Assembly: GCF_944393015.1 (NCBI RefSeq)
Contig: NZ_CALXYQ010000014.1
Span: forward strand, 1-60,951
Direction of reading: 5' to 3'
DNA from: an uncultured Brachyspira sp.
GTDB taxonomy: Bacteria; Spirochaetota; Brachyspiria; Brachyspirales; Brachyspiraceae
DNA: 60,951 bases
Positions 1-60,951 of this stretch are shown here, piece after piece. The position numbers and the translations under genes were made by a program. The notes under the pieces were generated by a model. The model ran no database searches. It saw nothing but the letters and a program-made list of their open reading frames with translations, and was not told the origin of the DNA. Position 1 is the stretch's first letter; each line of letters begins with the position of its first letter.

Positions 1-75
1 GGTATGGGGCAAAGCCCCAGATATAAAAACAAAAATATAAATTTATTTTTGACAAAATATAATTGTTTAGGCATT
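1..75 (+). repeat. Dispersed repeat family 1, right-end fragment
   Basis: This is the right end of a composite intergenic repeat seen seven more times in the window. It carries the GGGGCAAAGCCCC hairpin, the AT-rich stretch, and the terminal motif ATATAATTGTTTAGG. The left part lies outside the window. It sits downstream of the leftward YitT/YczE-like gene. Confidence 0.7.
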
Positions 76-188
76 ATTATACTTAAGCATTTTTTTCAAT
101 TAAATACTTGTCTTCCAAAACTTTCAAAGGCTTGCTTACTATTTTTGCTATAAATCCTACAAAAATTGCAGCTATAATAGTACCTTCC

Positions 189-752
189 CTAACCCCCTTC
201 TAAATGTCCTAAATATATTAGAATAGTAGTTAAAGAAATCAATACCAATGTAACATCAAAAGCTATCTTAGTATTTCCAAATTTTACAGGAAAAACTTTA
301 CATATAGCCAATACTAATCCTTCTCCAGGAGTAGTAACTAATTTCGCCATAACTTCTATACTTACACCTACACCAACCATCAATATTCCTATAATACATA
401 AAATCCATTGCTGAAAATAATTTGTATATGTTATATCTTTTATTAAAGACTGTGAAAAATCTATCATCATTCCAAATAAAATCAATGCCGGTATCTGAAA
501 TAGCTGAAATAAATCATATTTCTTTCTTAAAATAACTATTTGCAATATTATAAATAAGATATTGATAATTATAGTAGTTTCTCCCACTGAAAGCCCTGAT
601 ATATAGCTTGTAACATAGGGTACGCTTGAAATTGGAGAAGTACCTAATGATGCTTTAATTGAAAATGCTATTCCCAAAGACATCAAATAAAGACCTATCA
701 AAAATATAATACATCTCTCAATAAAATGATTTTTAAAAATTTCTTTGTTCAT
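189..752 (-). CDS. YitT/YczE-family integral membrane protein, C-terminus frameshifted
   Basis: This is a 187-aa multi-pass membrane protein with about five hydrophobic segments. It resembles the YczE/YyaS/YitT family, whose function is unclear. The motif GTSPISSVPY near residues 37-46 and VTTPGEGL near 138-145 are family-like. Its ATG overlaps the stop of the upstream marR-like gene by 4 nt (ATGA), so the two are translationally coupled. The reading frame stops just after HLEGG. Removing one G from the five-base run at 193-197 opens a frame down to position 83 that reads on as VREGTIIAAIFVG, the expected family C-terminus. The gene is therefore either frameshifted in nature or carries a homopolymer sequencing error. 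Confidence 0.75.
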   Translation of the reverse strand: MNKEIFKNHFIERCIIFLIGLYLMSLGIAFSIKASLGTSPISSVPYVTSYISGLSVGETTIIINILFIILQIVILRKKYDLFQLFQIPALILFGMMIDFSQSLIKDITYTNYFQQWILCIIGILMVGVGVSIEVMAKLVTTPGEGLVLAICKVFPVKFGNTKIAFDVTLVLISLTTILIYLGHLEGG

Positions 753-1177
753 TGTTCGACTCCGTTATCTGTAAGTGATTTACATATTTCTATTAATAAA
801 ATTTTAAGTTCTTCCTGTTTATCCTGAGGTATATTTTTTATTGCTTCATTTTCTATTCTTTCAAAAATATCAAGCATAGCCTTTGAAACTTCTTCTCCTT
901 TATCAGTTAAAGAAACATAAAGAGATCTTCTATTTCCTTCATGCTGTTTTCTTTCTATAAGACCGGCTTTTTCCATACCTAATAATATACTTCCAACCGT
1001 TGCCTGCTCTATTTCAAGGTAATTTGCTATAGTTTTTTGATCCGCTTCCTTGAATTTAGATAAAAAATACAAAACTTTAGGCTGTCCTGATGTAAGCCCT
1101 ATTTTATTAGCCTCGTACATTATTTTACGGGCGAATATAGAATTGGTTTTCATTAATAAATAATGCAGATTTTCCAA
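749..1177 (-). CDS. MarR-family transcriptional regulator
   Basis: This 142-aa protein has the MarR winged-helix layout. A helical dimerisation N-terminus is followed by the HTH around residues 48-75 (ADQKTIANYLEIEQATV) and the wing with the GNRRSLYVSLTDKGEE signature (about 92-107). It is expected to bind DNA as a dimer and to respond to a small ligand. It is the first gene of a two-gene leftward operon with the YitT/YczE membrane protein and is divergent from trxA. Palindromic sequences between it and trxA are candidate operators, which would make it autoregulatory. The ligand cannot be inferred. Confidence 0.9.
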   Translation of the reverse strand: MENLHYLLMKTNSIFARKIMYEANKIGLTSGQPKVLYFLSKFKEADQKTIANYLEIEQATVGSILLGMEKAGLIERKQHEGNRRSLYVSLTDKGEEVSKAMLDIFERIENEAIKNIPQDKQEELKILLIEICKSLTDNGVEQ

Positions 1178-1195
1178 TAGTGAGAATCCTTATAA

Positions 1196-1275
1196 TAAGT
1201 ATACGTATAATAACAATACTCATTATACACTAATAAATTTAAAAGTCAAATTCCGTATACCGTATATAGGTATGT
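1196..1275. promoter_or_regulatory. Candidate MarR operator palindromes
   Basis: Two related TATAC-containing palindromic sequences lie in the divergent region: AGTATACGTATAAT at about 1198-1211 and GTATACCGTATATAGGTAT at about 1256-1274. MarR proteins usually bind such inverted repeats over their own promoter. The second lies close to the trxA promoter. Binding is inferred from position and symmetry only. Confidence 0.4.
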
Positions 1276-1295
1276 AGAAAAAATTAAAAAAGTTA

Positions 1296-1323
1296 TTGAC
1301 TTTTAGTAAAGTTAGAGTATACT
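1296..1323 (+). promoter_or_regulatory. Sigma70-type promoter for trxA
   Basis: TTGACT (1296-1301) and TATACT (1318-1323) are separated by 16 bp. The expected start site is near 1330, with a GCGAGGG ribosome binding site at 1351-1357 and the trxA ATG at 1367. Confidence 0.6.
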
Positions 1324-1366
1324 AATTATATAAATAAAATTAAAAAATAAGCGAGGGAAAATAAAT

Positions 1367-1684
1367 ATGTCAGTACAAGAATTAAAAACAGAAAATTTTG
1401 AAGCAGCTATAAAAGGAGATAAAGCTATATTAGTTGATTTTTTTGCTGAATGGTGCGGACCTTGTAAAATGCAAACTCCTGTATTACATAAAGTAGCAGA
1501 TCAATATGCTGATAAAATGAATTTTGGAGCTGTTAATGTTGATGAAGCAGAAGAAGTTGCTGCTAAATATGGAGTTCAATCTATACCTACTCTAATGGTA
1601 TTCAAAGACGGAGAAATGGTAAAAAGAGCTGAAGGTATGAAAAATGAAGCTCAATTAAAAGAATGGTTGAAAGAATATCTATAA
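1367..1684 (+). CDS. trxA: Thioredoxin
   Basis: This is a 105-aa cytoplasmic thioredoxin of normal family length. The redox motif WCGPC is at residues 29-33, preceded by the buried Asp of VDFFAEW, and the cis-proline is in SIPT near residue 74. It reduces protein disulfides and receives electrons from thioredoxin reductase, which is not in this window. It is monocistronic: its own promoter lies upstream and a strong hairpin terminator follows directly. The start is set by the GCGAGGG Shine-Dalgarno 9 nt upstream. Confidence 0.97.
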   Translation: MSVQELKTENFEAAIKGDKAILVDFFAEWCGPCKMQTPVLHKVADQYADKMNFGAVNVDEAEEVAAKYGVQSIPTLMVFKDGEMVKRAEGMKNEAQLKEWLKEYL

Positions 1685-1702
1685 ATAAAATATTTGCTTT
1701 TT

Positions 1703-1735
1703 AGCCTAATTTTATTAAAAATTAGGCTTTTATTT
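1703..1735 (+). terminator. Rho-independent terminator after trxA
   Basis: A hairpin with arms AGCCTAATTTT and AAAATTAGGCT is followed by a T-rich tract. Confidence 0.85.
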
Positions 1736-1791
1736 ATTCTAAATTGATATATAATTCGCAATTATATTATAAAAAATTCAGGGTATAATAT

Positions 1792-3426
1792 ATGCTAAAC
1801 ACTAATAATAAATTGCTAGAAAATATATCAAATGAATTCAATATAGAAAATAATGAAGCTGAAAATATCGTTCAAAAATTATTCTCAAAAATAACATCCT
1901 CTATTCTAAATAAAAACAGATTTTACATTTATAAAGTTGGTATTTTAAGTTTAGATAAAGATAATAATATCGTATTAAGTAAAGAAGATGAAAATTTTGA
2001 TGAATCATTAGAATCGCTAAATGTTACAAATAATAATATAAAAAATATTTTTTTAGAAAAATCAATATATAAAAGCATATTCAAAAATATAGCTGATATA
2101 TCAAAAGAAGAAAATGTATATATACAAAACTTTGGTACTTTTTCAAATACTAGTTTTGAAGCCGATGATTATCTAAAAAACAAAATAAAAGAATTAGATA
2201 ATAATGAAATTGTGGAAGATATATTAGATGAATTAGACAGTCAAATAAAAAATAAAAACCTTAATTATAATTCAAATAATGATGAAATTGAAGAAATTGT
2301 TGAAGTTACAGATGAAGAAAACAAAGAAGAAGTAAATAAATCTATAGATAATAATGTTGTAGGAAATATATGGAAAAATTATAATTCTATAGACTTAAAT
2401 AGTATGATAAAAAATTTAAATGAAAAAGAAGTTATAGAAAATAAATCCGAAAAAGTAGAAAAAATAGAAGAATCAAAAATTAATAATAATATATCCGATA
2501 ATAACAATAATGATTATCCTGAAATGAAAGAATATTCTAAAGAAGAATTGTTGGATATTAACCATTTTGATAAAGAAGATTTAGAATACAGTGATACTCA
2601 TTATAATAGTGAAGAGGAGGATAAAAAAGAAATAGCAGATAATTTATTAGAAGTAAATGTACAAAAAGAATTATTTAATAAAAATAACAACAATAATAAT
2701 AAAACACTAAACACTAATATTAAAAAATCAGGAAATAAAAAAATGGATAAAAACAATGTAAAAAGAAAAAATGTATTACTTGTAGGTATTATAAGAGTAA
2801 TATTCATTATAATAGTAATATTTATACTTGGTATAGCAACATCAATATATTATAACAGCAATAAAGTAATATCAAGCAATAGTATAGAAAATAAAAAACT
2901 TTATGATATAGTTAATGAATATTTTAATCAAATAGATTCAGCAAACTTATCATATATTACTTCAAAAGATATGTATTATTGGGATATAGCAAAAACTCTA
3001 TATGGAGATGCAACATATTGGCCTTTGCTATATGCTTATAACAATGATAAATTTAAAATAAGTAATGTTATAAAAAAAGGAAGTACTATATCATATAGAA
3101 ATATTCCGGATTTTTACTCTGTAAGAGAGATAAAATATCTAAATAATACATTATCAAAATCTTATATATATGTTTATCCTATACTAACAAATGATAATAA
3201 ATATAATCATGCTTTATGGGCATTAAAATTATCTGCATATTATGATTTGAATGTATTTAAAAACAATTCAAATGTAATACCTGAAGAAACATATATGGAA
3301 ATATTAAATAATAATAGTACAATAAATACTACATATAATGATCTTATAAAATATGGTCAATTAAATGAAAATATAGTTTTATCAATTTTTGATATTATAA
3401 AGGAAGCATTAGGAATAAAAAAATGA
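1792..3426 (+). CDS. HU-like N-terminus/LysM C-terminus single-pass membrane protein
   Basis: This 544-aa protein begins with about 125 residues resembling the HU/IHF fold (KLFSKITSSILN, then FYIYKVGILSL, later VYIQNFGTFS). A long acidic Asn/Glu-rich linker follows, then one transmembrane segment near 327-350, and a C-terminal LysM-like domain (YYWDIAKTLYGDATYWPLLYAYN, about 395-417). The layout suggests a cytoplasmic DNA- or protein-binding head anchored in the inner membrane with a periplasmic peptidoglycan-binding end. The function is unknown. Its stop overlaps the next gene's ATG by 4 nt, so it is coupled to the hydrate-repair enzyme. The domain calls come from motif recognition and are moderately secure for LysM and weaker for HU. 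Confidence 0.7.
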   Translation: MLNTNNKLLENISNEFNIENNEAENIVQKLFSKITSSILNKNRFYIYKVGILSLDKDNNIVLSKEDENFDESLESLNVTNNNIKNIFLEKSIYKSIFKNIADISKEENVYIQNFGTFSNTSFEADDYLKNKIKELDNNEIVEDILDELDSQIKNKNLNYNSNNDEIEEIVEVTDEENKEEVNKSIDNNVVGNIWKNYNSIDLNSMIKNLNEKEVIENKSEKVEKIEESKINNNISDNNNNDYPEMKEYSKEELLDINHFDKEDLEYSDTHYNSEEEDKKEIADNLLEVNVQKELFNKNNNNNNKTLNTNIKKSGNKKMDKNNVKRKNVLLVGIIRVIFIIIVIFILGIATSIYYNSNKVISSNSIENKKLYDIVNEYFNQIDSANLSYITSKDMYYWDIAKTLYGDATYWPLLYAYNNDKFKISNVIKKGSTISYRNIPDFYSVREIKYLNNTLSKSYIYVYPILTNDNKYNHALWALKLSAYYDLNVFKNNSNVIPEETYMEILNNNSTINTTYNDLIKYGQLNENIVLSIFDIIKEALGIKK

Positions 3427-4964
3427 AAGTTGTAAGTACAGAAGATCTAATTAATATAGATAAAAAAACTATAGAAAAAATTCCTTCCATACTTCTTATG
3501 GAGCATGTGGCAAGTGAAATTTTCTATTTGCTTGTAAAAAGACATAGAAAATTATTATATACAAAAACCGTTTATATTTTTTCATCTGTTGGAGGAAACG
3601 GCGGAGACGGACTTGCAATAGCCAGATATTTAATAAAAAATGGATATGATGTTAAGATATATATCACAGGAAATCTTGATAGAGTTAATAAGGACACATA
3701 TTCTAATTTTAATATATTAAAATCTATGAATATAGATATTAATTATTTAGGAAGCGAGGAAGATGCTGTATCCGCTGCTGAAAATATAGAAAGAAAATCT
3801 ATAGTATTGGATTCATTATTCGGAACAGGCGGAAACAGACCATTAGAAGGAATACAAAAAAAACTTATAGACTGCTTAAATAAATTAGATGTTCTTAGAA
3901 TAGCAATAGATATACCTTCAGGATTAGCTTCAAAAATAAATGATTATGATAATGTGCATACTTGTTTTAAGGCTCATGAAACTTATACAATATGCTTTGC
4001 TAAAGATATATTCTTCTTATACAGAACTAGAGAATATATAGGAAAATTATTCATAATAAAATCAATATTCCCTAATGAAATACTAGATAGTTGGGGATAT
4101 AAAGCAAAACTAATAGACTATAATGAAAAAATACATATAAATAGAAATTCACTATACAGCAAAAGAGAACAGGGAATGCTTGCTATAGTGGCAGGAAGTG
4201 ATAATTATATAGGGGCTGCCGTTTTAGCTGCAAATGCCGCTTATAGATTAGGTGTAGGATATATAAGACTATATGTACCTAAAGGCATAGTTAAAAATAT
4301 AAGAGATGCCATAATGCCTTCTATGCCTGAGGTTGTTATTATAGGAGTTGGGGAAGAAAATCAAAAATTCTTCACAGAAAATGATATTGAAATAGTAAAT
4401 GATATTAATAAAAGCGATGCTTGTATAATAGGCTCAGGTATAGGCAGAGATATGTCTACAGAAATTTTCATAAACAGTATATTAAAGCAAATAAATATAC
4501 CTACTGTTATAGATGCTGATGCTTTATATTTAATGTTTGAAAGTACTCTTAATGAACTTAACAATAATTTTATAATTACACCTCATATATATGAATTTGA
4601 AAAACTTACACAAATCAATCATATAGAGGCATTAGAAAACCCATATCAGGCATTATTAAGATACAGACAAAAAACTAATGCTTCAATAGTCTTAAAAGAT
4701 GCTGTAAGTTTCTTAATGCATGAAAATGATATATATATAAATTATAACCCTAGAGAATCTATGGGAAAAGCAGGCATGGGTGATGTTTTTACCGGATTTA
4801 TAGGTGCTTTGCTTGCTAGAAGATTAGATATATTAGAGGCTTCGAAATTAGCATTGATAATACAGTCTAAATCTTTTAATATATTATCAAAAAAATTCGG
4901 AAATGATTATATTCAGCCTAAAGATTTAGCAAATATTTCATACAAAATACTAAAAAGGATATAA
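3423..4964 (+). CDS. nnr: Bifunctional NAD(P)H-hydrate epimerase/ADP-dependent NAD(P)H-hydrate dehydratase
   Basis: This 513-aa two-domain enzyme repairs damaged NAD(P)H hydrates in the cytoplasm. The N-terminal YjeF epimerase domain (about 1-215) shows VGGNGGDGLAIARYL, LDSLFGTGG and AIDIPSG. The C-terminal ribokinase-like dehydratase domain (about 235-513) shows VVAGSDNYIGAA-like sequence, a conserved DADAL, and the GKAGMGDVFTGFIGALLA nucleotide-binding signature near 450-467. The length is normal for the fused form. It overlaps the upstream HU/LysM gene by 4 nt, and the next gene starts 2 nt after its stop, so the three genes form one operon. Confidence 0.95.
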   Translation: MKVVSTEDLINIDKKTIEKIPSILLMEHVASEIFYLLVKRHRKLLYTKTVYIFSSVGGNGGDGLAIARYLIKNGYDVKIYITGNLDRVNKDTYSNFNILKSMNIDINYLGSEEDAVSAAENIERKSIVLDSLFGTGGNRPLEGIQKKLIDCLNKLDVLRIAIDIPSGLASKINDYDNVHTCFKAHETYTICFAKDIFFLYRTREYIGKLFIIKSIFPNEILDSWGYKAKLIDYNEKIHINRNSLYSKREQGMLAIVAGSDNYIGAAVLAANAAYRLGVGYIRLYVPKGIVKNIRDAIMPSMPEVVIIGVGEENQKFFTENDIEIVNDINKSDACIIGSGIGRDMSTEIFINSILKQINIPTVIDADALYLMFESTLNELNNNFIITPHIYEFEKLTQINHIEALENPYQALLRYRQKTNASIVLKDAVSFLMHENDIYINYNPRESMGKAGMGDVFTGFIGALLARRLDILEASKLALIIQSKSFNILSKKFGNDYIQPKDLANISYKILKRI

Positions 4965-4966
4965 AT

Positions 4967-5518
4967 TTGCCTAGAGAAGTTTACGACCCTAAAGAAAAAG
5001 AATTAGAATTCTATGGTAAAAGAGATATAAAACCTCCAGCTCCTAAAAGAGAAGTAAGTATATTTGCAAGAAGATGGTTCATGTTTTTATACGGTACTTT
5101 TCTTACATTAGCTGTAGTCGGCATGCTTTTATATAAAAAAGGATTCTTTAATAATATACCATTATTTGAAGCTTTAAAGCCTAAAACTGATGTAATAGTA
5201 AAGATTAATAAAGCACAGTCCATTGATGATGTTATAATAACAACTATAGAACTTGAAAATTCTAATTACACTAATTCTGAAAGTGTAGAAGTATTAAGAA
5301 CTTCTTTCTCATTATACAAATATAGAAAATTAATATTTTCAGGAGATCGTTCTTTTAATAATATAAGATTTCCTGTAGGTCAAAGAATAGGATTTGAGCT
5401 TAACTTTGATAAAAATTATTGGAAAGAAGCTAATAAACTAGAAATAATACTGCGTTTCGATAATAATCTAGTCAAAACAAACAGTATAAATACCAAAAAA
5501 ATCAAAATAAAATATTGA
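4967..5518 (+). CDS. Hypothetical single-pass membrane protein
   Basis: This 183-aa protein starts with TTG. The start is chosen because AAAAGG lies 8-9 nt upstream and the stop of the preceding gene ends 2 nt before it. A Lys/Pro-rich cytoplasmic N-terminus (about 1-33) precedes one transmembrane segment near residues 36-57. The remaining region of about 120 residues appears to be a beta-rich domain facing the periplasm. It is the last gene of the HU/LysM-nnr operon. I recognise no family. It could be an assembly or envelope accessory protein, but nothing in the sequence decides this. Confidence 0.75.
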   Translation: MPREVYDPKEKELEFYGKRDIKPPAPKREVSIFARRWFMFLYGTFLTLAVVGMLLYKKGFFNNIPLFEALKPKTDVIVKINKAQSIDDVIITTIELENSNYTNSESVEVLRTSFSLYKYRKLIFSGDRSFNNIRFPVGQRIGFELNFDKNYWKEANKLEIILRFDNNLVKTNSINTKKIKIKY

Positions 5519-5520
5519 TC

Positions 5521-5860
5521 TATAGCTAAACAACTATATTTTGTCAAAAATTATTTTCTGGGACTACACAGTCGCTCCGCTCTGCGTACTTCGTAACGCC
5601 CCCAGTTCTTTTGCGACCGAAGGAAGTACTGCGACTGAAAGGAGTACCTGACGAAGTCCACCTTTGGTGTAGTCTAAATTTAGTTTATGTCATATATTTA
5701 ATAAGTATATATTTAATATAAAGTTATAGTAATTGCGTTTTTCGCATAGAGTATCCGAAGGATAAAAACTTTGACGAAGTCCGCAGAGCGTGTGCGACAA
5801 AAAAGTTGATAATTCTGCATAAAGTGTATTGATTGACGAACTTAACAATTTTCAGTATAT
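5521..5860 (-). repeat. Dispersed repeat family 1, copy with GC-rich inserts
   Basis: This inverted-orientation copy runs from the ACAACTATATTTTGTC end to the CTTAACAATTTTCAG end. It contains GC-rich modules such as GACGAAGTCCACCTTTGG and GACGAAGTCCGC that recur in other copies and inside the terminase gene. It abuts the next copy head to tail. Confidence 0.7.
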
Positions 5861-6120
5861 ACCTAAACAACTATATTTTGTAAAAAATAATTTTTTTAAA
5901 TTTTAAATATATGCAGGGCTTTGCCCCGCACCCCACTTCTTTTGGTGCCCCAAAGAAGCAAAAAGGCTATATTTTAGCTTAAATTAATAATCTATCTTAC
6001 ATACAAAACAATTTTAGTATGGTTTAGTACTAATTTTATATCTTGCACTTTTTGCAACTTTTTGCGGCGGGAAAAAGTTGACTAAAAAAATGACAAACTT
6101 AAAAATTTTTAGTATATACT
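5861..6120 (-). repeat. Dispersed repeat family 1, near-complete copy
   Basis: This is one of the cleanest 260 bp units, read on the minus strand. It has a left end with ATTTTTAAGTTTGTCA, then CAACTTTTTCCCGCCGC, then GCTTCTTTGGGGCACC, then GGGGCAAAGCCC, and the right end ATATAGTTGTTTAGG. There is no open frame of coding character. Confidence 0.8.
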
Positions 6121-6137
6121 ACAAAATAAGCAAAAAT

Positions 6138-6176
6138 AAAAAGAACTGCTATTTTATAAACAGTTCTTTTTATTTA
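6138..6176 (-). terminator. Terminator downstream of secG
   Basis: A hairpin with arms AAAGAACTG and CAGTTCTTT is flanked by A- and T-rich tracts, so it can work in either direction. It lies 44 bp beyond the secG stop. Confidence 0.8.
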
Positions 6177-6219
6177 TATATCTTCAATCTAATTAACTAG
6201 ATAATTAGATAATTTATAT

Positions 6220-6579
6220 TTATTGATTAGAAACAGTATTCGTATTTTCCATAGTTGGAGCAGCATTAGTAGGTGCTGTTAATGGAGCTGCAGGCTGCTG
6301 CTGAGTAGTTGTAGTATTAGCAGGAGTATTTGTAACATTTTCAAAAGCAGTTTTCTGAGTACTTATAGCAACAGATATAAGTAATGCTCCTACTATAAAT
6401 ATAGTGGAAAGAAAAGTAGTAGCCTTACTTAATGCATTTCCTCTCTGACTGCCCAAAACATTAGCCTGAGCACTTGAAAATAAACCTTCAGCTTTACCGC
6501 CTTGTATAATTATTATCAATATTAGTAGTACACATATTATAGAATAAACTACGATTCCTAAAGTTAGTAAAGCGTTCAT
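6220..6579 (-). CDS. secG: Protein translocase subunit SecG
   Basis: This 119-aa protein has two transmembrane helices (about 3-24 and 54-74) around a cytoplasmic loop containing GGKAEGLFSSAQANVLG, the SecG signature. It is an auxiliary subunit of the SecYEG channel in the inner membrane and helps SecA-driven export. The C-terminal tail (about 80-119) is Thr/Asn/Gln/Ala-rich, which is common and non-conserved in this family. The gene stands alone on the minus strand and is followed by a hairpin terminator. Confidence 0.93.
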   Translation of the reverse strand: MNALLTLGIVVYSIICVLLILIIIIQGGKAEGLFSSAQANVLGSQRGNALSKATTFLSTIFIVGALLISVAISTQKTAFENVTNTPANTTTTQQQPAAPLTAPTNAAPTMENTNTVSNQ

Positions 6580-6801
6580 ATATATTTTTCCTTAAAATTA
6601 ATTTCTTATATTATAAATATTATTTTGTTGCTAAAAATTATAACATCATACAAAATATTTTTCAAGCATAAAACTCTTAAATTTATTTTAGAAATATGGT
6701 ATTATGTTAATAAAAAAATATTTTTATTAGTAAATTTAAATTTTTTCCGTTAATACTAATAAGGATTATAATACATATATATTAATGGCAGGTGCTTTAT
6801 A

Positions 6802-8388
6802 ATGGCTGTAAAAAAGACAGATACTAAAAAAAAGACTACTACTAAAAAAACTTTAGACACAAAAAAAACTGCATCCAAAACAGCAGAAGAAAAAACTACT
6901 GGCAGAATTTCATATAAAGAATTATCTGAAGAACTAAGATTAAAATTGAAGAAGTCTGATGAAAAAATAGCTGAATTAAATAAAAAATATAAAAAAGTAG
7001 TAGATATACAAAAAAAGAAAATAGAAGATAAATACAAAAAAATAATAGAAGATTTAGAATCAAAAAAATCTATACCTGCCAGAACACAAAGCAGTAATGC
7101 CGAAATAAATAAACTTCAAAAAAGATTGGAGAAATTAGAAAAAACCAATCAGAAATTGGAAGAAGAAAAAAGAAAAATAGAATTAAAAAATGAAGAATTA
7201 AAACAGAAGGCAAGAGAAGCTTTAAAATCAAAAAGCGAAATGTCTTCAAAAAGTGCCAAAACAGATAGAGAAGCTATAAAAGAAATTAAAGCATTAAAAG
7301 AGCAATTATTAGAATCTGAACAGGAAAAGAAAGAATTAAGAGCAAAATTAAAGGAAGCCGTAGCAGATTTAAAAAATGCTAAGAAAAATACAAATAAACT
7401 TTCAAAAGAAGATAAAGAACAATATAAAGAAAATTTAAGAATATTAAAACAGATAGAAAAAGAATCAAAAGCATTAGATAGAAAAAGAGAACTTCTAAAA
7501 AAAGAAGAAGAAAAACTTAAAGAAATAAGAGGCGATATAAAAAGTTCTGCTAAAGATATAGCTTCTACAATGAGAAAAAGCTATATAGCTGCTGATGATG
7601 AAGATGATAATGATGGTAATTTATTATCAAATATGGATGCCAAAACAGAAGAAGGCATTACAAAATTAGCAACTTTATTATGTGCTGCTATGGACGATTA
7701 CAGAGAGCAGAAAGAAAAAGAAAGAGAAGAAGCTGAAAAAGAAGCAGAGTCTGTATCCGTTTTATCTGAGGGCGAAGAAAGATTAAATAAAGCATCTGAA
7801 GAATTAGAAAATCTTGTTGAAAACAGATTGGAAGATTCTGAAAGCACAAAAGATGAAAATTTAAATAAAAGACCTTTCACTATTATTGATAAAATAGAAA
7901 ATAGCCGTGTAGAAATTAATGAAGGATATACTCCTCCTCAAGGCGGACAAGCTATAGTAGCTTCTCCTAATTCTACTCAGCAAATAGGACAAGCTCCTCA
8001 GCAAGGACAGCAGCCTAATATCACAGTTAAAGTTGAAGCTCCTAAAGAAAGTGCTAAATTGGCTAAGCCTGAATCTCAATTAAGACCAGCCAGTGAAACA
8101 CCTACTATGAGAATGAAGCTTTTAGATGATATAGATGATTATGAAAAGAAACTTGTAATCACTTATGGTTTTGATAATATGCCTGAAAACACTTATTATT
8201 CTAAATACAAAAGAATATTAAGAAATGCCGCAAGAATAAGTTTGTTCGGTAATTTACAGGAAGGACTTGAAATGTTTAAACTTATAAGAGATCAGAATAT
8301 ACCTGATGAATATAAGCAGATGATAGATAAAAATATACAAGATATCACTTACTATTTAAGAGGCTTGCATAGAGTTAGAATGGAATAA
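6802..8388 (+). CDS. Coiled-coil protein with Lys-rich N-terminus, function unknown
   Basis: This 528-aa protein has a very Lys/Thr-rich start (KTDTKKKTTTKKTLDTKK) followed by long Lys/Glu heptad-rich coiled coil (about 40-260). An acidic stretch comes next, then a Gln/Pro-rich linker (about 370-425). The compact C-terminal domain of about 90 residues begins near LLDDIDDYEKKLVITYG and ends LRGLHRVRME. There is no signal peptide, so it is probably cytoplasmic. The basic tail could bind nucleic acid, but this is inference. The upstream AGGTG gives a weak ribosome binding site. The downstream lipoprotein gene starts 28 nt later, so they may be co-transcribed. Confidence 0.75.
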   Translation: MAVKKTDTKKKTTTKKTLDTKKTASKTAEEKTTGRISYKELSEELRLKLKKSDEKIAELNKKYKKVVDIQKKKIEDKYKKIIEDLESKKSIPARTQSSNAEINKLQKRLEKLEKTNQKLEEEKRKIELKNEELKQKAREALKSKSEMSSKSAKTDREAIKEIKALKEQLLESEQEKKELRAKLKEAVADLKNAKKNTNKLSKEDKEQYKENLRILKQIEKESKALDRKRELLKKEEEKLKEIRGDIKSSAKDIASTMRKSYIAADDEDDNDGNLLSNMDAKTEEGITKLATLLCAAMDDYREQKEKEREEAEKEAESVSVLSEGEERLNKASEELENLVENRLEDSESTKDENLNKRPFTIIDKIENSRVEINEGYTPPQGGQAIVASPNSTQQIGQAPQQGQQPNITVKVEAPKESAKLAKPESQLRPASETPTMRMKLLDDIDDYEKKLVITYGFDNMPENTYYSKYKRILRNAARISLFGNLQEGLEMFKLIRDQNIPDEYKQMIDKNIQDITYYLRGLHRVRME

Positions 8389-8416
8389 ACATAAAATTTA
8401 TGGGATAAAAGTAATA

Positions 8417-11176
8417 ATGAAAAAACTTATAAGAATTATATTAACATTATTGATAATACCTATATTATTATCATGCTCTCAAAAAAGAATAGTAGACAGA
8501 GAAATAGAGGCTGTTTATGATAAAAAAGATAATTCTTATACTATTACATACCCTGAATATAATAAACAGTATCCTAAATTTATAAATTTAAAATATGGAA
8601 AAAGCGTAAAAATAGAAGAAGGAATATCATTAACTTATAATATAGACTCTGACAATATACCTATACAATTAAATATAGAAGTAGAAGAAAATGATATAAT
8701 AAAAAAACTTTCTATAGAAAATCCATTAGTTAATAGAAATATAAATCTCACATTGTACGCTACAAATTTCACTCCCCCATTAGAAAAGGATAAATTAGAT
8801 AAATTATCTGTAAGCATAGAAACTGTTGGAAATGTTGATACAAAAGATAAAGTAAAAATTGCCATAAATCAATATGATGATAAAAGAAAAACAAGAGAAA
8901 ATATAGCATTAATACTTCCCGAAAGCGGACATATAGCAAAGAGTAATCCTCCTTTCGTTATGATAAATAAAAGAACAACTCTTACTAGAATATCAATATC
9001 TAAAGAGCTTTCATTTACAACACGTTATGAATATACATTAAGAAATAATAGTTTCTTCTCTATAACTAATACATTAGAAAACGGAAAATGGTATATAGCA
9101 TTCGATGAAAACGGAGATACAAATTTAAGAAAAATTTATCATTTCTTTATAGATGACAGCAGTACAAAAATTATACCTATAACAAATAAAACTTTTAATA
9201 TACCAAGACCTTTTGTATTTATAGATAAACAGACATTTGAAGTTTTATATAATTTATTATACAGAGCAACAAGACTTCAGCCTTCTGTACTTTTAAGAAA
9301 TATAAATGCATTCAAATCATATACCTCAGCAAATATGGGTAAATGGTCTGTTAACAACATAGCATATTCATCAACTGATGATACTAATAAATTATACTTT
9401 GAAAATCTGCCTTCTCATACAATGGTTATGTCTTTAAAAGCTGCTTTTGAACCTAATAATAATTTATTAAAATACGAAATAAAGCAGATGATAAGGGATA
9501 TAGTAAATTTAGATGAAACAAAAATAGAAAATTATAATGTTATAGATGCAGTTAATATATTGGCTAATTCTTTGCTTATGCCATTTGATTTGATGTATGA
9601 TGAGTTTTCTCCTGAAGAAATAGTTTTAATGAAGCAGGAATTTATAAAATACGGAGAAACACTCTATAATTATATAGTAGAAAATCCTTCAGAATACAGA
9701 AATAAAAACACAATCAAATATGTTACAACATTAGGATTAATAGCTATCAACATGCTTAATGAAAATGTTAATCAGGATCAAATTAGAAATTGGCATTATT
9801 TTTCTATGAATTATATAAACAGCATGGTATTTTCTATGTTTGAAAGTGACGGAAGTTTTAAATCTTCAATAAGCGAAGCATTTGATACTATTATGCCTAT
9901 ACTAACTTATGCATTATCATTAAAAAATGTAGGTATATTTGATGCTTTCACTTTAGAATCATTTAGAAATATAGGAAAATATTTATCAATAGTAGGATAT
10001 CCTTCAGGCTACACATTGCCTATAGGATATACAGGAATATATAATAGAAGCAAATTAAGATTTGATACAGGTGCTAGAAATGCAGTTATGGAACTTTTAA
10101 GTAAAATGTGTGCTAATCCATTATATAAAAATTATGCTGTATTTGCACAAAGCGAATCTGCTGATATAAGATATCTTCCTTATGCATTAATGTGGAATAA
10201 TTACTATCTTAAAGATAATGTTAATTCTACTGTTGATTTTCAATTTGAAACTTTGCTTTTGAAAAAAATACAAACTGCTATTTATAATGAAAATATAAAA
10301 GCTCTAAATGCTCCTTATTTGGCAGTATATGCAAAAGGAAGAAATGCAGATGAATCTTTCGGGCTTAATCATAATGACAGAATGAGCTTCATATATTACA
10401 ATTACGGAGATTCTATAATAGATGAATTAGGATACAATTTCGATTCTAATAATTATACTATTTTCAAAGACGCTGATTTTCATAATAGTATATCAATAGA
10501 TGCAGACAAAATAGAAGAAAATATGGGCAGTTATTCATATATAGAAAACATCACTAATTATTATAAAATGTTCTATGCTCATGCTAAAGCAAATCAAAGA
10601 TATACATATCCAGTCAATCTTAAAAACTATGATAGAAGATTTTACTATTTAAAACCTAATATTTTGATAATAAAAGAAGATATCGAAGCATTGCCTGATA
10701 TAACAAAAGAATATCATGTTTACGGATATAAATATAAATGGAATGTAAATTCAAAACTTCCAATAACTTTTGATAATGCATCTAATAAATTCATTATAGA
10801 CGGAGCTTACTCTTACACATATATACAAATACTTTCATCAAATGAATTAGAATATAATGTTATTCAAACTAATATAGGTCAAAATAAATTATATACAGCA
10901 CAAGTATCAACTAGAGAAAATGTAAAGAAATTTGAACCTTGGATAATAGTAAGCACAATGCCGAAAAATAATGTTCCTATTGGTATGAGAAGAAATATTT
11001 TAAATCCAAATATAAATGTAGGTAATTTCACAAGTACAAATTTGAACTTTATCGCCGGAAATAAACAATATTATATAAATATAGAAGATTATATAAATAC
11101 TTCAGATAATACAAATAAAATAAACAATATACTATATACAGAAAATAGGGAAAGTGTTATAATAAGTTCAGATTAA
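8417..11176 (+). CDS. Large lipoprotein, possible polysaccharide-lyase-like fold
   Basis: This 919-aa exported protein has a signal peptide ending in the lipobox LLSC with the lipid-bearing Cys at residue 20. The middle is helix-rich. The C-terminal third contains FGLNHNDRMSFIYYNYGD and a beta-rich part with DRRFYYLKPNILIIKED, reminiscent of the layout of heparinase/chondroitin-type lyases. I cannot point to a full catalytic set, so this is only a suggestion. It starts 28 nt after the coiled-coil gene and ends 27 nt before the first NagB-like gene. With the amino-sugar genes downstream, a role in binding or cutting host glycans would be coherent, but it is unproven. Confidence 0.7.
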   Translation: MKKLIRIILTLLIIPILLSCSQKRIVDREIEAVYDKKDNSYTITYPEYNKQYPKFINLKYGKSVKIEEGISLTYNIDSDNIPIQLNIEVEENDIIKKLSIENPLVNRNINLTLYATNFTPPLEKDKLDKLSVSIETVGNVDTKDKVKIAINQYDDKRKTRENIALILPESGHIAKSNPPFVMINKRTTLTRISISKELSFTTRYEYTLRNNSFFSITNTLENGKWYIAFDENGDTNLRKIYHFFIDDSSTKIIPITNKTFNIPRPFVFIDKQTFEVLYNLLYRATRLQPSVLLRNINAFKSYTSANMGKWSVNNIAYSSTDDTNKLYFENLPSHTMVMSLKAAFEPNNNLLKYEIKQMIRDIVNLDETKIENYNVIDAVNILANSLLMPFDLMYDEFSPEEIVLMKQEFIKYGETLYNYIVENPSEYRNKNTIKYVTTLGLIAINMLNENVNQDQIRNWHYFSMNYINSMVFSMFESDGSFKSSISEAFDTIMPILTYALSLKNVGIFDAFTLESFRNIGKYLSIVGYPSGYTLPIGYTGIYNRSKLRFDTGARNAVMELLSKMCANPLYKNYAVFAQSESADIRYLPYALMWNNYYLKDNVNSTVDFQFETLLLKKIQTAIYNENIKALNAPYLAVYAKGRNADESFGLNHNDRMSFIYYNYGDSIIDELGYNFDSNNYTIFKDADFHNSISIDADKIEENMGSYSYIENITNYYKMFYAHAKANQRYTYPVNLKNYDRRFYYLKPNILIIKEDIEALPDITKEYHVYGYKYKWNVNSKLPITFDNASNKFIIDGAYSYTYIQILSSNELEYNVIQTNIGQNKLYTAQVSTRENVKKFEPWIIVSTMPKNNVPIGMRRNILNPNINVGNFTSTNLNFIAGNKQYYINIEDYINTSDNTNKINNILYTENRESVIISSD

Positions 11177-11203
11177 TTTTAATTAATTATAAAGGACTTA
11201 TTA

Positions 11204-11977
11204 ATGAATATATATATAGCTGATTCATATCGAGATTATACCGTATTCACAGCAAAACATATTCTAAATTTCTTAGAAAAGAAACAGGAAAAAAAAGAAA
11301 AACTTTATATTTCTGTTTCCAGCCAAGATGATACTAAAGATATCTATAAAGAAATAGTAGAAAATGTTAAAAACTATAAAATTAATTTCAAAAATATATT
11401 TATATTTCAGCAGTCGGAATATATAGGTTTAGCTCCTACAGATAAAAACAGTAAAGCGTATTTTTTACGAGAAAATCTGCTTTCAAAAATAGATATACCT
11501 GAAGAAAATGTATTTTTATTTGATGGAAGCGGTGATGAATCTCAAATGGATAAACAGCTTGAAATAATAAACAAAATAGGAAGATTCGATGTTATATGGT
11601 ATTCGCTTACAGCTGATTCTACTTCTGCAGGAAATGAAAGAATGTCATCATTATCTTCATTATTTAGAATAAAGACTCTAAGCGAACACTCTATAAGTGA
11701 AATTAAAAATAAATTTGAAGATGAAAGCAAAGTACCTACTACCGTATTTAGTATGGGTATGGGATTTATAGATATGGTTGATACTGTACTATTAACATCA
11801 TCTGGAATAGATAATTCATGTTCTTTAAGAGATTGTTTGGAACATGGAATAAGTAATTCTTCACCTTTAAGCAAATTACAAAAACATAGTGATGTTACGG
11901 TAATAGCTGATTATGAATCATCTTTAAGGTTATCAAGTCAAACCGTATTTATGAAGATAGAAAAAAATATAAAATAA
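11204..11977 (+). CDS. NagB-like protein lacking catalytic residues
   Basis: This 257-aa protein has the glucosamine-6-phosphate isomerase/deaminase fold. It starts with NIYIADSYRDYT and retains SEYIGL, IDIPEENVFLFDG and SLFRIKTL at the expected positions. Compared with E. coli NagB, the general base Asp72 is Ser71 and the catalytic His143 is Thr140, while Asp138 and Glu145 remain. It is therefore probably not a deaminase and may be regulatory or structural. The AAAGGA ribosome binding site is good. Another degenerate NagB domain, fused to NagA, starts 14 nt downstream, so the two may form a complex. Confidence 0.8.
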   Translation: MNIYIADSYRDYTVFTAKHILNFLEKKQEKKEKLYISVSSQDDTKDIYKEIVENVKNYKINFKNIFIFQQSEYIGLAPTDKNSKAYFLRENLLSKIDIPEENVFLFDGSGDESQMDKQLEIINKIGRFDVIWYSLTADSTSAGNERMSSLSSLFRIKTLSEHSISEIKNKFEDESKVPTTVFSMGMGFIDMVDTVLLTSSGIDNSCSLRDCLEHGISNSSPLSKLQKHSDVTVIADYESSLRLSSQTVFMKIEKNIK

Positions 11978-11990
11978 AAGGAGAATATAC

Positions 11991-13955
11991 ATGAGAATCA
12001 TTATTACAAATGAAAGCGTTTATGAATGGGCTGCTTATTATACTGTTAAATGTATATTAGACTATTCAGATCAAGACAAGCCCTTTGTGTTATCTTTTCC
12101 TTTAAGATATGTCAATAAATCATATTATCAAAAATTATTATCTTTCTACAATGATAATATAGTATCTTTCAAAAATATTCATATAGTTTCATCTGGTGAA
12201 TATATAGATTCAAATATATCGCAAAAATATTTAGAAGATAATTTTTTAAAATTTATAGATATACCTAAAGAAAATGTACATTTATTTGACAGTAATGTAG
12301 CAAATAGAAAAGAAGAAGCTAAAAGAATGGCTAATTTAATAAAAGAATTAGGTAATATAACTTTATTAATAGATAATTTAGCCGAAGATGGAAGTTTCTT
12401 ACTTAATACTCCAAGTTCATCATTAGAGGGAAGCGTTAGAGATAAAAAGATAAGCGAAATAATAAGAAGCTATGAATCCAAAAAATTCAATATGCCTATA
12501 GAAATGTTCCCAAGAGAAGGTTTTACATTAGGATTTGAGGAAGCATTTAATGCAAAATATGTACTTGTTATGGCGAATGGATATGATGTTTCTGATGCTT
12601 TGGCTCATTGTGTTGAAGGGGCTATAAGTCAATTCTACCCTACTTCTGTACTTCAAGAACATAAAAAACTTATAATAGTTGCCGATGAAGAATCAAGCAG
12701 CGATTTAAAAGTAAAGACTTATAAATATGCTAAGAGTTTGGAAAGTAAAAGTTTACATCCTAAAGAACTTATTAAAGGACTTTATAAATCTTATTATGCT
12801 CTTACAAACATTAAAATATTTGACGGTGAAAAGTTTATAGACGGACATTGTATAGTTATAGAAAATAATGTCATAAAAAGCGTAGAAAAAGAAATTGATG
12901 TTGATGCTGTTATTACAAGAATAGATTTAGGAGGAAAGATAGTAGCTCCTGGATATATAGACTTGCAGGTTAATGGTATAGGAGGATATGATATCAATGC
13001 TGATCCTTCTGTAGCAACATTAAAAAATATGAATGAAGTTTGCCAAAGATACGGCTGTACTTCGTATTTACCTACTGTAATTACAAACGGCGATGACTAT
13101 ATGTTAAAAATCATAGACTTGTTTAACAGTATAGAAGATTTATCAGTAATAGGCGTATTAGGAATACATTTTGAAGGCCCTTATATATCACATGAAAAAA
13201 GAGGTATTCATAATGATAAATTTATAAGAGAACCTAATATGGAAATGATAGATAAAATCAATGCATCAAAATGTGTAATGGTAACAGTAGCACCTGAAAT
13301 GGTTGACGGTGAAGTTATAGAAGAATTCGCTATGGCAGGAAAGGTTGTATCAGTAGGACATACTAACGGCACTTATGCAGAAATAAAAGAAAAAATACCT
13401 TACGGCATAACTTTTGCAACTCACTTATTCAATGCTATGCGTCCTTGGGGTTCAAGAGAGCCGGGTGCTGTTGGTGCTGTACTTGAAACAAAAGACATGT
13501 ATGCAGGTTTAATATGTGACGGTGTACATTGTGATTTTGCTTCAGTAGAACTTGCATACAAATTAAAAACAGGTCATATATGTATAGTAACTGATGCTAT
13601 AGCTCCTGCTGCTGCTCCGGAAATAAAAGAATATATTTGGGCCGGTAAAAAAATACATAGAGATGGAAACAGACTTATAGATGATAACGGTACTTTAGGA
13701 GGTTCATCTATAACTATGAGTCAGTCTGTAAGAAATGTGGTTAATGAAGTTGGTGCTACAGTAGAAGAGGCTTTAAAAATGGCTTCACTCTACCCTGCTC
13801 AGGTTATGGGCATAGATGATAAATACGGCAGAATCAAAGAAGGTTATATTGCTGATTTAGTTATATTAGATGAAAAGTTAGTAGTAAAAGGCGTTGTATT
13901 CAAAGGAAATTACAAAGAATACGATTATGACCATGAATGGGTAACTCATGCTTAA
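11991..13955 (+). CDS. nagA: Degenerate NagB domain fused to N-acetylglucosamine-6-phosphate deacetylase
   Basis: This 654-aa protein has two parts. Residues 1-255 are NagB-like but with Gly69 for the general base Asp, Ser135 for the catalytic His and Thr140 for the Glu. Residues from about 268 on are a full amidohydrolase-type NagA. It shows the metal-site Glu in GIHFEGPYIS, the His in VSVGHTNGTY, the His in ATHLFNAMRPWG, and the catalytic Asp in IVTDAIAPA. The NagA half removes acetate from GlcNAc-6-phosphate in the cytoplasm. A genuine NagB to finish the pathway is not visible here. The AAAGGAG ribosome binding site is strong and 14 nt separate it from the preceding NagB-like gene. Confidence 0.93.
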   Translation: MRIIITNESVYEWAAYYTVKCILDYSDQDKPFVLSFPLRYVNKSYYQKLLSFYNDNIVSFKNIHIVSSGEYIDSNISQKYLEDNFLKFIDIPKENVHLFDSNVANRKEEAKRMANLIKELGNITLLIDNLAEDGSFLLNTPSSSLEGSVRDKKISEIIRSYESKKFNMPIEMFPREGFTLGFEEAFNAKYVLVMANGYDVSDALAHCVEGAISQFYPTSVLQEHKKLIIVADEESSSDLKVKTYKYAKSLESKSLHPKELIKGLYKSYYALTNIKIFDGEKFIDGHCIVIENNVIKSVEKEIDVDAVITRIDLGGKIVAPGYIDLQVNGIGGYDINADPSVATLKNMNEVCQRYGCTSYLPTVITNGDDYMLKIIDLFNSIEDLSVIGVLGIHFEGPYISHEKRGIHNDKFIREPNMEMIDKINASKCVMVTVAPEMVDGEVIEEFAMAGKVVSVGHTNGTYAEIKEKIPYGITFATHLFNAMRPWGSREPGAVGAVLETKDMYAGLICDGVHCDFASVELAYKLKTGHICIVTDAIAPAAAPEIKEYIWAGKKIHRDGNRLIDDNGTLGGSSITMSQSVRNVVNEVGATVEEALKMASLYPAQVMGIDDKYGRIKEGYIADLVILDEKLVVKGVVFKGNYKEYDYDHEWVTHA

Positions 13956-13982
13956 ACTATAAAGTTTCAATGCATTAAATAA

Positions 13983-14020
13983 ATAAGGCTTTGCTTAATT
14001 TTTTAAGTAAAGCCTTTTTT
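13983..14020. terminator. Bidirectional terminator between nagA and the restriction gene
   Basis: A stem of AAGGCTTTGCTTA and TAAGTAAAGCCTT is followed by a T run. It lies between two convergent genes and can serve both. Confidence 0.85.
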
Positions 14021-14022
14021 AT

Positions 14023-17000
14023 TTACAAAAAATTAATACCTGAAATTTCATTTTCTAAATTCAATGATTTATCTAAAATCTGTATAATCTTCTGAAAATA
14101 AGAGTAATCAATATCTTCACCCTTATGAGATTTTAAATATTTATCTAATACCTGATATCCTCCGATTTTATAGAGCCAAACTTCTTTTGATACATTATCA
14201 AAATATAGACTTTTATTAATAAATAATCTTTTTTCTTTTTCATTATAAATAGGCTTTTCTATTTTGTTATTCTTATCATCTTTATATAATCCCTCACCCA
14301 CATCATTATTTAAATTATTATCTTTCATTAGATGAAGATTGTATAATTGAGTACCTAACTCACTTAATTTTATAAATATATCTTTGGAATCAGTAAAAGG
14401 AATTTTAGGGAAATCAATTTTTAGAAAGCCTATATATTTAGTTCTGTAAGTTTTATGAAACAGCACAGCATAAATATATCCTAATACATCTTCAGGCGAG
14501 AAATGGGAGCTATATTTTTTATCAATGAAATTTCTAAAATTAACAGTAAAATTTTCTATCTTGTCTGAATTTTCAAATGGATTTTCTTCATACTGCTCAA
14601 ATAAATCTCCAACATTATAATTTTCAGCCTGAATAGCTTTTTTAGCACTAGGGGTATTGTATAAATATAGAGGAAAAATATAACTTCCAGAACCTACAAG
14701 ATGTAAATCAATTAAATTATTAGAAATAAAAATATTTGATATTTCTTTTAATTTTGTACCTCTATCACATATGACTCCTATATTATTATCATCTTTTAAA
14801 AAATGTTCCATAATATCTTTTCTTGCCCTTTCTATTTTATCCGTATCATAATAAACAAACCTTTTATCAAAAGGACGATAATTAATAATTTCTACAAAAG
14901 AACTATCAAATTCATTATAATAATTTTTAACTTGTTCTTTCAATTTATCTTCACTCAAACCTATTAACACAGAATCTTTTGATGTTACTATACCAACATT
15001 ATAAATTCTAAAAATATCTTTTATACTATAAAATTTATCATATTCTTCTCGTAAATTTTCATCTTGTTTTACAAATAAAAAGAAAGGCTCTTTATAATTT
15101 AATTCTTTCCATTCTATACTTTTGATGTTCTTATCAAGAAGAAAATCATATTTATATTCTCTTTTACCATACAAATCATAATAGTATACATTAGCATAAT
15201 CACCGCCATATTTATAATATGAAGGATTTAATTTTCTATCTTCAAGTTTTTTATCTTTTATTTTTTGACTATGCTTTACAAATATATTTATGCTCACGCC
15301 CTGCATTATGTCAAATACATTTTCATCTTTGCTGCCGTCTGGACATACTTCTTTTTTTCTTGTATCTCCATGCAAATTTACAATATATATTTCATCAAAA
15401 CTTTTTAATAAACTGTAACGCATACCTCTAAAAGTAGGATTATCCAAAAATGAATTATTGGAAATAAAACCAAATATTCCTCCGCCATTTTGATTATCTA
15501 TTTTCTGCTGTGCAAACCTTATAAACTTCACATAATCATCAAGAAGCCATTTAGGATTTTTTTCTTTTTCTATTTTGCCGTTTCTTGTTATAGCTAAAGG
15601 CTTTTCTTCTAAACCGTCTTTATATTCTTTTCTTACTTCTTCCTCAAATATGCCTTTATTGGCACTTGCTCCGCTATATGGCGGATTGCCTGTTATTATG
15701 AGAATCTCTTTTTCTTTTGTTTTCTGTGCGAGATTCATCTCTTCATTAAGTTCTTCAAATATATTATTTTTTTCTTTGCCTTCATCTAAATGTATATTTT
15801 CTAAAGTGTTGGTTAAAAATATATTTAATCTTTCATCATCTTGTAAACTATAATCAAATTCTTCTTTAAGTGTTTGAGATATTTTAAGATGTGCTATTGT
15901 ATATGGGGCTATCATAAACTCAAAGCCGTAAAATTTATTAATTAATTCTTTAGGGTTATATTTAACAGAGTTTTTTTGATAATAAGATAAAGCCTTTCTA
16001 AAAGAATCAAGTAAAAATGTACCTGTGCCTGTAGCAAAATCTAAAAGAGTTATATTAGTTTCTTTTTCTAATGCATCGCCTAAACCTTTATTTTTATGAA
16101 AATAATCTTTTAAAACTATATCTATAGAATCAATAATAAAATTAACCACACTTTGAGGAGTATAATAAACGCCTCTTAATTCTCTAAGCTCTGGATTATA
16201 TTTATACAAAAAAGTTTCATAAAAATGCATATAAGGGTCTTTCTGCACTGCTGTATTATCATATTTATTTAATTCTTCTACAATAGAAACAATATTTATA
16301 TGATTTGTAATATTTATTATTTCATTCAAAAGCCATTCTATAGTTTTTAAATCATTAGTATTTAATTCTTCCAAATCTTGAAGAAATTTACTCATTGCTC
16401 TTATTAATGGAAAAGATTTCGGTATAAACTTAGTTACATTATATAAATCTATTTTTTCATTTGTATTAAGTCTGGCTAAGAATAAACTATAAGTAAGAGT
16501 CTGGGCAAAGTTATCGCAAAAGTCGGCAAAATCTATATGCGAATAAATTGTAGTTTTAAATATATGATATAAACGTTCTATCTGATTATTATTTTCAAGT
16601 TCATATAAATCATCTCTCAATATTCTAGTACGCATAGCTAAAGCATCAGCAAACTCTAAAGCTGTATTTATAGGTTTAGGCTCTCTTGAGAAAAATATTT
16701 TAAATATATCTAAAAGTTTTGTGCCTGCATCATCTAGTTTAATTTTTTTATAATTTTTAATCTCGCTTAATTCGCATATTATCACTTCATCAATAATATT
16801 ACAATTTTCATCAATTAATATAAATCTCAAATAATCTGTAAGTATAATATTATCACTTAAAAGTAAATATTTTTTTATCTGATCACTTTTAATAATTTCA
16901 TCAAGATTAGCATTCACTCTTTTATTTTCTATATACCCCAAAACAAGAGAATCAATAGTGATTAAAAAATCAGGTGCTCCTCTACCCTCTTTATCATTAT

Positions 17001-17151
17001 TAGGTTCATGCTTTATATTTACTTTACTAAAATTAAGATTATTTTTTACATTATTTAATAAAATTTCTAAAGCACCCCTGTAAGTATGCTCTTTATCTTC
17101 AGTGGTAATATCTTTTATACTTTCTAAATATGCAGATAATTCTTTAATCAT
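14023..17151 (-). CDS. Type IIG restriction-modification enzyme (nuclease-methylase-specificity in one chain)
   Basis: This 1042-aa protein begins with a nuclease domain: PD at 60-61 followed by the ENK of GYIENKR at 75-77, a PD-(D/E)XK arrangement. A helical connector (about 130-330) follows. Next is an N6-adenine methyltransferase core with motif I DFATGTGTF near 365-373 and motif IV NPPY near 488. The C-terminal half (about 600-1042) is the likely target-recognition domain. Such enzymes cut and methylate as a single protein, so no partner genes are needed. None is seen: it is bounded by a convergent nagA and a divergent tRNA. Length and domain order fit type IIG. I see no long homopolymer suggesting phase variation. 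Confidence 0.88.
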   Translation of the reverse strand: MIKELSAYLESIKDITTEDKEHTYRGALEILLNNVKNNLNFSKVNIKHEPNNDKEGRGAPDFLITIDSLVLGYIENKRVNANLDEIIKSDQIKKYLLLSDNIILTDYLRFILIDENCNIIDEVIICELSEIKNYKKIKLDDAGTKLLDIFKIFFSREPKPINTALEFADALAMRTRILRDDLYELENNNQIERLYHIFKTTIYSHIDFADFCDNFAQTLTYSLFLARLNTNEKIDLYNVTKFIPKSFPLIRAMSKFLQDLEELNTNDLKTIEWLLNEIINITNHINIVSIVEELNKYDNTAVQKDPYMHFYETFLYKYNPELRELRGVYYTPQSVVNFIIDSIDIVLKDYFHKNKGLGDALEKETNITLLDFATGTGTFLLDSFRKALSYYQKNSVKYNPKELINKFYGFEFMIAPYTIAHLKISQTLKEEFDYSLQDDERLNIFLTNTLENIHLDEGKEKNNIFEELNEEMNLAQKTKEKEILIITGNPPYSGASANKGIFEEEVRKEYKDGLEEKPLAITRNGKIEKEKNPKWLLDDYVKFIRFAQQKIDNQNGGGIFGFISNNSFLDNPTFRGMRYSLLKSFDEIYIVNLHGDTRKKEVCPDGSKDENVFDIMQGVSINIFVKHSQKIKDKKLEDRKLNPSYYKYGGDYANVYYYDLYGKREYKYDFLLDKNIKSIEWKELNYKEPFFLFVKQDENLREEYDKFYSIKDIFRIYNVGIVTSKDSVLIGLSEDKLKEQVKNYYNEFDSSFVEIINYRPFDKRFVYYDTDKIERARKDIMEHFLKDDNNIGVICDRGTKLKEISNIFISNNLIDLHLVGSGSYIFPLYLYNTPSAKKAIQAENYNVGDLFEQYEENPFENSDKIENFTVNFRNFIDKKYSSHFSPEDVLGYIYAVLFHKTYRTKYIGFLKIDFPKIPFTDSKDIFIKLSELGTQLYNLHLMKDNNLNNDVGEGLYKDDKNNKIEKPIYNEKEKRLFINKSLYFDNVSKEVWLYKIGGYQVLDKYLKSHKGEDIDYSYFQKIIQILDKSLNLENEISGINFL

Positions 17152-17254
17152 AATGCCACCCCTTAATTTTATATTATAATAAAAAATATAGCATTTGTCA
17201 AAATTACATACATTATATTATTTAATAAAAAAAGCACTTTAATCAAATATAAAC

Positions 17255-17283
17255 TTGACTAAAAATCCTATATATGTTATCAT
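17255..17283 (+). promoter_or_regulatory. Promoter for tRNA-Ser and fliO
   Basis: TTGACT (17255-17260) and TATCAT (17278-17283) are separated by 17 bp. The tRNA begins 31 bp downstream of the -10 box. Confidence 0.5.
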
Positions 17284-17314
17284 AATACAACTATTGATAA
17301 AAATATATAGTTAT

Positions 17315-17400
17315 GGAGAGATGCCCGAGAGGCCGAAGGGAGCAGTTTGCTAAACTGTCGTAGGCAACCCCTACCGCGGGTTCGAATCCCGCTCTCTCCG
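17315..17400 (+). tRNA. tRNA-Ser(GCU)
   Basis: The acceptor stem GGAGAGA pairs with TCTCTCC (17393-17399), with discriminator G at 17400. The anticodon loop TTGCTAA gives anticodon GCU (codons AGU/AGC). A long variable arm (TAGG...CCTA) marks a class II serine tRNA, and the T loop is GGGTTCGAATCCC. The 3' CCA is not encoded. The fliO start codon lies only 13 nt downstream with no terminator in between. Confidence 0.97.
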
Positions 17401-17413
17401 CATCGGTTTATAT

Positions 17414-18121
17414 ATGATTAAAAAAATTTCTGTCATATTCTTAATTATTTTCAGCATAGCTCTTACTCAAGAAAATACAAATGATACTAATCTAAATAAT
17501 ACTAACAATGCAGCTGCAGTAACAGAAGAAAATACAAATAATGCACCAGAAACTAATTTTTTTAATGCCCCTATAGATAATACAAATGATGCAAATGAAC
17601 CTGCTATACTGCAAGATATTAGAAATATTCAGGACAGAGCCGAAGTAAGTAATGGCTGGATGTTTATAAGAGCTATAATTGGTTTTATAGTTACTTTGGT
17701 TGGTATATATCTTGTATTTATATATTTGAAAAATAAGTCAAAAAAAGTATCAGGATCAAGCGATATCATTAAAGTGCTTGCCACTACTCCTGTAGCTACA
17801 AACAGATATATATCTATAATAGAGATTGTTGAAGATATGTATTTAGTTTCTATTTCAGATCATAATATTAATTTATTATCGAAGATTGAAGATAAAGAAA
17901 CTAAAGATCAAATAAAAATGATGTATATCAACTCTAAAAACAATACTATAGATGACAGTTTTAAAAATATTTTTAATCAAACATTATCAGTATTCAAACA
18001 GCCTAAAATGAAAGAAAAAGATCCTTTACAAACAACTTCAGAAATTAGAGAAAGACTCCATGATTTGAATGCTGAAAATCCTACAATAAATAATAACAAT
18101 GATGATAATCAAAATAAGTAA
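17414..18121 (+). CDS. fliO: Flagellar biosynthesis protein FliO
   Basis: This 235-aa protein has an N-terminal signal segment followed by an Asn/Thr-rich periplasmic linker (about 20-75) and one transmembrane helix near 80-105. The cytoplasmic FliO domain resembles IIKVLATTPVATNRYISIIE and YLVSISDHNINLLSKI. FliO helps assemble the FliP pore of the flagellar type III export apparatus in the inner membrane. In a spirochaete this serves periplasmic flagella. No convincing Shine-Dalgarno precedes the ATG. The gene starts 13 nt after tRNA-Ser, so its mRNA probably arises by tRNA 3' processing. A hairpin terminator follows. Confidence 0.8.
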   Translation: MIKKISVIFLIIFSIALTQENTNDTNLNNTNNAAAVTEENTNNAPETNFFNAPIDNTNDANEPAILQDIRNIQDRAEVSNGWMFIRAIIGFIVTLVGIYLVFIYLKNKSKKVSGSSDIIKVLATTPVATNRYISIIEIVEDMYLVSISDHNINLLSKIEDKETKDQIKMMYINSKNNTIDDSFKNIFNQTLSVFKQPKMKEKDPLQTTSEIRERLHDLNAENPTINNNNDDNQNK

Positions 18122-18156
18122 GTAAAAAGTAAGTAAATAATAAAAAAATGCAATAA

Positions 18157-18195
18157 AAAAAGGATAGCCAATTAAATAGCTTATCCTTTTTATTT
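18157..18195 (+). terminator. Terminator after fliO
   Basis: A hairpin of AAAGGATAGC and GCTTATCCTTT with one bulge is followed by T-rich sequence. It lies between convergent genes and may act in both directions. Confidence 0.75.
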
Positions 18196-18218
18196 TATAT
18201 TAATTAATTATTATATTA

Positions 18219-18968
18219 TTAATATACCATTCTTTTATTAGTTTGATTATAATTTATCAATGTATATGAATGAAGTCTTCCATCGCTTCCTTTATATACA
18301 TTCATATTAAGAGGATCAACTTCCCATATTCTGTCTACAACAAAATTATAATAGTAGTTTCCAGCCTCAGCTCTCAAAGTTATAACCCATAAATTATTAG
18401 AATAAGTCATAGGATATCTCAAACTATCAAAACCCAATTTATCAGAAGTAAACATAACTTCTTTAGCCGTATCATTGCTGTAGAAGAATGTAACTGTACC
18501 GTCAGAATTATAAATAGGATTTTTTTCATAGAATCCTATATCATTAGTTAAAACAAAATAGCTTACAACCTGATTATTATTATCATATTCAATATTAGCA
18601 TTTACAGGGTCATTAATCCAAACACCATTCACTCTGTATCTATATGTATATTTTCCAGCTTTAAGCGGATGCTGCCAAAGATAATAATAAACTCCATAAG
18701 AACTTTTTATAAGAGGTATGCTGTCCTCCCAATTATTGAAATCGCCGGATACTTCTACAGAATCATAGTTCTCAGCAAAAGTAAATAATACTCCGTCATT
18801 TACTATTCTAGGAGCCATAACATCTTGTATATTATAATATTTTAAAATTTCCAATCTATTCATTCTAGCTTCATACTGTTCTATAGTTTCAGTATCTTTC
18901 TCTCCGCATGACAAAAGAACTATGCTAAAAATAATAAATAATATTGTTGATTTATATACTTTTTTCAT
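18219..18968 (-). CDS. Lipoprotein with two CBM48/AMPK-like glycogen-binding repeats
   Basis: This 249-aa protein has a signal peptide and lipobox LLSC (Cys 21). The first immunoglobulin-like carbohydrate-binding module spans about 55-140 (VEVSGDFNNWEDSIPL, then GKYTYRYRVNGVWINDP). A second, more divergent module spans about 150-240 (VMFTSDKLGFDS, then GNYYYNFVVDRIWEVDP). Such modules usually bind alpha-glucans or act as interaction domains. A lipid-anchored version would face the periplasm. It starts 7 nt downstream of fliS on the same strand, so the two share a transcript. The link to flagella is positional only. Confidence 0.82.
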   Translation of the reverse strand: MKKVYKSTILFIIFSIVLLSCGEKDTETIEQYEARMNRLEILKYYNIQDVMAPRIVNDGVLFTFAENYDSVEVSGDFNNWEDSIPLIKSSYGVYYYLWQHPLKAGKYTYRYRVNGVWINDPVNANIEYDNNNQVVSYFVLTNDIGFYEKNPIYNSDGTVTFFYSNDTAKEVMFTSDKLGFDSLRYPMTYSNNLWVITLRAEAGNYYYNFVVDRIWEVDPLNMNVYKGSDGRLHSYTLINYNQTNKRMVY

Positions 18969-18975
18969 TGTTTAC

Positions 18976-19440
18976 TCAACCTGTTATATTTAATTTACTA
19001 TCACTATTTGATGAAGAATTATCTTTGTTATTATTGGATGATGCTTTGCTTTCACTATTAGCCTTAGCCATTTGCTCTTCAACACCTTCCCAAGCTGTTT
19101 TAAGCTCTTTAAGATATCTTATAACTTCTAACAAAGGCGGCTTAGTTTTAGATATATTACCCTCTGTGAGTTTTTGATTCATATATGTATATATAGAAGC
19201 AAGTCTATGTGCTATATCTCCAGCCTCATAATTAAGAGAAGATAAAAGCTCATATATGATTTCCTGTGCTTTTAGTATATTATTATGTGCCTCTTCAGTA
19301 CCATGTTTTTTATCCATAGCAGCACAGGCAGTTTCCAAAAACTTAATAGCTCCGTCATAAAGCATAACTATAAGTCTGTTTTGTGAAGCGGTACTCGCAT
19401 CGACTTTTTTATATTTTTCATATCCGTTATTACTTGACAA
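18976..19440 (-). CDS. fliS: Flagellar export chaperone FliS
   Basis: This 154-aa protein has the four-helix FliS core. It shows YKKVDASTASQNRLIVMLYDG (about 9-29), later ELLSSLNYEAGDIAHRLASIY and YMNQKLTEGN, then a Ser/Asn-rich tail of about 25 residues. FliS binds flagellin in the cytoplasm and keeps it from polymerising before export. The start codon appears to be TTG with a purine-rich GGGGGGAT upstream. The gene is followed after 7 nt by the CBM48 lipoprotein. Confidence 0.92.
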   Translation of the reverse strand: MSSNNGYEKYKKVDASTASQNRLIVMLYDGAIKFLETACAAMDKKHGTEEAHNNILKAQEIIYELLSSLNYEAGDIAHRLASIYTYMNQKLTEGNISKTKPPLLEVIRYLKELKTAWEGVEEQMAKANSESKASSNNNKDNSSSNSDSKLNITG

Positions 19441-19593
19441 TTGAATCCCCCCATTTGTATTATTATGTTAATTACTAAATATTATCGGAAAATCATAAAA
19501 AGCATAAAACATTTTTTAAGATAATAAAAATATAGCTGTAATATTATCTATTATATCATATAATAAAATTAATACCATAATAAGGAATAATTT

Positions 19594-20415
19594 ATGATTA
19601 ATGTAAAATTTAATAACGGCATAGAAATGCCTATATTAGGGCTTGGACTATATAAAATAACAGATAAAAAAGAAGTAGAAAATGCTGTGAAATGGGCTAT
19701 AGAAGCAGGATACAGAAAATTTGATACAGCTCAATTTTATGATAATGAAAAAGAATTAGGAGAAGCTATAAGAAAAACAGCAGTAAAAAGAGAAGAATTA
19801 TTTATAACCACTAAAATATGGAATACAAAACAGGGTTACAACTCTACAAGAAAATCATTTGAAGAAAGTTTGGAAAAACTTAATATGGATTATGTAGATT
19901 TAGTTCTTATTCATTGGCCTGGTCAGAAAAAAGAAAGATATTTAGATACATACAGAGCATTAGAAAATATATGTCAGAGTAAAAAAGCTAAGTCTATAGG
20001 ATTGAGCAATTTTGAAATAAATCATTTAAAAGATATATTTGCCCATTGTAATATAGCACCAGTAATAAATCAAATAGAAAGACATCCTAATTTACAGAGA
20101 AATGAATTGATAGAATTTTGTAAAAGTCATAATATAATAGCAGAAGCATGGTCTCCATTGGCAAGAGGAAAACTATTTAATGATAAAACTATAATTGATA
20201 TAGCAAATAAATATAACAAAACTCCGGCACAAATAATATTAAGGTGGAATATAGAAAATAATATATCTGTTATACCTAAATCAGTAACTAAAGAAAGAAT
20301 AGAAGAAAATATAAATGTATTTAACTTTAAATTAGATAAAAATGATATAGAAAAAATAAATTCATTAGAAAATGGATTCAGAGTGGGGCCTGATCCTTTA
20401 ACTTTTGATTTTTAA
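19594..20415 (+). CDS. Aldo/keto reductase
   Basis: This 273-aa NADPH-dependent oxidoreductase has a TIM-barrel fold. The catalytic tetrad is visible: Asp44 and Tyr49 in FDTAQFYDNE, Lys74 in ITTKIW, and His107 in LVLIHWPG. The C-terminal cofactor site shows SVIPKSVTKERIEEN. It resembles the 2,5-diketo-D-gluconate reductase-like subfamily, and the substrate cannot be predicted. An AAGG ribosome binding site precedes the ATG. It is a single gene followed by a dispersed repeat. Confidence 0.93.
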   Translation: MINVKFNNGIEMPILGLGLYKITDKKEVENAVKWAIEAGYRKFDTAQFYDNEKELGEAIRKTAVKREELFITTKIWNTKQGYNSTRKSFEESLEKLNMDYVDLVLIHWPGQKKERYLDTYRALENICQSKKAKSIGLSNFEINHLKDIFAHCNIAPVINQIERHPNLQRNELIEFCKSHNIIAEAWSPLARGKLFNDKTIIDIANKYNKTPAQIILRWNIENNISVIPKSVTKERIEENINVFNFKLDKNDIEKINSLENGFRVGPDPLTFDF

Positions 20416-20448
20416 CATATTTTTACTATAAATAAATATATTAATCAT

Positions 20449-20819
20449 TATACTAAAAATTTTTAAGTTTATCAATTTTTTTATTCAACTTTTTCCCGCC
20501 GCAAAAAGTTGCTGCCACAGGCACGCTTCGCGAAAGTGCAAGTATAAAATTAGTATTAAACCATACTAAAATTGTATTACATGTAAAATAATTTATTAAA
20601 TTTAAGCCAAATATAGCCTTTCGCGAAGCGTATCCAAGTTTATCAAGGATATAAGCTTCTAGCCGTAGGCGGGCTCCGCCTGTGGCAACAAAAGAAGTGG
20701 GCTCTTACTATCACCGTAGGTGGACTTCTTCCGGGTCGTTTAGCGGTGTGCAAAGCCCAAGATATAAAAACAAAAATATAATTTTGTTTTTTACAAAATA
20801 TCATTGTTTATATATACTA
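20449..20819 (+). repeat. Dispersed repeat family 1, copy with GC-rich inserts
   Basis: This complete copy in plus orientation runs from ATACTAAAAATTTTTAAG to the ACAAAATATCATTGTTTA end. Compared with the compact 260 bp form it has extra GC-rich blocks (CGCTTCGCGAAAG, CGCGAAGCGTATCC, TAGGCGGGCTCCGCC). It fills the gap between the aldo/keto reductase and mtnN. Confidence 0.75.
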
Positions 20820-20910
20820 ATTAGTATGTAATAAAATTATAATAAAAAAGTTTATTAAAATGTTTTTTTAATGTATAATTCACAAATCATTATTATTTGG
20901 AGGATATTTT

Positions 20911-21627
20911 ATGTCTGATACAAGAAGAATTGCTATAATAGGTGCTATGGATTCAGAAATTACCAATTTTAAAGGTATGATTGAAAATATAGAAGAAATT
21001 GAAATAGCTAATATCACTTACTATAAAGGCACATTATGCGGAAAAAATATAGTATTATTGAAATCAGGAATAGGTAAAGTTAATGCTGCTATTGCTACAA
21101 CTATAGCTATAGAAAGATTTAATGTTGAAAAAATAATATTCACAGGTGTTGCAGGTTCAGGCAATCCTGATTATGATATATCTGATATAGTTATATCAAA
21201 AGATTTAATAGAACATGACTTCGATACAAGTGCCTTAGACGGAGATGAACTTACTGTATTAGTTAAAGGCTATGATAAAAATTACTATCCTGCTGATGCT
21301 TCTTTAATAGAATTAGCAAAAGAATCTGCCCAAAAAGTGATAAAAGAAAATAAAGTATATATTGATACAATAGCTACAGGCGATCAGTTTGTTGGTGATA
21401 ATAATAAAGTTAAGCAAATTCATAATAAATTCAAAGCTGGAGCTATAGAGATGGAAGGTGCTGCTGTTGCCCATGCCGCTTTAATGTATAAAGTACCTTT
21501 TGTAGTTATAAGATCATTATCTGACAAAGCAGACAGTGATGCTGTAGTGGATTTCCCTAAATTTGTTGTAAAATCTGCCCAAAACTCAATGAAAATAGTA
21601 GTTGAAATGTTAGAAAACATGAAATAA
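20911..21627 (+). CDS. mtnN: 5'-methylthioadenosine/S-adenosylhomocysteine nucleosidase
   Basis: This 238-aa enzyme hydrolyses MTA and SAH to adenine and the thio-sugar in the cytoplasm. It recycles products of methylation and feeds autoinducer-2 precursors. Family residues are present: Glu16 in IGAMDSEI, the KSGIGKVNAA nucleobase loop, the Glu of AIEMEGAAVAH, and the catalytic Asp in SLSDKAD. The length is typical. The GGAGG ribosome binding site is strong. A family 2 repeat and a hairpin terminator follow. Confidence 0.96.
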   Translation: MSDTRRIAIIGAMDSEITNFKGMIENIEEIEIANITYYKGTLCGKNIVLLKSGIGKVNAAIATTIAIERFNVEKIIFTGVAGSGNPDYDISDIVISKDLIEHDFDTSALDGDELTVLVKGYDKNYYPADASLIELAKESAQKVIKENKVYIDTIATGDQFVGDNNKVKQIHNKFKAGAIEMEGAAVAHAALMYKVPFVVIRSLSDKADSDAVVDFPKFVVKSAQNSMKIVVEMLENMK

Positions 21628-21640
21628 ATAAAATATAAAA

Positions 21641-21730
21641 AGAGAACTGAACCCATTAACTCAATTTATTAAGTTAAGCCTTTAGGTGAACCAAATAGGC
21701 ACGTTTATAGGTTGGCAAGCATAGCAATAA
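21641..21730 (+). repeat. Dispersed repeat family 2 copy
   Basis: The core ATTTATTAAGTTAAGCCTTTAGG followed by GGCAAGCATAGCAATAATAA matches, in opposite orientation, the copy at 32256-32330. Shorter relatives lie at 47558 and 47700. Confidence 0.6.
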
Positions 21731-21742
21731 TAAAAATAAAAC

Positions 21743-21775
21743 AGCTGATAACTTTATGTTGTCAGCTATTTTTTT
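21743..21775 (+). terminator. Terminator after mtnN
   Basis: The hairpin AGCTGATAAC/GTTGTCAGCT, with one T-G pair, is followed by a run of T residues. Confidence 0.85.
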
Positions 21776-21847
21776 ATAAACTTTATACCTATAAACAATA
21801 TAAGCTTTTCATATTGAAAAATAATATTATTTACAATTAATTTACTA

Positions 21848-21876
21848 TTGAAAATATTTTGCATTTATAATATAAT
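21848..21876 (+). promoter_or_regulatory. Promoter for ptsI
   Basis: TTGAAA (21848-21853) and TATAAT (21871-21876) are separated by 17 bp. The ptsI start lies 34 nt downstream. Confidence 0.6.
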
Positions 21877-21910
21877 CTTTACTATTAATTAACATAATAT
21901 CGGAGAATAC

Positions 21911-23659
21911 ATGCCGGATAAAAGAACGATATTAAATGGAAATGGGGTTGGAGATGATGTAGCTATAGGAAATTCATTTTTTTATACGCCATCTTTAAGT
22001 ACGCCTATATATAAAATAGAAGAATCTGATATAGAAGAAGAGTATAAACGATTTGATGAAGCTGTAAAGAAATCTATAAATGAAATAGAATTATTACAAA
22101 ATCATGTGGATAATAATATCAAAAATATTCTCCATACTCATATATTAATGCTTCAAGACAGAGTAATAACTAAACAGGTAAAAGAAGAAGTTAAAGAAAA
22201 ATTATTCAATATAGAACATATATACGATACAATCATATCAGGATATCTCGATAAATTATCATCTATAAATAATAAAATGCTTTCCGAAAGAAGCGGAGAT
22301 ATTATTGATATAAAATCAAGACTTATAAGAAATTTGATACAGCCTGATTCAGGAGATTATTCACAAGTTCCTAAAGACAGTATCGTAATAGCAAAAACAC
22401 TAACACCAAGCGATGTTTTAAAATTCAATAATATAGGTGTTTCAGGGTTTATAGTAGAAAGCGGAGGTTATACTTCGCATGCTGCAATACTTGCTAAATC
22501 TTTCGGCATTACAACTATATTCAACATAGCAGATATATCAAGCAAAATAAAAAATGGAAAAAAAATAATAATAGACTGCAAAAGCAATATAGTTATAATG
22601 AATCCTAGTAAAAGAGATGTGGAAAATTATACTGCATTGTCAGAAAATTTAAAAAAATTAAAAGAGAAATCTATATTAGATGCTAAAGAAGCAGCATCAA
22701 CAAAAGACGGCATAGAAATAAAAGTACATGCTAATATAGATATACCGGAAGAAACAGAAAGTTTATTAAGATTCGGTATAGATTCAATAGGATTATACAG
22801 AACAGAATTTTTATATATATTTTCAGATGACGGAATAGCTACTGAACTTCCTAGCGAAGAAATACAATTCCAAGTATATAAAAAAATAGCATCTAAAATA
22901 AAAGGAAAAGTAATAATAAGAACTTTGGATATAGGAGGAGATAAAATATCACCCGCTTTAGGATTAGATTTTAAAGAGGATAATCCTTTCTTAGGATGGC
23001 GTGCTATAAGATTCTGCCTATCTAATAGAGAATTATTTAAAGATCAGATAAAGGCATTACTTAGAGCTTCTCATTATGGAAATATTGAAATAATGATTCC
23101 CATGATAAGCACTTTAGAAGAATTTATTGAAACTAAAAATTTCATAGAATATGTTAAAGATGAATTAAGACATGAAAATAAAGATTTCAATGATTCAATA
23201 AAAATAGGTGCTTTAATAGAAACTCCTTCAGCTGCTGCAATTATAGATTTAATAATAAAAGAAGCTGATTTCTTATCTATAGGTTCTAATGATTTAGTTC
23301 AGTATATGATGGCATGCGACAGAACAAATGAAAAGCTGATGTATTTATATAATCCAATAGATATATCAGTATTGAGAACTTTAAAAAGAGTTATAAAAAT
23401 AGCCAATGAAAATAATAAGCCTGTAACATTATGCGGTGAAATGGCTGGAGTTCCGGAATATACTCCTGTACTATTAGGACTTGGAATAAGAGAGCTTTCT
23501 ATGTCTGTAACATCTGTGGCTAAAGTAAAAAATATTATCAGAAATATAAGCATAGAAGAATGCGAAGAGTTAGTAAATAAAATGCTTGATAAATGCGATA
23601 ATAATTTTTCAAGATCAATTTTAAGAAGTTTTTTAAAAAAAACATATAAAATTAATTAA
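21911..23659 (+). CDS. ptsI: Phosphoenolpyruvate-protein phosphotransferase (PTS enzyme I)
   Basis: This 582-aa cytoplasmic enzyme passes phosphate from PEP to HPr. The phospho-accepting His190 lies in GGYTSHAAILAKSFGI. The PEP-binding domain shows SIGLYRTEFLY, TLDIGGDK, GWRAIRFCL and SIGSNDLVQYMMACDR, and the proton-donor Cys is in TLCGEMAG. The length is close to the family norm. No ptsH or EII gene is adjacent, so HPr and transporters must be elsewhere. The ribosome binding site is GGAG. A lipoprotein gene follows 25 nt later and may be co-transcribed. Confidence 0.96.
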   Translation: MPDKRTILNGNGVGDDVAIGNSFFYTPSLSTPIYKIEESDIEEEYKRFDEAVKKSINEIELLQNHVDNNIKNILHTHILMLQDRVITKQVKEEVKEKLFNIEHIYDTIISGYLDKLSSINNKMLSERSGDIIDIKSRLIRNLIQPDSGDYSQVPKDSIVIAKTLTPSDVLKFNNIGVSGFIVESGGYTSHAAILAKSFGITTIFNIADISSKIKNGKKIIIDCKSNIVIMNPSKRDVENYTALSENLKKLKEKSILDAKEAASTKDGIEIKVHANIDIPEETESLLRFGIDSIGLYRTEFLYIFSDDGIATELPSEEIQFQVYKKIASKIKGKVIIRTLDIGGDKISPALGLDFKEDNPFLGWRAIRFCLSNRELFKDQIKALLRASHYGNIEIMIPMISTLEEFIETKNFIEYVKDELRHENKDFNDSIKIGALIETPSAAAIIDLIIKEADFLSIGSNDLVQYMMACDRTNEKLMYLYNPIDISVLRTLKRVIKIANENNKPVTLCGEMAGVPEYTPVLLGLGIRELSMSVTSVAKVKNIIRNISIEECEELVNKMLDKCDNNFSRSILRSFLKKTYKIN

Positions 23660-23684
23660 TAAATGAATGAAGGTAAATTTTAAT

Positions 23685-25127
23685 ATGAATAAAAAATTAT
23701 TAAGTATAATTATGTTAATATCTGCAGTATTGCTTAGTTCATGCAAAGCAGCAGACTCAATAAATGAATATAGAAAATTAAAAGATATAGAAAGTACTGA
23801 AGATTATGGACCTTTAGGAGACTTTTTAAAAACTCTTCCTAAAACAGAAGAAGAAAATGCACAATCTCCATATAATGAACTTACAACATTTATTACAGGA
23901 AGAAATCAAATATTATCATCAAGCTATAAAGAAGGTTTTGAAACTTTAGCAAGATTTTTATTCACCTACCCTTCAAGTTATTATGAAAGCGAAGCATCAT
24001 ATCTTTTAGGTCAGGCATTAATATATATGGTTGAAAATGATCCTGCATATATAGAAGAATTTTATACTCAATTATTATCAGAAGGTATAGTTGAAGGTGA
24101 AGAAAATAATGATGATGCAGTTACAAATTTACAAGCTTCATTAAAAAATATATACAGTCAAATGGGCATCATAGTAAAAGATGGACAATACTCTTTTAAC
24201 GGATATGTCTTTGACAGAATACTTCAAGATGAAGAAAGTGCTTTTCCTTTAAAAGATTTTGCATACTATTTCAGTATAAGACATAGATTCAGCAATATAC
24301 AAAATGAAAATGATAAAGCAAAATTCATTACAAATATTACTTATTTAAGAAGATTCTCTGACAGATACAGAACAAGCGTATTACAGGACAGCATATTGCA
24401 TAATCAATCATATTTCCCTAATACACTGCCTTTTACTTTAACTGCAGCTGAAAATAAAAATTATAAAGATACTATGGAAACTGTACAAAAAAGAATTGAT
24501 GCTATAAGTGCCGCATTTGAAGAAGAATATTATGTAATAGGAAATGGAATAATAATAAGAGATAGAATACCTGCAATTACTCCGGGTGCTGAAAAACAAC
24601 TTTATACATTATATAATTATGATTTTGTAACAGTACTTAATAAAACAAATGTATATAATCCTAAAGAGAGAGCAAGGGAGGATTGGGCATTAGTAAAATA
24701 TGATACTTATTACGGACCTATAGTTGGATGGAGCTATTTAAGATATATGACCAATAATATTCAGAACCTGGAAGATGTATTTGAAAATTATAAAGCAGCT
24801 ATGAATTCATATAAGAATTATGACTATTTAAAATCATCAGACTTCTTCTCTTATATACTTAATGATCCGCAGACAAACTATTTCACAGATAAATCGGTTT
24901 ATTTTCTATGGAAAGTTAATAACAAAATAGGAGAATTGGTAAGTTCAAAAAATAATCCTTATTATAAATATGTACTAGACTATCCTAAATATTTTTATTA
25001 TAATACAAATAATAATGTACTTCAAAGTTCTACTTTATTGTATAATTATTTAGTTAAAATACTTCCTACTAATCCTTATAGATTTGTTATAAGCGGAGAC
25101 AGTGAAGCGGAATACAGTGTAGATTAA
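23685..25127 (+). CDS. Lipoprotein with C-terminal SH3-like region
   Basis: This 480-aa exported protein has a signal peptide and lipobox LSSC (Cys 20 from the chosen start). An in-frame ATG at 23667 exists, but the AAGG at 23670-23673 lies inside that extension, so 23685 is preferred. The middle has helix-rich segments resembling TPR-type repeats (ASYLLGQALIYM). A region near residues 305-355 (VTVLNKTNVYNPKERAREDW, ending VGWSYLRYM) looks like a bacterial SH3-type fold. It is probably periplasmic and lipid-anchored. The function is unknown. It follows ptsI by 25 nt. Confidence 0.75.
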   Translation: MNKKLLSIIMLISAVLLSSCKAADSINEYRKLKDIESTEDYGPLGDFLKTLPKTEEENAQSPYNELTTFITGRNQILSSSYKEGFETLARFLFTYPSSYYESEASYLLGQALIYMVENDPAYIEEFYTQLLSEGIVEGEENNDDAVTNLQASLKNIYSQMGIIVKDGQYSFNGYVFDRILQDEESAFPLKDFAYYFSIRHRFSNIQNENDKAKFITNITYLRRFSDRYRTSVLQDSILHNQSYFPNTLPFTLTAAENKNYKDTMETVQKRIDAISAAFEEEYYVIGNGIIIRDRIPAITPGAEKQLYTLYNYDFVTVLNKTNVYNPKERAREDWALVKYDTYYGPIVGWSYLRYMTNNIQNLEDVFENYKAAMNSYKNYDYLKSSDFFSYILNDPQTNYFTDKSVYFLWKVNNKIGELVSSKNNPYYKYVLDYPKYFYYNTNNNVLQSSTLLYNYLVKILPTNPYRFVISGDSEAEYSVD

Positions 25128-25136
25128 TTTATTTAT

Positions 25137-25313
25137 TACTAAATCATACTAAAATCATTTTACATGTAAGATGATTTATTACATTTAAGTTCAAATGTAG
25201 CCTTTTTGCTTCTTTGGGGCACCAAAAGAAGTGGGGTGCGGGGCAAAGCCCTGCAAATATTTAAAATTTAAAAAAATAATTTTTGATAAAATATAATTGT
25301 TTAAGGTATATAT
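25137..25313 (+). repeat. Dispersed repeat family 1, left-truncated copy
   Basis: This copy starts inside the unit at ACTAAATCATACTAAAAT and runs to the right end ATATAATTGTTTAAGG. The last bases, AAGG, double as the ribosome binding site of the gene starting at 25314. Confidence 0.75.
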
Positions 25314-26081
25314 ATGAATGAGAATATAAAATTTATAACAGATTTTCTAAAATGCGATTATGAAATACTTGAAGGCGGACTTGAAGATGATACTAAAATA
25401 ATGGAATGCTACAAGGAACATTTAGAAAAAGGAAAAAAAGAAGGATATACCCCTTTAATAATAATACCTACAGATATACTTACTGAAGCGATTGAAATGT
25501 TCTTGGAAGACAATGACTGTGATATTGAAGATTCAAAAAAATTAATAAATGAATATATAGAAAAATCTAAAGAAGTAGACTATAAAGATTATCTGCATCA
25601 GAATATTGAAGATATTTATGATGATAAAGAATATATTGAAGAAATAAAAAAATCATTCAATGCCCCTATAGTAGAAGGTTTTGAAGTAATTGATAGTTTT
25701 GCTTCTTATTATGATTATACTTTAGATAATCCTGTTACAGTTGATTTAATATTGGCAAAAATTCCTACTACTAATCCTTATGAATTGGCATGTTATATTC
25801 CTATGGGCGGCTTCAATGATTGTCCTAATCCTGAAACACAGGCTGCCATTTTCAAGTATTGGTATGAAAAATATAATGCCTATCCTGCTGTAGTAGGTTA
25901 TGATACTTGGGAGCTTTGGGTAGAAAAACAGCCTCAAACAGAAGAAGAAGCCAGAGAACTTGCTATAGAACATTATTATTTCTGCTTTGACAGAGTAGAT
26001 CAATCCGGCGAAGATTATGATCATGGAAAATTAGCAGGTACATTATTAAAGTCTGATGTTTGGTATTTCTGGTGGGATTAA
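25314..26081 (+). CDS. DUF4253 domain protein
   Basis: This 255-aa cytoplasmic protein has the DUF4253 C-terminal signature. It shows PYELACYIPMGGFNDCPNP, then KYWYEKYNAYPAVVGYDTWE and EHYYFCFDRVDQ, ending in SDVWYFWWD. The family is widespread and of unknown function, often near contact-dependent or immunity-type genes. The first about 110 residues are acidic and less conserved. The Shine-Dalgarno AAGG is supplied by the end of the preceding repeat. It sits between two copies of repeat family 1, which suggests an inserted or rearranged block. Confidence 0.85.
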   Translation: MNENIKFITDFLKCDYEILEGGLEDDTKIMECYKEHLEKGKKEGYTPLIIIPTDILTEAIEMFLEDNDCDIEDSKKLINEYIEKSKEVDYKDYLHQNIEDIYDDKEYIEEIKKSFNAPIVEGFEVIDSFASYYDYTLDNPVTVDLILAKIPTTNPYELACYIPMGGFNDCPNPETQAAIFKYWYEKYNAYPAVVGYDTWELWVEKQPQTEEEARELAIEHYYFCFDRVDQSGEDYDHGKLAGTLLKSDVWYFWWD

Positions 26082-26152
26082 TCCGTTTTTCTCATTGACT
26101 TTTATATTTATTATTATATAATCTTTCTTGATTTTTATTTACTACTATATGG

Positions 26153-26415
26153 TATACTAAAAATTTTTAAATTTGTCATTTTTTAGTCAACTTTTTCCCG
26201 CAGCAAAAAGTTGCAAAAAGTGCAAGGTATAAAATTAGTACTAAATCATACTAAAATTATCTTATATGTAAGATAACCTATTAAATTAAAGCCCTATATG
26301 TAGTCTTTTTGCTTCTTTGGGCACAAAAAGAAGTGGGGGGCTGAGGCAAAGCCACAGATATAAAAGCAAAAATATAAATTTATTTTTGACAAAGTATAGT
26401 TGTTTAGGTATATAC
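26153..26415 (+). repeat. Dispersed repeat family 1, compact full copy
   Basis: This 263 bp copy runs from TATACTAAAAATTTTTAA to ATAGTTGTTTAGGTATATA. A spurious open frame starting with TTG at 26317 runs out of it into the next gene. Confidence 0.8.
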
Positions 26416-26436
26416 TATTTTTTGGAGGTTAAAATT

Positions 26437-27711
26437 ATGGAAGAAAACAATATTCAAAATAATATTATAACTGAAAAAACAAATGTAATAAATGATATAA
26501 ACAATAAAATAGGCAAAATATTAGAAAATAATTTAATATCAAATTTGATTATTATTGCTATAGGTTTTATTGCATCATTAGCAATGACTATATATTCTTA
26601 TTTAAAGATTGTAAATATTGCTAAATTAATTGATGGTACTTATTCAACTAGTAATTCTAATATTTTTTTTATAGACATATTTTATTTTTATATATTTTAT
26701 TTTTTCTGTTTTAGTTTGATATTCAATATTAATTCAAAGTTTAATTTAAGAAATATTGTTATAATATTTTTATCTTTCTTATTTGTGTTGATTATTAATT
26801 TAAGTACTGGTTTTTTTGCTGCAATTGCTTCTATTGAAAATACTGAGCTATATTCACAGTTTTATTATATTAAATATATATTTTCTGTTATCATATTTTT
26901 TATAATAATAGCTTTATCATATAATGGATTTCAAGTATTAAACTCCAAAACTATTTCAGAGTTTTTTACATTTTCTGCAGATATATTAATATTTGCAGGC
27001 TTGATAGCAGGCATAGTATCAACAGTATTTGGAATATTTGCAGCGATAGTTATATTTTTAATAAAAGATATTATCAGCAGCTTAGATGAAAAAACTATAT
27101 TTAAATTAATATTATTATCAATATCATTCTTAAGTTCAATATTTCCTTTTTTAGTATATACAGTTTATAGGAAGATGAAAACTAATATTTCTATATATTT
27201 ATCAAGAATATTAATGCCTTTTAGTTTATTATTTATATTTATACTTTTGATTCTTCTATTAATGCCTGATATAAGTCCTTATGATAACAGAGTAAGTTTT
27301 ATACTTTATAATATTATGCTTGCTATAATTGTATTAAATATGTTCTTCATAAGAATAGATTATAAATCAAGTATATTCACTAAAGCAGTATATTTAGTTC
27401 TTCCTATAATAGCTATTATTTTTGATATATTAGTATTAACTTCTTCTTTGTACAGATTAATAGAATACGGTATAAGCCCAAATAAAATAACATTAATAGG
27501 TACAAATTTAGTTATGCTAGGTAATTTGATTTTTATAACATTTTTTAATATAAAGTCTATACTGATAATATTCAAAAAAACTGATGATATTCCAAATATA
27601 AAAGAAATCACTATTGGAGATACTAAATCAGTATTTTATATATATATTTATGGTATATGGTCTTTTATAGCATGTTTTATAATACCTGTATTATTTTCAT
27701 TATTTAATTAA
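26437..27711 (+). CDS. Multi-pass membrane protein, function unknown
   Basis: This 424-aa protein has about ten hydrophobic segments after a short polar N-terminus. The start is placed at the ATG at 26437 because GGAGG lies 8 nt upstream. The longer in-frame version from 26317 would translate 40 residues of repeat DNA. I recognise no transporter or enzyme motif. Codon use is AT-rich like its surroundings. It lies between repeat copies and the guanine riboswitch and appears monocistronic. Confidence 0.72.
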   Translation: MEENNIQNNIITEKTNVINDINNKIGKILENNLISNLIIIAIGFIASLAMTIYSYLKIVNIAKLIDGTYSTSNSNIFFIDIFYFYIFYFFCFSLIFNINSKFNLRNIVIIFLSFLFVLIINLSTGFFAAIASIENTELYSQFYYIKYIFSVIIFFIIIALSYNGFQVLNSKTISEFFTFSADILIFAGLIAGIVSTVFGIFAAIVIFLIKDIISSLDEKTIFKLILLSISFLSSIFPFLVYTVYRKMKTNISIYLSRILMPFSLLFIFILLILLLMPDISPYDNRVSFILYNIMLAIIVLNMFFIRIDYKSSIFTKAVYLVLPIIAIIFDILVLTSSLYRLIEYGISPNKITLIGTNLVMLGNLIFITFFNIKSILIIFKKTDDIPNIKEITIGDTKSVFYIYIYGIWSFIACFIIPVLFSLFN

Positions 27712-27725
27712 AAATTAATTATGAA

Positions 27726-27753
27726 TTGACATAAAAATAAAATATTTTATAAT
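27726..27753 (+). promoter_or_regulatory. Consensus promoter upstream of the riboswitch
   Basis: TTGACA (27726-27731) and TATAAT (27748-27753) are separated by 16 bp, both perfect matches to the sigma70 consensus. Transcription should begin about 27760, about 15 nt before the aptamer. Confidence 0.75.
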
Positions 27754-27774
27754 GCAATTAGGCAATAACTATAC

Positions 27775-27840
27775 AGCTTATATAAGTTCATAATATGGCT
27801 GAACGTTTCTACCAATTACCTCAATAATTGACTATAAGTT
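27775..27840 (+). promoter_or_regulatory. Purine riboswitch aptamer, guanine type
   Basis: The three-way junction can be drawn by eye. P1 is AGCTTATA with TATAAGTT. P2 is GTTCA with TGAAC around an AATATGG loop. The J2/3 core is GTTTCTAC. P3 is CAATTA with TAATTG, and J3/1 is ACT. The loop-loop contact GG/CC is kept. Core positions U22, U47 and U51 are U, and position 74 is C (27832), which specifies guanine rather than adenine. P2 has one pair fewer than in xpt. ACCTC in the P3 loop region is complementary to GAGGT of the downstream Shine-Dalgarno, hinting at translational control. I see no clear terminator. Confidence 0.9.
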
Positions 27841-27876
27841 TTTATGCCTTATTTTAATTAACGGAGGTATCAATAT

Positions 27877-29247
27877 ATGTCTAGTCTATTTATCAAAAAT
27901 GCTTCTTCTATAGTTACATGCGATAATAATGATACGGTTCATAACTCCAGCAATTTATTTATAGAGAATGGAGTTATAACTTATATCGGTAAAGAAACAA
28001 AAGAAGAAAAAAACGCTGATAAAGTAATTGACGCTGAAGGCTGTTTTGTATATCCGGGACTTATAAATACTCATCATCATTTATTTCAAATATTCACTAG
28101 AAATCTTCCTCAGGTTCAGAATATGGAATTATTCGAATGGCTTACTAATTTATACGAAATATGGAAAAATCTTAATAATGATGTTGTATATTATAGTTCT
28201 ATGACAGCAATGGGTGAATTACTAAAAACAGGCTGCACAACATGTTTTGATCATCATTATTTATTTCCTAATAACAATGCAGAAGGAATATTAGATTCTC
28301 AATTTGCTGCTGCTAAAGATTTGGGAATAAGAATGTATGCTTCAAGAGGAAGTATGGATTTGAGTAAAAAAGACGGAGGACTTCCTCCTGATTCTGTGGT
28401 TCAGTCAATAGATGATATTTTAAAAGACTGTCAGAGAGTAGTTGAAAAATATCATGACAGCTCAAAATACTCTATGAATATGGTGGCATTAGCTCCTTGT
28501 GCTCCTTTCAATGTTACTGGTGAATTATTAAAGCAGTCTGCTATTTTAGCTAGAGATTTGAAAGTAAGGCTTCACACTCATTTATGCGAAACTAAAGATG
28601 AAGAAGTTTTTGTAAGAGAAAAATTCAATATGCGTCCTTTGGAATATATGGAATCTCTTGGCTGGGTTGGTGAAGATGTATGGTATGCTCATGGAATTCA
28701 TTTTAATGAAAAAGAGTTAAAATATTTGGCTGATACAAAAACAGGTGTAGCTCATTGTCCAATATCAAACATGAAATTAAGTTCCGGAGTTTGCAGAATA
28801 CCTGAAATGCTTGAATTAGGAGTGCCTGTAGGTTTGGCAGTTGATGGAAGTGCAAGCAATGACGGTTCTAGTTTGCTTGAAGAAATGAGAGTATGCTATT
28901 TGCTTCATAGACTCAATTCAAGCGATAAAGCTCCTAGTGGCTATGATATATTAAAAATTGCAACAAATGGAGGAGCAAAAGTCTTAGGCAGAGATGATAT
29001 AGGAAGTTTAGAAATAGGAAAAGCAGGAGACTTATTCATGATAGACATGAGAAAATTAGAAATGGTAGGTGCTAATTTCGATCCTAAATCTTTATTCGGT
29101 ACTATAGGCTGGAAGAATACTGTTGATTATACTGTTGTTAATGGAAAAGTTGTTGTGGAAAAAGGAAAAATTATTACTATAGATGAAGAAAAAATATATA
29201 AACTTGCTGATGACACAGAAAATAAATATCTTAGTAAAGCAAAATAA
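27877..29247 (+). CDS. Amidohydrolase, probable 8-oxoguanine deaminase
   Basis: This 456-aa enzyme belongs to the metal-dependent amidohydrolase superfamily, in the ATZ/TRZ and guanine-deaminase-like branch. Metal ligands are in NTHHHLFQ (66-68), the His of RLHTHLCET, and YAHGIHF; the catalytic Asp is in AVDGSASNDGS. The stretch GGLPPDSVVQS is characteristic of 8-oxoguanine deaminases, which convert 8-oxoguanine to urate. A guanine-type riboswitch in its leader fits a purine substrate. The ribosome binding site is GGAGG. It is monocistronic with a strong terminator. An alternative within the family would be guanine deaminase or a related aminohydrolase. Confidence 0.85.
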   Translation: MSSLFIKNASSIVTCDNNDTVHNSSNLFIENGVITYIGKETKEEKNADKVIDAEGCFVYPGLINTHHHLFQIFTRNLPQVQNMELFEWLTNLYEIWKNLNNDVVYYSSMTAMGELLKTGCTTCFDHHYLFPNNNAEGILDSQFAAAKDLGIRMYASRGSMDLSKKDGGLPPDSVVQSIDDILKDCQRVVEKYHDSSKYSMNMVALAPCAPFNVTGELLKQSAILARDLKVRLHTHLCETKDEEVFVREKFNMRPLEYMESLGWVGEDVWYAHGIHFNEKELKYLADTKTGVAHCPISNMKLSSGVCRIPEMLELGVPVGLAVDGSASNDGSSLLEEMRVCYLLHRLNSSDKAPSGYDILKIATNGGAKVLGRDDIGSLEIGKAGDLFMIDMRKLEMVGANFDPKSLFGTIGWKNTVDYTVVNGKVVVEKGKIITIDEEKIYKLADDTENKYLSKAK

Positions 29248-29292
29248 TAAGTAAGATAATTAATTGACTCCTTGTTTAATATACAAAAATAT

Positions 29293-29324
29293 ACACGGCT
29301 TTATTTATAGAGCCGTGTTTTTTA
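29293..29324 (+). terminator. Terminator after the deaminase gene
   Basis: A perfect stem ACACGGCT/AGCCGTGT is followed by a T run. Confidence 0.92.
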
Positions 29325-29408
29325 TTTTTCATAATTAATGTCTCCCATTATATAATTGACAATTATGCAATATAATATAGTATTGAAACAATATGGAGAA
29401 TGAATATT

Positions 29409-30929
29409 ATGAAAAAAAATTATCTTATTTTAATTTTTATATTAATAACAATATTGTCATGTAACAAAAATAATGTTTTACACCCTAAAGAAAGAGGAAA
29501 ACTTACAATAATTCATATGAATGATACTCATGGAAAAGATGAAGAAGAAAATGGAATGTATGGAGCTGCTAGAAGAGCTGCTTACATTAAGCAAGTAAAA
29601 GCAACTAATGATAATGTTTTAGTTCTTCATGCTGGAGATACAATTACAGGGAGCATTTATTCCACAGTTTTCAAGGGGCAAGATGAAGTTAAAATTATGA
29701 ATGAGCTTGGAGTAGCTGCTGCAACAGTTGGAAACCATTTTATAGATTATGGACTTGATAATTTTAATCAAATAATAAAAGACAGAAAATTTCCTACTCT
29801 ATCAGTAAATATAAAAAATAAATCAGACAATGGCTATTATGTTAAACCTTATATGGTAACTAATATAAATGGCATAAAAATTGCTGTAGTAGGTGTAACT
29901 ATAAAGAATGCAGGATACAATCCTCAATACATTCAAAATTTAATATTTGAAGACGAAATACAATCATTAAAAACTTTTATGTCAGAAATTCCTTTAAACA
30001 CAACTAATGATGTTACAATACTTTTAAGCCATGCAGGATATAATATTGATATAGAAATTGCCAATGCTATGCCTAATACTTTTGATGTTATAATAGGAGG
30101 ACATACTCATACAGTGCTTCAAAATGCTGACATAGTTAATGGTACACCAATAGTACAGGCTGGATGTTACGGGCAGTATTTAGGAAATATTAATTTAAAT
30201 GCCAATGATGGAAATGTATCAGGTTTTAATTATAAATTAGTTCCAATGGATAGCAGTATAGAACAAGATGCGGATATGCTTGCTTTAGTTAATGAAATGA
30301 AAGCTAGAGTAGAACAGGAATCTAATGTAAGAATAGGTACTTTATCTGAAGATTTAACTTATAATGTTACAGAAATCAGATCTAAATCTACACCTTTAGG
30401 AAATTTCGTATGCGACTTAATATATGATTCTAATCAGGAAGGAGATAAGGCCGATATAGTGTTTATCAATGGCGGAGGAATAAGAGCTGGATTTACTAAA
30501 GGCGATATAACATTAGCAAATATAATGACAGTTTCACCGTATGATAATCAAGTAATATTAATTACATTAACAGGAAAAGATATACTTGATTTACTAAGAG
30601 TAGCCTGCAAAAAAAGTACAGTAATTCCAGAAAATTCCGGCGGAAGTTTCCTTCAAATGTCAAAAGGAATGGAAGTTAGATATAGCAGTAATGGAGATTT
30701 AATATCTGCTAAATTAAATAGTGTAGATATAAATGAATCTCAATCATACAGAGTAGCTTTATCTTCATTCATATATAGCAGCAGTGATTATGTCAATATT
30801 ACTCAGAAAGGACAGAATGTTAATATGACAGGCAAAGACTGCAGAGATGATATGATATCAAAAATAAAAGCTCTAAACAATATACCTTCTAGTTATATAG
30901 ATAAGACAGTTAGAATCAATGTTCAGTAA
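29409..30929 (+). CDS. 5'-nucleotidase/metallophosphoesterase lipoprotein (UshA-like)
   Basis: This 506-aa exported enzyme has a signal peptide ending in lipobox LSC. The N-terminal metallophosphatase domain shows HMNDTHGK, LHAGDTITGS, VGNHFIDYG, LLSHAG and IGGHTHT. The Glu usual in GNHE is Phe, but the His-Asp pair is kept. The C-terminal substrate domain has FINGGGIRAGFTKGDIT and MTVSPYDNQ. It should release phosphate from nucleotides in the periplasm or at the surface. GGAG at 29395-29398 sits 10 nt before the ATG at 29409, so this start is chosen over the ATG at 29400. It is monocistronic with a terminator. Confidence 0.93.
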   Translation: MKKNYLILIFILITILSCNKNNVLHPKERGKLTIIHMNDTHGKDEEENGMYGAARRAAYIKQVKATNDNVLVLHAGDTITGSIYSTVFKGQDEVKIMNELGVAAATVGNHFIDYGLDNFNQIIKDRKFPTLSVNIKNKSDNGYYVKPYMVTNINGIKIAVVGVTIKNAGYNPQYIQNLIFEDEIQSLKTFMSEIPLNTTNDVTILLSHAGYNIDIEIANAMPNTFDVIIGGHTHTVLQNADIVNGTPIVQAGCYGQYLGNINLNANDGNVSGFNYKLVPMDSSIEQDADMLALVNEMKARVEQESNVRIGTLSEDLTYNVTEIRSKSTPLGNFVCDLIYDSNQEGDKADIVFINGGGIRAGFTKGDITLANIMTVSPYDNQVILITLTGKDILDLLRVACKKSTVIPENSGGSFLQMSKGMEVRYSSNGDLISAKLNSVDINESQSYRVALSSFIYSSSDYVNITQKGQNVNMTGKDCRDDMISKIKALNNIPSSYIDKTVRINVQ

Positions 30930-30947
30930 ATAAGAAACAATATATAA

Positions 30948-30988
30948 ATATCATACTTAATCATTTAAATTAAGTATGATATTTTTTA
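30948..30988. terminator. Bidirectional terminator
   Basis: A 13 bp perfect stem, ATATCATACTTAA with TTAAGTATGATAT, is followed by T residues. It separates two convergent genes. Confidence 0.9.
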
Positions 30989-31017
30989 TTTTAAATTTTT
31001 TACTTTAATTTTTTATA

Positions 31018-32148
31018 TTAAAACTTTCTTTTTAATACTATAGCTTTATGAGGGCATAATTCCTGACAGCAATAACAAGATATACAATGTTTATAATAAT
31101 ATTCAGGCGGATAATCTTTACCTTTTTTATCAAAATTAAGTGCAAGTGGTGTTACAGGGCAAACCTTTACGCAAACACCGCATTTCACACATTTATTTTT
31201 TTCTATTACAGGTTTAGGTATTATCGTTGCAAAAAGTCTTTTAATTATAGGGAATTTACTCAACTTCATTAAACTTCTTCCTATACCTATTCCTTTATGA
31301 GGCTTTTTGAAATCTGTTACCTTTACGCTTTCTATACCATCGCCGACAACTTCTATTTCCTCTTTATTTGAAAATCCATGTTTAAATCCCATTTTCAAAG
31401 TTGGTATACTATTATAATCGAATGATATTATTTGAGAAGCAACATAATCCAAAGCTACAGCATCTGCTGACACTATTAAAGCATTAACTTTTCTAGGGTT
31501 TCCGTTTCTAGGTCCGTTGCCTTCCATAGCTAAAATTCCGTCCATTATATAAAGTTTTGGATTAACAAGTTTATTCAAATCAAGAAGCATAGTAGAAAAA
31601 TCTTCAAAATCTGGAAGCTTCAAATGATATTCTGCCTTTCTAAAACCTGGTATGCATCCAAATTGATTTTTTACTGCTCCTGTCATAGTTGTAAGGGCAT
31701 GCGATTTTAATTTCGGTAAACTTATTATTACATCAGCTTCCTGTATAGGCTTTGCTATAGTAAAACTTTTCTCCTGCACTCCGTCATCATAAGTAACACC
31801 TACAGGCTCTTCAAAATCAGCGTATTTAACATTCAATTTATTGGCTATTTCATCTATACCAGATTTCAATGCCACACTGCTTCCCTTACCTATTCCCGGA
31901 GAATCTCCATAAGAAATATTTTTAGTTTTTTCATGAAGTATAGATACAATAGCCTCAAATACTACTGGGTGAGTTGTTACAGATCTTTCAGCAGTTTCAG
32001 CAGCTAAAAAATTAGGTTTAAGCAATACCTTATCATTTTCTTTAACAAATAAATCTATTCCGCCAATCAAATCTATAGCTTTTTTAATAGCAGATTTAAC
32101 TTCCTCTAAATCATAATTTTCACATTTTATTACAGCAACTTTACTCAT
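31018..32148 (-). CDS. DUF362 protein with two 4Fe-4S clusters
   Basis: This 376-aa protein has the DUF362 domain (about 1-290). It shows VLLKPNFL, TTHPVVFEAI, YGDSPGIGKGSS, ISLPKLKSHALTTMTGAVKN and a YIMDGI motif. A C-terminal ferredoxin-like pair of clusters follows: CVKCGVCVKVCPV and CISCYCCQELCP. It is probably a cytoplasmic redox protein of unknown substrate. The start is placed at the ATG at 32148, since AGGAG lies 6 nt upstream. A longer frame to 32184 adds 12 residues without a ribosome binding site. It is monocistronic, convergent with the nucleotidase. Confidence 0.9.
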   Translation of the reverse strand: MSKVAVIKCENYDLEEVKSAIKKAIDLIGGIDLFVKENDKVLLKPNFLAAETAERSVTTHPVVFEAIVSILHEKTKNISYGDSPGIGKGSSVALKSGIDEIANKLNVKYADFEEPVGVTYDDGVQEKSFTIAKPIQEADVIISLPKLKSHALTTMTGAVKNQFGCIPGFRKAEYHLKLPDFEDFSTMLLDLNKLVNPKLYIMDGILAMEGNGPRNGNPRKVNALIVSADAVALDYVASQIISFDYNSIPTLKMGFKHGFSNKEEIEVVGDGIESVKVTDFKKPHKGIGIGRSLMKLSKFPIIKRLFATIIPKPVIEKNKCVKCGVCVKVCPVTPLALNFDKKGKDYPPEYYYKHCISCYCCQELCPHKAIVLKRKF

Positions 32149-32189
32149 AGAACTCCTATTATTGCTAATAAAAATTGTTTGCATAGATA

Positions 32190-32212
32190 CTCCGACAAGT
32201 AAACTTACCGGA
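32190..32212. repeat. Short inverted repeat upstream of the DUF362 gene
   Basis: CCGACAAGTAAACTTACCGG forms an imperfect palindrome with inner arms AAGT/ACTT. It lies between the start of the DUF362 gene and a family 2 repeat. It may be a repeat remnant or an operator. Confidence 0.35.
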
Positions 32213-32255
32213 CGCTCACAATTTTTATAATTAGCTTTTAATACTTTAAATTATT

Positions 32256-32330
32256 TATTATTATTGTTATGCTCGCCTACGCCTAAAGGCTTAACTTAAT
32301 AAATTAAGTTAAGGGCTTCGGCTCGCTTTT
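32256..32330 (-). repeat. Dispersed repeat family 2 copy
   Basis: Read on the minus strand, it goes from GCGAGCCGAAGCCCTTAAC through a TTAACTTAATTTATTAAG palindromic middle to GGCGAGCATAACAATAAT. It is the inverse of the copy at 21641-21730. Confidence 0.65.
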
Positions 32331-32440
32331 ATATCTTTATTCTAGTATTAAAAAATTATTCTTTATATAAATTATATAAAAATTAGTGTAATTGTAAATA
32401 GCTAAAATTATTAATATTCTTAAATTTTTTATTTAATTAT

Positions 32441-32881
32441 TTTCTTTAACGCACGGTAAGTAAAGCTATATTCATAATTAAAATTGCCATTATTAGTTGA
32501 TTCACATATTAAATTTTATTCACCGTGCGGTAATAAATACTATAATACTTATTTAAACTTGGGTGGGCAGCAAAAATAACAGTAAAAATTTTTAAAGAAA
32601 ATAAAGCAAAAATGAAAAAAAATAATAAAAAGCCTATAGGGCGGGCATGTAAATAAAGTTTTAAAACTTATTTTCATTCCCACACTTTATATTTTTTTAC
32701 TTAATTTTAATTTTTTATTTTTCACTTTCTTATTGCTTAATTAGAACTTATAGCACCCACCCAAGTGATTTTTAAATTTAAAATATCAATACCGCACGCA
32801 GAACTAAATTAAAAACATACACTTATTTTTAATTATAATCAAAATAAAAATTGAAGTTTTGTTTACCGTGCGTTAAAGAAA
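32441..32881. repeat. 441 bp imperfect long palindrome
   Basis: The 19 bp ends TTTCTTTAACGCACGGTAA (32441-32459) and their exact reverse complement (32863-32881) frame the element. Inside, TACCGCACG and its complement, then ACTTGGGTGGG (32557-32567) and its complement (32756-32766), share the same midpoint near 32661. The centre is AAGTTTTAAAACTT. The whole block is therefore one decayed inverted repeat with no coding frame. It fills most of the gap between the DUF362 and glycosyltransferase genes. Confidence 0.9.
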
Positions 32882-32904
32882 TTTTAATTATATTTTAAAT
32901 AATT

Positions 32905-33903
32905 TTATTTATCATTCTTATAATATTTGTATCTGTTTTCTCTATATCGTATAGATACATCTTTTCCAAATAATGTAAATCTTATATAATTATATTTGCA
33001 TTTTATTTTACTATAATACTCTTTTATTGTGTTAGACTCTATAAAAATAATAAACTCTTTAGAAAAATATTTATTGTAATCTTCTTTATCAATATCTTTT
33101 ACAACTTTATTTAAAGTATTTTTTATAATATCAAAAATCTTTCTCTCATCATCAGGAGTAAAATTTTTTGTTCTAAATGCAAGAAAAGCCTCGCCTTCAA
33201 TATATTTAGCAAATGATAAAGACTTACTATCCCAAAAATTATATTTAGTATAAAAATCCTCTAATAACTCAAACCATTTAGGTATAGCTTCCAATAATAT
33301 CTTAGGTTCTTTAACAGCTCTTTGTGAATCCTGTCCAGACCTTTTCACATAATGATAATTTACACTGTATTCAAAACTAACATTATTAGTATACATTAAA
33401 AGTTCATGCGAAAATATCCCATCTTCTCCAGGCTGAACATTCAATGGATATCTCAAATATTTATAATTATCTAATATAGACTTTTTGATAAACATTGACC
33501 AAGTTGGAAGTGCTGAATGATAATCTTTATTTACTCTTTTATCTAAATTCCAAAAACTGCTTAATACCACTAAATCACTGTTATTTTTTTTAGCATTATT
33601 ATAAAAAACTTCAATAAAATTATTATCTATATAATCATCACTGTCAATACAAAATAAATATTCGCCTTTAGCCTTATCTATTCCGTCATTTCTTGCTGCA
33701 GATACTCCGGCATTTTTTTTATCTATTATAATTATTCTATTATCTTTATTAGCATACTCTTTTAATATCTCAAGCGAATCATCAGTAGATCCGTCATTAA
33801 TACATATTATTTCTAAATTTTTATATGTCTGATTAATTACACTATCCAAACAAGCTCTTAAATATTTTGAAACATTATAAACAGGTATTATTATACTAAT
33901 CAT
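32905..33903 (-). CDS. Family 2 glycosyltransferase
   Basis: This 332-aa cytoplasmic GT-A enzyme opens with ISIIIPVYNVSKYLRACLDSV. Nucleotide-binding residues are in CINDGSTDDSLEIL, the AGVSAARNDGIDKAKGEY loop follows, and the metal-binding DSDD lies in FCIDSDDYID. It should transfer a sugar from a nucleotide donor, probably to lipopolysaccharide-like or other surface glycan. The C-terminus (about 280-332) is Lys/Tyr-rich and less conserved. It is a single gene bounded by the long palindrome and a terminator of the next operon. Confidence 0.94.
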   Translation of the reverse strand: MISIIIPVYNVSKYLRACLDSVINQTYKNLEIICINDGSTDDSLEILKEYANKDNRIIIIDKKNAGVSAARNDGIDKAKGEYLFCIDSDDYIDNNFIEVFYNNAKKNNSDLVVLSSFWNLDKRVNKDYHSALPTWSMFIKKSILDNYKYLRYPLNVQPGEDGIFSHELLMYTNNVSFEYSVNYHYVKRSGQDSQRAVKEPKILLEAIPKWFELLEDFYTKYNFWDSKSLSFAKYIEGEAFLAFRTKNFTPDDERKIFDIIKNTLNKVVKDIDKEDYNKYFSKEFIIFIESNTIKEYYSKIKCKYNYIRFTLFGKDVSIRYRENRYKYYKNDK

Positions 33904-33982
33904 ATTTTCTATATCCGTATAAACTATAATTTCATACTAATTTATTATATTATAACAAATTATTTTTTAAAGTACACAATAT

Positions 33983-34015
33983 AAAAAAAGAGAGGTAATA
34001 AATACCTCTCTTAAA
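33983..34015 (-). terminator. Terminator of the thioredoxin-like lipoprotein genes
   Basis: The stem AGAGAGGTA/TACCTCTCT is flanked by A and T tracts, 20 bp beyond the stop of the gene at 34033. Confidence 0.85.
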
Positions 34016-34032
34016 AATTTATTTAATGATAA

Positions 34033-34860
34033 TTAATTATTTTCATTTATATATGATAATAAATTTTCGTACTGAAGTTTCATATTTTCAGGAACTTTAG
34101 GATCATTAATAAGTTTTTCTAAATATTTTTTAGGCTCATCTTTTTCACCTGCTAAAGCCATCATAACAGCTTTGTAATAATGTGCTATATAAACCTCTTC
34201 AGATTTAGAATAATTTTTTATTATATCATCAAAATATTTATTAGCATTATCATAATCTTTTTTTTGAGCCTTTATCAAACCAAAACCAAGTAAATATTTA
34301 GGCATTTTTTCTTTAGATATAGCTTTTTTCTGAATTAAAGCATCGTATATTTTTTGAGATTCTACTTCATTACCTGATTCTAAATACAAATCTAATTTTT
34401 CCAAAGTAGGCTCTTTGTTTGCTAATACTGAATTTACTTTATGCAATTTTTCTATGGCATTTTTCATATAAGGAACAAATTTTTCACCTTCAACATATCC
34501 GCCTACATTTTCCAATATGAAACCGTCAGCACTTATAAAAAGTATTGTAGGAAATCCTTGAACTCCATATCTATGTGCTATCTCAGCCCCTTCTTCTGAT
34601 GTTTCAGGATTTAATTTAATAGAAACCATTTTCTTAGCAACATCTATAACATCTTTATGTGAATAAGTATTTTTATCTAACTCCTTACACCAAGTACACC
34701 AATCAGTATAAACATCTATCATTATAGGTACATTCTTTTCTTTAGCCTTTTTCATAGCTGTAGCCAAATCTTTTTCCCATTTTATTTCGGCACTTGCCTC
34801 ATTACAAGAAATAACGGATATAAATATCATTATAAAAATTATTAATATATTTTTATTCAT
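34033..34860 (-). CDS. Thioredoxin-like lipoprotein with CTWC motif
   Basis: This 275-aa exported protein has lipobox VISC (Cys 19). A thioredoxin-fold domain spans about 27-145 with the redox motif WCTWC (Cys55/Cys58) and a cis-proline in GFPTILFI. The C-terminal part (about 160-275) is helical and TPR-like. It resembles DUF255/thiol:disulfide interchange proteins such as the DsbD C-terminal domain and is probably periplasmic. AAGGAG gives a good ribosome binding site. It is the downstream member of a tandem pair and is 59 bp from its paralogue, which carries a different CxxC. Confidence 0.9.
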   Translation of the reverse strand: MNKNILIIFIMIFISVISCNEASAEIKWEKDLATAMKKAKEKNVPIMIDVYTDWCTWCKELDKNTYSHKDVIDVAKKMVSIKLNPETSEEGAEIAHRYGVQGFPTILFISADGFILENVGGYVEGEKFVPYMKNAIEKLHKVNSVLANKEPTLEKLDLYLESGNEVESQKIYDALIQKKAISKEKMPKYLLGFGLIKAQKKDYDNANKYFDDIIKNYSKSEEVYIAHYYKAVMMALAGEKDEPKKYLEKLINDPKVPENMKLQYENLLSYINENN

Positions 34861-34919
34861 AGTTTTCTCCTTATTTTAATTATACTATTATAAAGTATTT
34901 TAATAATAAAACAATATAT

Positions 34920-35732
34920 TTAATTAGAACTAAAATAATCTATAAAGTCTAAATACTCATTTTTTATTCCGTCTGGAACTTGATTTGTAAGATTCTCTAT
35001 ATATTTTATACCCTCATTTGTCTGAGCGTTATTAACTATCATATCCAAAGCTTTATAATAATGAGCTATATAAACTTCATTATAATTACTATATTTGCTT
35101 ATTATTTCATCAAAATATTTCATTCCTTCTTCCTGCTTATTATTATCTAAAAGCAAAAGAGCAATACTTGACATATATCTAGGCATTTTATCTTCAGGTA
35201 TTTTATTTTCTGATGTTAGTTTATTATACATATCCAAAGCTTCATTGTCATAGCCTGACTCAAGATATATATCTAATTTATCTAATGAAATATTATCATC
35301 TTTGAATATAGTCTTCACTCTATCATTTCTTTCCTTCATGCCATTCATTTCATTTATTAATTCACCGCTTTCAATATAGCCTACTATTCTTTTTAAAATA
35401 AATCCGTCGTTATTTATAAAAAGCATAGTAGGAAAACCTAATATATTATATTTTTTAAGTATATCTTTACCGTTAGGCATTTTTTCAGGATTGAATTTTA
35501 ACGCTATAAAATTTGTACTGCTATCAATTACACTTTTATTTTTAAAAGTAGTTTTATCCATTTCTTTGCATGCACCGCACCAATCCGTATATATATCCAT
35601 CATTATTATTTTATTTTCTGACTTTGATTTTTCAACTGATACATCAAAATCACTCTCCCAATTTATTTTACCAGTATTAGAACAAGATACTAGCAATACA
35701 AAGCTAAAAATAATTATACATAATTTATTCAT
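34920..35732 (-). CDS. Thioredoxin-like lipoprotein with CGAC motif
   Basis: This 270-aa paralogue of the neighbouring gene has the same plan. The lipobox is LVSC (Cys 17), the thioredoxin domain has WCGAC (Cys52/Cys55) and GFPTMLFI, and the C-terminal half is helical and TPR-like. The two proteins align along their whole length, so they arose by tandem duplication. The changed residues between the cysteines should alter redox potential. It is expected in the periplasm as a lipid-anchored thiol reductase or isomerase. The AAGGA ribosome binding site is present. Confidence 0.9.
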   Translation of the reverse strand: MNKLCIIIFSFVLLVSCSNTGKINWESDFDVSVEKSKSENKIIMMDIYTDWCGACKEMDKTTFKNKSVIDSSTNFIALKFNPEKMPNGKDILKKYNILGFPTMLFINNDGFILKRIVGYIESGELINEMNGMKERNDRVKTIFKDDNISLDKLDIYLESGYDNEALDMYNKLTSENKIPEDKMPRYMSSIALLLLDNNKQEEGMKYFDEIISKYSNYNEVYIAHYYKALDMIVNNAQTNEGIKYIENLTNQVPDGIKNEYLDFIDYFSSN

Positions 35733-35817
35733 CTGATATTTTCCTTAATTATTTTTACTATTTATAAATTATAAAAAATCTTCTATATTAAAAACAATCA
35801 AATTCTATAAATGTAAA

Positions 35818-36876
35818 TCAATAAACAATTCCTCCGCATAAAGTTATATCATTATCATAACATACACATGATTGTCCTTTAGCTATAATTCCTGTAGGTT
35901 CATGAAATTTTATATTAATAGTATTTTCATCTATTGGAATGACAGTAGCCATAGTACCTTTATGTGCACTTCTTGTTTTTACTAATGCTTCAAATTCTTT
36001 TTGCTTAGGTTCTGCTATCCAATTAACATCATATATTTTTACTTCATTAACAAATGTATGATTTTTATTTCCAACATAAACAGTATTTGTTTCTCTGTCT
36101 AATGATACTATAAATAGAGGTTCTTTATAGGCTATACCCAAACCTTTTCTCTGCCCTACTGTATAATGCCATATTCCTTTATGATGTCCCAATATTTCAT
36201 TAGTATCTATATTTATTATGCTGCCTTCTTTATCTTCGTCAAATAATCTATGATACTCGCCTGCAAAAAAATCCTGACTCTCACTTTTTTCTGCAACATC
36301 TAAATTATATTCTCTTGCAATGTTTCTTGTATCTTCTTTAGTATTTTCATGCATTGGAAAGATTATTTTAGATAATTGATCTTGAGTAAGTCTGTACAAA
36401 AAATATGACTGATCTTTTATTAAATTTTTTCCTCTTAAAAGAAGATATCTTTTAGTTTTTTCATCATATTTTACACCTGCATAATGTCCTGTAGCAAATT
36501 TATCAAATTCTAAACCTTGTTTCTCTATAGCATCAAATAAAGCCATAAATTTAATCTGACTATTACACATTATACAAGGGTTTGGAGTAAATCCTTTTTT
36601 ATAGGATTCAGTAACATAATCTATAACTTTTTTCTGAAACATCTCGCTTACATCGAATGCATAATAATCTATACCTATTGCTTTTGCATATTTTTCGCAT
36701 TCCTCTACAATATTTTTCTGATAAGGGCTATAACAAGAACCGCTTAAAGGTGCTCTTTCATCTCCATTCCATAAAAGCATAGTAACACCGAATACATTAT
36801 TACCTTGTTCTTTTAAAAGTTTTGCTGTAGTAGTAGAATCAACTCCTGCACTCATTCCAACCGCTATTTTTTGCAT
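35818..36876 (-). CDS. mnmA: tRNA-uridine 2-sulfurtransferase (MnmA-type) lacking the third cysteine
   Basis: This 352-aa cytoplasmic enzyme thiolates U34 of tRNA for Lys, Glu and Gln. The PP-loop is SAGVDSTTTA (9-18), the first Cys pair is in NPCIMCNSQIKF (Cys101, Cys104), and ATGHYAG and KDQSYFLYRL match the family. The barrel domain holds YTVGQRKGLGI. The second catalytic Cys (Cys199 in E. coli, in an ICF context) is replaced: the segment reads SESQDFFAGEY with Phe203-Phe204. This variant seems to be a subfamily rather than a decayed gene, since the rest is intact. The strong AAGGAGAG ribosome binding site supports expression. Confidence 0.9.
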   Translation of the reverse strand: MQKIAVGMSAGVDSTTTAKLLKEQGNNVFGVTMLLWNGDERAPLSGSCYSPYQKNIVEECEKYAKAIGIDYYAFDVSEMFQKKVIDYVTESYKKGFTPNPCIMCNSQIKFMALFDAIEKQGLEFDKFATGHYAGVKYDEKTKRYLLLRGKNLIKDQSYFLYRLTQDQLSKIIFPMHENTKEDTRNIAREYNLDVAEKSESQDFFAGEYHRLFDEDKEGSIINIDTNEILGHHKGIWHYTVGQRKGLGIAYKEPLFIVSLDRETNTVYVGNKNHTFVNEVKIYDVNWIAEPKQKEFEALVKTRSAHKGTMATVIPIDENTINIKFHEPTGIIAKGQSCVCYDNDITLCGGIVY

Positions 36877-36964
36877 ACTACTCTCCTTTTATTCTTTATA
36901 TAATATAACTATATCATATTGAATTTAATAAAAATTACAAATAAGAAAACATTTTAAATTTTAT

Positions 36965-37483
36965 TATATACTGAAAATTTTTAAGTTTGTTAATTTTATT
37001 ACAATTTGTAAAGTATATTAATAAAATATAATTTAAAATACCTAAACACTATATTTCGTTATAGAAGTTTTTTTATTTTATTCAACTTTTTCCCGTAGCA
37101 AAAAGTTGCTGCCGCAGGCACGCTTTGCGAAAGTACAAGTGTTTAAGTTTTACATCTAAAAAATACATATTAATAATAGCATATATTTTATCTTAAATTT
37201 AATAATTTATTTTACATATAAAAGTAGCATATTTGATACTCATTTTACATTATAATAAATAATCAGCCGCAAATATAGATGACTATCCATAATATTATAA
37301 TATATGTGTAGAAAGCCTACGCGAAGCGTACCCGAATTATCGAGAATATAAGATTATCTTTAATGAACTCTGCCTTGCTGTGCGTGTCGATGAAGTCCGC
37401 CTGCGACCGAAGGGAGTACCTTTAGGTAGGTGTGCGGCGGGAAAAAGTTGAATAAAATAAAAAACTTAAAAATTTTTAATATA
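36965..37483. repeat. Dispersed repeat family 1, inverted double copy
   Basis: Both borders are the left end of the unit in inverted orientation: CTGAAAATTTTTAAGTTTG at the left and CTTAAAAATTTTTAATAT at the right. CAACTTTTTCCCG and CGGGAAAAAGTTG are also opposed. A right-end fragment (ACCTAAACACTATATTTCG) lies inside. The copy therefore looks like nested insertions. Its right border touches the stop codon of the batE-like gene. Confidence 0.7.
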
Positions 37484-38155
37484 TCATATTTTTTCAGCAG
37501 AACTTTTACTTATCCAGCCTTTGAAATTACCTTTAACATAATACCAATTAGTATATTCTTCAAGCACTTTCAATTTCTCGCCTTCAGATATTTGTGAAAC
37601 TATAGATGACTTTGTACTGCTTCCGCTATATAGATTGGCATTATCTATTGTTATTACATAATCAGAATTTATACTATTATTTAATATTGCAGTAGGTATT
37701 AAAAGAACTATCGAAAGCATTAATAAAAATTTATTTATTTTTTTACTCTTTATAAACATTATTATCATTAAAGTAAAAGAGATTAAAAACAGTATTAAAA
37801 ATCCATACATTATAATTATGAGCTGTGAATCATAATCATTATTGCCTGTTAATGAATTTATCATCACTTTTGTTTCCTTATCAAAAGGCGATATATTCAA
37901 AGCCTTTTCATAATAAAGAACTGCATATCCATTGCTTCCAATAGCCGCATAGGATGAAGCTAAATTATAATACAAATCTTTTGAAACAAAATTAGATGCC
38001 GCAATATCTTTATACAAATAATTAGCCTCTAAATATTTTCCGTCATTATAAAGTTTATTAGCAGATTCAAATAAATTATTTAATTTATCCAAATCAGCTG
38101 CACTGCATAAATAATATGATTGAAACAAAAGTAATACTATAATTAATTTTTTCAT
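37484..38155 (-). CDS. batE: BatE-like TPR/SH3 protein
   Basis: This 223-aa protein has a signal peptide (about 1-20) and TPR repeats (about 22-105, for example LYYNLASSYAAIGSNGYAVLYYEKAL). Two adjacent transmembrane helices (about 112-155) precede a C-terminal bacterial SH3 domain (ANLYSGSSTKSSIVSQISEG, ending WYYVKGNFKGWIS). This layout matches the last gene of Bat operons. It is probably an inner-membrane protein working with the BatD and VWA proteins. It follows batD after 26 nt and is the promoter-distal gene of the operon. Confidence 0.8.
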   Translation of the reverse strand: MKKLIIVLLLFQSYYLCSAADLDKLNNLFESANKLYNDGKYLEANYLYKDIAASNFVSKDLYYNLASSYAAIGSNGYAVLYYEKALNISPFDKETKVMINSLTGNNDYDSQLIIIMYGFLILFLISFTLMIIMFIKSKKINKFLLMLSIVLLIPTAILNNSINSDYVITIDNANLYSGSSTKSSIVSQISEGEKLKVLEEYTNWYYVKGNFKGWISKSSAEKI

Positions 38156-38181
38156 ATCAATATATAACCTATCATATAAAA

Positions 38182-39915
38182 TTACTTTTTAATTTTTAAT
38201 TCTTTTATGTATTTTACTAATTCTATAGATTTTGTATGATAATCTTCATTTCCTGATGATTTCCCTGAATACAATTCAAAATTACATTTATCAATTATAT
38301 TTTTTATTTCATTAGCTTTTTCATAATCAATATAATCTCTTAATTTATCATACAAAACATTATCATCTTGTATATTAAATTTATTTTTTATAGCAGTAAG
38401 TAAAAGATTTTCTACAGATTTACAATACTCTTTTCTATTATTGGAATTATAATAATTTAAAATATCATCTATACTATTATCTTTATTATTTTTTTTAGCA
38501 AATGAAAATTTTATATTACTAAATCTTTTAGCATTATAAATAATCAAAGAAGCAATTATCAATATTAATATATAAATATAAATTATATTAATGCTTAACA
38601 CTTTGAAATTCTTATCTTCTCTAAGATTAGTATTTCTTATAGATATAGTATTTATTTCTTCACCATCATTATTAACAAATGAATTATTATTAATTTTATT
38701 TCCTGATATTGTTAAGCTTATAGGATTAGAATGTATATTAGTATAAGCCTTATCATTAGGAGAGAAATAACAGAAATTAATACTAGCAATAGAAGAAGCA
38801 CCTTCATTTTTAGCTACTAAAATATATTCTTTAACTTTTCTTCCAAGCATTTTATTATCATCAAACCAATTAGTTTCATATATTTTAGGCTGATAAACAG
38901 AGAAATAGTTTGTAATATTATCATTAATATTAGGCATAGTTATTATAGAAGTATTACCCTCTCCGGCAACTTCCATTGTAATTAAAAGCTCTTCTCCAAC
39001 AGCAACATTAGTTTTATTTACTTTTGTAGTAAAAATAAAATTACCAACTGCCCCTGAAAAATTTTCAAAACCTTTTCTGTCAGGAAGCGGAAGCACTTTT
39101 ATAGAAAAAGTTTCCTCCCCGTATTGTACTCTGTCATAAAACATTCCGTCCTTTTCAAATACAAAAGGAGTAGTTAATATATTCTTAGTACCTGTTTTTA
39201 CCGGATAAAGAACTTCTCTTTTTAATGGTATGCTGTTTACTCTTTTTCCGTCTATTATTTCAGTAAAAGTATTATACTTTGAAGAATCCGAATATGAAAT
39301 AAAATCTGTTCTGTCTGGTATCTTAGAAAATCCAAGCACTGTAACAGGAATATGAGTATAAGCCTTTTGTGTTATATATATAGGTTCATACATATATACT
39401 TCTTTTTTATTAATGCTATTGTCCACATATATATCATCTGCATAATTCATAAAGTCATTGAATCTGTTTCCGCTTGGGGTATAAGAATCATCATTTCTAG
39501 TAGGAGCACTTACAACTTCTATCTCTACAGGATTGGATATATATGTTCTATTATTAATTTTAACAGTTATATGATCGAATTTATATTTACCTTCGCTATT
39601 TGCAACATAAGTAAAATTATATGTTTTTATAGATTTGAAAGTTCCTGAAGAATACATCATATTAATTGACTGAGATGTGCCTCTTAATGTAAGCCCCGGA
39701 ATATCATTTATTAAAACTCTGCCTGAACTATTATCTATAGTTACAGAAACAGTGAACACCTCGCCTACACCAACTTTAGTATCTGATATTTTCGTATTGA
39801 TGCTGGTTTGAGAAAATAAAGATGAACAAGCAATAAAAAATACTGCCAATATATATTTTAAAGCTGTATTACCAATCCTTATCAATTCTGCCTCCGCCGT
39901 AATATTGATCTCCAT
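38182..39915 (-). CDS. batD: BatD-like membrane protein (oxygen tolerance family)
   Basis: This 577-aa protein has an N-terminal signal segment (ALKYILAVFFIACSSLFSQ), several immunoglobulin-like periplasmic domains with BatD features (VGVGEVFTVSVTIDN, then NKTNVAVGEELLITMEVAGEGN), and one transmembrane helix near 440-460. The cytoplasmic C-terminus is helical. The first ATG (39915) overlaps the upstream gene by 47 nt and has a poor ribosome binding site. An alternative non-ATG start about 15 codons later, nearer the signal peptide, is possible. It is the third gene of the bat cluster. Confidence 0.85.
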   Translation of the reverse strand: MEINITAEAELIRIGNTALKYILAVFFIACSSLFSQTSINTKISDTKVGVGEVFTVSVTIDNSSGRVLINDIPGLTLRGTSQSINMMYSSGTFKSIKTYNFTYVANSEGKYKFDHITVKINNRTYISNPVEIEVVSAPTRNDDSYTPSGNRFNDFMNYADDIYVDNSINKKEVYMYEPIYITQKAYTHIPVTVLGFSKIPDRTDFISYSDSSKYNTFTEIIDGKRVNSIPLKREVLYPVKTGTKNILTTPFVFEKDGMFYDRVQYGEETFSIKVLPLPDRKGFENFSGAVGNFIFTTKVNKTNVAVGEELLITMEVAGEGNTSIITMPNINDNITNYFSVYQPKIYETNWFDDNKMLGRKVKEYILVAKNEGASSIASINFCYFSPNDKAYTNIHSNPISLTISGNKINNNSFVNNDGEEINTISIRNTNLREDKNFKVLSINIIYIYILILIIASLIIYNAKRFSNIKFSFAKKNNKDNSIDDILNYYNSNNRKEYCKSVENLLLTAIKNKFNIQDDNVLYDKLRDYIDYEKANEIKNIIDKCNFELYSGKSSGNEDYHTKSIELVKYIKELKIKK

Positions 39916-40771
39916 TATCTTTATCTTTTCTATACTGTCTTAAAGATTCTAATAATCTGTCTATATCTGATTTACTGTCTTGATTATCATTTTGATTGTT
40001 ATTTCCGCCATTATTGTTTTGATTATCCTGATTATTATCTCCGCCATTGTTATTCTGATTATCATTATTTCCATTATTATTTTGATTATCTTGATTATTA
40101 TTCTGATCGTTTTGATTGTTCTGGTTATTTTGATTATCTTGATTTTGATCGTTTTGATTATTTTGATTATCATGATTATCATTATTCTGATTATCTTGAT
40201 TATTTTGATCATTATTTCCAGAACCGCTATTATTATTATCGCTTTGTCCTTGCTGATTCTGATCTTGATTCTGCTGCATACTAGGACCTGCATTGTTATT
40301 CTGTTTTTGTTCTTCTAATTTTTTCTGTGCATATTCTAATGCCATTTTTGAATTGCTGTCATCTGGAGTATTAACAAGAGATTCAACTAATTCATTTATA
40401 GCATTCTGATAATCTTTCATTTCAATTCTAGTTAGTCCTGCATTATAATGTACTGAACTTTTCATTTCTTTACTTGTATTATCTGTAAAACTTTTTTTAG
40501 CCATATCATATAATTGAAGAGCACTGTTCATATCGCCTATAGATGACATGGTAGTACCCATATTATAAAATATTTCAGGGGAATTAGGTACTTTACTTAA
40601 AGCCTTTTCATATAAAGTTACAGCCCCGTCATAATCACCTTTCTTCATAAGTCTGTTTGCTCTGTCAACATCAAGTTTTGCAGTGAACTCATTGAATGAA
40701 AAAGCGTATATATTTGTAATAAAGCTGAATAAAAATATTATAATCAATAAACTAATTTTTTTCATTTTCAT
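39869..40771 (-). CDS. batC: BatC-like TPR protein with Asn/Gln/Asp low-complexity tail
   Basis: This 300-aa protein has a signal peptide (about 1-23), three TPR repeats (about 30-155), and a tail from about 165 to 265 made almost only of Asn, Gln, Asp and Gly. A charged conserved end follows (SDIDRLLESLRQYRKDKD). The tail is encoded by imperfect repeats of a short unit such as AATCAAGATAAT, so its length could vary between strains. It is probably a periplasmic scaffold of the Bat complex. AGAGG lies 5 nt upstream of the ATG. It follows the VWA gene by 12 nt. Confidence 0.85.
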   Translation of the reverse strand: MKMKKISLLIIIFLFSFITNIYAFSFNEFTAKLDVDRANRLMKKGDYDGAVTLYEKALSKVPNSPEIFYNMGTTMSSIGDMNSALQLYDMAKKSFTDNTSKEMKSSVHYNAGLTRIEMKDYQNAINELVESLVNTPDDSNSKMALEYAQKKLEEQKQNNNAGPSMQQNQDQNQQGQSDNNNSGSGNNDQNNQDNQNNDNHDNQNNQNDQNQDNQNNQNNQNDQNNNQDNQNNNGNNDNQNNNGGDNNQDNQNNNGGNNNQNDNQDSKSDIDRLLESLRQYRKDKDNGDQYYGGGRIDKDW

Positions 40772-40783
40772 AATACCTCTTAA

Positions 40784-41824
40784 TTAATTACTAACTTCAG
40801 ATTTTCTATTCATTATTTTTTCTTTTATTATCTTCTCTTTAATAGTTTCTCTCACCTTTATTTGAGTTAATATATTAAATATGCTTGCTAAAAATATCAA
40901 ACCGGCAGAAATAGCCAAAAATATTTGAAATCTCTCTTTATAGCTTCTATTATTTCTTACAGCCGAAACACTATCCATACTCTGCTTCATATCATCAAAT
41001 ATACTTTCAAGAGAAACATTTTCTGCAATATAGCTTTTCCCATGAGTAGAATCTGCTATTAACTTTAATGTACTGTCATCTCTTTTTGAAATAACAGATT
41101 TTTCTCTCACTCCTAAATCAGTACTTATGCTAGCACCAACTTCAGTTCCAACACCTACAGTATATACACTGATATTCATTTCATTTAATTGCTTTAATAT
41201 ATCATCAAAATAACCGCCATGATCTTCACCGTCAGTTATTAATATAATAGATTTTTTACTAACAGCATCAACATTGAAAGTATTCTTAGCTGTAACTAAA
41301 GCATCAGCTATTCTAGTACCTTGTAAAGTAACAGATTTAGTTGTTAAATTATCAAGTATATAAGTAAATGTTTCCATATCCTGAGTAAAAGGAGAAGCTA
41401 TAAAACTAGTTCCTGCAAAACCTACTAATGCCACAGATAAATTATCGGTTTTTTTTACAAATTTTTCTATTTCCAATTTAGCTCTTTCAAGTCTTGAAGG
41501 CCATACATCATCAGCATCCATTGATCTTGATAAATCTAATGCTATAGTTACCATATAATTATCTGTTTTTATTTTCTGCTCTATTATTCCCCATTTAGGC
41601 TGCATCAAAGCAAATACCAAGCATGCAGCTGCAAGTATCATAAATATAATAGAGAATATTCTTAAATTTGATATTCTTTTATAATTTTTATCATTTTGAA
41701 AATTCAAGTTTTTAGTAAATATTGATAAAACTTTATGTACTTTTCTCCTTGACATAACAAATAAAATTATAAGTACAGGAATAAATACATACAAAACTAT
41801 AAATTTAAAATCTCCAAAAAACAT
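40784..41824 (-). CDS. batB: BatA/BatB-type von Willebrand factor A membrane protein
   Basis: This 346-aa inner-membrane protein has two N-terminal transmembrane helices (about 5-25 and 53-75), a VWA domain (about 88-285) and a C-terminal helix near 308-328. The metal-ion-dependent adhesion site is complete: DLSRSMDADD, a Thr in LQGTRIADAL, and ITDGEDHGG. It is the first gene of the Bat operon. Bat proteins are linked to stress or oxygen tolerance, though the mechanism is unclear. Only one VWA gene is present, and no MoxR ATPase lies next to it in the window. It could equally be called batA. Confidence 0.88.
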   Translation of the reverse strand: MFFGDFKFIVLYVFIPVLIILFVMSRRKVHKVLSIFTKNLNFQNDKNYKRISNLRIFSIIFMILAAACLVFALMQPKWGIIEQKIKTDNYMVTIALDLSRSMDADDVWPSRLERAKLEIEKFVKKTDNLSVALVGFAGTSFIASPFTQDMETFTYILDNLTTKSVTLQGTRIADALVTAKNTFNVDAVSKKSIILITDGEDHGGYFDDILKQLNEMNISVYTVGVGTEVGASISTDLGVREKSVISKRDDSTLKLIADSTHGKSYIAENVSLESIFDDMKQSMDSVSAVRNNRSYKERFQIFLAISAGLIFLASIFNILTQIKVRETIKEKIIKEKIMNRKSEVSN

Positions 41825-42061
41825 ATCATTTCCATTTAAAATAAAATATTATTAATATTATACCTATATTTGGTATAATATCAATATGCTAATTTTTCAT
41901 AATAATAACCATTAAATTTAAAATATATTAAAAAGTATATTATCATTTTAATTAACATGTTGCTTTGGCAATAGAATTTTATATATAAATATTCTATTAT
42001 TATTTTTGTAAGATATTAGAAGATAACAAAAAATAATAAAATATAATAAAGGATATTATAA

Positions 42062-42877
42062 ATGAAAAGAAGAATAATAAAAATCGATGAAGATAAATGC
42101 ACAGGCTGCGGAATATGCATACCTGATTGTCCGGAAGGAGCTTTACAAATAATAGACGGAAAGGCAAGACTTATAAGCGATTTATTCTGCGATGGGCTTG
42201 GTGCTTGTATAAAGGCTTGTCCTGAAAATGCTATGGAAATAGAAGAAAGAGAAGCTGAAGAATATGATGAAAGCAAAGTAATGGAAAATATAGTAAAAGG
42301 CGGAGTTAATGTTATAAAGGCTCATCTTGAACATTTAAGAGATCATGGAGAAGATAAGCTGTTTAATGAAGCTGTAAAATATTTAAAAGATCATAATATG
42401 GAGGTTCCAAACATGGAAGAAAATAAACATTGCGGCTGTCCGGGAAGCATGCAGAAAGATATGAGAAATCAATTCAGAGGTGAAAATAATAATAACAATG
42501 TACAAATGACTTCAGAATTGAGAAATTGGCCTATACAATTAAAATTAATGAATCCTAATGCTAATTATTTAGATAATGCAGATTTACTTATAGCTGCTGA
42601 CTGCGTGCCTTTTTCTTATCCGAATTTTCATTCAAGATTTTTAAAAAATAAAACTCTTTTGATGTTCTGTCCAAAATTAGATACTGATATAGACAGCTAC
42701 ATAGAAAAACTAGTTAACATATTTACAAATAAAAATATTAAGTCAATATCTATAGTAAGAATGGAAGTTCCTTGCTGCGGAGGAGTTGAGATGATAGTGC
42801 AGAAGGCTCTTGAAATTGCTAAGAAAAATATAATAATTAAAGAGTATGTAATTTCAATAGACGGCAATATAATTTAA
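42062..42877 (+). CDS. Two-cluster ferredoxin-type protein
   Basis: This 271-aa protein has two 4Fe-4S motifs at the start (CTGCGICIPDCPEGA and CDGLGACIKACPENA). A helical linker follows, with HCGCPGS near residue 124, and then a C-terminal domain with LLIAADCVPF, LMFCPKLD and VPCCGGVEM. The additional cysteines suggest further metal or redox sites. It resembles cytosolic iron-sulfur proteins found in anaerobes next to hydrogenase or hybrid-cluster genes, but no partner is adjacent here. It is monocistronic, with AAAGGA upstream, and convergent with a membrane glycosyltransferase-like gene. Confidence 0.88.
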   Translation: MKRRIIKIDEDKCTGCGICIPDCPEGALQIIDGKARLISDLFCDGLGACIKACPENAMEIEEREAEEYDESKVMENIVKGGVNVIKAHLEHLRDHGEDKLFNEAVKYLKDHNMEVPNMEENKHCGCPGSMQKDMRNQFRGENNNNNVQMTSELRNWPIQLKLMNPNANYLDNADLLIAADCVPFSYPNFHSRFLKNKTLLMFCPKLDTDIDSYIEKLVNIFTNKNIKSISIVRMEVPCCGGVEMIVQKALEIAKKNIIIKEYVISIDGNII

Positions 42878-42937
42878 TGATTTTTATTCTTATTAATTTT
42901 TTTATAATTACATAACAAATTCATTATAAATATAAAG

Positions 42938-42988
42938 AATACTTTTTATCTTAAAACTATATAAAGAAAAGATGAAAAGTATTCTTAA
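42938..42988. terminator. Hairpin between convergent genes
   Basis: The long stem AAGAATACTTTTTATCTT/AAGATGAAAAGTATTCTT has one mismatch and sits between two convergent genes. The T tract is weak on either strand, so termination is probable rather than certain. Confidence 0.65.
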
Positions 42989-43040
42989 AAATATAATTGT
43001 TGCAATATATTATAACTTACAACTACAAAAATAATAATTA

Positions 43041-44405
43041 TCAATTTTGTTTTTTTATATAATTTTCTATTTCTTTATGTACATTTACGGACATATTGTA
43101 TTCATAATTATCTATATATCTTTTAACAGTTCCAAACATTGCAAATGAATAAAAAATCAAAAATAAAAATAATATATACAAAACATACCTTCTATTAATA
43201 AGCTTCTCCTCAAACTTTAAAATAAAAAATAGTATAGGAGAAAATGATAAAGCAAAAACTCCATATAGATAATGAAATGAACTAGTTCTAGGCGGAGCAA
43301 TCATAAAAAATATTGTAGATACTATAATAGAAAGTAGAAGTATCAAAAACATTTCTCTAGCAGCTATTTCTTTTTTTGTTTGCAAAATAAATTGTTTTTT
43401 ATTTATGATAATATAAAAACTTCCAATCAAACAAATGGCTGTAAATATTAAACTTAATATTAATAATATAAAACCATATACAAATGATGGATTTGAAAAC
43501 CAAAAGTTTAATATATTATCTAAATTTCTCATATAAATTGAAGACATTTCATTACTTGGAAACAATACAAAAGCCTGATATTGCGGAAAACCTATATTGC
43601 TAGTCTCTCCTTTCTTTTGCAACATTAAAACAGTATTGTAAAAATTATTATTTATTTCATGTACTAAATAAGGAAGATATAAAAGAAATGATATAAATAT
43701 TCCTATTATCCAATAAAAAATATATTTCAAAGTTTTTTTAAATTTTATTAAAAGATAAATTATAACAGTAGGCACCATAGAGAAAAATACAGAAAAATGA
43801 GCTTGTGCCATTATTGCTAATACCGGGAATATGAATACAGCCGATAATTTAACCATAGCATCATTACTTTCATAAACATACTCAAACATAAAAATAAAAA
43901 ATATGAAACTAAAAATTAATGCTATATTCGGATTCCAAAATAATGTTAATGCTCTTATTAAATAACCATTGCATAATATAAGTACAGACATAAAAGCCAA
44001 TACTATATAATCAAATCTTTTACCAACCCATATTAGAAATATTATTATAATAATTAAACTAAATACATAATTTATTATTTTTGCTGTATTCAAATTTTCT
44101 GAAGATAGTTTATAAAATAAAGTATAAATAATATAATATATTCCTCCAGGAACTCTAGGCATAGTAAATTCTTCTTTATATGTATCGCATAATTCAAATC
44201 TAGTACCTGTATATGGAATTTCTTTTTTCTCATACCATTTATACATATCATAAAAATGCTGAAAATCATCTAATGTAGCTCTATAAGGTATAGAATACAA
44301 AGATATAGATATATTAATAACTATGGATAATAATATTATTAATAATGAAATAATATGTAATGGATTATTTATTTTAAACCTATTAAACATTTTTATATGA
44401 TACAT
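43041..44405 (-). CDS. Multi-pass membrane protein, GT-C glycosyltransferase-like
   Basis: This 454-aa protein has about eleven hydrophobic helices. After the first helix comes an extracytoplasmic loop with two adjacent acidic residues (ATLDDFQHFYDMYKW), as in GT-C enzymes that use lipid-linked sugars. MPRVPGGIYYIIYTLFYKL and FHYLYGVFALSF also suit that class. It may add sugars to lipids or glycans on the outer face of the inner membrane. The start is uncertain: an ATG at 44390 is also possible, and no clear ribosome binding site is seen for either. Confidence 0.7.
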   Translation of the reverse strand: MYHIKMFNRFKINNPLHIISLLIILLSIVINISISLYSIPYRATLDDFQHFYDMYKWYEKKEIPYTGTRFELCDTYKEEFTMPRVPGGIYYIIYTLFYKLSSENLNTAKIINYVFSLIIIIIFLIWVGKRFDYIVLAFMSVLILCNGYLIRALTLFWNPNIALIFSFIFFIFMFEYVYESNDAMVKLSAVFIFPVLAIMAQAHFSVFFSMVPTVIIYLLIKFKKTLKYIFYWIIGIFISFLLYLPYLVHEINNNFYNTVLMLQKKGETSNIGFPQYQAFVLFPSNEMSSIYMRNLDNILNFWFSNPSFVYGFILLILSLIFTAICLIGSFYIIINKKQFILQTKKEIAAREMFLILLLSIIVSTIFFMIAPPRTSSFHYLYGVFALSFSPILFFILKFEEKLINRRYVLYILFLFLIFYSFAMFGTVKRYIDNYEYNMSVNVHKEIENYIKKQN

Positions 44406-44534
44406 TCATTTAATAAGTAAATCAAGTTTAATACCAAAAATATTCGTTTTTTAATGAAATCTGCATTCTAGTTTTGTTTATATACGTTTTGCAATAATTT
44501 TAGTAAATATTAAATACTATTTTCAAAAATTTTC

Positions 44535-44900
44535 TATATATACTGAAAATTTTTAAGTTTGTCAACTGATGAATTTTATATAGATATTATCTACTTTTTT
44601 GCCGCACAAAAAAGTAGCAAAAAACGCAATTACTAGAACTTTATATTAAATATATACTTATTAAATATAGGATATAAGCTAAATTGAGACCATAAATGCA
44701 GGCTTTCGCGAAGCGTATCCGAGCCTGTCGAGGATATAGCTTCTTTGTGGCAATACTTACAGTACTTCCTTCGGTCGCAAAAGAAGTGGGGTGCTGCGTA
44801 AGCACGCAGAGCGGTGGGCAAAGCCCTGCAGATATTTAAAATTCAAAAAAATTATTTCTGACAAAATGTAGTTGTTTAGTTATATACTGAAAATTTTTAA
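44535..44900 (+). repeat. Dispersed repeat family 1, copy with GC-rich inserts
   Basis: This copy runs from ACTGAAAATTTTTAAGTTTG to the TGTAGTTGTTTAG end, followed directly by another left end (ACTGAAAATTTTTAA at 44886). It contains CGCGAAGCGTATCCGAG and CTTCCTTCGGTCGC modules. It is the last chromosomal feature before the prophage. Confidence 0.75.
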
Positions 44901-45247
44901 TTTTAACGAATTTTCTAAGACTATGGAAAGCGGTACAGGTTTCAAAATCTTCTCTCAAAATAAAAATCGATAAATTAAAAAATCTAGTATGCTTAAAAAA
45001 CATACTAGATTTACAACAAAAACAATTCTTAAAAATCTCGATAATAATTGCAACTAAAAAGTTATGCTTGACTTTTTTAGATAAAGAACAGAGTTTATTT
45101 CATCAATTAGCATTCCTGCTAAAAAATATCAAAAACAAATGCAGCATAAATTTATTTAAATCATTTAGGCAGTTCTTTGCTTTAATAATTTTTATCACTG
45201 CAGAAGGAGGAATATTTTTTAAAAAATACTATCACGGAGGCGGTTTA
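44901..45247. other. Junction between chromosome and prophage, no convincing gene
   Basis: The plus strand begins with a short frame end (reading ESGTGFKIFSQNKNR before a stop near 44973) that could be the remnant of a gene 3' end. A hairpin follows, and then two AAGGAGG/CGGAGG sites without a good start until 45248. A frame from a TTG at 45068 lacks coding character. The phage attachment site may lie here, but its partner is outside the window. Confidence 0.4.
44980..45012 (-). terminator. Hairpin terminator at the prophage edge
   Basis: A 12 bp perfect stem AAATCTAGTATG/CATACTAGATTT has a T run on the minus-strand side. No leftward gene is recognised directly upstream of it. Confidence 0.6.
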
Positions 45248-45298
45248 ATGTTAGTACGAAAATTGACTTATAAAAATATATTAGGCGGTATAGAATAA
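45248..45298 (+). CDS. 16-aa leader ORF coupled to the replication gene
   Basis: The frame starts at an ATG at 45248 with GGAGG 7 nt upstream and encodes a short basic peptide beginning MLVRKLTYKN. Its TAA stop overlaps the ATG of the next gene by one base (TAATG), a classic coupling arrangement. It may only serve to load ribosomes onto the replication gene. Being this short, it cannot be proven by composition. Confidence 0.45.
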   Translation: MLVRKLTYKNILGGIE

Positions 45299-46188
45299 TG
45301 GCAGAGTTAGAAAAGTTTTCGGCACTTTACGGAAAAATAGATTATCCTGCAGATTTGTTAACAATACCTTTTGAAGTGCTTGAATATAGAACTAGACTAG
45401 GATTAACAACAAGCGAGTTTGAGTTTATATGCTGGATATTTCATTTAGTAAATAAAGATTTTAATGAAATTAGAGATAAAGATATCAGCAGAAGATGTAC
45501 AAGACAAAGAAAAAGCCTGCAGGCAAAAGGCTATTTAAAAATAAAAATAGCAAGAACATATAAAGACAAACGATGTATAAAAGTAGGATTAGTATATGAC
45601 TTTACTAATTTGAAAAATAAAATTGAGGAGCTGAAAGAGGAAGATAAAAAACTTCAGGAACTCGAAGCTCCTGTTACTGTGATATATGATGAGCCTAGTT
45701 TGTTTAATGAAGATATAGACGAAAATCCAATATATCCTGCAAAACTTTTAACAGATGATAAAGAGATAAAAGAGCTTCAGCTTCAAAATGAGTTTTTAGA
45801 GAAGTTCAATAAACTTCATAAGGAATTAGTTAATTTTGGAATTGATTACATAAAATCAGCACCCTATAAAAAACATTTATTAGATGCATTTTCTAATAGA
45901 AAAAATAACAATATTGATGAAGTATTGAACTCAGTTAAAAAAAGTTTTTTCAGGCTGCCTATTGAAGAACGAAAAAGTTTAAGACTTCAGGATTTAACAA
46001 AGTATGCTCTATTAGAAACACAGGAAGAAAAACAAAATAATACAAGCGAAGAAAACAAAACTCAGAGCGAGAATCCAAAAAAATATACAATACCAAGCGG
46101 AATTGATAAACTTAATTATTTATTAAAAATTATAGAAGAAGGAGGAAACCTAGATGATGCATATTCACAAATTGCAAATTGCGGATAA
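45298..46188 (+). CDS. Phage replication initiator-like protein
   Basis: This 296-aa protein probably starts phage DNA replication. The N-terminus (about 1-105) looks like a winged helix (TTSEFEFICWIFHLVNKDF, then RDKDISRRCTRQRKSLQAKG). An acidic coiled linker (about 110-160) and a helical C-terminal half of DnaD/primosome type follow. It directly precedes and overlaps a DnaC-like helicase loader by 35 nt, the usual phage initiator-loader pair. Start coupling comes from the 16-aa leader. The function is inferred from position and general fold, without clear sequence motifs. Confidence 0.65.
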   Translation: MAELEKFSALYGKIDYPADLLTIPFEVLEYRTRLGLTTSEFEFICWIFHLVNKDFNEIRDKDISRRCTRQRKSLQAKGYLKIKIARTYKDKRCIKVGLVYDFTNLKNKIEELKEEDKKLQELEAPVTVIYDEPSLFNEDIDENPIYPAKLLTDDKEIKELQLQNEFLEKFNKLHKELVNFGIDYIKSAPYKKHLLDAFSNRKNNNIDEVLNSVKKSFFRLPIEERKSLRLQDLTKYALLETQEEKQNNTSEENKTQSENPKKYTIPSGIDKLNYLLKIIEEGGNLDDAYSQIANCG

Positions 46189-47014
46189 CGGATATTGTCT
46201 GCAAAGCTATAAAAAATATTTGGAAGAATTGAAATCAAAAGCAAGGGACGGAAAAGACCCAAAGTGTACTAAATGCGATGAGTACGGATTTTTAAAAGTT
46301 TCAGATGATTTAAGTTTTTCAGGGAGAAGATACAGCCTGCCTACTATGTGCGACTGTGTCAGCGATGAAAAAAGTAAAATATCAGAAAAGATAGAAAGAA
46401 TTGATAACCTTATAAAAACATATAATTTAGTATTTGGTACATTAGATAATGAAATGACTTTAGATATTTTTGCAGAAAGATTTAATCAAACTGAGCTGAT
46501 TAATTCTATAAAAAAATATTTGAATGTAGGAAGTACAATGTCCTTATATTTCAGAGGTAAAAGCGGAACAGGCAAAACTACAATGCTTAAAATGTTATGG
46601 CAGATATACGCTATTAATAATATAAAAGTAATGTATATGAAGGCAAGCCATTTTGAAGATTTACATAAAAACTTATTTAATCAAAATGCTAAGGATAAAG
46701 ATATGAAAGCTGCCATTGATAAAAAAATAGATAATGCCAAAAATTCAGATATTATTATGATAGATGATATTGACAGTGTAGGCTTTCATTATGCTATAGA
46801 TGGATACTATAAAATATTTGACAATATCAGAAGCGGAGAAAAAACAGTTATTCTTACATCAAATAAAAGCTATGATGATCTCTTAAAAAGTTTAAATAAA
46901 AAAACAGATGCTGAATATATGAAAGGCAGACTTACAAGCAGACTATTAAACTTAAAAATTATAGAAATAGAAATGCAGAAGTATGAAATCAAATCTGATA
47001 AATTAGCATCATAG
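46154..47014 (+). CDS. DnaC-like helicase loader ATPase
   Basis: This 286-aa AAA+ protein has an N-terminal zinc-binding part (CTKCDEYGFLKV, then TMCDC, about 42-75), Walker A GKSGTGKT (about 138-145), Walker B IIMIDDID (about 197-204) and sensor-like ILTSNKS (about 233-239). It should load the replicative helicase at the phage origin. AAGGAGG lies 9 nt before the ATG, supporting this start despite the 35 nt overlap with the upstream gene. The next gene begins 17 nt later in the same operon. Confidence 0.9.
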   Translation: MMHIHKLQIADNGYCLQSYKKYLEELKSKARDGKDPKCTKCDEYGFLKVSDDLSFSGRRYSLPTMCDCVSDEKSKISEKIERIDNLIKTYNLVFGTLDNEMTLDIFAERFNQTELINSIKKYLNVGSTMSLYFRGKSGTGKTTMLKMLWQIYAINNIKVMYMKASHFEDLHKNLFNQNAKDKDMKAAIDKKIDNAKNSDIIMIDDIDSVGFHYAIDGYYKIFDNIRSGEKTVILTSNKSYDDLLKSLNKKTDAEYMKGRLTSRLLNLKIIEIEMQKYEIKSDKLAS

Positions 47015-47031
47015 AGGATAAGGAGGATGTT

Positions 47032-47478
47032 ATGCAGTTATGCAGAAAAATGAGAGATACTGAAATTGCTATATTTTGGGACGGAAATATAACTAAAGAT
47101 ATAGAGTTATTTAAAAGTCTAGGATTAATAAAAATCATAGATAACTATTCAAACGGCATATATGAAAAAGACCTATTTGTAAAGGTAGGAGAATATAAAG
47201 CTAAAGATGTTTATATAGAGGAAGAATTAAAAGAAAAATTAGAGATAAAAGATTGCGGTTATGCAAGAAGCTGTTATAAATGGCAGAATGTACAATTATT
47301 CAATTGGATTATATTCAGCGATATATATATTTTTAACGGAGCTATAGAAGATACAGAAAAAGCTAAAGCTAAAGTTGTAAGTCATCAATCTTATATAGAA
47401 AATTACAGAATGAAAAAAGTTGATTTGACTAAGCCTTTAGATTTATTTCATAAGCTAGAAGAATCAGAATTAAATTAG
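47032..47478 (+). CDS. Phage protein of unknown function
   Basis: This 148-aa protein has a good AAGGAGG ribosome binding site. The N-terminus (DTEIAIFWDGNITKDIELFKSLGLIKI) suggests a small alpha/beta domain. There are three cysteines but no paired motif. It lies at the end of the replication block and is followed by repeats and an HNH nuclease gene. I do not recognise the family. Confidence 0.7.
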   Translation: MQLCRKMRDTEIAIFWDGNITKDIELFKSLGLIKIIDNYSNGIYEKDLFVKVGEYKAKDVYIEEELKEKLEIKDCGYARSCYKWQNVQLFNWIIFSDIYIFNGAIEDTEKAKAKVVSHQSYIENYRMKKVDLTKPLDLFHKLEESELN

Positions 47479-47557
47479 TTTTTATTATAAATAGTCAAAA
47501 TATTATTTTGATTATTTATATAAGATTTTATTAAAAAATAGGAGATAAAAAAAGAAG

Positions 47558-47625
47558 GAGTGAGCCGAGCCGCCGAGACTGTTTACAGGCTCGGGAATTA
47601 GAAAGCGAGGCGAACATAGCAATAA
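47558..47625 (+). repeat. Dispersed repeat family 2, divergent copy A
   Basis: It begins GTGAGCCGAGC and ends GGCGAACATAGCAATAA. The middle contains a CCGAGC/GCTCGG hairpin. The leader AGGAGATAAAAAA is repeated ahead of copy B at 47700, so the two form a tandem pair. Confidence 0.6.
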
Positions 47626-47628
47626 TTG

Positions 47629-47663
47629 TTTATAAGTTGTCAACAATGTTGATAACTTGTAAA
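47629..47663. promoter_or_regulatory. 35 bp near-perfect palindrome
   Basis: Arms of 17 nt (TTTATAAGTTGTCAACA and TGTTGATAACTTGTAAA) around one central A match at 15 of 17 positions. The symmetry suits a repressor operator or replication-protein site between two phage repeat copies. Confidence 0.5.
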
Positions 47664-47699
47664 TAAGATGTTCAAAAATCAGGAGATAAAAAAGGAGTA

Positions 47700-47805
47700 G
47701 TGAGCCGAGCTGCCTACTCGACAGGAGCGGAAATAAAGGAGGTGAGTACGAGCCAGCTAGTAACTTTAGTTGCTAGCTATTGGCAGGCGAGTACGAACAT
47801 AGCAA
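47700..47805 (+). repeat. Dispersed repeat family 2, divergent copy B
   Basis: It starts GTGAGCCGAGC and ends GAACATAGCAACAA. The insides differ from copy A and include the palindrome AGCTAGTAAC/GTTGCTAGCT. The frame through it is open by chance and joins the HNH gene. Confidence 0.55.
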
Positions 47806-47807
47806 CA

Positions 47808-48086
47808 ATGAGAAGTAATGAAAAAGCATATAAAAGATACCAAAGCAAAAAATGGCGTGCTTTTAGAGAAAGTTTTTTAAAAGAAAATCCGCTTTGTAAA
47901 AACTTTGCTGAATGCCATAACTTTGCTGAACATGTGGACCATATAAAGCGTGTAGAAAGCGAAGATGATGCATTATTTTATGATAAAAATAATTTACAGG
48001 CATTGTGTAAAAGATGCCATAGCAGAAAAACAGCAAAAGAAGACGGAGCTTTTGGAAATAAAAAGAAAGATTATAAAGATTATTAA
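47808..48086 (+). CDS. HNH endonuclease
   Basis: This 92-aa small nuclease has the HNH core. Paired cysteines (CKNFAEC and CKRCH) hold zinc, HVDHIKR supplies the catalytic His, and NNLQALCKRCHSRKT gives the N-H part. Such proteins often sit near terminase genes and help DNA packaging in HK97-type phages. Here it lies in the early block, far from terminase. The start is set at ATG 47808. An upstream GTG at 47700 stays in frame, but its 36 codons are repeat sequence. The ribosome binding site is weak. Confidence 0.85.
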   Translation: MRSNEKAYKRYQSKKWRAFRESFLKENPLCKNFAECHNFAEHVDHIKRVESEDDALFYDKNNLQALCKRCHSRKTAKEDGAFGNKKKDYKDY

Positions 48087-48098
48087 AAGGAGTAAATC

Positions 48099-48329
48099 AT
48101 GGAAAAAGAAAACAAAGAATATATATATTTAGAAAAAGATGCATCAGAAGGAAAAGTATTAATTGATATAAATAATGTCAATGGTGAAGACATTATATAT
48201 TTATTATCAGAGTTTATAGACTTTGTAAGTAAAAAAGAAGATATGCCTGCAAAAATATTTTTAACTATGATAGGTCTAGCAATAATTAAAAAAGAAGAAT
48301 TAGAAAATAAAAGAGGAAATAAAGAATGA
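48099..48329 (+). CDS. Small phage protein, unknown
   Basis: This 76-aa acidic protein has AAAGGAG upstream and overlaps the next start by 4 nt (ATGA). A hydrophobic stretch near residues 49-64 (KIFLTMIGLAIIKKEE) is probably a buried helix. No family is recognised. It belongs to the run of small early genes between the HNH gene and ssb. Confidence 0.65.
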   Translation: MEKENKEYIYLEKDASEGKVLIDINNVNGEDIIYLLSEFIDFVSKKEDMPAKIFLTMIGLAIIKKEELENKRGNKE

Positions 48330-49153
48330 GAGAGCTAAACTTTATAGAAGATAACGGACTTTTTGGTATAACATTCAAATCTGATGATAAAGAAGAAGCC
48401 AATACAGTTATGAATGCTATACAGAGATTTATATCAAAAGTTAGTAAAAAAGAAACAAAAGAAAATATTGATTTTTCTATATGTCCTGTTGGAGAGTATG
48501 AAGGAACTATATGGATTCTAATAAATACTATTTCATTAAAAAAATATCTCTCGGATTATAATTTACCAGAAGGATATAGAAATAAAATTATTGAAGAATT
48601 AAAAAAACGAGGTGAATATCTTGATGATACAAATATAGAAAAATTAAAAGAACAAATAAAAGAAATATCAAAAGGTGAACAGTATACTATTTTAAGTGAT
48701 GAGGCTTTAGAACAAATATCTTTATTAGAGAGTGAAATAAAAAAGATAGATAATAATTACAATGAAACTGCCAAACATATTTTACAAGGCAGAAAGGCTG
48801 GAAAAAGCAGAGAACTTGAAAATAAAATAACACAAGGCAGAAGACTATCAGAACTAACTCTTGAAGAATTGAAAGAACTGCAAAAAGTTACAATGCTTGA
48901 GAGGTATAAATTAGATATACAAGAAGAAATTAATAAAAGAAAAAATAAATCTTTTGAAGACACATTAAAAGAAAACAATGAGATAATATCTTTTGGAGAA
49001 GATGAAGATGATTCAAATTATAGAATAGATGAGGAGAATGAAGAAGATCCATTAAGTTCAGGTGTAGATGAAGATAATATAAACAGATGGGACTTTGATT
49101 CAGACGGAGATAAAGTGGATAGTGAAGGCAATAAAATGCTTTTTGCTGATTAG
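48326..49153 (+). CDS. Phage protein with acidic C-terminus, unknown
   Basis: This 275-aa protein has an alpha/beta N-terminal half (IEDNGLFGITFKSDDKEEANTV), a charged coiled-coil middle (about 110-215), and a very acidic last 60 residues (DEDDSNYRIDEENEEDP). The composition resembles phage single-strand-binding or recombination accessory proteins, but no motif supports that. It overlaps the previous gene by 4 nt and so is translated from the same mRNA. Confidence 0.65.
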   Translation: MRELNFIEDNGLFGITFKSDDKEEANTVMNAIQRFISKVSKKETKENIDFSICPVGEYEGTIWILINTISLKKYLSDYNLPEGYRNKIIEELKKRGEYLDDTNIEKLKEQIKEISKGEQYTILSDEALEQISLLESEIKKIDNNYNETAKHILQGRKAGKSRELENKITQGRRLSELTLEELKELQKVTMLERYKLDIQEEINKRKNKSFEDTLKENNEIISFGEDEDDSNYRIDEENEEDPLSSGVDEDNINRWDFDSDGDKVDSEGNKMLFAD

Positions 49154-49162
49154 GGTTTATAA

Positions 49163-49393
49163 ATGAAAGATACATTTATATTGTTTGATAATACAAAAGA
49201 AAATGAAACTGTTGGAAAAATAAAAGGTAGTTATGATGATATATTAATAGGATATACAACTCTTATATATCAAACTGCTATAAAAAATAATAAAAAACCA
49301 GAGGATGTTGTTTTGGATATATTATATAAAGTTAAAGATAATAAAGAAACTTTGTATAGATATATGAAAAAGAATAAGGGAAATAAAAAATGA
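49163..49393 (+). CDS. Small phage protein, unknown
   Basis: This 76-aa protein has no recognised family. It ends in a Lys-rich tail (RYMKKNKGNKK) and overlaps the following gene by 4 nt (ATGA), so it is coupled to it. The upstream ribosome binding site is AGGG, with somewhat short spacing. Confidence 0.6.
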   Translation: MKDTFILFDNTKENETVGKIKGSYDDILIGYTTLIYQTAIKNNKKPEDVVLDILYKVKDNKETLYRYMKKNKGNKK

Positions 49394-49590
49394 TTTGTGA
49401 TATATGTAAAAAAAATATAAATGATGATTATATATTGGAAGGACAAATAAATATTAAATATAAGGATAAAGATGGTATAGAAAAAGAGAAAGAAAAAGAA
49501 GGTAAACTTTGTATATCATGCTTAGAAGGTTTATCGAAGTATATGGGTATTCCAATCACTATTGTTTATGAAGAGGAAGATGATGAATAA
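49390..49590 (+). CDS. Small zinc-ribbon phage protein
   Basis: This 66-aa protein has two CxxC knuckles, CDICKK at 3-8 and CISC near residue 43. They probably bind one zinc ion. The C-terminus is acidic (EEEDDE). It may bind DNA or protein. The start overlaps the preceding stop by 4 nt. Confidence 0.65.
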   Translation: MICDICKKNINDDYILEGQINIKYKDKDGIEKEKEKEGKLCISCLEGLSKYMGIPITIVYEEEDDE

Positions 49591-49867
49591 TAAAGAAAAA
49601 AGAATAATATCAAAAATATTCACTAGATTATTTTTCACTTATAAAAAAGATATGGCAGTTATGGAAAATGAAAAAGATAAATCTATAATTTTTTGTTTTA
49701 CAATAGAAAACTTTTATCATAATGGTAAAAGCAGAGATTTTAATTTGATATATGAAAAGAAAACAAAAAGATTTATTTTATATAGCAAAAGCAGTAAAAA
49801 ATTATATTCAAGTAATTATTTAAATGAAGTTTTATATTATCTAAAAAATGCTGCAAAAAGTAAATAA
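49583..49867 (+). CDS. Small basic phage protein, unknown
   Basis: This 94-aa Lys-rich protein begins MNNKEKRIISKIF. The start is set at ATG 49583, which has GAGG 6 nt upstream and overlaps the preceding gene by 8 nt. Longer in-frame starts (TTG 49562, ATG 49568) are less well placed. No family is recognised. Confidence 0.6.
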   Translation: MNNKEKRIISKIFTRLFFTYKKDMAVMENEKDKSIIFCFTIENFYHNGKSRDFNLIYEKKTKRFILYSKSSKKLYSSNYLNEVLYYLKNAAKSK

Positions 49868-49882
49868 AAGAGATAAAAATAG

Positions 49883-50122
49883 ATGATTAAAGCGATTATT
49901 AATTATAATGATGTAAATTATGAGTTCAGAAGAATGAATGACATTTTAGGAGTGTTAAAGCATCAATATGAAAATATTGATATAAGCTATAACAAAATAA
50001 TATCAAAGGGACGACGAGACGGAAAGAAAAATGAATTATTTGTAACTATTAATAATGAGAAATTAAACTGTAATCATAGTTTAGGTTTTTATATGCAAGC
50101 AGTAGAAAAATATATTAAATAA
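49883..50122 (+). CDS. Small phage protein, unknown
   Basis: This 79-aa protein begins MIKAIINYNDVNYEFRRM and contains an RRDGKK basic turn. The ribosome binding site is weak (AGAGAT). It is part of the small-gene run, with gaps of 15 nt before it and 9 nt after it. Confidence 0.55.
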   Translation: MIKAIINYNDVNYEFRRMNDILGVLKHQYENIDISYNKIISKGRRDGKKNELFVTINNEKLNCNHSLGFYMQAVEKYIK

Positions 50123-50131
50123 GGTTTGAAA

Positions 50132-50425
50132 ATGCTTAATAAAGAAATAATAATTTTAAGAGAAAAAGTAAAAAGTATATTAAAAAATATGCTTCCGTTT
50201 AATGAATTAGACTTTAATATTCATTTTGATAAAGATTACAAACAATTAAAATATATAGATTTATATATTCATCATGAATATATAAGGATAAAAAAAGGAA
50301 CTAAAGTTGAAAATATATCTGATATGAACAATAAAATAAGAAAATGTTTAAAAGATATATATAAAGAGTTTGAAGAAGAAATACAGAACTTATTTGATAG
50401 GAATTATTATGACTTTAAAGAATAA
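50132..50425 (+). CDS. Small phage protein, unknown
   Basis: This 97-aa protein of mixed charge begins MLNKEIIILREKVKS. ATG 50132 is preferred over TTG 50126 because AAGG lies 7 nt before it. It overlaps the next gene by 17 nt. No motif is recognised. Confidence 0.55.
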   Translation: MLNKEIIILREKVKSILKNMLPFNELDFNIHFDKDYKQLKYIDLYIHHEYIRIKKGTKVENISDMNNKIRKCLKDIYKEFEEEIQNLFDRNYYDFKE

Positions 50426-50648
50426 AGCTAATAAATATAAAGCTATTTATAAAAGAATAAAAAGTCGTATTAGATATGATTGGCATAAAAAGATAAGTTA
50501 TAAAAAGGAAGAAGATATTATAGCAAGATTAAAAATATTAATAAAAGTTGGTAAAAAATATCAATGCTTATTATTTAAGAGAGTTTCAAAACTTCCCAGA
50601 AAATTAGCATATAAAAATTATTATAGTGAGACAGAGATATATAAATGA
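50409..50648 (+). CDS. Small very basic phage protein, unknown
   Basis: This 79-aa protein is rich in Lys, Arg and Tyr (KYKAIYKRIKSRIRYDWHKK), suggesting nucleic-acid binding. ATG 50409 is chosen for its upstream AGGA. A longer frame from 50370 would overlap the preceding gene deeply. Its stop overlaps the next start by 4 nt. Confidence 0.55.
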   Translation: MTLKNKANKYKAIYKRIKSRIRYDWHKKISYKKEEDIIARLKILIKVGKKYQCLLFKRVSKLPRKLAYKNYYSETEIYK

Positions 50649-50812
50649 TTGTTTATCAAATAGGTTCTATAAGTTTTGGAATATTTAGTGTTATATGTAT
50701 TTTTATTAGTATAACATCTAAAAATAACATTGCTAAGGCGTTCTATTTGATTTGTTTCTTTTTATCAAATATAACTGCTTTACTTTGCGATATAGTAATC
50801 AAATTAAATTAG
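50645..50812 (+). CDS. Small two-helix membrane protein
   Basis: This 55-aa protein has two hydrophobic helices (about 5-24 and 31-52) separated by SKNNIAK. The ATG overlaps the preceding stop (ATGA), and ssb starts 8 nt after its stop, so it fits the operon without a gap. Size and topology are compatible with a holin-like or membrane-anchor role, but its place among early genes argues against a lysis function. Confidence 0.55.
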   Translation: MIVYQIGSISFGIFSVICIFISITSKNNIAKAFYLICFFLSNITALLCDIVIKLN

Positions 50813-50820
50813 GAGTTATT

Positions 50821-51207
50821 ATGTCTGATCATAATGCTGTAACATTAATAGGAAGATTGACTGCTGATCCTCAGAGAAAGTATAGCCAAGGCGGAAAAGA
50901 AATTTCCGAGTTCTCTATAGCAAATAATTATTATATAAGTACAAAAAATACTACAGAAGTAAATTATTTTGATATAGTGGCATTTGATAAACTTGCAGAA
51001 ACAGCAAATAAATATCTTACAAAAGGAAAGCAGGTTTGTATAAGCGGAACATTAAGGCAGGAAAGATGGCAGGATAAAAACACAAATACTGCCAGATCTA
51101 AGGTGAGAATTATTATGCAATCAATGCAGATGCTTTCAGATAAGAAAGAATCTAATAATACAGCACAAAATAATAGTCAGGAAGATGACGAGGAGGTGCC
51201 TTTTTAA
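50821..51207 (+). CDS. ssb: Single-stranded DNA-binding protein
   Basis: This 128-aa phage-encoded SSB has the OB-fold signature NAVTLIGRLTADPQ, ISEFSIANN, VNYFDIVAFDKLAE, and GTLRQERWQDKN. The acidic tip DDEEVPF recruits replication and repair partners. It forms tetramers on single-stranded DNA during phage replication. ATG 50821 with AGGAG upstream is used; a frame reaching back to 50752 overlaps the small membrane protein gene. The stop overlaps the next ATG. Confidence 0.95.
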   Translation: MSDHNAVTLIGRLTADPQRKYSQGGKEISEFSIANNYYISTKNTTEVNYFDIVAFDKLAETANKYLTKGKQVCISGTLRQERWQDKNTNTARSKVRIIMQSMQMLSDKKESNNTAQNNSQEDDEEVPF

Positions 51208-51458
51208 TGAATATCACTAAGTTAATTGATAATGATGAATTAAAGAAAGATATTGAAGAGTTTACCAATAAATTAAAAAAACAAGGCTGTATTCATGTTA
51301 TAGGAATAGTGCCAAAAAATAAAAAAGGTATATTTATTCAAAGTTATAAAACTTCAAGAGATACAGCTATGATATTAAATGCTATATTATTAAATATTGA
51401 TGATAAAGTAGTAAGTGTAATAAAAGAACTTTATAATTACTTTAAGGGTGAAAAATGA
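51207..51458 (+). CDS. Small phage protein, unknown
   Basis: This 83-aa protein begins MNITKLIDNDELKKDIEEF. The ATG overlaps the ssb stop (TAATG), and GAGGTG upstream gives a ribosome binding site. The middle (CIHVIGIVPKNKKGIFIQSY) reads like a small alpha/beta fold. It overlaps the following sigma-like gene by 4 nt. Confidence 0.6.
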   Translation: MNITKLIDNDELKKDIEEFTNKLKKQGCIHVIGIVPKNKKGIFIQSYKTSRDTAMILNAILLNIDDKVVSVIKELYNYFKGEK

Positions 51459-52177
51459 CATTACAAGAAAAAAAACAATATGATTTTAATATAATTAAAG
51501 AATGGAAAAAGATAACTAATGAAGAAGAAAGTATAATAATGCGAAATAAAATATTGATTAATTTGAAATTGTTAGTGTATAAAGTAGTTAATAGTTTATA
51601 TTATATAAAATCTTTTGAAAAAGAAGAGTTAATTAACATTGGTTTTATGGGACTTATAAAAGGTTTGAATTATATAAAACATAGTACAAAACCTATTATA
51701 GCAGAAACTTATACAAAGATTTTATTTTATACTATAAAATATTTTATTTTTAGAGAATTAGACAGATTTTTGCACGGCAGAAGAAAACATATTAATTATA
51801 GATTAGGTACTAAATCGCTTTTTGATAAAGTATATGATGATAAAAAAGAAAAATATTTAATTGATACGATAGCAGACGATAAAAAGTATGAGCCTGAATA
51901 TATATTTTTTCATTATAAATATTCTGATATAGTTTTGTCTAATTGTTATAAGTCAATAAATAATGATTTAGAAAGAATAATATTTAATATGTATTACTAT
52001 CAGCATTTAAGTATTTATTCAATAGCTAAAAAATTAAATATAAGTAAATCTAATGTACATAGACGAGTACAAAAATATGATAGTTATTTAAAAGATAATG
52101 AAGTATATACTAATAGACTGTGTACATCCGGGGTGATTAGAGCATTCAATAATAGACAATTATCAAAAATGAAGTAG
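51455..52177 (+). CDS. Phage sigma-70-like transcription factor
   Basis: This 240-aa protein has the two conserved parts of a group 4-type sigma factor. Region 2 is near residues 50-105 (FEKEELINIGFMGLIKGLNYI). Region 4 is near 165-205 with an HTH (LSIYSIAKKLNISKSNVHRRVQKY). It probably redirects host RNA polymerase to late or accessory phage promoters. It is the last gene of the ssb operon (4 nt overlap) and is followed by a hairpin-rich spacer before the recombinase. Confidence 0.78.
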   Translation: MTLQEKKQYDFNIIKEWKKITNEEESIIMRNKILINLKLLVYKVVNSLYYIKSFEKEELINIGFMGLIKGLNYIKHSTKPIIAETYTKILFYTIKYFIFRELDRFLHGRRKHINYRLGTKSLFDKVYDDKKEKYLIDTIADDKKYEPEYIFFHYKYSDIVLSNCYKSINNDLERIIFNMYYYQHLSIYSIAKKLNISKSNVHRRVQKYDSYLKDNEVYTNRLCTSGVIRAFNNRQLSKMK

Positions 52178-52285
52178 GCATTTTTAATCTTATAATTGTA
52201 AAGGAGGGAATTTTCAAAGTCGGATTTTGAGTAAACTAATTCCGAGTTTTAACAATTAACACTTATCTTCGTAACATCACTATGA

Positions 52286-52322
52286 TACTGTAAAAATATC
52301 ACCTACTAATATTTTTACAGTA
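52286..52322 (+). terminator. Perfect 14 bp hairpin after the sigma-like gene
   Basis: TACTGTAAAAATAT and its exact reverse complement are separated by 9 nt. It lacks a strong T tract, so it may be a terminator or a processing/operator structure. Confidence 0.55.
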
Positions 52323-52402
52323 CTGATTGAAAATAATATAGTATAAAAGTTTAAAAATAAATAATAGCTATGTATATTTAAAAAGTTATAAAAGTTTATA
52401 TT

Positions 52403-52458
52403 CTTTTCATATAAATAAAGACTAAAAAAATCGTAATAAGTCTTTAATTTATGAAAAG
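52403..52458 (+). promoter_or_regulatory. Inverted repeat covering the recombinase ribosome binding site
   Basis: CTTTTCATATAAATAAAGACT pairs with AGTCTTTAATTTATGAAAAG with one bulge and one mismatch. The right arm includes most of the AAAAGG Shine-Dalgarno of the recombinase gene at 52467. Folding would hide it; alternatively the repeat is a recombination site. Confidence 0.5.
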
Positions 52459-52466
52459 GTATAAGT

Positions 52467-53396
52467 ATGGCTTATAAAAAAAATAAAGAATTAATATTAC
52501 AAGGCAATAATAATATAATAACTGAACAGCAGGCTGCGATTTTAGTAAAGCAAGCTAACTACTTGAATATACTTGACTATATGAAAGAAGAGCAGCTTAT
52601 TAAACAGATAGATTATGAAACAGAAAAAGAAAACTTTTTTAAGCAATGTTCAAAAACAAAAAGCAATCACACAAAAAGACAGTATAAAAACGGACTTAAT
52701 AAATTAGAGGAATACTGCAAAATGAATAATAAAAATATTTTATTTATTAAAGCAAGAGAAGCTGATGATTTTATAACAGAAGTTAATTCAAGCGAGCTTT
52801 CTAATTTAAGTATACGTGCATTAGTTTCTTCCTGCTCTTCTTTCTTTTCATTTTTAGAAAGAAGATATCCATTTATGAAAAATCCTTTTCGAGGTACAAA
52901 AACTCGTCCGCCTGTAAAAAATAAGAAACGTTTGGAAGTGCCAACTAAAAAAGAAATTGAATTAATAATTAAAGATATATCAGATCCGCTTATAAAAGTG
53001 GCCATCATTTTTATAATGGAATGCGGTGTGCGTGTTGGTGCTTTACCTAAACTAGAAATAAGAAATAACAAATATTATTCTTATTCAAAAGGCAAGGAAG
53101 TAAGCGGGAAAGTTACTGACAAAGTTATTAAATTATTAAAACAGAATAATCTTTCTTTTAATTGTCCTTTCAAAAATAAAAGTTCTGAAGTAATAAGGAA
53201 CATCTTTTATAGAAGTTCAAAGCGTTTGTATAATCAAGGTAAAATAAAAGCCGCCTACTCTATACATGATATAAGGCATTATTTTGCTGTTACCCTATAC
53301 AAACAAACTAAAGATATAGAACTTATTAGACAGGCATTAAATCATAGCAGTATAGCTATAACAGGAATATACTTAAAAAGTTTGGAGGTAGAATAA
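52467..53396 (+). CDS. Tyrosine recombinase/phage integrase
   Basis: This 309-aa protein has an N-terminal core-binding helical domain (about 70-145) and a C-terminal catalytic domain. The active-site Arg is in MECGVRVGALPKL, the HxxR box is HDIRHYFAVTL, and the last His and nucleophilic Tyr are in LNHSSIAITGIYLKS. It should integrate and excise the prophage. It is located about 8 kb inside the element rather than at an edge. Its stop overlaps a small broken gene. A hairpin lies over its ribosome binding site. Confidence 0.92.
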   Translation: MAYKKNKELILQGNNNIITEQQAAILVKQANYLNILDYMKEEQLIKQIDYETEKENFFKQCSKTKSNHTKRQYKNGLNKLEEYCKMNNKNILFIKAREADDFITEVNSSELSNLSIRALVSSCSSFFSFLERRYPFMKNPFRGTKTRPPVKNKKRLEVPTKKEIELIIKDISDPLIKVAIIFIMECGVRVGALPKLEIRNNKYYSYSKGKEVSGKVTDKVIKLLKQNNLSFNCPFKNKSSEVIRNIFYRSSKRLYNQGKIKAAYSIHDIRHYFAVTLYKQTKDIELIRQALNHSSIAITGIYLKSLEVE

Positions 53397-53525
53397 TGAA
53401 AAGAGAATTAATAGTTTGCAGATTCAAATATAAAGAATATAAGCTATTAAAAAAGATTAGCTAAAGAAAATAATATGAGTGTACGTAAGTATATTAAAAA
53501 ACTTATTTTAGAATATAGTAATTAA
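53396..53525 (+). pseudogene. Small gene broken by a frameshift
   Basis: With GGAGG upstream and an ATG overlapping the recombinase stop, the frame reads MKRELIVCRFKYKEYKLL and stops after 22 residues. Skipping one base after AAAAAAG at about 53448-53454 restores a frame ending KENNMSVRKYIKKLILEYSN, for a protein of about 42 aa resembling a ribbon-helix-helix regulator. A -1 slip at the A-rich site would reach a stop at once, so programmed frameshifting is unlikely. Confidence 0.55.
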
Positions 53526-53529
53526 TATT

Positions 53530-53555
53530 GTTGCGATAATTTATATTATCGCAAC
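53530..53555. terminator. Bidirectional terminator
   Basis: A perfect 11 bp stem GTTGCGATAAT/ATTATCGCAAC with TTAT loop sits between the recombinase operon and the convergent cargo genes. Confidence 0.85.
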
Positions 53556-53559
53556 ACAA

Positions 53560-54075
53560 TTATTTATACATATTAAATAATATATCATCACATTTAACAT
53601 TTATAACCTGGGCAATTCTATTTATATCGTCTATTACCAAATTTATATCTTCTAAATTATTTGAAATTATATCATCATATTCTTTTATATTACTTGATAT
53701 AATTTCTACTTCCTTTAATATATTGCTAGAATTAATATCATGAGAATACCTATATATATTATTAAACTTATTTCTTACTAATTTCAAATGCATTAGTAAT
53801 TCATTTTTGTTTCCATACGCTAGTCTATCAATAAAAAAATTTTGAAATTCTATAACTAATATTTCATATCTGTTTAATAATTTTCCATATTTTGATTGAC
53901 TATTGATGAAATATATACCTATCATTAAACTTGTTATTAATGAGGATATATTCATTAAATCAGTATGAAAAAATGTAGATATTTTATTTTTAAAAAATAG
54001 ATTTATTATTGCTAAAGTAATAATTAAAAGAATATAAATTATTATTATGGAAACATTTAATTTTCTACCTTTCAT
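53560..54075 (-). CDS. Two-helix membrane protein of the cargo module
   Basis: This 171-aa protein has two N-terminal transmembrane helices (about 8-28 and 40-58) followed by a cytoplasmic helical domain rich in Asn, Ile and Asp. No known domain is recognised. It starts 4 nt after the DUF4325 gene on the same strand, so it is the last gene of a three-gene unit with the STAS-like and GHKL proteins. It may be the membrane effector of that unit, which is inference from order and topology. Confidence 0.68.
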   Translation of the reverse strand: MKGRKLNVSIIIIYILLIITLAIINLFFKNKISTFFHTDLMNISSLITSLMIGIYFINSQSKYGKLLNRYEILVIEFQNFFIDRLAYGNKNELLMHLKLVRNKFNNIYRYSHDINSSNILKEVEIISSNIKEYDDIISNNLEDINLVIDDINRIAQVINVKCDDILFNMYK

Positions 54076-54079
54076 TATA

Positions 54080-54391
54080 TTATCCTTTTATAGATTTCAT
54101 TATGTTTGGTATAATAGTATTATCCTCATTTGATATAAACTCTATATTATTTAATATATCTTTAATTGTAAATCCTTTTCTAATTAATCCTCCAAAAGTT
54201 TCCTCAAGAAATGATATCCCGCATCCATATAACCCATCAAAGTCTATAATAAGTTTTTCTTTTTTGGATATAGCTTCTTCTAATTTAGGTATTAGCATTT
54301 TATCTCTAAATGTTTCTGCTGAATATTTACCAGTAGAAGATAATCGTCCGCCAGGTGTTTTAGTATAGTCTTCTGATAATTTTATTTTCAT
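54080..54391 (-). CDS. STAS-like DUF4325 protein
   Basis: This 103-aa protein matches the DUF4325 pattern: TPGGRLSSTGKYSAETFRDKM, then LIIDFDGLYGCGISFLEETFGGLIRKG. The fold is related to anti-sigma-factor antagonists. These proteins are often encoded next to GHKL ATPases and may be switched by them, as SpoIIAA is by SpoIIAB. Here the GHKL gene lies 31 nt upstream and the membrane protein 4 nt downstream. The middle segment of the family is intact, so it is likely functional. Confidence 0.85.
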   Translation of the reverse strand: MKIKLSEDYTKTPGGRLSSTGKYSAETFRDKMLIPKLEEAISKKEKLIIDFDGLYGCGISFLEETFGGLIRKGFTIKDILNNIEFISNEDNTIIPNIMKSIKG

Positions 54392-54422
54392 TTTATACTC
54401 CTTACTTAATTTAATTAGTTTA

Positions 54423-55442
54423 TTAATCTATCTCCCAATAAAATACAGTTCCTTTTAAATAAGATTTAATGTTTAAACTATAATCTCTTTTCATATCCAT
54501 ATCTACTTTTTCTTTACATGATATTATTTTCAATTTTTTTATTTTATTTTCTTTATGATATTGAAATATTTGAGGCAGTCCTTTTCCTCGATATTTTTCT
54601 TTCGTTCTAGTTCTATATTCTCCTTTTAATGCTGATAATATATAATGAGTGTTTTTATTTTTTAAAAAGAAATCAGATACATTTTCTATATATTTTTTAT
54701 TAATAGTTTCAGGTATTCCTGACCCTGTATCCACAAATGTAACACTTATTTTATTACTATAGTCTATATACAAATACCATCTGTTCATCATAAAATAGCT
54801 ATTTATATAGGCATGAGAAATAGTATTCTCCATTAACTCTATTAATGTATTATACAAATATGAAAAATTAGTTTTTTCTGGATTATTAAAATGACTTATC
54901 ATAGCTTGTATAACATCTCCAATTACAGTACTATTAATATTATTACCTGATAATATACCTTTATTCCCTTTTAATGAATTAAATTCATCATTTTCTAATA
55001 TATTAGTAAATCTTGATTTTATAAATACTTCTCGAATATTCTCATCTATAGGTAAATTACCTTTTACTCTTACAATATTATTTTCTATATTATTTATATT
55101 ATATATAATAGCTAGTAAATACATAATAGCATCTATAGTTATATATTTGATATTTCCCACATCAAAATATAAAGTATTAAATCTATGATTACTATACCTA
55201 AAATAATTTATTATATTGTTAAAATAATCTATAGTTTCTTCCGTATTATTTATCAAACTAAAATTAGAAGGAGCTACAAAATATTTAACTATAGATTTTA
55301 ATTTATGAAACCTTCCATATTGGTCTTTTACTCTAATATGTGTAGAATTATTTCTTTTTTTGTTATTTTTCTGCTTCTTTTTGTTTACCTTAATACTTTT
55401 TCGTAATAACCAATTTATGTATTTTTCACTATATTTTTTCAT
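54423..55442 (-). CDS. GHKL ATPase/histidine-kinase-like protein
   Basis: This 339-aa protein has a basic N-terminus (KKKQKNNKKRNN), a STAS-like segment (about 90-150, LYFDVGNIKYITIDAIMYLL), and a GHKL ATP-binding domain. The domain shows N box LIELMENTISHA near 205, G1 box FVDTGSGIP near 235, and G2 box YRGKGLPQIF near 285. There is no dimerisation/phosphoacceptor domain of a classical sensor kinase. It leads a three-gene leftward module with DUF4325 and a membrane protein. Prophage location and independent orientation mark it as cargo, possibly defence or lysogenic conversion. Confidence 0.85.
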   Translation of the reverse strand: MKKYSEKYINWLLRKSIKVNKKKQKNNKKRNNSTHIRVKDQYGRFHKLKSIVKYFVAPSNFSLINNTEETIDYFNNIINYFRYSNHRFNTLYFDVGNIKYITIDAIMYLLAIIYNINNIENNIVRVKGNLPIDENIREVFIKSRFTNILENDEFNSLKGNKGILSGNNINSTVIGDVIQAMISHFNNPEKTNFSYLYNTLIELMENTISHAYINSYFMMNRWYLYIDYSNKISVTFVDTGSGIPETINKKYIENVSDFFLKNKNTHYILSALKGEYRTRTKEKYRGKGLPQIFQYHKENKIKKLKIISCKEKVDMDMKRDYSLNIKSYLKGTVFYWEID

Positions 55443-55543
55443 AATATGTTTACTAATTTTTATAAACTTTTAAACAAACCAATTTATATAACCATGCTTA
55501 CCTTTATTATAACAACACCTTATATATACAAATTATTTATTTG

Positions 55544-55756
55544 TTATATTTTAAATTTCTCCAAAGCACATTTTCTAGCATATTGTCCTATGCTCATTCC
55601 TTCTTTTTTTGCTGCTTCTTCAAGCATTTTATTTTCTTCTTCATTTAATCGGAATGACACTCTATAACTTGGCTTTTTATCCTTATCATCTTTTTTTTTT
55701 CTGCCAGCACCTTCACGAGCACCACCATGCATATTCTTTTTTATTTCCATTATCAT
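55544..55756 (-). CDS. Small ribbon-helix-helix-like DNA-binding protein
   Basis: This 70-aa protein begins with a Lys/Gly-rich arm (GGAREGAGRKKKDDKDKKP) found in many phage DNA-binding proteins. A ribbon-helix-helix core follows (YRVSFRLNEEENKMLEEAAK, then MSIGQYARKCALEKF). It is probably a repressor or plasmid/phage copy regulator. The ATG at 55756 overlaps the stop of the 31-aa peptide upstream (ATGA); a second start at 55750 has a better-spaced AGGA. Context suggests it regulates the adjacent small-peptide locus. Confidence 0.75.
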   Translation of the reverse strand: MIMEIKKNMHGGAREGAGRKKKDDKDKKPSYRVSFRLNEEENKMLEEAAKKEGMSIGQYARKCALEKFKI

Positions 55757-55848
55757 TTCCTATTTAGTTTATTTAATTTAATAATTATTACAATCATTAA
55801 AGATGTAGTAATTAAACTTAATATTATATTAATAATTTGAAGATTCAT
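55753..55848 (-). CDS. 31-aa hydrophobic peptide
   Basis: The frame starts at ATG 55848 with AAAGGTG about 5 nt upstream. It encodes a peptide with one transmembrane stretch (residues about 4-23, MNLQIINIILSLITTSLMIV) and a basic tail KLNKLNRK. The stop overlaps the next gene's start. It looks like a second small membrane peptide next to the candidate type I toxin. It could be a toxin, a small membrane regulator or chance. Confidence 0.5.
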   Translation of the reverse strand: MNLQIINIILSLITTSLMIVIIIKLNKLNRK

Positions 55849-55850
55849 GC

Positions 55851-55878
55851 TTGACACCTTTAATTTTTTTTATATAAT
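55851..55878 (+). promoter_or_regulatory. Consensus promoter driving antisense RNA
   Basis: TTGACA (55851-55856) and TATAAT (55873-55878) are 16 bp apart and perfect. The promoter faces right into the candidate toxin gene from its 3' side. No sense ORF with a ribosome binding site follows. Confidence 0.75.
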
Positions 55879-55884
55879 ATACTT

Positions 55885-56041
55885 ATGAGAAGTGACGGGG
55901 ACGGATCCCCGCCTTTGGTCAGTTATAATTAAGATTATTTAATCTTTTTTATAACTATTACTAAAGTTATAATCGCCGTGGTAAGCTCTATAACCTTAGT
56001 GACCAAAGTAATCACTTCGATCATAAGTATCCTCCTTTTTT
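55885..56041 (+). ncRNA. Candidate antisense antitoxin RNA
   Basis: A transcript from the consensus promoter at 55851-55878 would cover the whole 29-codon toxin ORF and its Shine-Dalgarno in antisense and reach a T run (CCTCCTTTTTT) near 56041. It would be strongly structured: ACTTATGA/TCATAAGT closes the ends, CTTTGGTCA/TGACCAAAG lies inside, and a GGGG/CCCC hairpin lies at about 55895-55910. The 3' end is uncertain because the terminator stem is weak. Confidence 0.5.
55935..56024 (-). CDS. 29-aa hydrophobic peptide, candidate type I toxin
   Basis: The ORF has an ideal AAGGAGG 6 nt before the ATG at 56024. The peptide is hydrophobic along residues 2-25 (starting MIEVITLVTKVIELTTAI) and ends with a basic KKIK tail, as in small membrane-acting type I toxins. 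Its promoter (56058-56085) is a perfect consensus. The predicted mRNA can pair its start region with its own 3' part over more than 20 bp, hiding the start codon. An opposing perfect promoter makes an antisense RNA. It sits in the prophage accessory region upstream of a second small peptide and an RHH gene. Confidence 0.65.
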   Translation of the reverse strand: MIEVITLVTKVIELTTAIITLVIVIKKIK

Positions 56042-56057
56042 CATTAGGATTAATTAT

Positions 56058-56085
56058 ATTATAGCATATCTTGGAAAAATGTCAA
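56058..56085 (-). promoter_or_regulatory. Consensus promoter of the candidate toxin
   Basis: On the minus strand, TTGACA (56085-56080) and TATAAT (56063-56058) are 16 bp apart. Transcription would begin about 56051, some 14 nt before the Shine-Dalgarno. Confidence 0.75.
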
Positions 56086-56149
56086 CAATATTTCAAATAA
56101 AAATTAAATATTTTTAATTTTTTTTCTTTAATAAAATTATAAGTAATTT

Positions 56150-56258
56150 GTATTTGCTTGGCTGGGGTGGGTAAAATCTCTGTGGGCTTTTAAGGGATGC
56201 AACGAGTGGCTACTCTTTCATGTGTGGCGATAACTTTTTTATTAGGGGGTTATCAGCA
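56150..56258. other. GC-richer noncoding block, possible structured RNA
   Basis: A segment of about 100 bp is clearly less AT-rich than its surroundings. It contains CTGGGGTGGGTAAAATC, GGGATGCAACGAGTGG and a GATAAC/GTTATC pair around TTTTTTATTAGGGG. No ORF with a ribosome binding site is seen on either strand. It is downstream of the RHH/coiled-coil gene and upstream of the toxin promoter. Confidence 0.3.
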
Positions 56259-56531
56259 TTATTTTTCTAATTCTTTAATCTTATTTTCTAATTCATCAAT
56301 TCTTTTAATTTTATTTTCTAACTCTGATACTCTTTTACTTAATTTCTCTATTTCGCTTCCTTTTTCCTCATACTCTTTTTTAGCTTTAGCAACACAAGCC
56401 TGTACAAAACCGCCGAATGTAGCATTAGAGTAATTTAATGGATCAGCTTTAGCATTATCAACCATTTTAGCAACCCATCTATATAATTCTTGTCTGAAAT
56501 TAATAGTAACACTATTTCTTGAATCGTCCAT
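56259..56531 (-). CDS. RHH-like protein with C-terminal coiled coil
   Basis: This 90-aa protein has a short DNA-binding-like N-terminus (SRNSVTINFRQELYRWVAKM), then a helix with FGGFVQACVAKAKKEYEEK. The C-terminal leucine heptads (LSKRVSELENKIKRIDELENKI) give a likely coiled-coil oligomerisation tail. It is probably a small phage regulator. It has its own leftward transcription, upstream of the small-peptide locus. A family name cannot be given. Confidence 0.7.
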   Translation of the reverse strand: MDDSRNSVTINFRQELYRWVAKMVDNAKADPLNYSNATFGGFVQACVAKAKKEYEEKGSEIEKLSKRVSELENKIKRIDELENKIKELEK

Positions 56532-56795
56532 AATAATATACCTTCATTTTTAATTTTTTATTAATTATATTATTTTTCTTATTATGCATATAAAAAATAG
56601 TCATTTTTAACTTATTACTATTTACTATAAAAACAAGCCAGCTTAATAATAATAGCCGACTTTTATAAAACTAAATATTTAATTTAAGATTTTTTCATTT
56701 ATATATCTGATTGTTTTTACTTTTCTTTTTGTATAAGAACTCGGGAAAAGTTATCTTTTTGTCTACTCTAGGATCATATTGTTTATCATTTACTA

Positions 56796-56837
56796 TTTTT
56801 TGCCTTAATTTTTTAATAAGTAAGTGAGAAAAAATAA
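56796..56837 (+). repeat. Direct repeat flanking a small gene, left copy
   Basis: TTTTTGCCTTAATTTTTT and AAGTGAGAAAAAATAA recur at 57154-57195, on the other side of the 68-aa gene. About 36 of 42 positions appear conserved by eye. Confidence 0.55.
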
Positions 56838-56917
56838 CTTTTTTACGGAAAAGAACTTGCTATCTTTTGGAACAGAGTTATTGTACACAATAAATAATTA
56901 AATAAGAGGTAAACAAT

Positions 56918-57124
56918 ATGATTAACTTAACATTATTTTTAATTGATTATAAACAAGGCTCAGATTTAGTAAAAGAAGAAAAATACAGTTCTGCTATAAC
57001 TCGCTTTGAATCTTTAATTGAAATGCTTGACAATAACAAAGATATTATATCAGATTATAAAGAATTAAGAGAAAGCATTAATAATAATATAGAAGCATGT
57101 AAACTATTTATGAAAGGGATTTAA
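56918..57124 (+). CDS. Small helical phage protein, unknown
   Basis: This 68-aa protein is predicted to be mainly helical (LVKEEKYSSAITRFESLIEM), resembling a single TPR-like hairpin. The ribosome binding site is AGAGG. It stands alone on the plus strand between leftward genes, flanked by a 42 bp direct repeat and followed by its own terminator. This isolated arrangement is typical of a moron gene. Confidence 0.65.
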   Translation: MINLTLFLIDYKQGSDLVKEEKYSSAITRFESLIEMLDNNKDIISDYKELRESINNNIEACKLFMKGI

Positions 57125-57131
57125 TAGTACT

Positions 57132-57158
57132 AATGGGCTTTAAAGCCCATTAGTTTTT
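57132..57158 (+). terminator. Terminator after the 68-aa gene
   Basis: The stem AATGGGCTT/AAGCCCATT is followed by AGTTTTTG. Confidence 0.85.
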
Positions 57159-57195
57159 GTCTTAATTTTTAAGAAATAAGTGAGAAAAAATAAAC
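57154..57195 (+). repeat. Direct repeat flanking a small gene, right copy
   Basis: This is the second copy of the repeat at 56796-56837, starting TTTTTGTCTTAATTTTTAAG and ending AGTGAGAAAAAATAAAC. Its first bases overlap the terminator tail. Confidence 0.55.
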
Positions 57196-57279
57196 GAAGT
57201 ATTAGGTTATTATATAATAAAGACAGAAACAGAAATAGACAATTTGAAAGTATCGCAGACCTTTTTTAATTATTTAAAT

Positions 57280-57312
57280 GGATACTTTATATAATATATA
57301 TATAAAGTATCC
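57280..57312 (-). terminator. Hairpin terminator of the terminase operon
   Basis: A perfect 14 bp stem GGATACTTTATATA/TATATAAAGTATCC lies 4 bp beyond the stop of the terminase large subunit gene. Confidence 0.7.
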
Positions 57313-57315
57313 AGA

Positions 57316-59190
57316 TTATAAGGTAAATACACCTTCAGTTTCATAAATACTTTTCGTATCTTCAAAATGATTTTTAATCACTCTATGAAGAGCCATAATT
57401 GAGGCTACAACGCCGTCAATTCTTTTATATGATCTTCTTCTGTCAGGTTTCACGGGTAAATAATTATCTCTCCCATCCGTTTTTACTTCACAGCAGCTTA
57501 TCATCCAATTAAGAACTGCATTATTACCATGAAGGAGCTTTCGTTCATCTATAGTTTTTTCAAATAAAGAAGTACCTTCAGATAAACCGCCGACTGCAAA
57601 AGACTGCCTAATTTGCGTCATTTTGAATCCTTCATTTTCTAAATGAGTAACTATTTCAATAGCTTTCCAAGGGTCATAAGCTATTTCTATAATTTCAAAC
57701 TGCTCGGCATCATTTAGTATTGAGGATTCTATAATATCAAAATCTATTATATCGCCGCTTGTTAAAGTAATTAAACCCTGCGAAGCCCATAATTCATAAG
57801 GTACTCTGTCCTCTTTAGAACGCTGCCTTATATTTTCTTTCGGCATAAAGAATCGGGGCAGAAGTATATACGGTCCGTTATCAATAGAATCAAAGCATAA
57901 AACATAGGCTGCTATATCTCTTGTAGTTGCTAAATCCAAACCGATGCAGGCTTTTCTGCCTTTTAATTCATTTATATTTATATTTTGATGTGAATAAGAT
58001 TTAAGCCATCTGTCAGAAGATATCCAAACCTCGCTTGCCTGAGTCCAAACATTCAAGTTTTTTGTAAGTATATCAGTTCTCTGAATAGGCTTATCAAGTC
58101 CTTCTAAAAGCCTAGATTTAATATAACTGTCTTTTACAGAAACATTTATATTAGGATTAGCTTGAAAAATAATTTTATTTATTAATTCTTCCTGCTTTGA
58201 AACATCTTCCATTAGTTTCAAGCGTACAGCCTCGTTATAAGCTCCTGCCGATTCTTCTAAATCGGCAGGCACTCGGCTTTCCGCTTTATTTAATTTATTT
58301 AATTTTTCTTTATATTCGCTCATAAATACCCAAATATCATTTACATTGTCAGGCTCGTATATTATTGTAAAATATTCATCATTATTTAGTGTTCCCCCTA
58401 GTATTTGCTTAGCATATTCATATTCAGAAAAACATACTGAAGATTTATCAAAACCTGCGGTTGTGATTATAAAAGTAAGAGGCTGACGTCTCGCTCCCAT
58501 ACCAGACTCAAGAACGTTTAGAAGTTCATTATCTGGATGTGCATGATATTCATCTACTATAACCAGATGCGGATTTAATCCGTCTTCGGTACTGCTGTCT
58601 TGTCCAAGCGGTTTTGATTTTGATGCGGTATCTTTTTTCTTTGTAATTGTAGAAGTCTGCTTATATGTAACCGCTTCTTTATTAAGAGCTTTTGCTTTTC
58701 TTATCTGCCTTTCGCTTTCACTCCATGCAATTTTCGCTTGATCTTTTTTAGTAGCTATATAGTATATTTCAACTCCAGCCTCTGCAGGACTGTCGCAGAA
58801 AAAACAATAATTGCCTATACCTGATGCAAAAGTAGTTTTTCCGTTTTTTCTGCTTACCTGAATATAAGCCTTTTTAAATCTTCTTAAATTATTTTCCTTT
58901 CTCCTCCATCCGAATATACTTGCTATTATAAACTGTTCCCAAGGCTCTAATATAATATTATGATTAGCCCATTCTCCTTTCGTATGTACTAAAGACTGAA
59001 TAAAAGTAATAGGTCTTTCAGCTTCTTTCTCATCAAAATAAAAAGGATAATCGTTATTTTGACGAAGTCCGCCTTTGGCGTTAGATTTTTCTATATCATC
59101 TAAATGCCTTTTTACAGATAAAAAAGCAGATTTACACACAGGCAGTTCTTTATTAATAACTTTATCAATATATTCTTTATATTTAATCAT
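57316..59190 (-). CDS. terL: Phage terminase large subunit
   Basis: This 624-aa packaging motor protein has an N-terminal ATPase with Walker A-like VSRKNGKTTFASG (about 110-122), Walker B HLVIVDEYHAH (about 208-218), and a C-terminal nuclease with ACIGLDLATTRDIAAYV and IAYDPWKAIEIV. It cuts and pumps phage DNA into the prohead. The segment NAKGGLRQNND near residues 36-46 is encoded by a 20 bp module (59060-59079) shared with the dispersed intergenic repeats. It appears to be an in-frame insertion between the RHL region and YPFYFD. It lies 3 nt downstream of the small subunit. Confidence 0.95.
   Translation of the reverse strand: MIKYKEYIDKVINKELPVCKSAFLSVKRHLDDIEKSNAKGGLRQNNDYPFYFDEKEAERPITFIQSLVHTKGEWANHNIILEPWEQFIIASIFGWRRKENNLRRFKKAYIQVSRKNGKTTFASGIGNYCFFCDSPAEAGVEIYYIATKKDQAKIAWSESERQIRKAKALNKEAVTYKQTSTITKKKDTASKSKPLGQDSSTEDGLNPHLVIVDEYHAHPDNELLNVLESGMGARRQPLTFIITTAGFDKSSVCFSEYEYAKQILGGTLNNDEYFTIIYEPDNVNDIWVFMSEYKEKLNKLNKAESRVPADLEESAGAYNEAVRLKLMEDVSKQEELINKIIFQANPNINVSVKDSYIKSRLLEGLDKPIQRTDILTKNLNVWTQASEVWISSDRWLKSYSHQNININELKGRKACIGLDLATTRDIAAYVLCFDSIDNGPYILLPRFFMPKENIRQRSKEDRVPYELWASQGLITLTSGDIIDFDIIESSILNDAEQFEIIEIAYDPWKAIEIVTHLENEGFKMTQIRQSFAVGGLSEGTSLFEKTIDERKLLHGNNAVLNWMISCCEVKTDGRDNYLPVKPDRRRSYKRIDGVVASIMALHRVIKNHFEDTKSIYETEGVFTL
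59060..59079. repeat. Repeat module inside the terminase gene
   Basis: GACGAAGTCCGCCTTTGGCG matches modules in the intergenic repeat copies near 5661, 5771 and 37389. It contains the short palindrome CGCCTTTGGCG. The reading frame of terL stays open through it. Confidence 0.7.
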
Positions 59191-59193
59191 ATA

Positions 59194-59643
59194 TTATTCG
59201 TTTATCATTTTACTCAAAGGATCGTCATCTTCTACTACTTCAGGCACAGGCACTTTCTTTTTGGAAGCAGGAGTTAAACCAAACTCAGTAAGCATTTTCG
59301 TATATGCTGTTATAGCTTTATGATATGCTAAATATTCGCCCATAGTTTGAGAGTTTTTACCTGCTAAATATCCAGCTATAGAACCTCCTTCATTAATCAT
59401 AGCTTCATAAAGATTCATAGCATCACCATAGTGCAGGCATAAAAGTTCAAATGCTGATAAATCGGCATCTCCAAGCATATTTTTTTCAGCAAAAATAGGA
59501 GCAAGTTCTTTCCATTTTTTTAAAGAATACCCACAAAAATATTCTGGCGGATTTGGTATTTTAACGGCTTTTTTTGGCTTATTTTGGGCGTTTTTCACCG
59601 CAGGTGTGCCCTTGGCAGGGGCTTTTTTAGCTTTATCGGGCAT
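59194..59643 (-). CDS. terS: Phage terminase small subunit, P27 family
   Basis: This 149-aa protein has a Lys/Pro/Ala-rich N-terminus (KKAPAKGTPAVKNAQNKP) followed by the P27-type domain: WKELAPIFAEKNMLGDADL, LCLHYGDAMNLYEAMI, and FGLTPASKKKV. It recognises phage DNA and hands it to the large subunit. It is the first gene of the leftward terminase pair, 3 nt upstream of terL. The region between it and the divergent methyltransferase gene is 99 bp and should hold both promoters. Confidence 0.88.
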   Translation of the reverse strand: MPDKAKKAPAKGTPAVKNAQNKPKKAVKIPNPPEYFCGYSLKKWKELAPIFAEKNMLGDADLSAFELLCLHYGDAMNLYEAMINEGGSIAGYLAGKNSQTMGEYLAYHKAITAYTKMLTEFGLTPASKKKVPVPEVVEDDDPLSKMINE

Positions 59644-59742
59644 TTATACTCCTAATAGTATATTTTAGTTAAAAATATATATTAATAATAAGTAATATAA
59701 TATTTTATAACTATAAGAAAAAAAATAATTCAGGAGCTTTTT

Positions 59743-60654
59743 ATGGTTAGGAAAGTTGTTATTGGAAACTGTACTTTACTTAAGGGAAATTGTGAAGAGG
59801 TTATGGAAGAATTAGAAAGTAATTCTATAAATGCTGTAGCATCAGATCCACCGTATTTATATTTAAAGCATAAACTAGATATACCTTTCAATGAAGATAA
59901 AGTATTTGGAGAATGGAAAAGATTATTAAAAAATAATTCTATGATAGCATTTTTTGGAAGAGGAGATGCTTTTTTCAGATGGAACTTAATGCTTGACAAA
60001 TTAGGTTTTAAGTTTAAAGAAACTGCTGTATGGGAAAAAAATAATGCATCTAATTTTTTACATAATTTTTTAAGAATACATGAAGATATTTCTTTTCGCA
60101 GTTTTGGAAATGCTAATTTAAGAAAATCACATGTTGATTATTTGGAATATCAAATTAATAAAAATAAATTGGATAGAATAATAGATATTTGGAAAGGATT
60201 AAGGAGTGCATTAAACAGCAAATATAAAGATGATGTTATTAAATATATAGAGACAGGAATAAAAGAGTTTAATTATGAAGAAAAAAGAGAACATCATTTA
60301 ATAGTTAAAAAATTTAAAAGTCATAAAAGCGGTCTTTATCTATTTCAAACGGTAAAGAAAGGAAAAATAGAAACATCTATTATGCGTTGTAACAGAGAAC
60401 AGTATCAATATAAGCATCCAACACAGAAGCCTGTTGCTTTAATGGAGCGTTTAGTACGATTAGTTTCAGATGAAAACGATACAATACTAGATCCATTTAT
60501 GGGCGGAGGCAGTACAGGAGTTGCATGTATTAATACTAATAGAAAGTTTATAGGAATAGAGCTTGATGATGAATATTTTGATACAGCAGTAAAAAGAGTA
60601 AGTAAAGCATATCAAGATAAACAAGAGGATATTATTAATGAAAAAATAGCATAA
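59743..60654 (+). CDS. Site-specific DNA methyltransferase, DPPY type
   Basis: This 303-aa beta-class methyltransferase has the catalytic motif ASDPPYLYL near residues 34-42, before the SAM-binding motif DPFMGGGSTGVACINTNRKF (about 250-269) and GIELDDEYF. It modifies adenine N6 or cytosine N4, which the motif alone does not settle. Phages use such enzymes to escape host restriction. No cognate nuclease is adjacent, so it is an orphan. AGGAG lies upstream of the ATG. It is divergent from terS and just ahead of the portal gene. Confidence 0.92.
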   Translation: MVRKVVIGNCTLLKGNCEEVMEELESNSINAVASDPPYLYLKHKLDIPFNEDKVFGEWKRLLKNNSMIAFFGRGDAFFRWNLMLDKLGFKFKETAVWEKNNASNFLHNFLRIHEDISFRSFGNANLRKSHVDYLEYQINKNKLDRIIDIWKGLRSALNSKYKDDVIKYIETGIKEFNYEEKREHHLIVKKFKSHKSGLYLFQTVKKGKIETSIMRCNREQYQYKHPTQKPVALMERLVRLVSDENDTILDPFMGGGSTGVACINTNRKFIGIELDDEYFDTAVKRVSKAYQDKQEDIINEKIA

Positions 60655-60700
60655 TATAATTAAATAATACTTATATTTCCTTATATTTTTTTATATATAT

Positions 60701-60951
60701 ATGCCTATTATAAAAAATATAAGGAATTATATAAAAAAGTGGCTGTTTCCTGATTTCAGTCATATTGACAGTAATAACTTTTTGTCTATTCAAAATGATA
60801 AAACTTTATCAGCAGTCAATCCTAATACTGCTTTAACTTTCTCTACAGTATTTGCATGCGTGAGAGTTATAGCTGAAACAATAGCAACTTTACCTCTTTT
60901 TGTATATAAAATAAATGGAAATAATAAAGTAAAAGCTAAAGATCATTCTTT
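60701..60951 (+). CDS. Phage portal protein, partial at window end
   Basis: An open frame from ATG 60701 runs to the window end (83 residues seen). The sequence NPNTALTFSTVFACVRVI followed by AETIATLPLFVYK is typical of the HK97-type portal N-terminus. The portal forms the dodecameric entry ring of the capsid. The ribosome binding site is weak. The gene continues outside the window, where the protease and capsid genes would be expected. Confidence 0.88.
   Translation, partial: MPIIKNIRNYIKKWLFPDFSHIDSNNFLSIQNDKTLSAVNPNTALTFSTVFACVRVIAETIATLPLFVYKINGNNKVKAKDHS

Follow-up and report, generated by a model that had tools for sequence, protein, structure and literature searches.

The palindromic block at positions 32441-32881 of the window (the whole 60,951-nt stretch of DNA from an uncultured Brachyspira sp. 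analysed here) is one copy of a genus-specific, modular and noncoding repeat, whose conserved boxes are putative DNA sites for a protein and whose modules would have been spread in trans. We give this reading a probability of about 0.6. The repeat is best read as a BIME-like mosaic intergenic repeat. It reaches more than 100 half-units per genome in several Brachyspira and appears to be an undescribed, genus-specific family, since a search of open-access papers in PMC turned up no account of it. The copies provide typing markers and are likely break points of assemblies and of rearrangements. They also raise two questions: what protein in this AT-rich spirochaete recognises invariant GC boxes that keep a fixed spacing, and what spreads such boxes without a RAYT.

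Modular construction of the palindrome

The initial annotation described three nested inverted arm pairs with a shared midpoint near 32661, and all of them are present. They are formed by 32441-32459 (TTTCTTTAACGCACGGTAA) and its reverse complement at 32863-32881, by 32524-32532 (CGTGCGGTA) with 32790-32798 (TACCGCACG) and by 32557-32567 (ACTTGGGTGGG) with 32756-32766 (CCCACCCAAGT). An extra inner pair, GGGCGGG at 32639-32645 and CCCACAC at 32679-32685, had been missed; the common midpoint of all pairs is at 32661-32663. Taken alone, the perfect 19-mer is unremarkable: in dinucleotide shuffles of this AT-rich block the longest perfect inverted repeat averaged 12.6 and reached up to 24. The symmetry of the block as a whole is far more telling: the gapped alignment of the block with its own reverse complement scores 284 versus 128.6 for 300 shuffles (sd 14.4, maximum 176), some 10 standard deviations above them. 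The block had also been called noncoding, and indeed no ORF of at least 60 aa lies within it. A coding role was rejected on the same ground and because a frame seen by eye to be open in one copy is stopped in others.

Mapping of the boxes over all copies resolves the repeat into two modules, A (CGCACG-74-CGTGCG) and B (GGGYGGG-78-GGGYGGG). The two A boxes are 73-75 bp apart in 240/277 cases and the two B boxes 77-79 bp apart in 144/178, with an A-to-B distance of 36.5-37.5 bp in 149/178. From B to B′ across an AT-rich centre the distance is ~42 bp (about 40-44), and the full period of the repeat is ~344 bp.

The window copy (32450-32872), recognised by BLAST in its own genome, box map and half types, is an eight-box element of the form A-B-B′-A′ with the L-type half first on the plus strand. 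Its left half carries four boxes on the plus strand. Box 1 (CGCACG, 32450-32455), the outer box of left module A, is 95-99% conserved per position over 188 half-units; box 2 (CGTGCG, 32524-32529), the inner box of that module, lies 74 bp from it. Left module B comprises box 3 (GGGTGGG, 32561-32567), 37 bp after box 2, and box 4 (GGGCGGG, 32639-32645), 78 bp after box 3; boxes 2 to 4 are assigned by box map, conservation and spacing. B and B′ meet at an AT-rich palindromic centre, AAGTTTTAAAACTT (32656-32669), seen in the self-alignment. The right half carries its boxes on the minus strand. Box 5 (CCCACAC, 32679-32685) is a decayed CCCACCC, as shown by comparison with the orthologue in genome G009, where it is intact. 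Box 6 (CCCACCC, 32756-32762) belongs to module B′ and box 7 (CGCACG, 32793-32798) is the inner box of right module A′, both assigned by box map and self-alignment. Box 8 (CGTGCG, 32867-32872), the outer box of A′, was placed by box map and ORFs and is found ~33 bp beyond the stop codon that ends a glycosyltransferase-like gene (32905-33903, minus strand). The repeat thus sits just behind this stop codon, between it and a promoter-like site (32398-32371, minus strand) of the next gene, a DUF362/ferredoxin-like ORF named from its sequence (31018-32184, minus strand).

Modules are joined alternately inverted or head to tail, producing forms with 4, 6, 8 or more boxes. In one set the commonest forms were a six-box form centred on A (21), the four-box AB (20) and the eight-box form of the window (11); longer chains and head-to-tail forms are also present, and many forms end in module B. 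Since the six- and four-box forms are commoner than the eight-box form, the nested arms of the palindrome are the boxes themselves, and the palindrome is not the unit of the repeat. The symmetry would then be a product of the alternating order of modules and not of a hairpin. In another uncultured Brachyspira (locus L250, 5176-6739) a long head-to-tail AB chain (cC>>cC>>cC>>cC) replaces the usual alternating order.

The half-units are of two types, L and R, and in 35 of the 43 centres where two halves join, an L is paired with an R. Halves that meet at one centre are less alike than halves from different elements. The proposal of a head-to-head pair of one repeat of ~220 bp holds insofar as the block consists of two half-units of one family, but these are of different types. 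A recent origin followed by decay of the symmetry is contradicted, the halves being two old and separately conserved types.

Occurrence in Brachyspira and history of the window copy

BLAST of the block against its own genome gave 98 matches, and the box pattern CGTGCGKT - 18-34 bp - TWGGGYGGG identified 146 half-units there, with 0 for the reversed control. Some BLAST match to the block occurs in 26/26 Brachyspira genomes; three of these (G001, G003 and G020) have only a few weak matches and 0 exact matches to the box pattern. The sequence TTAACGCACGGTAA is present in 23/26 Brachyspira genomes and in 0/5 genomes of related genera. With copies throughout the genus and 146 half-units in its own genome, the block is not the chance relic, lacking any other Brachyspira copy, that the initial annotation had allowed for. 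In a scan of 84,980 species, with one genome per species, nearly all of the matches listed were from Brachyspira. Five non-Brachyspira matches among those listed look like chance, because they sit in DNA of 57-71% GC. Phage, plasmid and viral-contig collections gave no match. To judge from these sequence searches, the repeat is probably confined to Brachyspira, none having been found outside the genus among the matches listed.

Near-identical paralogues of the repeat occur in G004, in G011 and in the genome of the window. In the genome of the window, several copies and chains surrounding a TPR-repeat gene (C9 41000-46000; L024, L033 and L034) are almost identical, which suggests that they were duplicated together with genes. 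In G010 (C1, 1.28-1.84 Mb; L207-L228) the L half has a species-specific consensus, GTTGAAGAG...GCACTTGGGTGGG, and the many copies sharing this distinct consensus suggest a later, recent amplification in that species.

The orthologous locus was anchored on the flanking DUF362-like gene. The window copy is also present in G009, G006, G005, G004 and G007, and in another form in G022. G018 and G015 have the same flanking genes and an empty site, and the repeat is also absent from G025, which is nested among the carriers; G023 and G024, whose contigs break at or near the repeat, were left unscored. In a tree of the DUF362-like gene all carriers fall into a single clade that also contains G025, and the simplest account is therefore that the window copy was gained once in one clade and later lost in one member. 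The sequence at the junction in G025 would be consistent with loss by deletion between TAAA microhomologies.

Conservation of the boxes but not of pairing

Conservation of the G and C positions in the boxes is ~95-100% over 188 half-units, a figure to be read with caution because the copies were collected partly by box patterns or BLAST, a procedure biased towards those whose boxes are intact. Full elements are ~65% identical overall. The spacers drift to ~65% identity, the spacing of the boxes is steady within a few bases, and internal boxes are as well conserved as end boxes. Binding of a protein at a fixed pitch would explain why G/C boxes persist at ~27% GC and keep a constant spacing as the spacers drift. 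Short GC boxes that do not vary, spacers that do and a constant distance between boxes, together with the lack of covariation described below, make the boxes look like protein-binding sites on DNA. The protein or complex that would bind them at this pitch may belong to the host or be specific to the element. In the orthologues of the window copy 36/45 box sites are invariant versus 9/52 for spacer G/C. Several boxes of the G007 orthologue have decayed, and hence selection does not act on all copies. The likeness of the boxes could also be maintained by gene conversion among copies.

The G-rich boxes might alternatively form a G-quadruplex pair, since the arrangement GGG-Y-GGG ...70 nt... GGG-Y-GGG, all in the same strand, agrees with a 1-long-1 loop pattern. 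Folded quadruplexes with long central loops have been reported from human 5′-UTRs (PMC4114690), and in the repeat the loop base is T or C in ~97% of copies and G in ≤1%, with G tracts 96-100% conserved. This reading explains neither the CGCACG/CGTGCG boxes nor why the central loop has a fixed length, with boxes 77-79 bp apart, and we consider it very improbable.

The initial annotation had also proposed a long hairpin RNA. The window copy does fold much more stably than shuffled sequences, whichever strand is taken (z -7.0 and -6.7), which is what any palindrome does and not a trait kept by the family. In an RNAalifold analysis of 37 oriented elements, pairing was by the invariant boxes only and the covariation term was -0.08 and -0.03 on the two strands; with covariation of about zero, an RNA spanning the whole element was rejected. 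A local RNA hairpin of module A was discarded as well, since the two arms of this module differ systematically and anti-covary (z -6.8). Among 42 eight-box elements, outer arms and flanks from a single copy match each other no better than those taken from different (shuffled) copies. The perfect 19-bp end is confined to the window copy and its G009 orthologue, and a perfect terminal inverted repeat was therefore rejected as a family trait; the ends common to the family are only CGCACG/CGTGCG and a weak TTAA. Given the L and R halves, the non-covarying arms and the 19-bp end peculiar to one locus, hairpin pairing is not conserved by the family.

These observations bear directly on the idea that the copies act as a long structured RNA or 3′-UTR element, read behind genes as an mRNA stabiliser or bidirectional terminator. 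Such a role would agree with the position of copies close behind stop codons and with the strong fold of the window copy. It is made improbable by the lack of covariation on either strand, by the anti-covarying arms of module A and the eight-box arms that are no more complementary than shuffled ones, and by the commonest forms, which are devoid of the full palindrome. Moreover, no terminator-like site was found and no Rfam family reached its gathering score over the repeat.

Genomic position, mobility and relation to known repeats

Only 2/248 copies lie inside ORFs, as called by a simple mechanical and uncurated script, the other 246 being intergenic. The outermost box is at a median of 71.5 bp from 3′ ends versus 129.5 bp from 5′ ends (p=6e-15), and convergent intergenic regions outnumber divergent ones among the copies (67 vs 37). 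In a first set, measured from the element edge, the medians were 20 bp (3′ ends) and 100 bp (5′ ends); half of the 136 3′-end neighbours had the stop codon within 20 bp of the edge, versus 5/90 of the 5′-end neighbours. This closeness to 3′ ends may simply reflect avoidance of promoters. Copies would survive where they disrupt nothing, in the interval that separates a stop codon from the promoter or terminator that follows.

No target-site duplication was detected in 36 A-bounded elements at all offsets and for lengths of 2-9, the best z being 3.2 among ~2,000 tests. The Y1_Tnp domain (RAYT, PF01797) was found in 0/26 Brachyspira genomes and in 5/14 known genomes used as a positive control, and a RAYT or IS200-605 enzyme was accordingly rejected as the mobiliser. 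A carrier gene between neighbouring copies was also rejected: only accessory genes, named by eye (TPR protein, PD-(D/E)XK-like, HicA/HicB-like), and no transposase occur there. The modules would instead be spread by an enzyme encoded elsewhere and acting in trans.

A purely selfish MITE- or REPIN-like element, in which the boxes would be the recognition sites of the mobilising enzyme and would owe their conservation solely to the failure of copies with bad boxes to spread, must be weighed here. It would account for the gain in one clade, for the distinct consensus of many G010 copies, as after recent amplification, and for the near-identical paralogues in three genomes. However, boxes outlast spacer G/C in orthologous copies that stayed in place, internal boxes are as conserved as the ends, and neither a target-site duplication nor, in 26 genomes, a Y1 transposase was detected. 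We therefore regard a purely selfish origin as rather unlikely.

MITEs and the Correia/NEMIS elements are short, do not code for protein, have inverted ends and are acquired between genes. The Brachyspira repeat shares these properties, with an empty site in relatives, and differs in lacking a detected target-site duplication and a perfect terminal repeat across copies, in conserving internal boxes like the ends and in being truncated at module borders. Without a detected target duplication or shared perfect ends it is not a standard MITE, contrary to one initial suggestion. ERIC and BOX are palindromic or modular intergenic repeats of certain lineages, BOX being built of modules. The Brachyspira repeat is likewise palindromic or modular, intergenic and lineage-restricted, but has other sequences and sizes, GC boxes at fixed pitch and tandem chains with a period of ~344 bp.

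The closest likeness is to the BIMEs and REP sequences of enterobacteria, Pseudomonas and Stenotrophomonas (PMC2817692). Like these, the Brachyspira repeat is high-copy and intergenic, has regularly spaced alternating modules, mosaic forms and copies at gene 3′ ends, and is proposed to carry protein-binding sites. Unlike REP sequences, which are hairpin-forming palindromes of 20-40 bp (PMC2817692), its boxes are 6-7 bp long and 37-78 bp apart, its arms do not covary and its genus is devoid of RAYT/Y1 transposases. With REPINs (PMC3116915) it shares inverted pairs of conserved short motifs flanking a spacer and populations that are kept vertically; it differs from them in having no RAYT and no conserved pairing, and its direct G-box pairs have no REPIN counterpart. 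Since no Y1 transposase is found in 26 genomes and the units are not short hairpins, the repeat falls outside the REP/RAYT family.

The copies are unevenly placed along some chromosomes. As the genome of the window consists of 111 contigs, the distribution was analysed in G004, G007, G009, G010 and G011. The half opposite dnaA contains 27/28 loci in G010 (KS p=4e-8) and, counting plus-strand matches only, 48/56 in G004 (p=3e-8); copies are also concentrated opposite dnaA in G007 (p=1.6e-6). Enrichment is weak in G009, with few sites (p=0.07), and absent in G011 (p=0.78). Copies thus lie mostly in the origin-far half in three of four usable chromosomes.

In E. coli, matS sites mark the terminus region of the chromosome, and by analogy the copies might be chromosome-organising sites that mark the half opposite the origin. 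We consider this unlikely. The strong enrichment in G010, G004 and G007 speaks for it, but it is lacking in G011 and weak in G009, mobile and accessory DNA likewise gathers near the terminus, and GC skew sampled in G007 did not clearly place the terminus. If functional, the bias would point to a novel means by which part of a chromosome is marked. A further, speculative extension would combine position with pitch: a Brachyspira protein or complex might wrap the 344-bp period (~37, 74, 78 and 42 bp) at more than 100 sites in the origin-far half, as a fixed-pitch nucleoprotein scaffold and dispersed mark of a chromosome domain. We think it unlikely; if true, it would be a mark unlike any known bacterial one.

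Two other features of the window were observed. Between the repeat and the DUF362-like gene lies another hairpin, distinct from the repeat and rich in GC (32271-32325; minus-strand sequence GCGAGCCGAAGCCCTTAACTTAATTTATTAAGTTAAGCCTTTAGGCGTAGGCGAGC). The G025 locus does not include it. With 3 mismatches allowed, a portion of this hairpin has six further occurrences in the genome of the window, one of them beside another copy of the repeat (C12:39456). A purine riboswitch aptamer (Rfam RF00167, 59 bits) is located at 27758-27854 on the plus strand.
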